A stretch of DNA of 38,769 nt, taken from the IMG/VR virus record IMGVR_UViG_3300022745_000090, positions 1-38,769 of that record. One strand, 5' to 3'. The DNA is from a virus. The first letter of the stretch is position 1; every line of letters starts with the position of its first letter. Of this stretch, positions 1 to 38,769 are shown piece after piece. Position numbers and translations under genes: made by a program. The notes beneath the pieces were generated by a model, which was not told the origin of the DNA, searched no databases, and saw only the letters and a list, made by a program, of their open reading frames with translations.

Positions 1-264
1 AGTGCTCAGAGCAGGAGAAACAACCGAAGGATCGACTTGGCAGTTGTTGCCGGAACCATCTTCCTGAGTCACCGTAACCCAGCCGGAGCCACCAACAGGG
101 TTGGAGCGCAGCGTGTTGACGGTCACAGGGTTGTAGCCGATTCCATCAGGGAAATTTTCCTTTTTGAGAAGGGCGGCAACGCGGCCAGTGGCGCGAAGAA
201 GGTTATAAACGCGACCTTGGAGACGGGAGGCGTCAGAAACGAAGGTTTGATTGAGATTAGCCAT
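1..264 (-). CDS. Major capsid-like protein, N-terminal part (runs off left edge)
   Basis: Only the first 88 codons are inside the window. The frame opens at ATG with MANLNQTFVSDA and stays open to base 1. No Shine-Dalgarno site precedes it. It follows portal and scaffold in the same direction, which is the usual place of the major capsid gene in tailed phages. The Gly-rich stretch near residues 60-75 (VGGSGW) and the absence of a signal peptide fit, but no diagnostic capsid motif is visible in so short a piece. The capsid call therefore rests on gene order. Confidence 0.6.
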   Translation of the reverse strand, partial: MANLNQTFVSDASRLQGRVYNLLRATGRVAALLKKENFPDGIGYNPVTVNTLRSNPVGGSGWVTVTQEDGSGNNCQVDPSVVSPALST

Positions 265-376
265 AATGGTCTAAGAGTAGGGGGTGGTGTTGGTTTTGGG
301 CCTTGCCAACAGCGGTTGCGTGATGCTCGATGCGGCAAGAAAATTGACACGCCTTAGTGGCGCTTCTTGACGATCA

Positions 377-449
377 GCGAGCAACCGATCCAACTCTTAC
401 GAGTCATTTATAGCTCATGGTGTTATTTTCACTGGCGAGCAACCAGTCC
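377..449. repeat. Pair of 15-bp direct repeats in the capsid/553 intergenic gap
   Basis: GCGAGCAACCGATCC (377-391) and GCGAGCAACCAGTCC (435-449) differ at two positions and lie 58 bp apart. They are the only clear structure in the 288-bp gap between the divergent starts at 264 and 553. The gap must hold control signals for both genes. No convincing -35/-10 pair was seen, so a regulator-binding role is only a possibility. Confidence 0.4.
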
Positions 450-552
450 TAAAACTAAGGATTTTAAGCTCTATCGCGAGATTGATGCAAATTTGAGAAT
501 CCGTCAAGGATATTTTTCTTGATTTGAGGAGTGATCAACTTTACGCTTACCA

Positions 553-792
553 ATGGCCGAACAAACCAAATCAGAAATCCTCACCGAAAAGCTGGCGAAA
601 CACCTCGATTTTCACACGAAGCAAATCGAACCGACATTCCCAGATGTTCTTGAGGCGCTGGCGGTCAACGTGGCCTGCTGCATCCACAACAACGCTCGTG
701 GGAACAAGCCTGCGGTGATTCTGGCCTTCAAGGAAGGATTGGACAAGATTCTTGCCTCCCTTGAGGACGACGAGGCGGTTGTTCTGAATTAA
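553..792 (+). CDS. Small conserved-looking protein of unknown function, opposite to the head operon
   Basis: A 79-residue protein beginning MAEQTKSEILTEKL. It is mostly helical and acidic at the C-terminus (LEDDEAVVL), with a hydrophobic middle segment (LEALAVNVACCI) too polar overall to be a membrane span. Its composition looks like real coding sequence. It is convergent with the scaffold gene, overlapping its stop by 4 bases, and divergent from the capsid gene. It is thus a plus-strand island inside minus-strand head genes. A purine-rich GAGGAG lies about 20 bases before the ATG, too far for a standard site. No family recognised. Confidence 0.65.
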   Translation: MAEQTKSEILTEKLAKHLDFHTKQIEPTFPDVLEALAVNVACCIHNNARGNKPAVILAFKEGLDKILASLEDDEAVVLN

Positions 793-2003
793 GCAAACAT
801 ATTACGCATTCCAGCCTGGAGTTCAGCGGCAAAATCTTCATCCTCAAGGCCAATTGCCTGTTTGACAGGCTCGCCGTGATTCTGCTTTGTTCCGGGCTTT
901 GCGGCAACGACGCCATCGCGCTCTTTCTTGACGGCTGCCAGCTCTTTCATGACCACGTTAAGGCGGTTGATGAGAACAGCCGCCACATGCGGGGCTTGCG
1001 CCTGAAAAGCGCGTTCAACCGGATCATCGGAAATGTTTGCCGAGTTTACCGCTTCCATGAACTCGGTTTTCTCGGCATCACTCAGGTTCTTTAGCACAGG
1101 AGACAGCTTGGACTCAATGATGGTCTTTGATTGCTCGGCAGCCTGCTTCCATGCCTTTTCCTGCTCAACTGTGGACACATCAGCCTTTTGCTTCTGTGAA
1201 ATCTCTTTCGACTGGCGCAGTTCTCCAGCCTTGGTTTCAAGCTCGGCCTGTTTCTGCCAAATCGTGTGCATGCGATTGGCTGCGTTGTGCAGCGAGTTTG
1301 CGACGCCAGCAGGCACTTCGCGATCTTCGTCCAAAGCGGCATCAGCAGCGGCTTTCACCACTTTGTCGATGGCGATATTGCGACGCCATTCAGACTTTTC
1401 CTGCATCGCTTCAAACAGCGCCGATGGATCAATCTTAAACTCCGTGGCGATTTCTCCCACTTCACTGCCAATATGATCCAGCGGTTCAGCCACCGTTTTC
1501 TTGAACTCAGGAGAGTTGCGCAGATCGTACACATCGCGAAATTCACGAAGCTCTTTCAATTCAGATTCCAGTTCGGGCGGCACGCTGGCCTTCTGCAATT
1601 CGGCGATCTTGGATTCGTATTCCTTGATCTTTGGCTCCGCCTCCTTCCACTGCTTTTCAATGGCGCGAAGCTGCTTCCATTTGCTCATCGCCTTGGGATT
1701 CTGCTCGCCTTCTGGCGGCAAATCGCCTTCTTCGGCGGGAGCCTCTTCTTCGGCTGGCTCCTCCAACTTGCTCAACTTGTCAGTCAGTTTGGTCTTGGCG
1801 CTTTTTACGTCGCCCTCTTTCTGGGCTGGCTCAACCGCCTGAGAAACTTCGGCCTGCTGCTTTTGAGGAGTGTTATGGGCCTCAATTCCCTTGCTGAGTT
1901 CAGCGGCGAAATCAGCTTCTCCAAGGTCAGCTTGTGGGGCTGCTCCGCCTCCGCCAGCAGGGGCTTCGGCTTCGTTGAACAGGGGTGTTTGGATGTGGAT
2001 CAT
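789..2003 (-). CDS. Scaffold-like head assembly protein
   Basis: A 404-residue, strongly charged, Ala/Glu/Lys-rich protein with long predicted coiled-coil stretches (about residues 105-150 and 240-300) and a Gly/Pro/Ala-rich linker near the N-terminus. Composition, size and position between portal and capsid fit a scaffolding protein. No Ser protease motif was seen. The segment DFAAELSKGI at residues 31-40 is echoed as DFAAELQAGM at 390-399, five residues before the end. The ATG follows the leader AAACGACACAACCC, which starts within the stop codon of the upstream gene. Confidence 0.7.
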   Translation of the reverse strand: MIHIQTPLFNEAEAPAGGGGAAPQADLGEADFAAELSKGIEAHNTPQKQQAEVSQAVEPAQKEGDVKSAKTKLTDKLSKLEEPAEEEAPAEEGDLPPEGEQNPKAMSKWKQLRAIEKQWKEAEPKIKEYESKIAELQKASVPPELESELKELREFRDVYDLRNSPEFKKTVAEPLDHIGSEVGEIATEFKIDPSALFEAMQEKSEWRRNIAIDKVVKAAADAALDEDREVPAGVANSLHNAANRMHTIWQKQAELETKAGELRQSKEISQKQKADVSTVEQEKAWKQAAEQSKTIIESKLSPVLKNLSDAEKTEFMEAVNSANISDDPVERAFQAQAPHVAAVLINRLNVVMKELAAVKKERDGVVAAKPGTKQNHGEPVKQAIGLEDEDFAAELQAGMRNMFA

Positions 2004-2015
2004 GGGTTGTGTCGT

Positions 2016-2351
2016 TTATTTGGTGAAAGTCGGCAGCTTTTGCAGGTGTTTTGGCAGCGTGTGAACGAAAGGCTCTTCTTCCGCAAGGTCGTCCGGGTGC
2101 TGGTTCATTGGCATGGTAAGGCGGTAAAGCGCATCCAGGGCGCTGTTGATGCCGACCATCTCATGAAACTTATGGGCAACCACCGTGTCAGGATGGTTTC
2201 TCGAATCGAGTTGCGGGATACTCTTTGGAATCCCCGCCTCTCGAATGACTTCGATGGCCTGTTTCAGCGCAGGCTCGTTTAGAAGTCGCGCTAGTTCCAT
2301 TCTTGCGTCGTCGCTTTTGCGAAACGCGATCATTTTGGATGTTAATTCCAT
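2016..2351 (-). CDS. Small protein between portal and scaffold, function unknown
   Basis: A 111-residue basic-then-acidic protein with a helical N-terminal half (LARLLNEPALKQAIEVIREAG). It starts 10 bases after the portal stop, directly behind TAAACGACAATG, a clear case of the A/C-rich start leader that recurs in this genome. Position suggests a head-assembly accessory. No motif supports a specific role. Confidence 0.8.
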   Translation of the reverse strand: MELTSKMIAFRKSDDARMELARLLNEPALKQAIEVIREAGIPKSIPQLDSRNHPDTVVAHKFHEMVGINSALDALYRLTMPMNQHPDDLAEEEPFVHTLPKHLQKLPTFTK

Positions 2352-2361
2352 TGTCGTTTAG

Positions 2362-4533
2362 TTAGGCTGCTGGCTGTTGTTTGAGTGCGGCCTCAGCCAT
2401 CTTTTGCCGCAAATCTTGGGCGTTTTTAGCATCTCGGAACGCCATGTCCTGACGGTGGCGCTCTTGGTCAAACTGGAGGTCTTGTTGTTTCTTTTGAAGC
2501 TCTAGCATGGTCTGTGCTTCCACGGCTTGCCGTTCAACACCAGGGGTTGAGCCACCATCATTAACCTCTTCGCCAGCCGTCCTTTGAGCTTTTCGAGCTT
2601 CAGCGTCCAGATGCTTTTGACCGTTGATCACCACTTCGCCAATCTGCTCAAGGGAAGCCTTGAACTCAGGGTAAAGCGGATTCTCAGGACTGATAAACTG
2701 CATATGCTCGGTGGCATGCTGCCAGACCGGGAACATTTGCTTGATAGCGGCATCCAGTTCGATTTGAACCTGCGAGAGCGCCCCGTTGATTTCCGATAGC
2801 GCCGCCAAATGGCTGCCAACGTGAACCACATGATCCTGATTCGGCTCAATCTGCGCAGGTTTGCCAAGCTCCATAAGGGAGTTTTCCATGTTGGCAATCT
2901 GCAAGTCCATCGGAGGACGGCTGCCAGATTCATCAGGGACCAGCAAGCGGGCAAACTGTGTGTCAGTGTAAGATGCCGTGAACTGGCGCAGGAGAATCCG
3001 TTGTCCTTCTTGGTCGAACTGTCCCATGACCGGCATCAAAGCTCCAAACGAAGCACGGCGGTCTTGGGCGCTGCCCTTGCCGATCCCACGGTTGATTTCG
3101 ATGGAGCCGACATCAACGGCATAGATAGCGTCAATCGGCACTCCACGCTTCAAGCAGCGCTTGCGGAACTCAAAGATTTCCTTCCCGCCTGGATGTGCTG
3201 CTGAAACTTCAGGGTTGCACGCACGACGAACAACTTCGCGGAAGTCATTCTTCCAAGAGTTAAAGAACAGATCGACGCTGGCTGCATTTAAGCGTCCTTC
3301 AATCTCATTTTGCGAGCGAACTTCTTCGGCGGTTTTCGCCACATTGCTGAACTTCATCGCCGCCCCAGGGGAGCGTGTCCGCATGGCAAAGATGCTCTGC
3401 ACCTGTTGAATGGCGGGAATGAGAGACTGCTGAAATGGAACGTGAGGGATTTCAGGGAACGTGGTGCCTTGATCGACCACGTTATAAGGCCCACGCGGGC
3501 GGATCATTTGGTCAATGACCGCATCCTCGGAGCTTGCCTGAATATGAGGAGTGGCCGCAAAACAAGCCTGATCCAAGAACTTGCAGGTCAGCATGTTCAA
3601 GCTGGCTGAACCGTTGTGGCCCCTCCAAGCATTGCCGCGAATGGAGTAAAAGTCACCATTGCTGCCGACACCGTACGTGTAGGCCGTGACGAGCTGGCTC
3701 ATGTCCTGATAAAGACCCTCGCACTTGTAAAGGAAGTCGCCAACGCCGTCGTAACGGGCAATGATGTGGGTCACAGTTCCATCGCATTCACGAATCCAGC
3801 CATGAACGATGTCAACAGTGGTGGCAGAAAGACCGGTGAAGTAGTCCTGATCCTTGTACGTCCGCTCCATCTCCTGTGGATTGGAGGTGTCCGCCGCTTT
3901 CTGCGTGGCAGACTTCATCGCCTTTTTGACTGCCTCAACATTCCAGCCAGCCTTTGCCGCCGCTTCTTCATTCTCAATTTTGCGATAAAGCTGAGAGGGA
4001 AGCATTTCGACTTTGCACGTCACGATGTCCACATCATTGATGCAGGCGCGAGTCCGGCGGGGCATCTTCAGGAAGGAAAGATCGTAAGCCTTCCATCGCC
4101 AGTCGTATTGATCCTCGCGGAAAGTAAAAGCGACACCAAACATCGTGAAAAGATGTATGGTCATTTGTAAGGTGAACGGCCAATCGGGCCAGTTCTTGAT
4201 CATCCGGGTGACTTCCTCGGCGATGATCTGCGAATTGCGATTGCGCTCAAGCTCTGAGCCGTAGTCGGAAGGCGTGGTGCCAAAAACGTCAATCGACTCA
4301 AACAGAGAGTTGTATGGCTCCTCAACGTCCTGCTGGCTTTGGGTGAGATACCCCCAATTGACGTTGGTTCTGCCGCCCAGACCGAATTTGCGATCCTCGG
4401 ATTCCGAGTAAGGCGGGTTCCCATCTACCTCGGATTGCACCAATGCCCGTGCCCGGCTTGCCTCAAAGTCCGAACTGAACAATGCTTGAAACGTCGATGC
4501 CAGTTCAGACGCCGAAGAAATGCGATTGCGCAT
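2362..4533 (-). CDS. Portal (head-tail connector) protein
   Basis: About 723 residues from the chosen start. It is long, has no signal peptide, and is rich in helices with an acidic/Gln-rich C-terminal tail (QKKQQDLQFDQERHRQD region). It lies first in the run portal, small protein, scaffold, capsid. Its size and an internal stretch of the type MRTRSPGAAMKFSNVAKTAEEV resemble the clip/stem region of podovirus-like portals. The ATG at 4533 (MRNRISS) is chosen because GGAG stands 8 bases before it. An in-frame ATG at 4614 would add 27 residues but has no ribosome site and sits 2 bases from a strong hairpin. The assignment is by context and overall resemblance. Confidence 0.72.
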   Translation of the reverse strand: MRNRISSASELASTFQALFSSDFEASRARALVQSEVDGNPPYSESEDRKFGLGGRTNVNWGYLTQSQQDVEEPYNSLFESIDVFGTTPSDYGSELERNRNSQIIAEEVTRMIKNWPDWPFTLQMTIHLFTMFGVAFTFREDQYDWRWKAYDLSFLKMPRRTRACINDVDIVTCKVEMLPSQLYRKIENEEAAAKAGWNVEAVKKAMKSATQKAADTSNPQEMERTYKDQDYFTGLSATTVDIVHGWIRECDGTVTHIIARYDGVGDFLYKCEGLYQDMSQLVTAYTYGVGSNGDFYSIRGNAWRGHNGSASLNMLTCKFLDQACFAATPHIQASSEDAVIDQMIRPRGPYNVVDQGTTFPEIPHVPFQQSLIPAIQQVQSIFAMRTRSPGAAMKFSNVAKTAEEVRSQNEIEGRLNAASVDLFFNSWKNDFREVVRRACNPEVSAAHPGGKEIFEFRKRCLKRGVPIDAIYAVDVGSIEINRGIGKGSAQDRRASFGALMPVMGQFDQEGQRILLRQFTASYTDTQFARLLVPDESGSRPPMDLQIANMENSLMELGKPAQIEPNQDHVVHVGSHLAALSEINGALSQVQIELDAAIKQMFPVWQHATEHMQFISPENPLYPEFKASLEQIGEVVINGQKHLDAEARKAQRTAGEEVNDGGSTPGVERQAVEAQTMLELQKKQQDLQFDQERHRQDMAFRDAKNAQDLRQKMAEAALKQQPAA

Positions 4534-4616
4534 TTTGATTTCTCCAGTCTCCTGATTGATGATCGACGGAAGAGTGGATGGCGAGACTGAGCCTGAATTT
4601 GAGGTAAAAATCATTA

Positions 4617-4647
4617 GCGGTCACTGCTCAAATAAGCAAGTGACCGC
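4617..4647. promoter_or_regulatory. 9-bp hairpin in the portal leader
   Basis: GCGGTCACT (4617-4625) pairs perfectly with AGTGACCGC (4639-4647), with an inner GCT/AGC extension. On the minus strand it lies in the leader of the portal gene, followed after 7 bases by a run of five T. It could be an operator, an attenuator or a processing site. Confidence 0.5.
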
Positions 4648-4719
4648 ATTGTTGCCTTACGGATATTATGGAGTCAAGGACTAAATTTACGGTAATCGCA
4701 AACCTTGGGCAGAACTTTC

Positions 4720-4748
4720 GCTCCTCCGAACGCTCCGCGTCGGAGAGC
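4720..4748 (-). terminator. Hairpin just after the stop of the 4755 gene
   Basis: GCTCCTCCGA (4720-4729) can pair with TCGGAGAGC (4740-4748) with one bulge. It begins 7 bases past a minus-strand stop codon. There is no T-run after it, so it may be a transcript-end stabiliser rather than an intrinsic terminator. Confidence 0.35.
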
Positions 4749-4754
4749 TATGTG

Positions 4755-5066
4755 TTATGCAGAGCGGAGGCGGTGCGCATCGTAGCGGCAGAAGTCCACG
4801 AAGGACTCAAAGCATTCGTCGCATTTCCGGTATCGGGCGTATCGCTCTTGAGCCTTGGTTCTCTTTCGGAGTGCGCCCATTCCCAAATATTCAACTTCGC
4901 TCGTCGGGTGCGCGTTTCGGATTTCTCCTGGTTTATCTGCGTCGAAGTTAACGCCGATGTAGTGCCCGCGATCTTCGGCGATGATGCCGGGTTTTCCGCC
5001 GACTTTGACGAGTCGCCCAATTTCGGCGGGGACTCCGTAGTATTGTTTTACATATTCACAGTTCAT
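4755..5066 (-). CDS. Conserved-looking phage hypothetical protein
   Basis: A 103-residue protein starting MNCEYVKQYYGVP. It has a compact beta-rich core (IGRLVKVGGKPGIIAEDRG) followed by a Lys/Arg-rich C-terminal half with a C-x2-C pair (RKCDECF). The N-terminal part looks like a small SH3-like barrel, while the C-terminal Cys and charged residues suggest nucleic-acid or metal binding. An upstream in-frame TTG at 5099 is possible, but the ATG is preferred. It stands alone between hairpins at 4720 and 5127. Confidence 0.8.
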   Translation of the reverse strand: MNCEYVKQYYGVPAEIGRLVKVGGKPGIIAEDRGHYIGVNFDADKPGEIRNAHPTSEVEYLGMGALRKRTKAQERYARYRKCDECFESFVDFCRYDAHRLRSA

Positions 5067-5126
5067 GATTTTCGGAAGATTAAAGACGGAGCATAACAAT
5101 ACGTTGCAGGGAATTCGGGTTACGTG

Positions 5127-5158
5127 TCAGGGGTGCGAGCGACTGTCCTCCCCCCTGA
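5127..5158. other. Inverted repeat upstream of the 4755 gene
   Basis: TCAGGGG (5127-5133) and CCCCTGA (5152-5158) form a 7-bp stem with an 18-base loop. It lies in the 105-base gap between the stop of the 5172 gene and the next start. It is not followed by a T-run on either strand. Confidence 0.35.
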
Positions 5159-5171
5159 GTTTTCTTGCGCT

Positions 5172-5435
5172 CTAACAAAGTTTGATTGGCCTGCCATGAG
5201 AGTCCGCCCAGATCTTAACAGGAAGCGGCAGTGCTAGAATTTGCTCGATGTGTGCGCGTCCCCTCTCAGTCGTCATCCAACCGCTCGTTGGATGTGGGGC
5301 ACTCTCTTCATCTGGCTTGATTAGACCGCTTTTCACGAGATCGTTGAGATACTCGTTTTTCGTGTCCGTGAGTGATTCGATTGGCTCGCAGATAGCGTGT
5401 GCATGGAGTAACAATTGGATGTGTAATGGAGTCAT
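5172..5435 (-). CDS. Small winged-helix-like phage protein
   Basis: An 87-residue protein (MTPLHIQLLLHAHAICEP). The pattern of an N-terminal helix, a middle ending in GLIKPDE, then TTERGRAHIEQILALPLP resembles small winged-helix proteins common in phages, where the TERGRAH wing follows the recognition helix. The start is supported by a strong GGGAGG site seven bases upstream and by an ATGA overlap with the preceding gene. DNA binding is likely but unproven. Confidence 0.82.
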   Translation of the reverse strand: MTPLHIQLLLHAHAICEPIESLTDTKNEYLNDLVKSGLIKPDEESAPHPTSGWMTTERGRAHIEQILALPLPVKIWADSHGRPIKLC

Positions 5436-5623
5436 TGGCTATCCTCCCTCCACAAGCTCAGCCTGTCGCCATCAATCTTGTACTTCACCTCGTTTTTCGC
5501 GCACCATTCGGCTAGGTTTTCCACGAAGTCCTTGGCGCGGACGCCCATCGAGCACACAGGGCCAGCAGGAATGGACTGGAGGTGCGCCAGGGCGGCTGAG
5601 AGGGCGTTGCGGTAGTTGATCAT
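5432..5623 (-). CDS. Small hypothetical protein
   Basis: 63 residues beginning MINYRNALSAALAHL. It is helical with a short beta end (KYKIDGDRLSLW). Its start overlaps the upstream stop (ATGA) and its stop overlaps the downstream start (ATGA), so it is translationally coupled on both sides. No family recognised. Confidence 0.78.
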   Translation of the reverse strand: MINYRNALSAALAHLQSIPAGPVCSMGVRAKDFVENLAEWCAKNEVKYKIDGDRLSLWREDSQ

Positions 5624-5934
5624 AACGAGTTGAGAATTGCCAACTTTTCTTGCTCTGCTCCTTTGACGCGAACAGTTTCAAAGACAGGCCAAGCTTTTTC
5701 CCAGATGAGCTTTCTTAATTCACTCGGAATCCTCCATTCTATTCCTGCGTCAAGCCTTTTCCCTACACGCACAGACACATAATCCCAAGGGGGAGATGGT
5801 CCAATTTCCTTGAATGCCTTGATGAGCAAATTGTCATTGCCCATTCCATAGGAATTTGACACCCAAATCCAGCCATCTGCGGACGCTAGTTTTGAAATGA
5901 TCTTATCTGCAATCTGTTGATCTTGTTCGGTCAT
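5620..5934 (-). CDS. Hypothetical protein, alpha/beta
   Basis: 104 residues from ATG (MTEQDQQIADKIISKLA). The frame continues upstream to a GTG at 5994, but the ATG is preceded by CTAAAACG, the genome's recurring start leader. The sequence SNSYGMGNDNLLIKAFKEIG followed by a beta-rich part (WDYVSVRVGKRLDAGIEWRI) looks like a small globular fold. No catalytic motif. It is coupled to the next gene by ATGA. Confidence 0.75.
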   Translation of the reverse strand: MTEQDQQIADKIISKLASADGWIWVSNSYGMGNDNLLIKAFKEIGPSPPWDYVSVRVGKRLDAGIEWRIPSELRKLIWEKAWPVFETVRVKGAEQEKLAILNSL

Positions 5935-6061
5935 CGTTTTAGAAATTGGTGCCTGCCGCCGCCAGAGTCCAGCTTTGGAACTGAGTTCCGCCACATTGGA
6001 TTGAGTGCTCTCTGGCGCTTTCTTTCGGATCGTCCAGCACAGGAACGGTCAGGCAAATTGG

Positions 6062-6367
6062 TCACTGGCAACTTTCACACGTTTCACCGTCACAAGCCTG
6101 CCGCTGTGGAAGTGGCTCATCAAGATCGGTGTCGATGCTGGGCTTTTCGATGATTGTCGTGGGAGGTTCTTCGCTCATGTGGCAATCTTCGCTCGGAAGA
6201 GATGAACCGTCAAGTTGAGTTATGCACCCACGGGCGAAAGTTGAAAGTTCTTGTCCGTAAGTTGGATCAAAATCGGCAAACAAATATTCGGGATGAATTT
6301 GTTGTGGCATTGCCTTTGGTGCCAAGGCAGCGCCAAGGATCATTTTGAAAAACGAGCGTAGCTTCAT
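6062..6367 (-). CDS. Hypothetical protein with Cys-rich C-terminus
   Basis: 101 residues from ATG (MKLRSFFKMILGAALAPK). The N-terminus has a basic stretch and a short hydrophobic run resembling a signal or membrane anchor. The C-terminus is acidic and ends in CDGETCESCQ. The start overlaps the upstream stop by ATGA. The frame extends to 6472, but only through antisense-like sequence over the upstream gene. Function unknown; possibly an exported or membrane-tethered small protein. Confidence 0.65.
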   Translation of the reverse strand: MKLRSFFKMILGAALAPKAMPQQIHPEYLFADFDPTYGQELSTFARGCITQLDGSSLPSEDCHMSEEPPTTIIEKPSIDTDLDEPLPQRQACDGETCESCQ

Positions 6368-6573
6368 TTTATTTCCGCTTTCTTCCTCCGCCCTCTCAAG
6401 CAGCCGCAGCTTTTCGTCTGACCGGTGACTAAACGCTGATACAGCGCGATTTTCTTCCCGCCGCACTCGCATTCACAAAGCCAAATGGAGTTCTGCCACT
6501 GGTTTTTGCCTAGGTATTCGATGACTGTCAGCTTGCCAAAAGTCTTCCCTTTTAGGGAAATTTGCTTGTTCAT
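6364..6573 (-). CDS. Stand-alone zinc-ribbon protein of the type found in phage HNH/AP2 endonucleases
   Basis: 69 residues. After SLKGKTFGKLTVIEYLG it carries C-x-C-x-C-GG about residues 35-40 and SCGCL near residue 60. This four-plus-cysteine module normally forms the N-terminal DNA-binding part of phage HNH or AP2-type proteins. Here no nuclease follows. The same module appears alone at 9019-9231 and fused to HNH at 30101-30760. It may be a DNA-binding adaptor or the remnant of a homing endonuclease. ATG at 6573 is chosen over an upstream TTG. Confidence 0.82.
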   Translation of the reverse strand: MNKQISLKGKTFGKLTVIEYLGKNQWQNSIWLCECECGGKKIALYQRLVTGQTKSCGCLRGRRKKAEIK

Positions 6574-6657
6574 TGAACAGCCATAATCCAAGTTTACGGT
6601 TGTTCAAGGCGATTCTCAAAGTTGATTCATCTGAGGCGGCGGTGATCTGGCCCTTCG

Positions 6658-6927
6658 TCAAAAGAATCTTTTTAGAGGTTCATATTTTGAGACAATCCTG
6701 TAGAGTCCGCTCCTGCCGTATTTGGTGTTATGCCATTTTATTAACTTTAACCTGAATCCAGCGGCGTCTGCCTCGCCAAAAACGAATGTGGTGTCGCTAT
6801 GGTTCAGAAGCCAGACGTGTTCCAGGCCGCTTGGTTTGATTGGATGGCAATCTGGAAGTTCTGGGATTCTGAATTGATCCCAGCGAATCAGGAGGTCGAG
6901 AATTGAGGGCGTAGAAATAGCTTCCAT
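6658..6927 (-). CDS. Hypothetical protein
   Basis: 89 residues beginning MEAISTPSILDLL, with mixed alpha/beta content and aromatic residues in the second half (WHNTKYGRSGLYRIVSKYEP). It starts 7 bases after the 49-residue gene upstream. About 85 bases separate it from the zinc-ribbon gene. No family recognised. Confidence 0.78.
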   Translation of the reverse strand: MEAISTPSILDLLIRWDQFRIPELPDCHPIKPSGLEHVWLLNHSDTTFVFGEADAAGFRLKLIKWHNTKYGRSGLYRIVSKYEPLKRFF

Positions 6928-6934
6928 GCATGGT

Positions 6935-7084
6935 TCATTTGATATGCTTTTTCAATGAATACCTAGATTGGTCGCGGGGCCGATAGACAGCTTGATGGTA
7001 TGGATCGGCAATCACTTTCCCCAGCGGAGTCTTCACGGAGGATTTTGACCACTTTTGGGGCTTGATATGGGCCAGGGTGTTCAT
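6935..7084 (-). CDS. Small basic hypothetical protein
   Basis: 49 residues, MNTLAHIKPQKWSKSSVKTP and ending SLKKHIK. Strongly basic. The start overlaps the stop of the XRE gene (ATGA), and the frame fills an otherwise empty 150-base slot exactly, which supports it as a real gene. Basicity suggests nucleic-acid contact. Function unknown. Confidence 0.7.
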   Translation of the reverse strand: MNTLAHIKPQKWSKSSVKTPLGKVIADPYHQAVYRPRDQSRYSLKKHIK

Positions 7085-7263
7085 TTGATGTTCTCCAAGA
7101 GCGTTTCAAGCAGCTTGTCCGACCATGTGCGCTCGCCGCCTTCCAGGTAGTTGATCAACCTTTCGGAAACCCCAAGCTTTTCAGCAAGCTGGCCCTTTGA
7201 AAGCGCCAGATGTTCACGCATCTCTCTTGCCGCCATGCGAATATGCCTGTCGTCCTCCTGCAT
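7081..7263 (-). CDS. XRE/Cro-type helix-turn-helix regulator
   Basis: 60 residues from ATG at 7263. The HTH is clear: LSKGQLAEKLGVSERLINYLEGGERTW, with the typical Q-LAEKLGVS turn and recognition helix. The frame is open to 7371, but that would overlap the upstream gene by 158 bases; starts at 7263 or 7236 keep the overlap short. It sits directly downstream of the replication-like gene and near the inverted-repeat operator at 8127-8189, so it is a candidate ligand of that site. Confidence 0.75.
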   Translation of the reverse strand: MQEDDRHIRMAAREMREHLALSKGQLAEKLGVSERLINYLEGGERTWSDKLLETLLENIK

Positions 7264-8047
7264 TTGCGCCTGAGTCAACTGGCGGTTCTGTATTCTGCTT
7301 TTTAGCTCCAGCGCTGGATTTGGTTGTGTGCTTCGGGGCATAAATGTTGAGGTGGTTGCCAAAAATCGCATTCGCGATGCAGACAGAAACTTGGTTTTCA
7401 GTGCTTTCTTTGAGCCAGTCGTTGACTTTTCGGATCAAAAACTCCACCAACTTTACGTTCCATTTTGTCTCCTTGCAAGCCTTATATGTCTTGGCAGCCA
7501 ACGCCATTTCCACCCGCTCATCAATGTAGGACTCCACATCCCGCTTGAGGACTTCGCCCCATTTTGGAGGCAGCTTGACCTTTTTAGCGGCCTCCGCATG
7601 CCTGATGTGATCTGCCAGCCATTTTGGCATCGGCCCCTCGCCATGATATTCATCAATGATCGGCGGGAAGAACTTGCTCACTCCTTTGTCGCGCCAGATA
7701 GCCAGCGCCGGTTCGGTGCCGTCTTCATTTTGTTCACCCCAGCGGGCATGGATCGCTTCAAAAACAGGGTTGTGTGCCGGGCATTTTCGGGACAGGCGTT
7801 TGTTATGGGTGAGGAGATACCGCGTCAGAAGGATGTCGCCGCTGTCCAGTTCCACCACCCTGTCGCCCAAGGTCTGTAAATCCGTGGTGTGGAATCGGTG
7901 GCCCGCCACGGCACGAATCTCGTCCAAATTCCACGGCGAAACCCCCGCTTTGTCCGCCCTGCTCCACAGAATCATGTAGAGCGCCTTGTTGTGAAGCGAG
8001 ACATCGCCAAGCTCCGACCAGATATTTGACTCATAAAGGGTTGCCAT
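7214..8047 (-). CDS. Winged-helix replication-initiator-like protein (tentative)
   Basis: 277 residues. The N-terminal 100 residues (MATLYESNIWSELGDVSLHN...LYMILWSRADKAG) resemble the winged-helix domain of phage replisome-organiser proteins. The C-terminal segment around 205-240 (VEFLIRKVNDWLKESTENQV...AIFGNHLNIY) resembles their C-terminal helicase-contact region, and a disordered tail follows. It is the first gene after a promoter and a large dyad, as initiator genes often are. The start ATG lies about 9 bases after the predicted -10, so the mRNA may be leaderless. The functional call is by resemblance only. Confidence 0.75.
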   Translation of the reverse strand: MATLYESNIWSELGDVSLHNKALYMILWSRADKAGVSPWNLDEIRAVAGHRFHTTDLQTLGDRVVELDSGDILLTRYLLTHNKRLSRKCPAHNPVFEAIHARWGEQNEDGTEPALAIWRDKGVSKFFPPIIDEYHGEGPMPKWLADHIRHAEAAKKVKLPPKWGEVLKRDVESYIDERVEMALAAKTYKACKETKWNVKLVEFLIRKVNDWLKESTENQVSVCIANAIFGNHLNIYAPKHTTKSSAGAKKQNTEPPVDSGANAGGRQAYSHGGKRDA

Positions 8048-8055
8048 AGGGCCGT

Positions 8056-8083
8056 ATTATCCCTCTGTACGCAGGCAAATCAA
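8056..8083 (-). promoter_or_regulatory. Predicted sigma70-type promoter for the 7214 gene
   Basis: On the minus strand TTGATT (8078-8083), a 16-base spacer and GATAAT (8056-8061) match -35/-10 consensus at 4/6 and 5/6. Transcription would start within about two bases of the ATG at 8047, giving a leaderless or near-leaderless mRNA. Confidence 0.5.
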
Positions 8084-8126
8084 GCTATTTCGTGAACTAA
8101 ACAGTTCCTGTTGACTGATCCACGGC

Positions 8127-8189
8127 ATACCTATTGAATAGGATACAGTATCTAAAAGAAAACCATACTCTATCCTATTTGATAGGTAT
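8127..8189. promoter_or_regulatory. 25-bp inverted repeat with nested dyads (operator or iteron-like)
   Basis: Arm one (8127-8151) and arm two (8165-8189) are inverted copies matching at 22 of 25 positions, separated by 13 A-rich bases. Each arm is itself a dyad, ATACCTAT-N3-ATAGGATA, so the element holds two two-fold sites in mirror arrangement. It lies 45 bases behind the -35 of the minus-strand promoter at 8056-8083 and overlaps the stop codon of the upstream gene. It suits cooperative binding by a dimeric repressor such as the XRE protein, or an origin-type site beside a replication gene. Confidence 0.72.
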
Positions 8190-8407
8190 CAACCACCCTC
8201 CCACAGCCTGCCCTCTTCCCCGCAAATCCCGCCCCTCACCCGCATCGAGGAGCATTCCAGCGGCTCCGTCGTGATGACGCCCTCCACGAGGTCTGTGACC
8301 GTGATGGATGCCCGTGAGTGTCTGCAAATAAACGTCCCGCCAAGCTCACGCTGGATGTGGCGGCAGTCTTTGCAGAAGCGTGGTTGGCTGGATTCACTTT
8401 GCCTCAT
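8189..8407 (-). CDS. Small Cys-rich (zinc-ribbon-like) protein
   Basis: 72 residues from ATG (MRQSESSQPRFCKDCRHIQ). Cysteines occur as C-x2-C then C-x-H (CRHSRA), followed by LECSSMRVRGGICGEEG. This fits a small treble-clef or zinc-ribbon fold seen in phage hypothetical proteins. ATGA overlap with the upstream gene fixes the start; a GTG 18 bases earlier is less likely. Its stop falls in the inverted repeat at 8127-8189. Confidence 0.8.
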   Translation of the reverse strand: MRQSESSQPRFCKDCRHIQRELGGTFICRHSRASITVTDLVEGVITTEPLECSSMRVRGGICGEEGRLWEGG

Positions 8408-8673
8408 AAAGCGCTCTCTCGCCACATTGGTTTACCTTCTATCTTTGTTGTGTACGCATCAATAACTGATTGCTGGGCAATCTCATACGCGGCTTTTGCA
8501 TCCAGGTACTCCACAAGGTCTTTCGACTGATATTCGCCACACCACCAATCAGGGTCAACAGTGGGACTCTCCGAGTAAGCGCGGCCCTCCACATACGCCA
8601 CCACCTGCGGCGGGTAGCGACGACACCCATCAGGGAAGTAAAATTTACAGGTCGAGCAGGTTTCTTTGGTCAT
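8404..8673 (-). CDS. Small zinc-ribbon phage protein
   Basis: 89 residues: CSTCKFYFPDGCRRYPPQVV and later PTVDPDWWCGEYQ. This arrangement, C-x2-C-K-F/W...C-R-x-P-P...W-C-G-E-Y, is a recurrent small zinc-binding protein of phages and prophages. Its C-terminal helix (LVEYLDAKAAYEIAQQSV) is extra. ATGA overlaps link it to both neighbours. Confidence 0.85.
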   Translation of the reverse strand: MTKETCSTCKFYFPDGCRRYPPQVVAYVEGRAYSESPTVDPDWWCGEYQSKDLVEYLDAKAAYEIAQQSVIDAYTTKIEGKPMWRESAL

Positions 8674-8957
8674 TTTAGCAGCCCTTTCAGAATTTCAGCC
8701 ATCTCAGGATGCGCAATGATCCTGTTGTCCTCGCGGTAAATCACCTTGGAGGGAATTTCGACGACAACCATTTTAAATCTCCTCCACGGAGTCAATGAAA
8801 ACAGGCGCTCCACCCAGGAGCGCCGAACCGTTGAATAGCTGACATCCACCACCGATGAGTCAGCAACAATATCAAACCCCTCCCCTGTGGCAAGGAACGC
8901 AAGTCGCGCACTCCAAATATTATCGTTCGGACAATCCCGCCAAGAGCTTTCATTCAT
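8670..8957 (-). CDS. Small hypothetical phage protein
   Basis: 95 residues starting MNESSWRDCPNDNIW. The second half (RRFKMVVVEIPSKVIYREDN, then HPEMAEILKGLL) resembles a small phage protein family ending in a His-Pro helix. The ribosome site GAGGG lies 8 bases before the ATG. It heads the coupled set 8670/8404/8189. Confidence 0.8.
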   Translation of the reverse strand: MNESSWRDCPNDNIWSARLAFLATGEGFDIVADSSVVDVSYSTVRRSWVERLFSLTPWRRFKMVVVEIPSKVIYREDNRIIAHPEMAEILKGLLK

Positions 8958-9018
8958 GAATCAACCCTCGCATGGAATAGCGTAAAGTTCAAGAAATGGA
9001 GAAGAAAATTTTTGCAGG

Positions 9019-9231
9019 CTAGGAAGTGGGCGCAATCCCACACCCGCAGGACTTGCTCTTTCTCGCCGTGAGATGCTGATACCACACCGGCAATTCCTTC
9101 CCGCAATCACACCGGCACCACCAACGTGAATTGCCGTGGCGGTTGCGATCAATCATGGAGTGAACAACCAAAGCGCCGAAACGCTGGCCCTTGAGGGATT
9201 TAGGATGGCGAGGCATACAAAATGGATTCAT
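9019..9231 (-). CDS. Second stand-alone zinc-ribbon protein (HNH/AP2-associated type)
   Basis: 70 residues. SLKGQRFGALVVHSMIDRN is followed by WWCRCDCG and, 25 residues later, KSCGCG. It matches the module at 6364-6573 but diverges in the middle and ends after SCGCG. No nuclease domain follows before the TAG stop. Two ATG codons (9231 and 9216) could start it. The predicted role is DNA binding. Confidence 0.78.
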   Translation of the reverse strand: MNPFCMPRHPKSLKGQRFGALVVHSMIDRNRHGNSRWWCRCDCGKELPVWYQHLTARKSKSCGCGIAPTS

Positions 9232-9498
9232 GCCGGATAAAGCACCAAATTCAACCGGAATGTAAGTATCAGTGTAAGGTATTTATTTTACCCATTTCTA
9301 GTGAGGGGCTATTTCGGATGTGCAGGTACGCATGGCGTGTGGTGGGGATGGGCGGGCGTGGTGGTCTGCCCTGGAGCCCGGCGCTCTCGGCCAGGCTCCG
9401 CGCCCTCGCTTCTTGTATGCACAAAGTATTAGCTACTAACAATGTAGAACATGCCAAATTGGAACGCCCTTCCCGGTGCTGCCATTAAACAGCCTAAC
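9232..9498. other. Non-coding gap with tandem direct repeat
   Basis: No frame here looks coding. The left part is A/T-rich and holds a tandem repeat TGTAAGTAT (9261-9269) and TGTAAGGTAT (9273-9282), one helical turn apart, upstream of the minus-strand zinc-ribbon gene and so possibly an operator. The right part is very G/C-rich with short overlapping stems around 9355-9410. No clean promoter found. Confidence 0.4.
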
Positions 9499-10098
9499 TC
9501 ACTCAGCATCAATGAAGTATCCATTACGATCGTCGCCTTCATCGTCATTATTCCTAATGACTTCGATCTCAGTCTCAACAAGCTTGCCCTCATCCATGTC
9601 CGCGAACGCGTTGCAGATGTTCACTTGAACGCCCTCCTGGCCGACTTGATGCAACTTCATTGCAATTTCAGCGGCGATCTTGGCATCTTGCCAATTCTCA
9701 ATATTGAGATTTGCGCTGACTGCCGTTTCTACCCCCTTTTTAGCCAGTTTGGCGAGGGATAGGAGCGTTTGGCTCCTGTATCCCTCAAGCGTGCCAGTGA
9801 GGGCTTCCTTGGCTGTTTCTACGCGCTGGTTACAAGCCGGTGATAAATCGGACGACTGCTGATTTTCTAGTAATTTTAGCTTCTCAGCCTTCAAAGCTGC
9901 CAGTTTGGCCGGGTGGAGCCATTCTTCACGCCATGCTCGCTGTTTGACGGCTTCTCTGTCGATTCCGAAGACGCGGCTGGCGTCTGCTAGGGTGAGTCCC
10001 GCTTCGCAAGCTCTGCGGACTTCTGCCCAATCGACACCTTCTAGGGGCTTTGGGAACTCGCGCTTTGGGCTTTCCTGGGTTTCTTCGCTTGGTTCCAT
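9499..10098 (-). CDS. Candidate terminase small subunit (helix-turn-helix protein)
   Basis: 199 residues from ATG at 10098 (MEPSEETQES). Residues about 20-60 (VDWAEVRRACEAGLTLADAS...FGIDREAVKQRAWREEW) form the HTH typical of TerS N-termini, which recognise packaging sites. A central helical region (residues 75-150) could give oligomerisation, and an acidic tail ends the protein. A GTG at 10122 is an alternative start. It lies first in the minus-strand operon, far from TerL and in the opposite direction, which is unusual. It could instead be another HTH regulator. Confidence 0.7.
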   Translation of the reverse strand: MEPSEETQESPKREFPKPLEGVDWAEVRRACEAGLTLADASRVFGIDREAVKQRAWREEWLHPAKLAALKAEKLKLLENQQSSDLSPACNQRVETAKEALTGTLEGYRSQTLLSLAKLAKKGVETAVSANLNIENWQDAKIAAEIAMKLHQVGQEGVQVNICNAFADMDEGKLVETEIEVIRNNDDEGDDRNGYFIDAE

Positions 10099-10418
10099 CC
10101 TCCCATCTTTACACTTCCGCACGCTTTGTCAAACAAAGTGAAGTCTCCCGTCATTCGGAGCTTGCAAACGTGCCCGGATATGGTAACGTCTATGCACAAC
10201 GGGAGAAATCCCGATGCTGTCGCGGAGGTCGCGGCAGACACCCGGTACGCAGTGGTTGCGTTTGGTCCGGGCGGCGTACGCGCCGACTCCGTGACGTGTG
10301 GCAAATTCGGAGCCCTCCCAGACCGCGCAGGATAGAGCGGAGATGAGAACGAGTTTCCGTTCGCCCGCATTCTCAAATCCGAGAGTGCGGACGTTAGGAA
10401 ACATTAAATACAACGACA
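10099..10418. promoter_or_regulatory. Divergent control region
   Basis: This 320-base gap separates the minus-strand operon (start 10098) from the plus-strand accessory operon (start 10419), so it must hold promoters for both. It contains a perfect 8-base palindrome GCGTACGC near 10275, and a 10-bp hairpin at 10365-10390: CCGCATTCTC pairs with GAGAGTGCGG with one T-G pair and a 6-base loop, ending 28 bases before the plus-strand start. No consensus -35/-10 pair was convincing. Confidence 0.5.
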
Positions 10419-10595
10419 ATGAAAACGACTCAAATCGAGGCTAACGACTTCGGCAACCGCGAGCTTTTGCGATTTGCTGGTGTGAAACGCATTTTCCCAG
10501 GATGGTACACCGTGCATTTTCGCGGCGTGTCCTTGGACAAATCGACGATCTGCGGCGCAAAACGGAATCCGAAGGGAGAAATTAAAATCCCATGA
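10419..10595 (+). CDS. Small basic hypothetical protein
   Basis: 58 residues, MKTTQIEANDFGNRELLRFA and ending KGEIKIP. It is beta-rich with Trp/Tyr/Phe (PGWYTVHFRG). It opens the accessory operon behind the leader TACAACGACAATG, the clearest example of the A/C-rich start motif on this strand. Its stop overlaps the next ATG (ATGA). No family recognised. Confidence 0.65.
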   Translation: MKTTQIEANDFGNRELLRFAGVKRIFPGWYTVHFRGVSLDKSTICGAKRNPKGEIKIP

Positions 10596-10675
10596 GAAGC
10601 AGGGAGCGGGAAACCCTAAAACCCGCGAAATTTCGATGTACCACATCCCGCCCGCACGCGGAAAACTGCCAATAA
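10592..10675 (+). CDS. Possible 27-residue peptide
   Basis: MRSRERETLKPAKFRC then 11 residues. It is supported only by the ATGA overlap with the preceding stop and by its TAA stop merging into the AAACGAC leader of the next gene. Very basic. It may be a spurious frame. Confidence 0.3.
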   Translation: MRSRERETLKPAKFRCTTSRPHAENCQ

Positions 10676-10688
10676 ACGACAAAACGAC

Positions 10689-10859
10689 ATGCCAAAGCTC
10701 AAACCATCAACCTCCCCGCTTTTTCTGCCGCTCCCCAGCTCTCCGCTCGTCATGAGCGCGAGATCGAAGCGAGCGCAGGAATGGCGGGAAAGCTTCGCGG
10801 CCTTCCTTAAGATGCTGTTCATTTCAGCACTCCTGGGGTGGCTGCTGGCGATAAGGTAA
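10689..10859 (+). CDS. Small single-span membrane protein
   Basis: 56 residues. Basic N-terminal half (MSARSKRAQEWRESFAAF), then a hydrophobic helix near the C-terminus (MLFISALLGWLLAI). This predicts one membrane span with the N-terminus in the cytoplasm. The leader AAACGACAAAACGACATG contains the start motif twice. Function unknown. Confidence 0.65.
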   Translation: MPKLKPSTSPLFLPLPSSPLVMSARSKRAQEWRESFAAFLKMLFISALLGWLLAIR

Positions 10860-10878
10860 CACGAACAAAGAAAACGAC

Positions 10879-11301
10879 ATGAAAGCAAAATTCAATCCGA
10901 ACACTAAACGCAAGTTCACAACCTCCCACCGCAGGGAAAAGGGAGGCCTTTATCGAGAGTACGCGGCATTGGTGCCGTCACAATATCGGCCAAACGAGAT
11001 GCAGGCCGTTGTTTCACTCCGGCTTTATTGGCCGGGCCAAACAACCTGCTACGCGTGCTTGTGGGTGACTCACAAGAAAAGCGTGCTCCCGGATGGCGGG
11101 ACGTGCGTTAATGGCTCCGGCTCCGCAGGCGGTTACGGCTACTGCAAAGCAAGCGCGGCGGCGGCAGAAGCCATCCGCAACGCGGGCTTTGAGCTGGAAA
11201 GCTCAATTGCCGGAGTCGGAGAGACGGCCATCCGTGACGCCGTGCTGGCAGTCGCAAAGGCGGCTGGCTGGAAGGCCAAGCTTCACGAAGCGCATGCCTA
11301 A
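10879..11301 (+). CDS. Conserved hypothetical protein with Gly-rich core
   Basis: 140 residues. The core CLWV...GSGSAGGYGYCKASAAAAEAI followed by IAGVGETAIRDAVLAVAKAAG is a pattern I recognise from mobile-element and phage hypothetical proteins of unknown role. The start is behind GAAAACGACATG. A hairpin (11315-11341) follows the stop. Confidence 0.82.
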   Translation: MKAKFNPNTKRKFTTSHRREKGGLYREYAALVPSQYRPNEMQAVVSLRLYWPGQTTCYACLWVTHKKSVLPDGGTCVNGSGSAGGYGYCKASAAAAEAIRNAGFELESSIAGVGETAIRDAVLAVAKAAGWKAKLHEAHA

Positions 11302-11314
11302 CTTGCCTCCTTGT

Positions 11315-11341
11315 CTCCGCTCTCTCTACCGGGGAGCGGAG
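11315..11341. other. Intercistronic hairpin
   Basis: CTCCGCTC (11315-11322) pairs perfectly with GAGCGGAG (11334-11341), loop 11 bases. No T-run follows, so it is unlikely to be an intrinsic terminator. It is one of a series of stems between genes of this operon. Confidence 0.55.
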
Positions 11342-11420
11342 CAAAGGGAGCAACCCTTCCCGGCGCACTGCCCATGCTGCCGGGATCAAACATGGGCAAA
11401 ACAACAAACGACAAAATAAC

Positions 11421-11750
11421 ATGCAACTCAACCATTCAGCCGCAGAGTTCTGCGCAGTCAATAACATCGTAGGCTTGAGCCTTGATCGCCTTCCAAACGG
11501 GAAAGTGATGGCCTGCGAAGTCCGCAAAGACGAAGCCGGCGAGCTTCGGGTTCCCATCGCTCAAATGAGCATTGATGAACTCTATCAGCTCGCCTCGCGT
11601 CTCCACCTGGAAATCCTGCCCTCGCGATTCGCGAGTCGGCAGGAAATCGAGTCTCACCGCGCCCACGTCCGCAGGCTCTCAGAGCGTGCGGAGGCGGCAC
11701 GGGAGGCAAGGGAGGAACGCGCGATGGAAGCGTGGAACCGGCCAGAATAG
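11421..11750 (+). CDS. Hypothetical protein with helical C-terminus
   Basis: 109 residues. Globular N-terminal part (VGLSLDRLPNGKVMACEVRK) with a Ser/Ile/Leu helix (SIDELYQLASRLHLEI), then a long charged helix (EIESHRAHVRRLSERAEAAR) that probably forms a coiled coil. The start follows ACAACAAACGACAAAATAAC. Function unknown. Confidence 0.75.
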   Translation: MQLNHSAAEFCAVNNIVGLSLDRLPNGKVMACEVRKDEAGELRVPIAQMSIDELYQLASRLHLEILPSRFASRQEIESHRAHVRRLSERAEAAREAREERAMEAWNRPE

Positions 11751-11821
11751 GTGATGGACCTCCGTCACAGCTTCGCAATGCCGTCCGCGCCGCACTCACC
11801 AAAGCCGGGTACACGTTCTAG
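11732..11821 (+). CDS. Possible 29-residue overlapping peptide
   Basis: GTG start overlapping the end of the previous gene in another frame. The C-terminal stretch QLRNAVRAALTKAGYTF looks like a genuine protein end. It could be a short coupled gene or the tail of a frameshifted longer protein. Low certainty. Confidence 0.3.
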   Translation: MEPARIGDGPPSQLRNAVRAALTKAGYTF

Positions 11822-11832
11822 TTCTCCCGTTT

Positions 11833-11880
11833 GCCCCGTCAGTTCACGCTGGCGGGGCATCGGGGAGCGCTAAAGCTCCG
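11833..11880. other. Two consecutive intercistronic hairpins
   Basis: GCCCCGTCAG (11833-11842) pairs with CTGGCGGGGC (11849-11858) through 10 bp with one T-G pair and a 6-base loop. It is followed at once by GGAGC-6-GCTCC (11864-11879). The second stem and its flank (GGGGAGCG...GCTCCGTTAA) recur before the gene at 13573. The next ATG lies 10 bases downstream. Confidence 0.6.
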
Positions 11881-11889
11881 TTAAACAAA

Positions 11890-12189
11890 ATGAGAACAAA
11901 AATCGACAGAGACAAGATGTACGTTGCACAGTTTGACCGGTTTGAAATCGAGATGAGCGGCAACGCTGTACTCGATTGCTCACACTCCGGCGATTGTGCG
12001 GCTGACGTGGAAAACCACGCGGCAGAAATTAAGCGTTCCGAACGCTGTACGCCGGAAGCTCTTGCCAAGGAGCTAGCCGAGTACGGCGCTTGGAACGCCG
12101 AGGAACTGGCAGACGATGCCGCCAATTGGCAACGCATCGTTTGGCTTGCGGCGGGAGATTTGAGCGAACACGGGGAGGATGAAGAATGA
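11890..12189 (+). CDS. Conserved acidic hypothetical protein
   Basis: 99 residues. Strongly acidic and helical in its second half (AKELAEYGAWNAEELADDAA). The segment LDCSHSGDCAADVENHAAE holds two Cys and two His but no clear metal motif. It recalls hypothetical proteins of mobile elements. Leader GTTAAACAAA-ATG; ATGA overlap with the next gene. Confidence 0.78.
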   Translation: MRTKIDRDKMYVAQFDRFEIEMSGNAVLDCSHSGDCAADVENHAAEIKRSERCTPEALAKELAEYGAWNAEELADDAANWQRIVWLAAGDLSEHGEDEE

Positions 12190-12290
12190 ACCCCCTTGAA
12201 CCTCAAGACCCGTCCGCATTGGTGCAATTCGTCATTATCATGGCATTTGCACTCTTCTACCTCGCACTGCTGATGGCGTATTGCCATTGA
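12186..12290 (+). CDS. 34-residue single-span membrane peptide
   Basis: MNPLEPQDPSALVQ followed by a continuous hydrophobic helix (FVIIMAFALFYLALLMAY) to the end. ATGA overlap with the upstream stop supports translation. Such mini membrane proteins in phages can be holin-like or host-modulating. Nothing here decides which. Confidence 0.6.
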   Translation: MNPLEPQDPSALVQFVIIMAFALFYLALLMAYCH

Positions 12291-12300
12291 ACCACCGGGA

Positions 12301-12343
12301 GCCTGCCCCGTAAAACAGGCGCAATTTCAGGCGGCAGACGCCT
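12301..12343. other. Two short hairpins before the 12366 gene
   Basis: GCCTG-10-CAGGC (12301-12320) and AGGCG-5-CGCCT (12329-12343). They end 22 bases before the next ATG and contain no T-run. Confidence 0.45.
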
Positions 12344-12365
12344 AAACAAACGAAAGGACAACACT

Positions 12366-12617
12366 ATGGAGACAATCGACTATAAAGGTGGAGAAATGAG
12401 CGCGGAACGGAAAAACGTGGATCCGGTGCCGGGGGATATGCTGTGCATCCGATATGGACAATACGAATGGGGATTCAGCGGCGACCGATTCGTTTCGCGG
12501 GAAGGCGATTGGATAACGGCAAAGCAGCAATTTACGAACGGCGCAATCCGCACGACGGTTCACGTAAAGGATCACTTTAAGGTGATACGCGGCACGGAGC
12601 TTTTCCATATCCGATGA
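12366..12617 (+). CDS. Small hypothetical protein
   Basis: 83 residues, beginning METIDYKGGEMSAERK. Beta-rich middle (GDMLCIRYGQYEWGFSGDRF). The leader CGAAAGGACAACACT combines an AAAGGA ribosome site with the A/C-rich motif. A near-identical leader precedes 12707. Function unknown. Confidence 0.75.
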   Translation: METIDYKGGEMSAERKNVDPVPGDMLCIRYGQYEWGFSGDRFVSREGDWITAKQQFTNGAIRTTVHVKDHFKVIRGTELFHIR

Positions 12618-12663
12618 TGGAATGACAAAACCGAGGGGCGCGACTCGACAACGCGCAGACTTT

Positions 12664-12680
12664 CCAGCGGTGAACGCTGG
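12664..12680. other. Intercistronic hairpin
   Basis: CCAGCG (12664-12669) and CGCTGG (12675-12680) form a perfect 6-bp stem with a 5-base loop, ending 26 bases before the ATG at 12707. Confidence 0.5.
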
Positions 12681-12706
12681 CTGATAGAGAAAACGAAAGG
12701 ACAACA

Positions 12707-13000
12707 ATGGAAAAGACACATACACCGAGATCATGGCATATTGGCAAACGCGCAGGGGCAGAACACGGCGCGATTTACGGGCCGAATGGTGAGGAAATCG
12801 CCCTTCCCTTGGGCTTCTTTATGGAGCCTGATGAAGCGAAGGCTAACGCTCTGCTTATCGCGGCTGCGCCAGAGCTGCTTTTCGCCGCTCGCCACGTCTT
12901 GCGAATCTTGGAATCACCCAAGCCAAACAAGCCGGGAGGCGTGAGTCGCGCAATTCTCCGCGAGGCAATCGCTAAAGCCACAGGGGAGGCTGTCCAATGA
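12707..13000 (+). CDS. Conserved phage hypothetical protein
   Basis: 97 residues. SWHIGKRAGAEHGAIYGPNG followed by DEAKANALLIAAAPELL is a combination common to small phage proteins of unknown function: a beta-hairpin of tags, then an Ala-rich helix. The C-terminus is helical. Leader AAAACGAAAGGACAACA. ATGA overlap with the next gene. Confidence 0.82.
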   Translation: MEKTHTPRSWHIGKRAGAEHGAIYGPNGEEIALPLGFFMEPDEAKANALLIAAAPELLFAARHVLRILESPKPNKPGGVSRAILREAIAKATGEAVQ

Positions 13001-13146
13001 ACGCCCCCGACAAAATCACCGCCTTTTTCGCCCTGCTGGACAAACGGCAACGCGACCACGAAGCGGAAAAGGCGCGGGAAAGGAAGGAGGAGCAGGACAA
13101 GAAGCTAAAGCGCATTCGAGCGTGGTGGCTGGAATCTGCGCAGTGA
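12997..13146 (+). CDS. Small charged helical protein
   Basis: 49 residues. After MNAPDKITAFFALLDKRQRD comes a Lys/Glu/Arg-rich helix ending in RAWWLESAQ. It probably forms a single amphipathic helix or coiled coil. ATGA overlap with the upstream gene supports translation. Confidence 0.65.
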   Translation: MNAPDKITAFFALLDKRQRDHEAEKARERKEEQDKKLKRIRAWWLESAQ

Positions 13147-13155
13147 CACCCAAAG

Positions 13156-13187
13156 CGGCCCCCTTGTGCTCCGGCATGAGGGGGCCG
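13156..13187. other. Strong intercistronic hairpin
   Basis: CGGCCCCCT (13156-13164) pairs perfectly with AGGGGGCCG (13179-13187), loop 14 bases. It starts 10 bases after a stop codon but lacks a T-run. The next ATG is 33 bases on. Confidence 0.6.
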
Positions 13188-13219
13188 AATGGATGCCACA
13201 ACAAACATCCGCAAAAACG

Positions 13220-13492
13220 ATGACATACAGAATCGAATTGTTCATACTCAAGTACGAGCGCCACACGCTCAAAGAAAAGAAGCAAGTTGCGACGGTTTTC
13301 CTATCGGACTACTCCGGCAAATTTGATGATCTGCCGCGACTTGCTTGTCAGAAAGCAGGAGTCCGGGCCGATGCCTTCACTTGTGACGGCTTCCAGTCCT
13401 GCCGCGACCGTTATCACCCGGATCATGATTTGCCTCCTAGTTGGCGGCATCGTCCGGGCAAATGGGAACCGGTAATGGCTGGAAGCGTTTAA
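13220..13492 (+). CDS. Small hypothetical protein
   Basis: 90 residues from ATG (MTYRIELFILKYERHTLKEK) behind AAAAACG. In-frame starts at 13166 (GTG) and 13193 (ATG) would run through the hairpin region and are less likely. Cys-containing C-terminal half with DRYHPDHDLPPSW. No family recognised. Confidence 0.7.
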   Translation: MTYRIELFILKYERHTLKEKKQVATVFLSDYSGKFDDLPRLACQKAGVRADAFTCDGFQSCRDRYHPDHDLPPSWRHRPGKWEPVMAGSV

Positions 13493-13495
13493 AAC

Positions 13496-13550
13496 CCTCC
13501 CGTCTCGTCTCTCGGAAAGCCGGGAGGCGAGCGGGGAGCGTTTAAGCTCC
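13496..13550. repeat. Two hairpins; second is a copy of the element at 11864-11880
   Basis: CCTCCCG (13496-13502) pairs with CGGGAGG (13521-13527). Then GGAGC-6-GCTCC (13535-13550) stands in the same flank, GGGGAGCG...GCTCCGTTAA, as at 11862-11883. The second copy lies 22 bases before the ATG at 13573. The repeated flank suggests a shared function or a common insertion history. Confidence 0.55.
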
Positions 13551-13572
13551 GTTAACAACAACAAACGAGACT

Positions 13573-14067
13573 ATGGAAACACCTTGGGGCAAAGCACAGA
13601 CAGAAGCCGACACGGCGGACGGGATCAAATGGGTAACGACTGCCAGTCATGGCGGTTACTATCTCAGCAAGGAACGTATGGCGGAACTGCGGCAGAAGCT
13701 GCCGACAGCTCCGGCGGGAATCGCTGCCAGCGATGGTGGCGGGTGGTTTGAAGAGGACTGCGATTGGTGCGCCGTGCCTTTGGCATGGCCGCACTTGTTT
13801 GAAGCTGACGACATCTTGGCTGCCATCACCACGGCGAGCGTTTGGCGTCCGGCGCTTATGATCCCGGCAAAGCTGGTGTCATGGGCCGAAGAGTATCGCA
13901 AGACACTTCACGGATTGTGGTCAATCGAAGGCATGATGACGCACGGCAAAAACTGGCGCGTCTCATTCCGGCAGCTTGGCAGCGAAAACCGCCGGGATGT
14001 GGTCATGCAGAACAGTCCTGGCCGTCGCCGCTACACCACGGCGGAACTGGACGAACTGGCAGCGTAA
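13573..14067 (+). CDS. DUF7007-like hypothetical protein
   Basis: 164 residues. The opening TPWGKAQTEADTADGIKWVT followed by TASHGGYYLS resembles the DUF7007 domain of plasmid and phage proteins, from memory of that family. WFEEDCDWCAVPLAWP is typical of the rest. Function unknown. It is the last gene before the strong terminator at 14071. Confidence 0.8.
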   Translation: METPWGKAQTEADTADGIKWVTTASHGGYYLSKERMAELRQKLPTAPAGIAASDGGGWFEEDCDWCAVPLAWPHLFEADDILAAITTASVWRPALMIPAKLVSWAEEYRKTLHGLWSIEGMMTHGKNWRVSFRQLGSENRRDVVMQNSPGRRRYTTAELDELAA

Positions 14068-14070
14068 ATC

Positions 14071-14106
14071 AAAGGGCCGGATGCCTTCGGGTATCCGGCC
14101 CTTTTT
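14071..14106 (+). terminator. Intrinsic terminator with C(UUCG)G tetraloop
   Basis: A 15-bp stem, AAAGGGCCGGATGCC (14071-14085) against GGTATCCGGCCCTTT (14090-14104), with one G-T pair, is capped by TTCG and followed by T residues. It starts 3 bases after the stop of the 13573 gene and closes the plus-strand accessory operon. Its A-run also lets it act on the minus strand. Confidence 0.9.
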
Positions 14107-14253
14107 GCGTACATGGCCCGCGAACCGCGTTTCTAGGCGATCTGGCGCGTCTTTGGCCGGGCGGCTGGGAGTCGAAGAGCCGACCAGCACGTCAGAGGAG
14201 ACGAAGAGCCGCGTTACAGTTTTTATAATCACTGGCTCAGAGCCACGAAGAGT

Positions 14254-15240
14254 TCAGCTTTTCGCGGGAATTTCTGAACTGCATGAAAGTTTGAGAATGT
14301 AGTCTCTCTGGTTCTGGACTTTAGCCATATCAGATAATTCATGCTTCTTCCGGTCTGCATACCATTTAGCCCGACTGACGCCAAGAGATTCCCAGGGCTT
14401 GGTTGCCTCATTTGTGGTAACTCCATCCCATCGTTTTTTGCCCCTTCCAGATTGAACAGTGGAGAACTTTGCCACTGAAAACCGCTCCCAAACCCAATTT
14501 GCCACCGATTTAGCGATGCAATTCACCTCTTGTCGGAAGAGCGGCGAGCTAAATTCCTTGTTCAATTCAAGCGCCAGACCCAATAAGAAGGCACGAAATT
14601 GTTCCACAGATTTCCCATCTTTCTTAAATTTGAGAACCTGTTTGTAGGCTAGCTTTCTCAGGCCTTCAAAAATCGTGCAATTCCTTCCGAGAGCGGTGGT
14701 GAAATTCGGAATCTTCAGTTTGTCCGATTTATCCAGCCAGTCATTCAGGCGGGAAAGATCGTAAGGCGCTTTGGCCTGCCAATCTACCTCCCAGCGATCC
14801 GAAAGAGGATTCTTGCACATGAGGCCGGAATAGCCAGCGTCCGCGCCCAATCGCCTAGAAAGACCAAAATCGACCGCTTCCAAAAATCGCATTGGATCGC
14901 TGTGTGATTTTTCAAACTTCGTCACTGGCATTTCTAGCAGGTAGCCGACATGAGCATGCCCATTATTGCGATTGATAGCCGTAAAGTTAGGAGGCGGACA
15001 AGAGCGTTTTTCTGCCTGAAAATAGGCATCATCCATATCAAGATCAAAAATCAGCCAATTTATCACCTGCTGTTGATTCGGTTGGATAAAATCGCGCTCC
15101 ATAGCAATCAGCTTTCGATTGCGAAAAATCCCCCGCTCTAAATTGTCAGTGCAGAAAGGCCATTTAGCTAGGCGTTCTGTAAAGATGGTCTTGACCGTTT
15201 TACACGGTGACGTAATGTTGGTAAGTGCGAGCGGCTGCAT
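14254..15240 (-). CDS. ColE2-type plasmid replicase (Rep)
   Basis: 328 residues from the chosen ATG. The Replicase-family core is visible: IQPNQQQVINWLIFDLDMDDA, then PPPNFTAINRNNGHAHVGYLL. A PriCT-like helical part follows (SVEQFRAFLLGLALELNKE), then a C-terminal HTH (KPWESLGVSRAKWYADRK). ColE2-type Rep proteins bind their origin and synthesise the primer RNA for leading-strand synthesis. ATG at 15240 is chosen because family members start close to the core; the frame extends to 15363. Its presence suggests plasmid-like replication of this phage. Confidence 0.85.
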   Translation of the reverse strand: MQPLALTNITSPCKTVKTIFTERLAKWPFCTDNLERGIFRNRKLIAMERDFIQPNQQQVINWLIFDLDMDDAYFQAEKRSCPPPNFTAINRNNGHAHVGYLLEMPVTKFEKSHSDPMRFLEAVDFGLSRRLGADAGYSGLMCKNPLSDRWEVDWQAKAPYDLSRLNDWLDKSDKLKIPNFTTALGRNCTIFEGLRKLAYKQVLKFKKDGKSVEQFRAFLLGLALELNKEFSSPLFRQEVNCIAKSVANWVWERFSVAKFSTVQSGRGKKRWDGVTTNEATKPWESLGVSRAKWYADRKKHELSDMAKVQNQRDYILKLSCSSEIPAKS

Positions 15241-15262
15241 GTAGAGATGCGGTTGACTTGAA

Positions 15263-15297
15263 GGGAGTCGGGGGAACTGACAATTCCTCTGACTCCC
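15263..15297 (+). promoter_or_regulatory. 14-bp hairpin in the rep leader, possibly in an antisense RNA
   Basis: GGGAGTC pairs with GACTCCC, and the inner GGGGGAA pairs with TTCCTCT using two G-T pairs that work only on the plus-strand transcript; loop of 7 bases. It lies 23-57 bases upstream of the rep start on the opposite strand. A weak plus-strand promoter, TTGACC (15191-15196), 16 bases, TAATGT (15213-15218), points at it. In ColE2 plasmids an antisense RNA to the rep leader controls copy number, so this is a candidate for such an RNA. Confidence 0.45.
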
Positions 15298-15385
15298 GCC
15301 CACAATAACACGACCGCAAGTTGGAGTAAACGCAATTTTTAGGATATGGCTAAAATCCATCATCGGGAAAACCGCGAATAACCGA

Positions 15386-15418
15386 ATGACGGCTTTCCGG
15401 CAGACGGATTCCCGTCAT
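15386..15418. repeat. 7-bp inverted repeat in the rep/15433 divergent region
   Basis: ATGACGG (15386-15392) and CCGTCAT (15412-15418) with 19 bases between. It lies between the rep leader and the divergent gene at 15433, so it may bind a regulator of either. Confidence 0.35.
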
Positions 15419-15432
15419 GTGAAAAATACTTG

Positions 15433-15762
15433 ATGACCAACGACCTCTCCACCCTGAGCGACCATGTTCTAAACTGGCTGATGACCGAGGAGGAAATCAG
15501 CGATGAACTACGCGGCGCAATCGAAACGGAGCAGAATCAGCGGATTTTGACATCGAAACTGCCGCAGGAGATGATCACGCTCACCTCGAAAATGCTTCAC
15601 GACGCATCCTCATGCGGATACCACGGGTTTACGGCGGCGCAGGCGAAGGTCTTCGGCTTCAAATGGCCGTTAAAACGCGGCTGGCTGAAATCGCTGGTGG
15701 GGAAAACCGTTCCAGTTTCTCAGTATTGCAAATTTGTCGCGGCATCTAAAACAAAACGATAA
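15433..15762 (+). CDS. Hypothetical protein, possible DNA-binding
   Basis: 109 residues from ATG (MTNDLSTLSDHVLNWL). Helical N-terminus. The C-terminal half (GYHGFTAAQAKVFGFKWPLKRGWLKSLVGKTV) is basic and aromatic. It is divergent from rep and first in the long plus-strand early run. No family recognised. A TTG three bases earlier is an alternative start. Confidence 0.72.
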   Translation: MTNDLSTLSDHVLNWLMTEEEISDELRGAIETEQNQRILTSKLPQEMITLTSKMLHDASSCGYHGFTAAQAKVFGFKWPLKRGWLKSLVGKTVPVSQYCKFVAASKTKR

Positions 15763-15839
15763 CCCCACAACCAACTTTACACCGTCTCCATTGGTGGTAA
15801 TGTTGCTTCTCAAACGACTCTGAGCCTCGCCTCCCATGT

Positions 15840-16691
15840 ATGAATGCCCCTATTGCTCTGCCGTCTCCCACCACCCCAAAGACCTCCAGCACCGTTACTG
15901 CGATTGGTGCTGTCTCTCCGACACCCCTGCGGATCGACACTTTCATCAAATCGAAGCTGCAAGAAGCTCGGTCGGAAGACTTCTCTGGGCTGAAGTCTTC
16001 GGCGGCGGCAGCGCAGTCTCATGGCTTCACGGCCTGTGCCAACTCACGCTATGTGGCCTTCTTGGAGGCCATGTCCGCTGCCCAGGGCCAAGTCAGTTAC
16101 TACGCCGCAAAATACCCTGCGTGCTTTTTCCTGCCGTGGAAGGCTCTCAACGCGACCCTCACCGCACTCAGTCTTTGGTGCGACTTGCCCAAGCACTACA
16201 CCGCAGCGATTCCCCCCGGACAACTGCCTTACTTGGACATTTTCTCGCTCGACCCCAACGACACAGTGCCCCACGTCCAAATGGTTGAACTGCTAGATGA
16301 TGGTCGGATCAACCGCTTCACATGGCAAGACATTATCGCAGCATGTCTGCCCTATCACCCCGTCCACGAGGTCCATGACCACCCTTCTATTTTCACATCA
16401 GGACGCCGACAGCTACAGGCTCTCAACAACGAGCAACGGCAGACACTCTACTCAGCCATCAAGGACTTCCAAAACTCCTGGTTTGTTATCGCTCCACCGG
16501 CTGCATTTAACATTACCGAAGACTGGCGCTCTCGAACCCGCAAATTGCTGATTCAAGCCGCCGAAAAAAAGGAACCGCCGCCAAACGACCCACTCGTTGT
16601 CAGGTTCGTCCGAGGCGGCTGCCTGGTCGTGGCAGCTTGGGGCGACGAAGCCGACGAACTCAATGCCCTCGTGAACAACCTCAATATCTGA
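15840..16691 (+). CDS. Hypothetical protein of 283 residues
   Basis: Low-complexity Pro/Thr-rich N-terminus (about 30 residues), then a globular alpha/beta region with Trp/Tyr/Pro-rich segments (FFLPWKALNATLTALSLWCDLP) and a C-terminus with GGCLVVAAWGDEADELNALV. No membrane span or catalytic motif was recognised. Codon use fits real coding sequence. Confidence 0.72.
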   Translation: MNAPIALPSPTTPKTSSTVTAIGAVSPTPLRIDTFIKSKLQEARSEDFSGLKSSAAAAQSHGFTACANSRYVAFLEAMSAAQGQVSYYAAKYPACFFLPWKALNATLTALSLWCDLPKHYTAAIPPGQLPYLDIFSLDPNDTVPHVQMVELLDDGRINRFTWQDIIAACLPYHPVHEVHDHPSIFTSGRRQLQALNNEQRQTLYSAIKDFQNSWFVIAPPAAFNITEDWRSRTRKLLIQAAEKKEPPPNDPLVVRFVRGGCLVVAAWGDEADELNALVNNLNI

Positions 16692-16699
16692 ATAAGACA

Positions 16700-17200
16700 A
16701 TGAAAAACGACACAAATCAACCTGCGTTCGGCGTCTGGCAGCCCATCGCCACCGTGCCCAAGGATGGCACCTGGATACTCGTCACCTGTGGAGGCAAGCA
16801 TGTGCCACATGTCGCACGATGGAATAGCAAAAGGCAGGCATGGGAAACGGATGATGGCGTTTATTACGGGTCTTGGCCGCTCTCGCACTGGATGCCGCTT
16901 CCGCCACCCCCACCACCTGCTAACGCATGCCCGCAGGAGATTTCCAGCCTCAAAGGCGAGCGCGATCGTCTGAGCCGCGAACTCTCCGACATCTGCGCCG
17001 CCGCTGATGCTCATACCTCGTCGGAGGCATGTGTGATGATCAAAAGCATGCGCGAGGCGATTCAGGATGCGGACGCGGCATTGCGCAAGTGCCTCAAATA
17101 CATGCTGGGCATCCCTTCTTGCGGCAGCGATCAAGAATGCGAAACGATGGACGATGCGCATCGCGCCCTTTCAAAACTTCAACCCTTCATCAAGCTATGA
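16700..17200 (+). CDS. DUF551-like protein with helical C-terminus
   Basis: 166 residues from ATG (MKNDTNQPAFG) behind AATAAGACA. The N-terminal W-x-PIATVPKDGTWILVT with later VPHVARWN and WPLSHWMPLPPPP is the DUF551 pattern found in many phage proteins of unknown function. Proline-rich linker, then a coiled-coil-like part (LKGERDRLSRELSD) and a Cys-bearing end. ATGA overlap with the next gene. The frame runs upstream to 16637 without support. Confidence 0.82.
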   Translation: MKNDTNQPAFGVWQPIATVPKDGTWILVTCGGKHVPHVARWNSKRQAWETDDGVYYGSWPLSHWMPLPPPPPPANACPQEISSLKGERDRLSRELSDICAAADAHTSSEACVMIKSMREAIQDADAALRKCLKYMLGIPSCGSDQECETMDDAHRALSKLQPFIKL

Positions 17201-17412
17201 ACCCCGAAATTGAAAAGCTGAAGCAAGAACTGACGGAGTTTCTTGAGCTGAATTGTCTGGCCGCCCAAAGAGAGTGGGTTTTTTCACGCTACCGCAAAAA
17301 CTCCCCCAAGCTGGCCAAAATGCTTCTCGCGACCATCGAGATGATGGATGACATGCCGTTCAGCGTCGCGGATGCGCTGGAGGAGAAACTTCTTAACATT
17401 TGGAACGAATGA
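17197..17412 (+). CDS. Small helical hypothetical protein
   Basis: 71 residues, beginning MNPEIEKLKQELTEFLEL. It is almost wholly helical. ATGA overlaps on both sides fix both ends. Function unknown. Confidence 0.75.
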   Translation: MNPEIEKLKQELTEFLELNCLAAQREWVFSRYRKNSPKLAKMLLATIEMMDDMPFSVADALEEKLLNIWNE

Positions 17413-17855
17413 CACCAAAACTCACCATCAACGAAATCCTGCGCAAGCATTTCGACAAAGCACCTTACGGCTCAAAAATCAAATGCGCACGCGAGGTGGA
17501 GGTTTCCCAAAAGGACTTTTCGCGGTGGCTGTCAGGCGTGACGACCCCTGGAGGGGATTACGCTGTGCGGCTGTTGCAGTATCTTGGAGAGTTGAAGAAT
17601 TATCCGGCGAATGCCAAACCAAGCGCAGAATCGAAAACTGAAATTAGCGATTGGGAGGCTGGCGTGCTTGCTTATGCTTCCGACAATGGCAGGTATGCCA
17701 CCAAGGAAAAGCGAGTAATTGAAATGGCAGCGACCGGCCTCTTGAAGGACCATGGCCCACAATCGCTGGTTGGCGGCATGCACTATCTGACGATCACAGA
17801 GAATGGGCGCGAAGCCCTGCAAAACTGGCGTTCTCACAAACAATCACTCATTTAA
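17409..17855 (+). CDS. Helix-turn-helix protein with a C-terminal winged-helix-like part
   Basis: 148 residues from ATG (MTPKLTINEILRKHF). Residues about 10-55 (SKIKCAREVEVSQKDFSRWLSG...YAVRLLQYL) look like an XRE-type HTH. The end (GLLKDHGPQSLVGGMHYLTITENGREAL) resembles the small winged-helix protein at 5172-5435. It is a candidate regulator of early genes. Coupled to the previous gene by ATGA. Confidence 0.78.
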   Translation: MTPKLTINEILRKHFDKAPYGSKIKCAREVEVSQKDFSRWLSGVTTPGGDYAVRLLQYLGELKNYPANAKPSAESKTEISDWEAGVLAYASDNGRYATKEKRVIEMAATGLLKDHGPQSLVGGMHYLTITENGREALQNWRSHKQSLI

Positions 17856-17856
17856 A

Positions 17857-18189
17857 ATGAATAACTGCACGCAAAATATGGCCCTGGCTAGGTTCGTCGT
17901 CACAAGACAGGGTGGGCCAATCCTGAACGAAGGACATGTCGTGGTCGCTGGCGAAAACTTCGCCGCCATCGAAATAGATATGCGCTCAAAGCGATGTGAG
18001 GTCATGGCTGAATCAGCGACGGAAGATGGTGCGCCGGTGATATGGCTCGACGGAACAAACGCACTGCACCTGAAAAAAGGCTGCGAGAAAGAACCAACCG
18101 AAGTGACGTTCCCTGACTACAAAGGTTGGCAAATCTTCTCTGCCCATGTGTGCCGATACACCTTCAGAGTGTGCTTCGTGCTCGGTTGA
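17857..18189 (+). CDS. Hypothetical protein
   Basis: 110 residues from ATG (MNNCTQNMALARFVVTRQGG). Beta-rich with aromatic and Cys residues at the end (VCRYTFRVCFVLG). It starts one base after the previous stop. No family recognised. Confidence 0.72.
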   Translation: MNNCTQNMALARFVVTRQGGPILNEGHVVVAGENFAAIEIDMRSKRCEVMAESATEDGAPVIWLDGTNALHLKKGCEKEPTEVTFPDYKGWQIFSAHVCRYTFRVCFVLG

Positions 18190-18195
18190 GGAATT

Positions 18196-18486
18196 ATGAA
18201 AACAGGACTCAAAGACAAACACGGCAAGGAAATCATGGCCGGAGATTGGGTGTCTCTCGACGGCAACATGACCGCCGACGACTCGCTTGGCGTGCTACCG
18301 AATGGCTGGACGTTTGGCGAGGGTGACATTTACGAGGTCTATTTCGATGACCGAATCAAGAAATGGTCACTCAAGCTTGGAGTCGAACCAGACTCGGCAT
18401 ACAATGCGAAATACATGAACCACGCAGTCAGGCTACTGCATGATGGAAGCGTGGAAATCGTGAAAGCGCCGAACGAAAAAAGTTAG
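18196..18486 (+). CDS. YopX-like protein
   Basis: 96 residues. The start MKTGLKDKHGKEIMAGDWV is the YopX-family signature (K-TGL-KDKNG-KEI-x-x-GD), with a beta-rich remainder. YopX proteins are small phage proteins of unknown role, and the family call is by resemblance of the first 20 residues. Confidence 0.82.
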   Translation: MKTGLKDKHGKEIMAGDWVSLDGNMTADDSLGVLPNGWTFGEGDIYEVYFDDRIKKWSLKLGVEPDSAYNAKYMNHAVRLLHDGSVEIVKAPNEKS

Positions 18487-18509
18487 GCATCCAGCGAACA
18501 ATACAAAAT

Positions 18510-18749
18510 ATGATACACAATTGGGCAGACCTCGCCGCACTGCCAGAATCCGAAACACATCGCCTCGAAATCGAGGTGGATAACTGTAACGGCTGGATAA
18601 AAGACAAACGCGACCCCGAAGCGATGGGACACTACCTGTCAACGCACACCTTCTACGGCTCAAATCACGCCCGGAGCACGCAGCTACTGCGCGAGTGCGG
18701 ATGGAATGTGACCTGTGCGAATTGGGATGCCGAACAAGGTAATATGTGA
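18510..18749 (+). CDS. Small hypothetical protein
   Basis: 79 residues, beginning MIHNWADLAALPESETHRLE. His/Trp-containing; ends EQGNM. Leader CGAACAATACAAAAT is A/C-rich. No family recognised. Confidence 0.72.
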   Translation: MIHNWADLAALPESETHRLEIEVDNCNGWIKDKRDPEAMGHYLSTHTFYGSNHARSTQLLRECGWNVTCANWDAEQGNM

Positions 18750-18788
18750 CCCTCACGAGAATTAACGGTTGAGTAATTATAAAAACCA

Positions 18789-18977
18789 ATGAGAACAACC
18801 CCATACGGAGAGCCTTCCGACAAAGAAATCGACGCCCTGCGCATCCCTCCTGCGTGCGAGTGCGGCAATCCAGTCGAGAATTACAACGACACCTGCGAGG
18901 AATGCCTGAACGATCCTGACCAGGACGGGAAAGAGGCGGCGTTTGAGAATGCAACCAGTGATGTTTTTACGCCATGA
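18789..18977 (+). CDS. Small zinc-ribbon protein
   Basis: 62 residues with C-x-C-GNP...C-x2-C (ACECGNPVENYNDTCEECL), a compact zinc-ribbon, and an acidic C-terminus. ATGA overlap with the next gene, which carries the same type of ribbon. Role unknown. Confidence 0.76.
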   Translation: MRTTPYGEPSDKEIDALRIPPACECGNPVENYNDTCEECLNDPDQDGKEAAFENATSDVFTP

Positions 18978-19123
18978 ATGCCATTGAAGAAAATAAAGAT
19001 CGTTGCCCACAATGCGGAGGCGATATTGAAGGTGGCGAACTTTGTGAATCTTGCGAAGAGCAAAACAACTCAGAGCGTCTGGCCGATATTCTTCAGGATG
19101 ACATGAAATATTCAGATCAATGA
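18974..19123 (+). CDS. Small zinc-ribbon protein
   Basis: 49 residues. CPQCGGDIEGGELCESCEE is a short zinc-ribbon; the C-terminus is acidic and helical (RLADILQDDMKY). Coupled by ATGA at both ends. It looks like a sister of the 18789 gene. Confidence 0.75.
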   Translation: MNAIEENKDRCPQCGGDIEGGELCESCEEQNNSERLADILQDDMKYSDQ

Positions 19124-19431
19124 CCTTTACCGCTTACTGTGAACTTATTGCTCCCGAATACGGAGTGCATCCCCTCACAATCGCCAAGCGTATTCGTCGT
19201 GGCGAACTTCCATGCCCACCTATGCACAGGCTTAACAAGCGGTCTTTCTGCGTAGTGGCAGACAACCACAAGCGCGATACGGTGCCTTCATTGCTCGCCA
19301 AGCTCTCAACCTACCGAGTCGCATTGGCTGATGCCATCCGCAGGCCGATGGGAGCCATTCCAGATTCAGCCAGCAACCTAATTACGCAGCAGGAATTGGA
19401 AGAGGCGGAGAAGCGAAGGCTCAAGGCTTGA
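19120..19431 (+). CDS. Helix-turn-helix-like protein
   Basis: 103 residues. The N-terminal part (TAYCELIAPEYGVHPLTIAKRIRRGELPCP) fits an excisionase/MerR-type HTH followed by a beta turn. The C-terminal half is helical and ends basic. A small DNA-binding regulator or excisionase-like factor is possible; no integrase is present to support the latter. Overlaps the convergent gene 19421 by 11 bases. Confidence 0.72.
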   Translation: MTFTAYCELIAPEYGVHPLTIAKRIRRGELPCPPMHRLNKRSFCVVADNHKRDTVPSLLAKLSTYRVALADAIRRPMGAIPDSASNLITQQELEEAEKRRLKA

Positions 19432-19606
19432 TCGCCGTCAAAATCATCCACCAGATTGCCAGCCAGCGGCTTGTGGATGGCTTGGCGGTGCGCCTTTTGA
19501 GCTTCCTGGGAAGCCGGATCATCGGCGTTCTACCGTCAATCAGGCCAAGGTAAACCTCTGCCGCCTGCATGCCTTTGTCGCGATGGTAGTGGTTATTTGG
19601 CTTCAT
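19421..19606 (-). CDS. Small basic protein with C-terminal membrane helix
   Basis: 61 residues from ATG (MKPNNHYHRDKGMQ). Basic centre (RLPRKLKRRTAKPSTSRW), then a hydrophobic end (LAIWWMILTAI). ATGA overlap with the upstream minus-strand gene. Could be a small toxin-like or holin-like membrane protein, but only composition says so. Confidence 0.55.
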   Translation of the reverse strand: MKPNNHYHRDKGMQAAEVYLGLIDGRTPMIRLPRKLKRRTAKPSTSRWLAIWWMILTAIKP

Positions 19607-19761
19607 CTTTGCCCCCCCATCAACATTGCCATGCGCTTGTATGAAGCCAGCTCTTCCTCCAGCTTCGCCATTGCCTCGGCGGGAACGACGTAACTGAATG
19701 GCGTGAGCTGCGAATATGAAACCAGTGATGCGGTTGTCTGCGGCGGGAATTTCTCGTTCAT
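19603..19761 (-). CDS. Small hypothetical protein
   Basis: 52 residues from ATG (MNEKFPPQTTASLVSYSQL). Helical end (AMAKLEEELASYKRMAMLMGGQ). With the 61-residue gene it forms a two-gene minus-strand pair inside plus-strand genes. Confidence 0.55.
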   Translation of the reverse strand: MNEKFPPQTTASLVSYSQLTPFSYVVPAEAMAKLEEELASYKRMAMLMGGQR

Positions 19762-19841
19762 GAAGCAAGTCTCGCACAAAAATAGCAAAGCGTAAAGTTC
19801 ATCTTGATTGGAAGGCGGGATGATGCGAGGGTTGGAGTCTT

Positions 19842-19985
19842 ATGAAACCCATCATCAAAGAATGCGACTGCGCACATGCCGGACAAGACTCCATGTACGG
19901 GAAAGGTCGGCGAGTCAAAAACCCCTTGGTTAAAAAAGGCGAAAAACAGGAGTATCGCTGCACAGTTTGCGCCAAGGTTGCTTAG
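19842..19985 (+). CDS. Small zinc-ribbon phage protein
   Basis: 47 residues. ECDCAHAGQDSMYGKGRRV followed by YRCTVC supplies C-x-C...C-x2-C plus His, a compact zinc-binding fold of a type common in phage early regions. Basic. No function known. Confidence 0.75.
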   Translation: MKPIIKECDCAHAGQDSMYGKGRRVKNPLVKKGEKQEYRCTVCAKVA

Positions 19986-20054
19986 TCTCGCTTAATTGAA
20001 ATAAACATTATCAAAACCATCCCCTAATCAAACACAGCGGGAGCTAAATCCTTT

Positions 20055-20939
20055 ATGTCCAAACTCAAAGCCAAAGCGCCATCACAAGTCGAGCCGTCCA
20101 AGCCAAAAATCCTCATCTTCGGTGCCTCTGGCGTCGGGAAAACATGGTTTAGCCTGGACTTTCCAAATTGCTTTTACATCGACACAGAAGGCGGCGCATC
20201 CCGCACTCATTACATGGACAAGCTCACCAAGTCTGGCGGCATGATTCTTGGCCCTGAAGACGGCTCGCTTGATCCAGATGTCGTGATTTCTCAGTTCCAA
20301 GCTCTCGCCACTGAGAAGCATCCGTTCAAGACGGTGGTGGTTGACTCAATCACCAAGCTGTACAACACCGTTATTGCCAACGAGGCTGAACGCCTTGGCG
20401 ACAAAGATGCCTTCGGCGCGTCCAAGAAACCAGCCCTGGCGTTCATGCGCCGTCTGGTGAACTGGATTCATCGTCTCGACATGAACGTGGTTTTGATCTG
20501 CCACCAAAAAGAAGAGTGGGGTCAGGACGCTCAAGGCAATCGCACTCAAACCGGCGTCACGTTTGATTGCTGGGACAAGATCGAATATGAGCTTGATCTG
20601 GCGTTCCAAGTCACCAAGCAGGGCAGTTCCCGTTATGGTCTTGTTCGCAAGTCTCGTCTCACCGGCTTTCCAGACCGTGAGAAGTTTGCCTTGGGCTATG
20701 ATGAATTTGCCGTGCGCTACGGCAAAGATGTCATCGAAAAATCAGTCGCAAGCATCACCCTCGCTACTCCTGAGCAGGTTGCAGAAATTGACCGCCTTGC
20801 ATCTGTCATCAAAATGACTGATGACGAAAAGCAAAAATGGCTTACCAAAGCCTCCGCGTCTGACTGGAGCGAGCTTTCCACAGAACAAGCAGCCAAGGCC
20901 ATTGCCGCCCTCCTTGCCAAAATCAACCCAACCAAGTAA
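20055..20939 (+). CDS. Sak4-like RecA-type ATPase (AAA_24 family)
   Basis: 294 residues. Walker A GASGVGKT at residues 23-30 and Walker B TVVVDS at 93-98, followed by typical sensor segments (MNVVLICHQKEEWG). This matches the Sak4 single-strand-annealing/recombinase family of phages. It is followed 12 bases later by an SSB-like gene, the usual partner arrangement. Predicted role: ATP-driven strand pairing during phage recombination and replication. Confidence 0.88.
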   Translation: MSKLKAKAPSQVEPSKPKILIFGASGVGKTWFSLDFPNCFYIDTEGGASRTHYMDKLTKSGGMILGPEDGSLDPDVVISQFQALATEKHPFKTVVVDSITKLYNTVIANEAERLGDKDAFGASKKPALAFMRRLVNWIHRLDMNVVLICHQKEEWGQDAQGNRTQTGVTFDCWDKIEYELDLAFQVTKQGSSRYGLVRKSRLTGFPDREKFALGYDEFAVRYGKDVIEKSVASITLATPEQVAEIDRLASVIKMTDDEKQKWLTKASASDWSELSTEQAAKAIAALLAKINPTK

Positions 20940-20951
20940 CACACTACCACC

Positions 20952-21404
20952 ATGCGCATCGCACAGCCAAAAACAGAAGAAGAATTGGACTTTGAACGCC
21001 TGCTGCCGAAAGGCACCTACGACTTTGAAGTGGTCAAGGCCGAGGAAAAGCAGTCTAAAAAAGGCAATGATATGATTGCCGTCAACTTGAAGGTCTTCCA
21101 CGGTGAAGGGTTTCAATTTGTTCGTGACTTCCTAATGGAGGCCATGTCTCACAAGCTCCGTCACTTCGCCGAAACAGTGGGGATGATTAATGCCTACGAT
21201 ACCGGTCAGCTTGATGCCGACAGCCTTGTTGGCCGCAGCGGCAAGGCTCGCATCGACATCGAGCCAGCGGGAGAGTTCCCAGCCAAAAACGTCGTCAAGG
21301 ACTATGGCGAAAAGAAGAAGGCTGATCCAGTAGCCAAGGGGCCATTGATGAACGCTGGCCCTAAAATCCTGATTGAGGATGATGGAACAGACATTCCATA
21401 TTAG
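20952..21404 (+). CDS. SSB-like protein (DUF669-type)
   Basis: 150 residues. Begins with PKGTYDFEVVKAEEKQSKKG and an OB-like beta region. It ends in an acidic tail DDGTDIPY, like the C-terminal protein-interaction tip of single-stranded DNA-binding proteins. Located right after the Sak4-like ATPase. Predicted to coat single-stranded DNA and to recruit recombination and replication proteins. Confidence 0.8.
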   Translation: MRIAQPKTEEELDFERLLPKGTYDFEVVKAEEKQSKKGNDMIAVNLKVFHGEGFQFVRDFLMEAMSHKLRHFAETVGMINAYDTGQLDADSLVGRSGKARIDIEPAGEFPAKNVVKDYGEKKKADPVAKGPLMNAGPKILIEDDGTDIPY

Positions 21405-21426
21405 GATATATTCACCCAATCCCGCC

Positions 21427-21448
21427 GCCTCCACGGGAAAATGGAGGC
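21427..21448. other. Intercistronic hairpin before the 21461 gene
   Basis: GCCTCCA (21427-21433) and TGGAGGC (21442-21448) form a perfect 7-bp stem with an 8-base loop, ending 12 bases before an ATG behind CTAAACGACC. This repeats the hairpin-plus-leader layout of the 10.4-14.1 kb operon. Confidence 0.55.
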
Positions 21449-21460
21449 AACTAAACGACC

Positions 21461-21604
21461 ATGACCCTCATCACCCTCGAAAAAATCGCGCTCTTCAAGG
21501 AGCAATTTGTGTCAACGTCGGCAAAGGCTGACAAAACCAAGGATGAAAGCGACTGGCTGCCTTGGGCCGCAAGTAGGATCAACGAACTGGAGAAAGAACA
21601 ATGA
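21461..21604 (+). CDS. Small helical hypothetical protein
   Basis: 47 residues, MTLITLEKIALFKEQFV, ending ASRINELEKEQ. ATGA overlap with the next gene. Function unknown. Confidence 0.7.
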   Translation: MTLITLEKIALFKEQFVSTSAKADKTKDESDWLPWAASRINELEKEQ

Positions 21605-22029
21605 AGCCGATCAAGATCAAAACGCCGAACTTCCGCCGCGCTACCATCGGCGAAGTGCTCACCTGGGCAGCAAGCGTCAACGGCATCGTCAAAGGCCCGC
21701 GAAAGCAGAAAGTTGTCACCGAGGCGCTGGCTAACATCTCCCAGCTTTCACGCATCGCCAGCATGTCGTGGTTTGGACGCAAGTGGGCGCTTAAAGCACT
21801 GGAAAGCATCGACAAGATTGGCGTGACCGAAGATGTCGGCACTGACTTTGGCGAGCTTCCAACGGGCTTGAACCGCATGGGGATTGTCGCGGAAGTCCTT
21901 GGTTTGACCGTGCTCAAGATCAACAAGCGTGTTGTCATCACGCCGCTGAAAAAGGCCAGTGATGCCCGCATGGTGTCCGACCTTCCACCGGAGGAGCGAG
22001 GCTTGAGCAGCCCGTTGTTGCCGCTATGA
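21601..22029 (+). CDS. Hypothetical protein, basic
   Basis: 142 residues, beginning MKPIKIKTPNFRRATIGEVL. Helical and basic with a hydrophobic stretch GIVAEVLGLTVLKI. Coupled by ATGA to the RuvC-like gene. It could be a partner of the replication/recombination genes, but nothing decides it. Confidence 0.7.
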   Translation: MKPIKIKTPNFRRATIGEVLTWAASVNGIVKGPRKQKVVTEALANISQLSRIASMSWFGRKWALKALESIDKIGVTEDVGTDFGELPTGLNRMGIVAEVLGLTVLKINKRVVITPLKKASDARMVSDLPPEERGLSSPLLPL

Positions 22030-22493
22030 ACAGTCTGAGCATAGGTCTTGATCCGGGGGCATCTGGGGGAATCGCATTTATTCCAGATAACCTTCCAGCG
22101 AAAGCTTGGACCGTGAAGATGCCGGAGACGCTGGCAGATTTGTGGGAGATTGTAAATGAGCACAATCCTGCTGAAAGACTTCGCCATTATGACGAGGTAA
22201 CATCGGTTCATGCCTGCCTCGAAAAGGTGCATAGTATGCCTGGCCAAGGGGTTGCCTCTTCGTTCAAGTTCGGCCAAGGATTCGGCGGTCTTGAAATGGC
22301 GCTCACTGCTGCCAAGATTCCATGCACTTACGTCACTCCGCAAAAGTGGCAGAAGGAGCTTGGATGCTTGACTGGCGGTAATAAGAACATCAGCAAAAGT
22401 CGTGCCCAGCAGCTTTTCCCACATATTAAGGTTACGCATGCGATTGCCGATGCGTTGCTCATCGCTGAATACTGCCGGAGGACAAACCCATGA
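22026..22493 (+). CDS. RuvC-like Holliday-junction resolvase
   Basis: 155 residues with the RNase H-type resolvase signature: D9 in IGLDPGASGGIA, E66 in ACLEKVHSMPGQG, and D142 with H138 in VTHAIADALLIAEY. These are the acidic residues that bind two metal ions in RuvC-type enzymes. Predicted to cut branched DNA formed during phage replication and recombination, before packaging. ATGA overlaps on both sides. Confidence 0.88.
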   Translation: MNSLSIGLDPGASGGIAFIPDNLPAKAWTVKMPETLADLWEIVNEHNPAERLRHYDEVTSVHACLEKVHSMPGQGVASSFKFGQGFGGLEMALTAAKIPCTYVTPQKWQKELGCLTGGNKNISKSRAQQLFPHIKVTHAIADALLIAEYCRRTNP

Positions 22494-22720
22494 CCACTAT
22501 CAACCCAAGAACGCCCGCTGAAGTTCTACGCTTCCAAAAAGGCACTCCGACACAGTTGAAAGCCATCGAGCAAGCAGGCGCTGAACTTAGCCAAATGCTA
22601 AACCGTTGCGCTGACGCAATGTTTGAATACGAGTTCGTTCTTGGCTTTGCGGCCAAGTCCTCACACAAGGCTGTTGCAAAAGCAGCTAAGCAAGTCCTCG
22701 AAAAACATCGCATTAAATGA
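22490..22720 (+). CDS. Small helical hypothetical protein
   Basis: 76 residues beginning MTTINPRTPAEVLRFQKG. It is mostly helical with an aromatic middle (DAMFEYEFVLGFA) and a Lys-rich end. Coupled to both neighbours. Function unknown. Confidence 0.72.
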   Translation: MTTINPRTPAEVLRFQKGTPTQLKAIEQAGAELSQMLNRCADAMFEYEFVLGFAAKSSHKAVAKAAKQVLEKHRIK

Positions 22721-22875
22721 CCACCTGGATTTCAGCGCCCGATCCGAAAACACCGGGCCATTGGCAGATCGTCACCTCCGCAGGACAGACAGTTGTTTAC
22801 GGCCTTACGAAACTAGATGCGGAGAACTTCGTTGAGCAGCGCAACAAGGAGCAAAAGAAGAAAGGCAAGAAATGA
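22717..22875 (+). CDS. Small basic hypothetical protein
   Basis: 52 residues. A beta-rich N-terminus (WISAPDPKTPGHWQIVTSAG) precedes a helix ending in KKGKK. ATGA-coupled on both sides. Function unknown. Confidence 0.7.
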   Translation: MTTWISAPDPKTPGHWQIVTSAGQTVVYGLTKLDAENFVEQRNKEQKKKGKK

Positions 22876-23066
22876 ACCGCATGATCCCTTCCCACTGCCC
22901 CAAATGTAACACCGACTTCAAAGGCAGCCCTATACCGCAGGAATCCATTGATCGTGGCCTATATGGCAATGAAACGCATTACAGCCGAGTTATCGGAGGA
23001 GGGTATGACGGCATCAGCGAGTGGCAGTGTCCTGATTGCCACCACACATGGAAACGCGAATTATGA
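22872..23066 (+). CDS. Small zinc-ribbon protein
   Basis: 64 residues. Two C-x2-C pairs, HCPKCNTDF near the start and WQCPDCHHTW near the end, with a His just after the second. This is a typical four-ligand zinc ribbon for nucleic acid or protein contact. Coupled by ATGA. Confidence 0.78.
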   Translation: MNRMIPSHCPKCNTDFKGSPIPQESIDRGLYGNETHYSRVIGGGYDGISEWQCPDCHHTWKREL

Positions 23067-23524
23067 ACGACACCCCAGAAACAGACGCTCAGTTCAAGTT
23101 GTTCTCCGAGGGCGACATCGAGCGCAGCAACCCCTTGGTGAGCGCGGATTTCGCCCGAAAGCTTGAGCGGGAGAGGGATAAAGCGCGTCAAAAAGCAGAA
23201 CAATGCTGCCGAGATTGGGCCGATGATGACACTCGCGTCAAGGAAATCGCCAAAGGCGCAGGCATCGACGTTGAAGCGGATGCCGAGAACGACGGTTATT
23301 TCCGAACGGTGATTGACGTGGCTGAACGCATGGCAGAGCGCATCGAAAACCTAGAAGCGGCTACTATCCACTCCTGCGGAACCACATGCCAGCGTCCGGC
23401 TTGCAAAATGAGGCGCGAACGTGATGAAGCGCGAGAAGATGCGGAGAGGCTGTATGCCTGCTTGAACAGCGGCCATGACCAAGCCCTTCGTTTGCACGAG
23501 GCGCTTGTGGAGAAGTATTGGTGA
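23063..23524 (+). CDS. Hypothetical protein with coiled coil
   Basis: 153 residues. The start MNDTPETDAQFKLFSEG and the following FARKLERERDKARQKAEQ are typical of a widespread small phage protein. A long coiled coil follows, with a Cys-containing segment (HSCGTTCQRPACKM) in the second half. Function unknown. Confidence 0.78.
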   Translation: MNDTPETDAQFKLFSEGDIERSNPLVSADFARKLERERDKARQKAEQCCRDWADDDTRVKEIAKGAGIDVEADAENDGYFRTVIDVAERMAERIENLEAATIHSCGTTCQRPACKMRRERDEAREDAERLYACLNSGHDQALRLHEALVEKYW

Positions 23525-23571
23525 AATCCTGTTGACCTGGACAATGAGATAAATTACTCTTACTCAGAACC

Positions 23572-23596
23572 AAATCATCATTTCGGCTGATGATTT
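23572..23596. promoter_or_regulatory. Perfect 9-bp inverted repeat over the first ATG of the HNH frame
   Basis: AAATCATCA (23572-23580) and TGATGATTT (23588-23596) with a 7-base loop. The ATG at 23590 lies inside the right arm, so RNA pairing would hide it. It may be an operator, a weak terminator for the genes upstream, or a translation block. Confidence 0.5.
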
Positions 23597-24207
23597 ACTC
23601 GGAAAATCTTCCCTCTCATGCCATAACCGTTCGCGGAAGTGGGCCGAACATGAGGGGGATTTTTACGCCAATGGAACGAAAATCATTAAGCAAGCGACTG
23701 CGATTCTCAATCTTCACCAGAGATGGATACACTTGCAGATATTGTGGAAAGCAGGCTGGCGATGTCATTTTACACATAGATCATATTATCCCGGTATCGA
23801 AAGGAGGGACGAATGATGAATCAAATTTGATTACTTCTTGTGTTGATTGCAATTTGGGGAAATCCAATATCGGCATTGATGCGGTAGCCCCAACTGAAAT
23901 GGATCGGTTACGAATGATTCAGGAGGCTTTGGAGCAAAGAACAGCAGCAATGTTTGCGGCTGAGTGTGCTAAAAACAAAATTCAAAGAGAGTCTTCTTTG
24001 GCTGATTTTTGGCGCGATCTGACTGGTAGAGATTCAGTTGATATAGGAACGCTGCATGTCGTAAACAGTTATTTGAGAGAGTACGGAGAAGAGATGGTAT
24101 ATGCTTGGGTGGCAAAGGCTGCTATGTCCTGCAAATGGTCGGATACTGCTATGGGTAAATATATCAGTGGGTGCAAAAGGAAGCACATCGAACAAAATGA
24201 AAATTGA
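23590..24207 (+). CDS. HNH endonuclease
   Basis: 205 residues. The HNH core is clear: FTRDGYTCRYCGKQAGDVIL, HIDHIIPVSKGGTNDESN and the second C-x2-C pair in SCVDCNLGKSN. The C-terminal 100 residues are helical and unfamiliar. Base composition is lower in G+C than the flanks. Starts at 23650 or 23671 are alternatives to the shielded ATG at 23590. Likely a homing-type insertion or a packaging-associated nuclease. Confidence 0.85.
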   Translation: MIYSENLPSHAITVRGSGPNMRGIFTPMERKSLSKRLRFSIFTRDGYTCRYCGKQAGDVILHIDHIIPVSKGGTNDESNLITSCVDCNLGKSNIGIDAVAPTEMDRLRMIQEALEQRTAAMFAAECAKNKIQRESSLADFWRDLTGRDSVDIGTLHVVNSYLREYGEEMVYAWVAKAAMSCKWSDTAMGKYISGCKRKHIEQNEN

Positions 24208-24592
24208 CCCAATCATCAAAACTGCACTCAAGTATAATAGAGCTTTTGAACGTCTCCCCAATGGAGACATCTTGGTTAGATCATCCCATGACGAGCCGGT
24301 TGAGCTTGCACTGAATATTTCTAATAATCCTTGGAATCCAACTTCAGAGCAAATTGAAGTAGCCTCTTGGTTTAATCGGAGGCCAACAACGCCTTGGAGC
24401 AAGAAAGAGACAGTTGCGTGGGCCAACTTGAATGGCGATATGAACTTTTGCAAAGGAGACGATTACGCCGCATTGAAGTGGTATTATACCGAATCGGGCT
24501 GCCCATACCTCCGCAAAGACCTTGGAACCTTATTGAACAATTGGCAGGGTGAAATCGACAGGGCTAAAAACTACGACCCTGACAAGAAATGA
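24197..24592 (+). CDS. Replication-associated hypothetical protein
   Basis: 131 residues from ATG (MKIDPIIKTALKYNRAFERL). The end, DYAALKWYYTESGCPYLRKDLGTLLNNWQGEIDRAK, resembles the C-terminal motif of phage primosome or helicase-loading proteins. It lies directly before DnaB with an ATGA overlap, which supports a helicase-loader-like role. That role is inferred. Confidence 0.74.
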   Translation: MKIDPIIKTALKYNRAFERLPNGDILVRSSHDEPVELALNISNNPWNPTSEQIEVASWFNRRPTTPWSKKETVAWANLNGDMNFCKGDDYAALKWYYTESGCPYLRKDLGTLLNNWQGEIDRAKNYDPDKK

Positions 24593-25986
24593 CCGAACCC
24601 CTCTCAACCGAGGAGCTTCTAGCCTCCCTCAACCGGGCTTTGCCGATGGACTACGACGCGGAGCAATCTGTGCTTTCGTGCCTGCTTCAAAAGCCCTCTT
24701 TGTGCGATGAGCTGCCGCCCTCGGACCTGTTTTACCATCCCGTTTCCAAGATGGTTATTACGGGAATCACAACGGTTGTCGCATCAAGACTGCCGCTTGA
24801 TCCGGTCACGCTGACCCGCGTGCTTCGTGAAGCCGGGAAGTTGGAGATTTGCGGTGGCGCTTTCTACATCTCAAGCCTGCACTCAGGCGGGGAAATGTCG
24901 GCGCTACCGCAGCATTACCACCACTACCTGTCTATCATTTCTGAGAAATTCAAGCTCCGCCAGATGATCGGTGCGCTTGCTTCTGGAATTGCGCATTTGC
25001 AGGCGTTTAAGGAGGCTGATGGCGTTCCTGCCGCTGATGCACTGGCACATTGCTCAAAGCTCGTCTGTGAGGCTGTGAATGATGATGGGAGCAGCGAAAT
25101 GGAATACAAGCCAATCAAGGAGCTGGTGATGCAGGTTTTGGAGGATTCGCAGGCAATGGCCGAGACTGGCAGGAAGATTCCAGGGCTTTCGACCGGCATT
25201 TCTGCCGTGGATGCCATCATGGGCGGCTTGGAAGGTGGTTGTTTGACCGTCGTTTCTGCGGAGTCCAGCGATGGCAAAAGCTCGCTCTGCCGCCAGATGC
25301 TTGAGGCTGTTTGCGAGGAAGGCCATTGCGCCGTCGATTACACCTATGAAATGATGCCCTCCTCCGAGGCTAGGCGCATGCTGTGCTCCCAGGGTAAAAT
25401 CGACTCCAAAAACCTGAAAATGGGACTTTTGACCAAGGGCGAGCAGATGGCGCTTGGCGTTCAGGCCCGCAAAATCTCAGCTTGGGACATGCACATTGTT
25501 GATGCTGCTGGGAAGACCATCGAGCAAATCTGCCGAGACATCGCCCGCAGATCGAAGCGGATGCCAGCGGGCAAGAAACTGGTGGCGCTGATTGATTACA
25601 TCCAGCTTTGTAAGACATCCGCCAAGACAAGCAACCGCGAACGGGAGGTTGCCCACATCACAGCCACCGCGAAGCAATGTGCAAAACTGACGGGCGCTCA
25701 CATCCTCATGCCATCTCAGCAAAACAAGGATGGAGATGTGCGCGAGTCCATGTCAGTAGAGCAGGATAGCGACAATCTGATCCAGATTTTGAAGATCGCC
25801 GACACGAGCAAAAAGCCAGCTTGGAAGAAAGATAAGGAAGCCGACGAGCCTAACAACAAGCGCAAAATCTTCTTCAAGAAGCTCCGAGATGGCGAGCGAT
25901 ACACCTACGTACTCATGGAACTTGTCGGCAGGTTCTTCCGATTTGAGGTTCTGCGGCAGGATGACGACGAATCCCAAGAAGGTTGA
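24589..25986 (+). CDS. DnaB-type replicative helicase
   Basis: 465 residues. The N-terminal DnaB domain (AEQSVLSCLLQKPSLCDEL) precedes the motor domain with Walker A AESSDGKS at 224-231, the catalytic glutamate in DYTYEM (E254) and Walker B LVALIDYIQL at 331-340. A Gln-rich sensor (PSQQN) follows. It is the standard hexameric helicase that unwinds at the phage fork. An Ala in place of the first P-loop Gly is normal for DnaB. Confidence 0.93.
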   Translation: MTEPLSTEELLASLNRALPMDYDAEQSVLSCLLQKPSLCDELPPSDLFYHPVSKMVITGITTVVASRLPLDPVTLTRVLREAGKLEICGGAFYISSLHSGGEMSALPQHYHHYLSIISEKFKLRQMIGALASGIAHLQAFKEADGVPAADALAHCSKLVCEAVNDDGSSEMEYKPIKELVMQVLEDSQAMAETGRKIPGLSTGISAVDAIMGGLEGGCLTVVSAESSDGKSSLCRQMLEAVCEEGHCAVDYTYEMMPSSEARRMLCSQGKIDSKNLKMGLLTKGEQMALGVQARKISAWDMHIVDAAGKTIEQICRDIARRSKRMPAGKKLVALIDYIQLCKTSAKTSNREREVAHITATAKQCAKLTGAHILMPSQQNKDGDVRESMSVEQDSDNLIQILKIADTSKKPAWKKDKEADEPNNKRKIFFKKLRDGERYTYVLMELVGRFFRFEVLRQDDDESQEG

Positions 25987-26020
25987 CGCCCGATGCTTCA
26001 TGCCGTAAAGATGCCCCTTA

Positions 26021-28288
26021 ATGGGCAAGCACGCCAAAGTAAAAGTCAAATACGGCATCTCGTTCAAGCCGATCAAAGACCCAAAAGGTAGGGGAATTAC
26101 CTGCCCCGATTGGTTTATCGAGCGTCAGATTTTGACGCATTACGAGCAGTGCAAAGCCATTAGAACGGCTAGGCTGCTGACTTGGTGTGAGCACTTCTGC
26201 CGCTTGGTGGACATCATTTTCGGCGACCCAAAGGGCATCTGGCCGTTTGAGTGGAACCCGAACGCCATGCGGATTCTCAAGAACTTCCGCAAGCATCACA
26301 TTCTAGCGGTGGCGGGCCATGCGTCGTGCGTTCATGGCTCAACGCGGATTTACAATCCCCAGACCAAGGATTCACCCACCATTCAAGAGCTTTACGAGCG
26401 CAAAGAAGCTCCAATGGTGATGACGCTGAATGGCCCTGTCCAGGCTGAAGTTCCCTTCATCAAGGGGCATCAAGACCTTTACGAACTGGTATTGAGCAAT
26501 GGCGGCAAATTCACATGCACCTTGGGGCATCGTGTTTTAACACCTGATGGCTACAAGACTGTCGCCTCGATTTCTTGCGGAGACTCCCTGCTCGGATACG
26601 ATCCTTCTACCTTGGAAGTCGCCCCTGTGCGTGTGGAGTCCATTACCGGAGTTGGCAAGGATACGTTTTACGACATCCACGTCCCGGTAGAGGAGCATTA
26701 TTTCGCCGAGGGAGGAATCCACCACAACAGCGGCAAAACTCATGCAATGGCCCTGATCGCGGTTATGATGTTCTGGCTTGATCCCAAGAACACCAAGGTT
26801 CTTGTCACCTCCATTACCGCCTCTGCTGCCGCTGGTCGTGTCTGGGGCCATGTGAAGAACTGCTGGACGCACATGGAGGGATTCTTCGGTGCTGCGAACA
26901 TGCCAGGGAAGCTCATCGACTCCAAGAACAAGATTCGCTACGAGAACAACGGTCACAAGGACGAGACTCGCGGGATCGAGCTGGTAGTCGGCGAAAAGTC
27001 TCAGGCCAAGCAATCGGCATCCAAGGTGCAAGGCATCAAGGCTCCAAAACTCATTCTCATGGGCGACGAGTTTGCCGAACTTGAACACAGCCTTGTCAGG
27101 ACGGCGCTCACCAACTTGAAGCGAAATGACGAATTTTGGCTCCTTGGCGCATTTAACCCGACTGACATGTTCGGGCCAGACGGGATCATCAGCCGACCCA
27201 AAAACGGGTGGCATTCCATCACCGAGGACGACGATGAATGGGAAACATACCTAGAAGAATACGGCTATAAAGGCTACTGCATCCGCTTTGACGGTGAGAA
27301 GTCACCGAACATCCTCGCGGGCCACAACAAGCATAAAGGGCTTCTCAAGGTCGAGGACTTGAAGGAAGCGCAATCCCAGGGCGTTCGCACGGCTGCTTAC
27401 TACCAGATGATTCGCGGCTATTGGAGTCCAGTGGGGATGCTTGATGCCATCTACTCCGCTGCTGACATCATCAAGTGGCGTGGCGATGCCAAGGTAACGA
27501 CGTGGATCGAGCCTCCAACGATGGTTGCCGGACTTGACCCTGCTTTCACGCACGGTGGCGACAGGGCGGCTTTGGTCATTGGCCGCGTGGGAATCGCCAT
27601 GTCGGATGCCGGAGTGCGGCAAAAGGTCTTTGAAATCGTCAAAGTTTACTCCCTGGACGAAGACGTTACGAACACATCCATTTCCAAGACAGAATGGGTG
27701 GTGAAGCTCACCAAGGAGAAACTGGCAGAGCACAAGGTTGATGTGAAAAACCTCGCGATTGATGCAACTGGTGGCGGCGATCCATTCTCAGCATTGATTG
27801 CCCGCGACATCGGCATGGGCTTCCTGAATGTGAAGTTCAGCGGGAAGCCATCAGACAAGCCGGTCAGCCGAAATGATCCGCGCAAGGGCCACGAACGCTT
27901 CCGCAACATGGTTTCCGAGCTTTGGTATGTGGGCAAGGAACTGATTCGCTCCGGCCAAATCAAGGGGCTTACCGGCGACATCATGGGCGAAATGGTGGCT
28001 CGAACCTATAAGGAATCCAACGGTCTTGTTTGCGTAGAACCGAAGGATGATATGAAGGCGCGTATTAAGAAATCTCCCGACTTCGCTGACGGATTTTTCC
28101 TCGGACTTCACCTATGCCGCATGCGTCACGGCCTTTCTTCCAACGAAGCCGCCGCTCCAAGGGCTATTTCACGGATGAACTCGACATACTCTCTTTTCCC
28201 GCCGATTGACCTGAACCGCAGGCAGCCGCAGCAGACAGCACCCTCCTATATTGTACTCAACGGGGGCTGGGGCCAAGGAATTGCTTGA
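26021..28288 (+). CDS. Terminase large subunit (TerL) with intein
   Basis: 755 residues, 621 after splicing. ATPase domain: the P-loop is split by the intein and reads GHAS-SGKT when joined. Walker B is LILMGDE at 344-350, and the ATPase coupling motif region is GAFNPTDMFGPDG. Nuclease domain: D506 and D514 in GLDPAFTHGGDRAALVIG, with D581 in AIDATGGGDP. It pumps DNA into proheads and cuts it. Codon use matches its neighbours. It lies on the plus strand beside DnaB, far from TerS. Confidence 0.93.
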   Translation: MGKHAKVKVKYGISFKPIKDPKGRGITCPDWFIERQILTHYEQCKAIRTARLLTWCEHFCRLVDIIFGDPKGIWPFEWNPNAMRILKNFRKHHILAVAGHASCVHGSTRIYNPQTKDSPTIQELYERKEAPMVMTLNGPVQAEVPFIKGHQDLYELVLSNGGKFTCTLGHRVLTPDGYKTVASISCGDSLLGYDPSTLEVAPVRVESITGVGKDTFYDIHVPVEEHYFAEGGIHHNSGKTHAMALIAVMMFWLDPKNTKVLVTSITASAAAGRVWGHVKNCWTHMEGFFGAANMPGKLIDSKNKIRYENNGHKDETRGIELVVGEKSQAKQSASKVQGIKAPKLILMGDEFAELEHSLVRTALTNLKRNDEFWLLGAFNPTDMFGPDGIISRPKNGWHSITEDDDEWETYLEEYGYKGYCIRFDGEKSPNILAGHNKHKGLLKVEDLKEAQSQGVRTAAYYQMIRGYWSPVGMLDAIYSAADIIKWRGDAKVTTWIEPPTMVAGLDPAFTHGGDRAALVIGRVGIAMSDAGVRQKVFEIVKVYSLDEDVTNTSISKTEWVVKLTKEKLAEHKVDVKNLAIDATGGGDPFSALIARDIGMGFLNVKFSGKPSDKPVSRNDPRKGHERFRNMVSELWYVGKELIRSGQIKGLTGDIMGEMVARTYKESNGLVCVEPKDDMKARIKKSPDFADGFFLGLHLCRMRHGLSSNEAAAPRAISRMNSTYSLFPPIDLNRRQPQQTAPSYIVLNGGWGQGIA
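26327..26728 (+). other. Mini-intein in the TerL P-loop
   Basis: 134 residues from Cys (CVHGSTRI) to HHN, followed by Ser+1. Block A is the opening CVHGSTRIY. Block B is FTCTLGHRVLT, with the T-x2-H charge relay. Block F/G is EEHYFAEGGIHHN. There is no LAGLIDADG or HNH endonuclease domain, so it is a mini-intein of minimal size. The insertion splits GHAS from SGKT, the nucleotide-binding loop, so the enzyme is inactive until spliced. Confidence 0.93.
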
Positions 28289-28339
28289 TCTTTACGGTAT
28301 AGAAACGAGATTGAATGATGGAAAACGACGCCACATAAA

Positions 28340-28576
28340 ATGGACTCACTCAAGCTCTACAGGATCACTCTACGCGGGTGCCGAGAATACAAAAACGGCG
28401 TTAGCTGCCATGAAGGCTACGTTGTGGGAAGGTCCACTGATGAGGCTTATTCCAAGCTCCGCGATCAACTTGAAGCAGAAGGTATTGGAACGCCAGAGGA
28501 GCGTGAGCTTAGCTCTCTCCACCTGATCGCCGAAGATGCACCCACCGCCGCCATTGGAACGAGATTGTTTTTATGA
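28340..28576 (+). CDS. Small hypothetical protein
   Basis: 78 residues, beginning MDSLKLYRITLRGCREYKNG. An alpha/beta fold with a hydrophobic end (AIGTRLFL). ATGA overlap with the glycosyltransferase gene that follows. Function unknown. Confidence 0.74.
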   Translation: MDSLKLYRITLRGCREYKNGVSCHEGYVVGRSTDEAYSKLRDQLEAEGIGTPEERELSSLHLIAEDAPTAAIGTRLFL

Positions 28577-29943
28577 AGATTAGCCTGCTGCACGCCACAA
28601 GAGGAAGAGTAGAACAAGCTAAAGCCTGTCAAAAAATGTGGCTGGAACGCGCCGACAACGCGGCAAACATCGAGATTATCACCGCAGTTGATGAGGATGA
28701 CGCTGAATCAATCGCGGCGTTTCCTGATGCTGTGGTGGTGCGTAATTCTATTGGCGGCTGTTGTCCTGCTTATAACGCCGCCGCAGCCAAATCCACGGGC
28801 GACATCCTTATCAATTTGGATGAAGATTGGGATTGCAGCAATGTTAATGGGTGGGACTCCATCATCGAGTCCTTTATGTGTAACGGGGCCGACATTCTCC
28901 ATGTCGGGGACAAGCATCGCAAGGATGACCTCATGTGCCATCAGGTGATTTCCCGTAAATTTTACGAGACGATTGGGTATTTCCATCATCCTCTTTTCAA
29001 GAGCGTGTATTCAGACAATTGGGCCACGACGCTTGCGAAAAATTGGGGTTACGTTGACGCCACAAAGGGCGGCACGGTTGATCTTGGATTTCTTCATAAA
29101 AATCCCTCTCAAAACTACGGAGTAGAAGACGAAGTAGCCCGCATCAGCAACTCCAAAGAACGCTACGCCCACGGCAAGGCTGTTTACGAGCGCCTCTGCA
29201 ACGATCAAGTCGTTCTCGCCTTCACGGCCTACAACCGTCCAGAATACCTGAAGGAATCGCTGGACTCATGGCTGAAAAACGATCTGTCATTGGTGACGAG
29301 CGTGCAATTTTTCATCGAGCCCTCTGAGCGGCTGCCGGAAATCATCCAGGTTATCGACGGCTTTGCCGCACAAAGCGTTGCCCCGGTCATCAAGCATGTG
29401 AATCCTGAGAAGTATGGCGTTCTGCGTAATCCGTGGGAGCTATTCAGGAACCTGTTCGAGTATCAGTTGGCTACTGCTGTCATTTTGGCCGAGGACGATT
29501 TCCTACCATCTAGCGATCTTTTGAGGTTCTTTGAAAGCACCCGCAAACAAGCGCAGCCTAAAACGCTTGCCATCTGCGCCAAAAATGTTGGGCCGAATAG
29601 TGATGAAGACCCGTCCACGTTCACCTACGATGACGGATTTTCAGGGAACATTTGGCTGACATGGGCTGACAAGTGGCGTGACTACTTACGTCATGGGTGG
29701 GATAAAGACTACTCTAGCGGACTTGCGGATGGCACGCCTTCGGGCTTTGACTGGAACATTCATTTGCGAGTGATGCCGCAGAATGGATTGAGATGCTTAG
29801 TCCCCACCGCATCGAGAAGTTGGCACATAGGAGTCCGAGGATGCCACACGACGCCTGAAGGATACAATGAAACGGTGACATGGAATTTTGTGCGTGAAGA
29901 TTATCACGGAGAATACCGAGAAAAAACAGAAGATTTATCTTGA
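28573..29943 (+). CDS. Two-domain glycosyltransferase-like protein
   Basis: 456 residues with two GT-A-like units. The first (about residues 1-200) has LLHATRGRVEQAKACQKMWL and the acidic metal-binding motif LDEDWD. The second (about 210-450) begins AFTAYNRPEYLKESLDSW and has a second acidic motif in VILAEDDFLPSSD, resembling GNT-I/GT13-type enzymes. Predicted to transfer sugars from nucleotide donors, perhaps to virion proteins or host glycans. Substrates unknown. Confidence 0.82.
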   Translation: MKISLLHATRGRVEQAKACQKMWLERADNAANIEIITAVDEDDAESIAAFPDAVVVRNSIGGCCPAYNAAAAKSTGDILINLDEDWDCSNVNGWDSIIESFMCNGADILHVGDKHRKDDLMCHQVISRKFYETIGYFHHPLFKSVYSDNWATTLAKNWGYVDATKGGTVDLGFLHKNPSQNYGVEDEVARISNSKERYAHGKAVYERLCNDQVVLAFTAYNRPEYLKESLDSWLKNDLSLVTSVQFFIEPSERLPEIIQVIDGFAAQSVAPVIKHVNPEKYGVLRNPWELFRNLFEYQLATAVILAEDDFLPSSDLLRFFESTRKQAQPKTLAICAKNVGPNSDEDPSTFTYDDGFSGNIWLTWADKWRDYLRHGWDKDYSSGLADGTPSGFDWNIHLRVMPQNGLRCLVPTASRSWHIGVRGCHTTPEGYNETVTWNFVREDYHGEYREKTEDLS

Positions 29944-29967
29944 TAACCCAATCATAATATCCTAAGC

Positions 29968-30099
29968 ATGAAAAATGGAAGCTATCAACACGCCTCAAGG
30001 GCTGGCAAAATCGGCGGAAAATCTACTTCTGATAAGAAAAAAACGGCAAGCAGAATTAACGGCAAAAAGGGTGGCAGACCGAAGAAAAAACACAGCTAA
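29968..30099 (+). CDS. Small basic protein with GKKGGRP motif
   Basis: 43 residues: GKIGGKSTSDKKKTASRING followed by KKGGRPKKKHS. This is a recurrent small Lys/Gly-rich phage protein and is strongly basic. It overlaps in another frame with the apparent N-terminus of the HNH frame at 29975, which is thus judged false. Probably nucleic-acid binding. Confidence 0.68.
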   Translation: MKNGSYQHASRAGKIGGKSTSDKKKTASRINGKKGGRPKKKHS

Positions 30100-30100
30100 C

Positions 30101-30760
30101 TTGGGAGTCATTAATTGGAATGAAGCTCAAGGTATGCGGTTTGGAAAACTTGTGGTCATTGGCCTGTCCAGAAGGAATGAAAAATCAGTTGCGTATATGA
30201 TGTGTAAGTGTGATTGCGGAAAAGACAAAGAAGTGTGTTCCTCTTTTTTAAAAAATGGTGATACACAATCCTGCGGGTGCTTACACAAAGCCATAATGAG
30301 TGGCCACAAATGGAATAATATTCACGGCCATTCTATGCGCGGCAAGGCCTCCAAAGAATACTTGACCCACAGGGGCATGCTGGCCCGCTGTCACGGCATG
30401 GGTCATTCAAGATATTCAGGAAGGGGAATTATCGTTTGCGACCGTTGGCGTTTTGGAGAATTTGGGAAGACCGGATTCGAGTGTTTTATAAAAGATATGG
30501 GGAACGCCCCATCTAAAAAGCATTCGATTGACAGAATTAACAACAACGGCAATTACGAGCAATCTAATTGCAGATGGGCCACTGCTACTCAGCAGGGTAA
30601 CAATCAACACAACACCATCAAGATCGAATGGAACGGTGAAATTAAAGGGGTGTCTGAGTGGGCTAATATGTTTAATATGCCAAGGCAACTAATTTACTCT
30701 AGGGTTGTCCAATTGGGGTGGGATATTGAAATGGCTTTATTCACGCCGAAATTATCTTAA
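30101..30760 (+). CDS. Zinc-ribbon HNH endonuclease
   Basis: About 219 residues. N-terminal zinc ribbon: GMRFGKLVVIG, CKCDCG and DTQSCGCL. Then the phage-type HNH core SIDRINNNGNYEQSNCRWAT, and a C-terminal DNA-binding helix region (SEWANMFNMPRQLIYSRVVQ and GWDIEMALF) of the NUMOD type. The exact start is unclear: TTG at 30101, ATG at 30131 or ATG at 29975. Likely a homing endonuclease. It sits between glycosyltransferase genes, as a mobile intruder would. Confidence 0.82.
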   Translation: MGVINWNEAQGMRFGKLVVIGLSRRNEKSVAYMMCKCDCGKDKEVCSSFLKNGDTQSCGCLHKAIMSGHKWNNIHGHSMRGKASKEYLTHRGMLARCHGMGHSRYSGRGIIVCDRWRFGEFGKTGFECFIKDMGNAPSKKHSIDRINNNGNYEQSNCRWATATQQGNNQHNTIKIEWNGEIKGVSEWANMFNMPRQLIYSRVVQLGWDIEMALFTPKLS

Positions 30761-30761
30761 T

Positions 30762-31766
30762 ATGACTTCTTTCACCAGCGTTGGAGATGCGGGCGACCTT
30801 TTTGTCTCATTGGCTACTGTTAAAAGTCAAATAGGTAAGTCCATTTGCTATCTTTACGATAGCCCACAAACCGCTGGCATCATGCGTCGATTTGATGTTG
30901 TTGCGCCACTCGTAAAAGCTCAACCGTACATAGAAGATGTGCGCCCGTGGAATGGCGAGCATATTGACTGGCACTCAGAGAATTTCAGGACATATGCTTA
31001 TCACGGCAATGGATTAAGCCTTGCCTTAAATCACGCTGAAGCAGCGATGCGAGATGGCTTCATCTCCACATTCCCAGATGTTATTCGCCCGTGGCTGACA
31101 GTCGAGCCAAGTAAAAAATGGGCTGGACGGGTGGTTATCAACAAGACCGAAAGATATGGAAATGATTTCTTCCCGTGGAGGAAGATGGTTGAACACTACG
31201 GCAAAAAACTGGTGTTTCTTGGCACCAAGCCAGAGCATGATCTGTTTGAGAAACGATTCGGTGAAGTCGAATACTACCCAACGGCCAACTTTTTGATCGC
31301 CGCCCAAGTGATAGCTGGGTCGGCACTATTTATCGGCAACCAATCAAGCTGCATGACGATTGCGGAGGGGCTAAAACATCCTCGCATCCAAGAGTGCTGC
31401 CTTTGGCTGCCTGACTGCCTTTATAATTCCAGCCCAAATAACGCTCAATACGTCGGAGATGGTGCATGTACTCTCCCCGCCATCGGTGACACGCCAGAGC
31501 TTGTCATCGAGCCAGCGTGGCAGCCGGAGGTCAACCTTCACGAAACTCCTCCTGGGGGATGGAAATTCCCCGGTATTCCTGCGTCCATGCACTACGCCGC
31601 TGCTGTGAGTTTCATGCGGCAGGAGCACCCCGAATGGTCAAACGATGAGGCGCTGGAACGGCTCAAGGAGCACAATCGGAAGCTCAATCCGGCTTTCTAC
31701 AACAACGGACTTGCACATGAGCTACGCAAGTTTATGGTTGCGAAACGAAACGCAGGACTTGCGTAA
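30762..31766 (+). CDS. GT-B-type (GT9-like) glycosyltransferase
   Basis: 334 residues from ATG (MTSFTSVGDAGDLFVSLATV), two bases after the HNH stop. It opens with the GDAGD loop and has IAGSALFIGNQSSCMTIAEG near residue 220, like the nucleotide-sugar site of heptosyltransferase-type GT9 enzymes. The end is basic. The upstream extension to 30705 lies in the HNH gene and is excluded. Confidence 0.74.
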   Translation: MTSFTSVGDAGDLFVSLATVKSQIGKSICYLYDSPQTAGIMRRFDVVAPLVKAQPYIEDVRPWNGEHIDWHSENFRTYAYHGNGLSLALNHAEAAMRDGFISTFPDVIRPWLTVEPSKKWAGRVVINKTERYGNDFFPWRKMVEHYGKKLVFLGTKPEHDLFEKRFGEVEYYPTANFLIAAQVIAGSALFIGNQSSCMTIAEGLKHPRIQECCLWLPDCLYNSSPNNAQYVGDGACTLPAIGDTPELVIEPAWQPEVNLHETPPGGWKFPGIPASMHYAAAVSFMRQEHPEWSNDEALERLKEHNRKLNPAFYNNGLAHELRKFMVAKRNAGLA

Positions 31767-31780
31767 ACGAATCATTCTTC

Positions 31781-32821
31781 ATGAAAATCATCATCCCCGT
31801 CACCATCCACGACGTTGCCCGTCTCCCTAAAATGCTCAAAGCACTGATTCATTTCGGCGGCTTGATGGATCATACGGTTATCTTCGTGGCGTCTCCTTCG
31901 TGCGTTCTGGATGCTCAAAATGCGGCTGACCAACTGCGCTCGCATTGCCTTGAGGTCATGGTCAAGCAAACCACCTACGAATACACCTTTGGCCTGTACA
32001 CAGATGTGAACATGCTGTTTGGATTCACCGTTCGCATGCTGTCTTCAATCGGCAACAAGGAGCCTTTCCTTTGGATGGAAATGGACAGCCGCCCTCGCGA
32101 TTTTGGATGGGCAAATACCCTGATGCGTGAGTACAAGCAAAAAGGCCGATCCTGCCTTGGCAACGTGGTTGACGTTCCACGAGTTCGGGGCGGCATCCTT
32201 GAGCCTGTTACCGGCGACCGGATGATGATGGCGGTTGGCATTTATCCTGCCGGGCTTGAACTGAACGAGCAAACCAAGCCGTTGATCAACGATCTTGGCA
32301 AAACGCCGCCTCGCAATCCAGAAGAGCCTTTCGACGTTTACATGCGCGGCGCTCTCCGAATCATCGGTGTTGCCGACACCAATCTCATCTCCGACCAGTG
32401 GAACACGGGCAATTACCGGCAAACGGATGAAGGCATTGTGTGTGATCCAATGCCGTTCCACCGCATCGTGCGCAACCGTGGAGGACTTGTGAACAAAGAG
32501 GCCGTCCTCATTCACGGATGCAAGGACGACAGCCTGGACGACCTTCTTTTCGGCGAATCTCACCCCATCGTAACTGCCACGCCAAAGCCAGCGCTGTCTG
32601 GGGATAAAGACAGCGGCATGTCCAACTCCAGCCCCACGGAGGTTTTGGCGAGTGGGGCAACTTCTATCAAATCTGATATTGAAGCGCGTTTGGCAAAAGG
32701 CTCGCTTCGCCTGAACATGCTCGCCACGGACTACAACGTGGACAACAAGACGATGGAAAAGCTCGTGGTTGACGCGGGTTTTGTCGTCACGAAGCCTGGG
32801 CTTTGGATTAAGGCTGCTTGA
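31781..32821 (+). CDS. GT-A-like protein with C-terminal winged-helix-like extension
   Basis: 346 residues. Residues about 1-275 resemble a GT-A fold: MKIIIPVTIHDVARLPKML with the DxD-type motif MEMDSRPRDFGWA and later MYVRGAL-like beta/alpha elements. A Ser/Pro/Thr-rich linker of about 30 residues leads to a C-terminal 45-residue part (RLNMLATDYNVDNKTMEKLV...GLWIKAA) that looks like a small winged helix. That fusion is unusual. Substrate unknown. Confidence 0.72.
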   Translation: MKIIIPVTIHDVARLPKMLKALIHFGGLMDHTVIFVASPSCVLDAQNAADQLRSHCLEVMVKQTTYEYTFGLYTDVNMLFGFTVRMLSSIGNKEPFLWMEMDSRPRDFGWANTLMREYKQKGRSCLGNVVDVPRVRGGILEPVTGDRMMMAVGIYPAGLELNEQTKPLINDLGKTPPRNPEEPFDVYMRGALRIIGVADTNLISDQWNTGNYRQTDEGIVCDPMPFHRIVRNRGGLVNKEAVLIHGCKDDSLDDLLFGESHPIVTATPKPALSGDKDSGMSNSSPTEVLASGATSIKSDIEARLAKGSLRLNMLATDYNVDNKTMEKLVVDAGFVVTKPGLWIKAA

Positions 32822-32844
32822 GGTAAAGAAAGGAAATTCATATT

Positions 32845-33021
32845 ATGGGCTGGACACCGGTTAACAAAATCACCATTGAGCGAATCTTTGAGCCAACGCG
32901 GCAAATAATTGTGTCTTGGGAAGACGGCATACTTGGTAAAAAAGAAAAGCGTTTCACCTTTGAGGAAGCGGATGAAGCACTAAAGCTACTCTCTCAAGAG
33001 TTCAAGTCGCTTTGCATGTAG
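32845..33021 (+). CDS. Small hypothetical protein
   Basis: 58 residues: MGWTPVNKITIERIFEPTRQ and a charged helix at the end (FEEADEALKLLSQEFKSL). A clear AAAGGA-type ribosome site precedes the ATG. Function unknown. Confidence 0.7.
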   Translation: MGWTPVNKITIERIFEPTRQIIVSWEDGILGKKEKRFTFEEADEALKLLSQEFKSLCM

Positions 33022-33023
33022 GC

Positions 33024-33080
33024 TTAGTCTTGCTTAGCCCAACACCAATCCGGGTATTCAACCCCTGAGTCGTCCAAAAG
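33024..33080 (-). pseudogene. Fragment homologous to the C-terminus of the 33287 gene
   Basis: The minus-strand frame reads LLDDSGVEYPDWCWAKQD then stop. The real gene ends VLEDGEIAYPSWCWAKH then stop. The DNA also matches: TGCTTAGCCCAACACCAA at 33031-33048 against TGCTTAGCCCAGCACCAA at 33291-33308 (17 of 18). An upstream in-frame stop near 33117 makes this a remnant. It lies antisense between small plus-strand genes. Confidence 0.65.
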
Positions 33081-33082
33081 AT

Positions 33083-33274
33083 ATGAATAAAAGTCGGATA
33101 AGATCAGCAATCGCTAATTATTATAATACACTTCACCCTAGTTCCCCCTACGAGTGGCAAAAAATGTTAAATGCTCAAAAAGAGCTAGCTGAAGCAGAGA
33201 TGGAATTTGAAGCCTTCCAGCAATTAGCCGGAAAGGTCAATCCGTCTGTCTCTAAGGCATCCTTTGGGACGTGA
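33083..33274 (+). CDS. Small helical protein, possible inserted gene
   Basis: 63 residues: MNKSRIRSAIANYYNTLHPS and a long helix (MLNAQKELAEAEMEFEAFQQ). It lies exactly between the duplicated tail fragment (33024-33080) and the intact tail of the minus-strand gene, as if it came in with a duplication. Lower G+C than the flanks. Function unknown. Confidence 0.6.
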   Translation: MNKSRIRSAIANYYNTLHPSSPYEWQKMLNAQKELAEAEMEFEAFQQLAGKVNPSVSKASFGT

Positions 33275-33286
33275 ACAGCAATGGAG

Positions 33287-33853
33287 TTAATGCTTAGCCC
33301 AGCACCAACTAGGATAGGCTATTTCCCCATCTTCCAGAACGCCAAGTTCTAAATGTACCTTGAGCTTCAAAAGACATTTGCACCGTTTGCATGACAGCAA
33401 TTCAGCGTCTTTGCTTGTCTCGGGCCAGCCAATACGTTCGGCGAGCCAGCTCAAAGCAGACTGGCAGCCAAAACACAGTTTCACATGCTTGTTGTAAACG
33501 CACCTGGCGCAGATGTCTGCACGACGTTCTGATTCAGATTTATCGACCCATTTTCCGCCTTCGGACAGCCAGTTTTTGACCGTGCCGCCAAAGCGGGCGA
33601 TGTCGTCAACCGTTACGTAAGTTTCAGGCTCGCCAATCTCCCGGCACTCAATCCCAGGATTTTGCTCGCACATTTCGTGGCGCACCACAGCCTGCCAATT
33701 ATCAGGAATGGGAATGTCATTCGCGTTCCATGCGATGTACACACGGGTCAAAATCGCTGACAAAGCGTGATCGTGGAATGGTATTTTCGTCCGTGGATCG
33801 ACGTACGCCCATCCCCCAGAAGGGGCTTCAATTTCATTTACAGGCTGCTTCAT
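33287..33853 (-). CDS. Cys-rich virion-region protein
   Basis: 188 residues. N-terminal half without known motif (GGWAYVDPRTKIPFHDHALS). C-terminal half with C-x2-C pairs: ADICARCVYN, CFGCQSALS and SCKRCKCLLKLKVHL, ending in YPSWCWAKH. Probably binds two zinc ions. ATGA overlap with the stop of the giant gene upstream ties it to the virion operon. It may be a structural or assembly protein. Confidence 0.8.
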   Translation of the reverse strand: MKQPVNEIEAPSGGWAYVDPRTKIPFHDHALSAILTRVYIAWNANDIPIPDNWQAVVRHEMCEQNPGIECREIGEPETYVTVDDIARFGGTVKNWLSEGGKWVDKSESERRADICARCVYNKHVKLCFGCQSALSWLAERIGWPETSKDAELLSCKRCKCLLKLKVHLELGVLEDGEIAYPSWCWAKH

Positions 33854-36800
33854 GGGCGGATGGCGAGTCTTTCGGCGCGGTCGCGAACTTCCTTGGATTT
33901 GTCCGCAATGAAGGCTTTGGCGCGTTCTTTTGGCATCGCAATAGCCCTGTCGCCATATTGCTCAATCACCTTGCGGTAGCCAGCTCCGACGAGCTTGATG
34001 TAGCGGTTCTGCTCCTCTGGCGTCAAATGGCGACGGCGAGCCTTGGTGCCAACTGTCCGCATTTCTGGCGAGGATGGAGGCATCCAAATGTCACGGCTGT
34101 TCAGGATGCCGAGTTTGCGATAGGCTTCATCGCTTGGCGTTTCGATAACGGCGCGGCTCCAAGGACTTCTGGAGGTTCTGATTGGCTCGCCAAAGATGTT
34201 CAGTTTCTCGCCGCCGATGTGCTGGCGGTAAATTGGGATTTCCTTGCCAAGGTTCTCCCAAACTGTCTCATATTTGCGAGCACGATCATCAAGGAGCCAG
34301 AAATCCAGGTCTTTGAAGACACGAGGCACAAAACCACCGGCAAAGTTGGTGCCAACACGAGTTATGCGTTTGACGAAAGCCTCGTCAGGGTCGGACTGGT
34401 AGGCGCTCTTGCCAACGAGGTCAGCAAACTGAGAAAGCGCCGCTGAATCCAATGTGGATGTGGCTGCAATTGCAGTGGCGGCAACCAATCGGTCTGCGAA
34501 TTGCTTCTGATCCCATTTCTCACGCTTGAATTTCACCATGTCAGTCATGGTGCCGATGGCGGCAAGCATGGAGCTAATCGGCCATGTTTTGTAGGCCAGG
34601 GTGACAGGTTTGCCGTTCTGGTAAAAGGTGATGGTGTATTCCTTCTTGCCGCTGTCTGAAAGCTGCTTCTTTTGTTCGGCGCTCAACCCGTCCCATGAGC
34701 CCTGAATATCAAATCCACGCTTTTCTGGATCGTCCTCATCCTCGATGGACTTGATGGCGTACATGCCAGCAAACATGAGCAAAAGGCCAAACATCTGATT
34801 GTTTAGGATCATCTGGCGCTTGGTAGCGTGATAATTCTCTGCTTCGGCAAGGCGGAACATGCCGATTCCAGGGATGTAAGAGAGTGAGTCATTCAGTTTG
34901 TTCGCGCCAAATCGGATGAAGCGGAAACCGAGCAAGTTGCGTGCAGAATATATAGCGAGTTGCCGCATGGTAGCTAAAGCATATCTGACATAAGCCTCGT
35001 GTTTGGCTACTTCAGGGTCTTTAAGCATCGCTTTGGCTGCTTCCTTGATCCTGTCAGAAGAAATGGCGGTTCGTGTTACTTTTTCAAGAATCCAATCGTA
35101 AATATCACCAGCAATACCTTCTGGCTCAATTGTTCCAGCCGCCACACCGCCAGCATAGGAAGCTCCATCAACGATGTCCTGAACATTGTGATAAAACTCG
35201 TCCGAGATGTGCCTTGTCCACGCATTAAGAGCGGTTTCTTCCTGGGAATTAGCAGGCTCGCGGCCTTCTAATAGGTATGCCTTTGCTCTATTCCTAAAAT
35301 GCTGCATTTCGCTCTCATTTGGCAGGCGGGCAGAATCGTAAAGCTTCTTGTTTTGAGCAATGGCAATCGGGAGGTAGCCATATTTGGTGGCGGTTGCATT
35401 GATGTGGTCGAGCGCCGTCAGAATGCGCTCAACGGTCTGCATGAACCGGCCAATCATACGCAAAACCTTGCCTTGAACCTTATCTGCCGCAGTAGCGCCA
35501 GCTTCTTTGTCCTTGTTCCAATGGGTAAGCTGATACGAGGTGGACGTTGGATTGCCGCCTTTCAATCCCTTGCCGAGGAAGCGGGAAAGTTGATCCTTGG
35601 AGTTCACCAAAATGGAAGTGTCGCCAGTTTTGATGAAGTGTGCGGCTTCCTTGAAGGCTTGTGGCAGGATGCCGAAAAACCGGCTCAATGCTTGTGCTGG
35701 AGTCTTGAAATCGCCATGAGATGCCAGGCTCGTTGATTCCACGAGGATGCGCTGCAAGCCGTTGAGAGCGGCAAATCCGATGTCAAAGAATGTTCGAGGC
35801 CCGGCCAGCACAGCCGCAACCCATGCGTCATTGAGAATCTTGGCCCAATTGAGGTCTTGAGTCGCAGTAATCAACTTGAGAAGCTCGTCCGCTTTTTTGG
35901 CGTAAGCCGGGGCTGGCAACTCAGGGTCTTGCAACTCTTCAGCCAGTTTCTCAGCGCGTTCCATCGCCTTCTCGTCAATCGGCTTGACGCCATACTTCTT
36001 GGCGAGGATGGCATTGAACGTGTCGCGGTTAAACGTGCCGTCATTGAATGCTTCCAGCAGTTCAGGGGTGGCTGATTCTAGCTTTTTGGCAGCCCCTTTG
36101 TTGGTGATCCAAGGGAGCTTCAACGTCTTGTCAGCCTTGAGCTTTTGCCCAAGATAACTGGCCTTGCGATCAATCCACGCTTGATCCAGCAGCTCAACCA
36201 GTTGCGCTTTTTCATCGTCTTTTAGGTCTTTGAAAGCCTCGTTCTCCTTGACCTTTGCCAGCATGTCGGCACGACGGCGTTCTTGACCCGCCTTTGGAAG
36301 GGTGAAGATGTCCTTCCAGGCCCACCCATCGCGAGTTTTGTCCAGCAAGCGTTGGAGCGCGGTCATCTTGCCAGGCTTGAGCAAGGTTTCTTTGCGCGTT
36401 GCTTTGGCAATACGTCCAGCCTTTGCTTTGCCGGATTGCGGAGAATCGGCTTGTCCAGAGGAGAAAAGTTCATTTCCAATGGCTTCAAGGGCGTCGCCAA
36501 TCTTCTTGTCCAATGAGGAGATTTTATCATCAATGCGGGCAAGTTCTTTCTCAAGCTCTGCCACTGTCATTGAATCGTATGGATTCGAGGCGGCATTGGC
36601 TGCGACAGACTGTTTGAGCTTGCCTCCTTTTGCCAAAATAGACGCCATCACATGCGCTCTTTTTTGAAGGAATTTGGCCTTTTCAGCCAGCCATCCCCTC
36701 ACTTTCGCCATCAGCAAGCGGGCCTTTTCTGGCAAACTAGCCTCCGCCTTTTCCAGCCACGACTGCTCAAGCAGCGATTCCACATCATCGCTTGCCTCGG

Positions 36801-38769
36801 TGCTGGAAGTATCGCTTAACCCGCCAAGTCCTTCTGTTGTGTCCTTGCCAAAGTTAGAATCGACGACAGCGGCCTGATCCTCTTTCTTGTTGGTCTTGAT
36901 CGTATCAATGGCAAACATGCCAGCAAAACGCGGGTCTTTCTGGATTTGCTTGATCGTGTTGAGGTCAACGCCCCCTTGAGAAGCGCCTCTGCGAAGGAAC
37001 GCGGCAGCATTGTCAACGGCATCATTGAGCCGCTGTTTTTGTTCAGGATCGGTTGCCTCTTTGGCTTTGGCACGAAGAAAGTTTTGCGCCGCCGCAATCA
37101 GGGTGGTCTGGAAATCACCCATGTATTCGGCGTCAATGGACTTGAGATACTCGCTGTTCAGAACCTCATTTGGAAGTTCTGTGATGTCATCCAGGCTGTC
37201 GGCAATCTCCTTGACGAATTTCTGCGCAAGATCGGCCTTGGCTTTGTAATTCTGCTCTGTGCGCAATGGAGCAACCGGCTCACCTTGGGAATTGGTAAGC
37301 GGATGGCCTTGATACGGAACTGTCTCGCCTGTGATGCGATACTTTTGCAGGTCTGTTTTTTGGCGGTTGATGACATCGCTGCTGATCCTGCTCGCCTTGA
37401 TCGTGGAGGGCATCAGGAGCACTGCCGATGCAGGACCGGAACTGCCAAGACCCATATTGAAATACACGCCATATTTCTCTCCCTGCGCAATCATTGCTTC
37501 GTTGCTTGGAAGATTATTCATCAACATTGCAGCGTCCATTTCATAAAGTTCCTGTACCTGCTCGCCAAACTCACGCTCTGTCAGCGTCGGCATCGTCGCT
37601 TTAACCTCATCGTAGAGTCGATCTAGGCTCACCCAAATGTCGGCAGCTTTCGTCGAAGCACGGTCATAAGCGGAACGGATTTCGTCGCGGATGGATTGAG
37701 GTGATGCCCCTTGCTTCAAAGCAGGGACTTGGGCTGTTTGAGCATCTTCAGGAAGCATTTCCTGATACATCCTGTTCAACTCGTCCATTGCTTCTGGACT
37801 ATTCGCAACCTTGTTTGCCAGGAACGAAGCCCATTGATGAGCAATGCTTGGATCGCTGTAGTGATTCCGAGTAACGCCAAGCAAGCGCTGCCTGTCCTCG
37901 CCGTCTGTATTGGTTAGAATCCATTCCGTTTGCTCCGGGGTTAATTCGGCAATATCGCCTGTTTTGAAGGCAGAAAGCGGAAGATCGCGCTTGATCACCT
38001 TGGCGTTCGGATTCATCTCGTAATACATGGAATTAAGTTCCATGAGGGCATCTTGAGATAAAACCTTGTTGGCAAGGAAGCGATACCACTGATTTGCCAC
38101 ATCAGCGTTTTTGTAATGACTGAATGAAACTCCCAGAGCATCTTGGCGTCCTTTGCCATCCAATTGAGTCAGTGCCCAATCAATGTTTTCGGGCGACATA
38201 TTCTCGATGTCACCAAGTTTTCCCGATGCAGGAGCCTGCGCCGTTGAAAACAACTTGTTCGCCGTCCCTGTGGGCTGCGCGTTGACATCAAACAGGCGCG
38301 AAAGAGCTTTCGGAACCTCCGGCGCTTTCTCGCGTTCGCGCATCGCACGCATGCGTTCTGCCGCGCTGGCAAGCTGGGCGTCGATTGGGTTGGAGTAGGA
38401 AGGGCGAGATTCGCGAATATCCGGCGATGCCGCGTTGAAGCGCTGTGAGACGTTGCCGGAGCCGTCGCGGATTTTGCCGCCCTTAATCAGTGATGTTGGA
38501 TTTGTCTTTGCCCCTTTATCCGTCAAAACAACGACGTGATTGATCAGGCTTGTGCCATGTGGGGCCATCTCACCGCTTAACTCAATGAGTCCATCGCGGT
38601 TCAGCGCTTGGAATGTCCGGGTTAGCTCTGGCGATGCTTGTGAGTTATAGAATGTGGTGTTTGGGAATTGCTGCAAATGAGCCATTACCAATGCCTTGCC
38701 AAGACCCATTCCTTTGAATTTATCAGGAACCGTTACACGCTCAATTCTGCGTGTTTTTGTTACCTGCTT
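33850..38769 (-). CDS. Giant polyvalent virion-type protein (runs off right edge)
   Basis: The frame is open to the window edge, so at least 1639 residues are coded and the true N-terminus lies outside. The visible N-terminus has a GNAT-like acetyl-CoA loop (VTVPDKFKGMGLGKALVMA). Next come two tandem 70-residue repeats, long charged helical regions and, about 300 residues from the end, a membrane-type helix (MFGLLLMFAGMYAI). The C-terminus resembles large polyvalent or internal virion proteins (LPD-like) that enter the host with DNA. The function call is by architecture. Confidence 0.82.
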   Translation of the reverse strand, partial: KQVTKTRRIERVTVPDKFKGMGLGKALVMAHLQQFPNTTFYNSQASPELTRTFQALNRDGLIELSGEMAPHGTSLINHVVVLTDKGAKTNPTSLIKGGKIRDGSGNVSQRFNAASPDIRESRPSYSNPIDAQLASAAERMRAMREREKAPEVPKALSRLFDVNAQPTGTANKLFSTAQAPASGKLGDIENMSPENIDWALTQLDGKGRQDALGVSFSHYKNADVANQWYRFLANKVLSQDALMELNSMYYEMNPNAKVIKRDLPLSAFKTGDIAELTPEQTEWILTNTDGEDRQRLLGVTRNHYSDPSIAHQWASFLANKVANSPEAMDELNRMYQEMLPEDAQTAQVPALKQGASPQSIRDEIRSAYDRASTKAADIWVSLDRLYDEVKATMPTLTEREFGEQVQELYEMDAAMLMNNLPSNEAMIAQGEKYGVYFNMGLGSSGPASAVLLMPSTIKASRISSDVINRQKTDLQKYRITGETVPYQGHPLTNSQGEPVAPLRTEQNYKAKADLAQKFVKEIADSLDDITELPNEVLNSEYLKSIDAEYMGDFQTTLIAAAQNFLRAKAKEATDPEQKQRLNDAVDNAAAFLRRGASQGGVDLNTIKQIQKDPRFAGMFAIDTIKTNKKEDQAAVVDSNFGKDTTEGLGGLSDTSSTEASDDVESLLEQSWLEKAEASLPEKARLLMAKVRGWLAEKAKFLQKRAHVMASILAKGGKLKQSVAANAASNPYDSMTVAELEKELARIDDKISSLDKKIGDALEAIGNELFSSGQADSPQSGKAKAGRIAKATRKETLLKPGKMTALQRLLDKTRDGWAWKDIFTLPKAGQERRRADMLAKVKENEAFKDLKDDEKAQLVELLDQAWIDRKASYLGQKLKADKTLKLPWITNKGAAKKLESATPELLEAFNDGTFNRDTFNAILAKKYGVKPIDEKAMERAEKLAEELQDPELPAPAYAKKADELLKLITATQDLNWAKILNDAWVAAVLAGPRTFFDIGFAALNGLQRILVESTSLASHGDFKTPAQALSRFFGILPQAFKEAAHFIKTGDTSILVNSKDQLSRFLGKGLKGGNPTSTSYQLTHWNKDKEAGATAADKVQGKVLRMIGRFMQTVERILTALDHINATATKYGYLPIAIAQNKKLYDSARLPNESEMQHFRNRAKAYLLEGREPANSQEETALNAWTRHISDEFYHNVQDIVDGASYAGGVAAGTIEPEGIAGDIYDWILEKVTRTAISSDRIKEAAKAMLKDPEVAKHEAYVRYALATMRQLAIYSARNLLGFRFIRFGANKLNDSLSYIPGIGMFRLAEAENYHATKRQMILNNQMFGLLLMFAGMYAIKSIEDEDDPEKRGFDIQGSWDGLSAEQKKQLSDSGKKEYTITFYQNGKPVTLAYKTWPISSMLAAIGTMTDMVKFKREKWDQKQFADRLVAATAIAATSTLDSAALSQFADLVGKSAYQSDPDEAFVKRITRVGTNFAGGFVPRVFKDLDFWLLDDRARKYETVWENLGKEIPIYRQHIGGEKLNIFGEPIRTSRSPWSRAVIETPSDEAYRKLGILNSRDIWMPPSSPEMRTVGTKARRRHLTPEEQNRYIKLVGAGYRKVIEQYGDRAIAMPKERAKAFIADKSKEVRDRAERLAIRP
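37756..38217 (-). repeat. Tandem ~70-residue protein repeat
   Basis: Two units offset by 85 residues: GDIENMSPENIDWALTQLDG...FLANKV...MYYEM and GDIAELTPEQTEWILTNTDG...FLANKV...MYQEM. They share about half their residues, including FLANKV. They lie behind the GNAT-like region and may be substrate- or host-binding modules. Confidence 0.8.

Follow-up and report, generated by a model that had tools for sequence, protein, structure and literature searches.

The gene for the terminase large subunit (TerL) in the stretch of viral DNA analyzed here (38,769 nucleotides; the window) is very likely interrupted in its Walker A motif, or P-loop, by a self-excising class 1 intein without a homing endonuclease, and this intein very likely derives from a lineage of P-loop inteins carrying an HNH gene on the opposite strand, the window copy probably having lost that gene. 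A broader reading is also likely, if a little less so: the P-loop inteins of TerL would form a large lineage with an opposite-strand HNH gene and selection on both strands (the antisense strand for encoding the nuclease, the sense strand only for an open frame that lets intein and packaging motor be produced), from which the window mini-intein shed the gene, so that empty, antisense-HNH, and mini alleles are found at one site.

The intein corresponds to residues 103-236 of the TerL precursor (CVHGS...GGIHHN), with ...VAGHAS before it and SGKTHAMA... after it, and its removal is predicted to leave a spliced TerL of 755 - 134 = 621 residues (Table 1). The first-pass annotation had placed here a 134-residue intein with Cys1, T-x2-H, a terminal HN, and Ser+1 between GHAS and SGKT, and its coordinates and lengths proved exact. 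The interrupted gene had likewise been named correctly, as both the window protein and an intein-free orthologue, L002 (1.1e-11), match phrog_2. Relatives of the window TerL, at 57-75% identity, occur on about 34 viral contigs; at the sensitivity used in the host search, none was found in bacterial or archaeal genomes. The surroundings of TerL gave no Rfam match to a group I or group II intron or another RNA element.

Table 1. Features of the interrupted TerL gene, other genes of the window, and the antisense gene of one relative (positions refer to the window unless a locus is given).
Feature	Position	Strand	Evidence or context
TerL ORF, 755-aa precursor	26021..28288	+	phrog_2, E 4.5e-11
N-extein, ending with the P-loop first half GHAS (26315-26326)	26021..26326	+	
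Class 1 mini-intein, 134 aa	26327..26728	+	TIGR01445, fold model, empty-site relatives
Intein block B, T65-L-G-H68	26519..26530	+	H68 invariant among 24 mini-inteins
Intein block F, YDIHVPVEEHYF	26669..26704	+	
Intein block G, GGIHHN, with penultimate His133 and Asn134	26711..26728	+	
C-extein, opening with Ser+1 and the P-loop second half SGKT (26729-26740)	26729..28285	+	exact join in empty L002-L004
Free-standing HNH gene (phrog_374)	29975-30760	+	flanked by the 30705-31766 gene and a glycosyltransferase-like gene
HNH gene (PF01844, 3.9e-15)	23590-24207	+	upstream of a DnaB-like helicase gene
1619-residue ORF	33850-38709	-	sole match phrog_17986; partly common to L010 and L014
Antisense HNH homing endonuclease gene of L150	L150:6315-6941	-	

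By its sequence anatomy, the element is a complete class 1 cis-splicing mini-intein. All of the class 1 splicing residues are present (Cys1, T65-x-x-H68, D116 of block F, H133-N134, and Ser+1), and in an alignment of 24 mini-inteins C1, H68, D116, V119, G129, H133, and N134 are invariant. The intein scores 27.7 bits against the NCBIfam family TIGR01445 (intein_Nterm; cut-off 24.5), or 29.8 bits in a whole-record search, and 24.5-29.7 against the Pfam family Intein_splicing (PF14890), which is below the gathering score of 35.8. An AlphaFold2 model adopts the HINT fold with a pLDDT of 96.3; its best solved match in Foldseek is the Mtu RecA intein 3ifj (E 1e-10, TM 0.90), with whose splicing domain the window intein also aligns end to end in sequence. 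The first-pass annotation had seen no homing nuclease in the insert, and this holds: no endonuclease family matches it, and the frame corresponding to the antisense gene of its relatives is broken by stops.

From this anatomy, the intein would excise itself post-translationally through an N-S shift at Cys1, transesterification to Ser+1, and cyclization of Asn134, restoring GHASSGKT; until then, TerL would not hydrolyze ATP. The role of the P-loop in ATP hydrolysis is well established. Because the insertion splits the Walker A motif, ATP hydrolysis and DNA packaging should both wait for splicing.

The empty form of the site is found in the closest relatives. Fifteen relatives of the C-extein were fetched first, and a profile search enlarged the family to 34 contigs. 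The nearest members (L002-L004, 75% identity) read AIAGHASSGKTHAMA, with the GHAS and SGKT halves joining exactly. Insert-free relatives failing to join these halves had been named beforehand as evidence that would speak against an intein; since the relatives at 75% identity read GHASSGKT, this test did not refute it. The P-loop could be read in 33 members, of which 29 have an empty site, in the versions GHASSGKT, GHKSSGKT, GHKSSSKT, GHASSSKT, and GCASSGKT, and two (L087 and L150) have an intein at the site used in the window, of 141 aa in L087 and of 315 aa, including an antisense HNH gene, in L150. L087 lacks the antisense gene of L150, although the exteins of these two are 91% identical. 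The remaining two, L277 and L278, whose TerLs are identical (ORF 3657-6548), contain a different intein of 340 residues with LAGLIDADG-like motifs in frame, inserted three residues further on at GK/T (the slash marking the insertion point), the position classically occupied by mycobacteriophage TerL1-a (PMC5050341). With two intein sites in one TerL family, GHAS/SGKT and GK/T, the P-loop appears to have been invaded at two positions. Judged by this distribution, the intein is a selfish element of patchy occurrence and not a conserved regulator.

Used as a direct query, the window intein retrieved only weak phage matches and no confirmed relative in viral contigs. P-loop inteins were then sought in viral contigs by the DNA pattern G....HN/SGKT, which matched at least 120 stretches for each class of serine codon. 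The matches listed include 237 loci with usable ORFs, a number that is a lower bound from a non-random sample. On these counts, P-loop inteins in phage TerL are ordinary in number. The largest group by C-extein similarity comprises 162 of the 237 loci among the matches listed, and the PHROG names for the exteins of the listed antisense-HNH loci are mostly terminase large subunit. The extein that holds the antisense-HNH intein of L160 shows no relationship to the main TerL group; a single SbcC-like member, found when the antisense-HNH set was scanned against PHROG, may be L160.

Among the matches listed, resolved inteins fall into two size classes, one of 128-166 aa and one mostly of 260-360 aa. 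Blocks B and F of the long inteins are separated by an insert that reads as Cys/Ser-rich nonsense in the intein frame, while its opposite strand encodes an ORF of 170-290 residues. Using a profile of these antisense ORFs, an antisense HNH was detected in 110 of the 237 HN/SGKT loci listed, in a single phase throughout; an HNH in frame was found in 13 of the loci listed, mostly in other P-loop proteins. Among the matches listed, 81 of the 95 resolved inteins measuring 250 aa or longer contain the antisense HNH, and none of the 29 shorter than 200 aa does. Six of the antisense ORFs were tested against the Pfam family HNH_3, four scoring above gathering and two just below, and a model of the antisense HNH (pLDDT 82) has I-HmuI, an HNH homing endonuclease, as its nearest match (E 0.025, probability 1.00). 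As read from these ORFs, the relatives carry an HNH gene in antisense orientation, flanked by blocks B and F, and their intein frame stays open across it. No description of an antisense or opposite-strand endonuclease inside an intein was found in the literature searched, most subscription journals being outside the search.

The same arrangement occurs in isolated phages. Pectobacterium phage Taid has an antisense-HNH intein in TerL (AGFG/C...HHN/TGKS), in a CDS annotated only as a hypothetical protein, and Pseudoalteromonas phage PHS3 (L259, 1203-3329, minus strand) has a complete intein within an open frame of 708 codons. Both phages grow with the insert and must therefore make a working TerL, which provides indirect evidence of splicing. 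The public annotation of PHS3 includes the HNH and starts TerL only downstream of it. As this example illustrates, gene finders confronted with an antisense HNH miss TerL or call it too short.

The overlap leaves a distinct signature of selection. In the fixed phase, position 3 (the wobble position) of the antisense codon coincides with position 2 of the intein codon. Counted over 160 related pairs, which are non-independent, substitutions at intein codon positions 1/2/3 number 895/3672/645 inside the antisense ORF and 952/695/5539 outside it. The excess at position 2 inside and at position 3 outside indicates antisense-gene evolution in the insert and sense-gene evolution in the splicing blocks. 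In 110 of the 110 listed loci, the intein frame runs through the antisense ORF without a stop, an open frame not having been required for their selection; when the antisense codons are shuffled synonymously, about seven intein-frame stops per gene are expected. By these measures, both frames are under selection, and that on the antisense frame is purifying.

With regard to its history, the best relatives of the window intein are those at the same site, L087 (41%) and L150 (43% and 40% for its two halves), and in a tree of splicing domains it groups with L150 and L087 (support 0.93). Since it groups with an antisense-HNH intein and a mini-intein, the window intein is probably a copy that lost the antisense endonuclease. 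The gene is absent from the window copy, and the tree alone places this copy in the antisense-HNH lineage. Across the tree, endonuclease-free mini-inteins are interspersed among antisense-HNH inteins and form 14 maximal clades if the gene is ancestral. In a strict label test, which is weak, the tree requires 14 changes, only slightly below the 17.5 for shuffled labels, with a minimum of 12. Intein and HNH distances are correlated (Mantel r 0.59, 0 of 2000 permutations). The single antisense phase in the 110 listed loci, together with these correlated distances, suggests one ancient union of intein and HNH gene, followed by co-inheritance and repeated loss, as the simplest reading.

It is less likely, at perhaps the level of a serious outside chance, that the window intein never had the antisense HNH and represents an ancestral mini form, the gene having been gained later by copies like that of L150. 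The linker of the window intein contains no HNH relic matching the antisense frame, so that we infer loss, rather than an original absence, from the tree; the interspersion of mini and HNH forms also makes gains formally possible. However, the single phase and the correlated distances argue against such gains. On the preferred reading, that of loss, the window intein would now be inherited with TerL and would be immobile unless helped in trans.

Such help, in the form of collaborative homing, might come from an HNH gene of the window, most likely the free-standing gene at 29975-30760, but we regard this as improbable. Two HNH genes elsewhere in the window had been reported in the first-pass annotation and were found; neither showed similarity to the antisense HNH of the relatives. 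The free-standing gene is missing between the same two neighbors in L004 and in several other relatives with an empty TerL site, which speaks for mobilization in trans, but it is also missing from the intein-bearing L150, and phages often carry free-standing HNH genes. With this junction empty in relatives of both kinds, the gene is probably itself a mobile insertion, and its action on the intein is possible but unsupported.

Even less probable is a regulatory role, in which splicing would be delayed to late infection, or a block relieved by stress, and would time DNA packaging. This idea, put forward in the first-pass annotation as a timing or stress switch, is favored by the position of the insert, in the loop with which an essential motor binds ATP, and by arguments for conditional splicing of other inteins (PMC5050341, discussion). 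However, splicing is quick in five TerL inteins of mycobacteriophages (PMC5050341), and 29 of the 33 readable TerLs are free of any intein, a mobile-element pattern of patchy presence and loss that fits a selfish element and leaves the switch unsupported. What stands of the earlier proposal is its other part: that an intein without a homing endonuclease must splice before TerL binds ATP is well supported by the anatomy, the empty sites, the structural model, and the TerLs of Taid and PHS3. Finally, a degenerate, non-splicing intein in a TerL pseudogene or a misassembled contig is scarcely credible given the intact splicing residues, the 755 open codons, the high-confidence HINT model, and the orthologous same-site inteins of L087 and L150.

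Taken alone, the window intein is one more P-loop mini-intein; the novelty lies in its lineage, in which a mobility gene is carried antisense. With this arrangement, intein endonucleases can no longer be assumed to lie in frame, and a clean system of overlapping genes becomes available, one strand of which has only to stay open. The empty, full, and endonuclease-free alleles found in nature also form a series well suited to tests of the homing cycle.

Several known systems share parts of this arrangement. The Mtu RecA mini-intein (3ifj, 2in0, 5k08) resembles the window intein in fold, splicing residues, and length (139 versus 134 residues), whereas the window intein is natural and resides in another host protein. 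The solved Mtu RecA minis were engineered from an endonuclease-bearing intein. Fractured genes, in which a free-standing endonuclease gene lies between the halves of a split intein, were reportedly described by Dassa and colleagues in 2009. As in the antisense-HNH inteins, an endonuclease gene in its own frame separates the two intein halves, but the latter inteins form one continuous open frame and their endonuclease is antisense.

Closer in position are the P-loop inteins TerL1-a and TerL1-b of mycobacteriophages, for which quick splicing is also known (Kelley et al., 2016; PMC5050341). A comparison of the insertion site with those of other terminases, proposed at the outset, shows P-loop TerL inteins to be already known at sites that differ from that of the window. 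Like the window intein, they are inserted in the Walker A motif of TerL and patchily distributed, and splicing has been shown for TerL1-b (PMC5050341). TerL1-a lies between Lys and Thr (GK/T) and TerL1-b one residue away, whereas the window intein lies at GHAS/SGKT, three residues upstream of the a-type and not at the TerL1-a site; in addition, TerL1-b has an active in-frame LAGLIDADG endonuclease and the window intein has none. Finally, the ShiLan domain is an insert, not an intein, in a phage methylase, with an HNH hidden in another frame (PMC11855218). It resembles the antisense-HNH inteins in being a mobile insert whose HNH is read out of the host frame, which remains open. The ShiLan HNH, however, occupies the third frame in the reading direction of the methylase, in an insert where no splicing domain was found, whereas the HNH of the relatives described here is encoded antisense within a complete intein.
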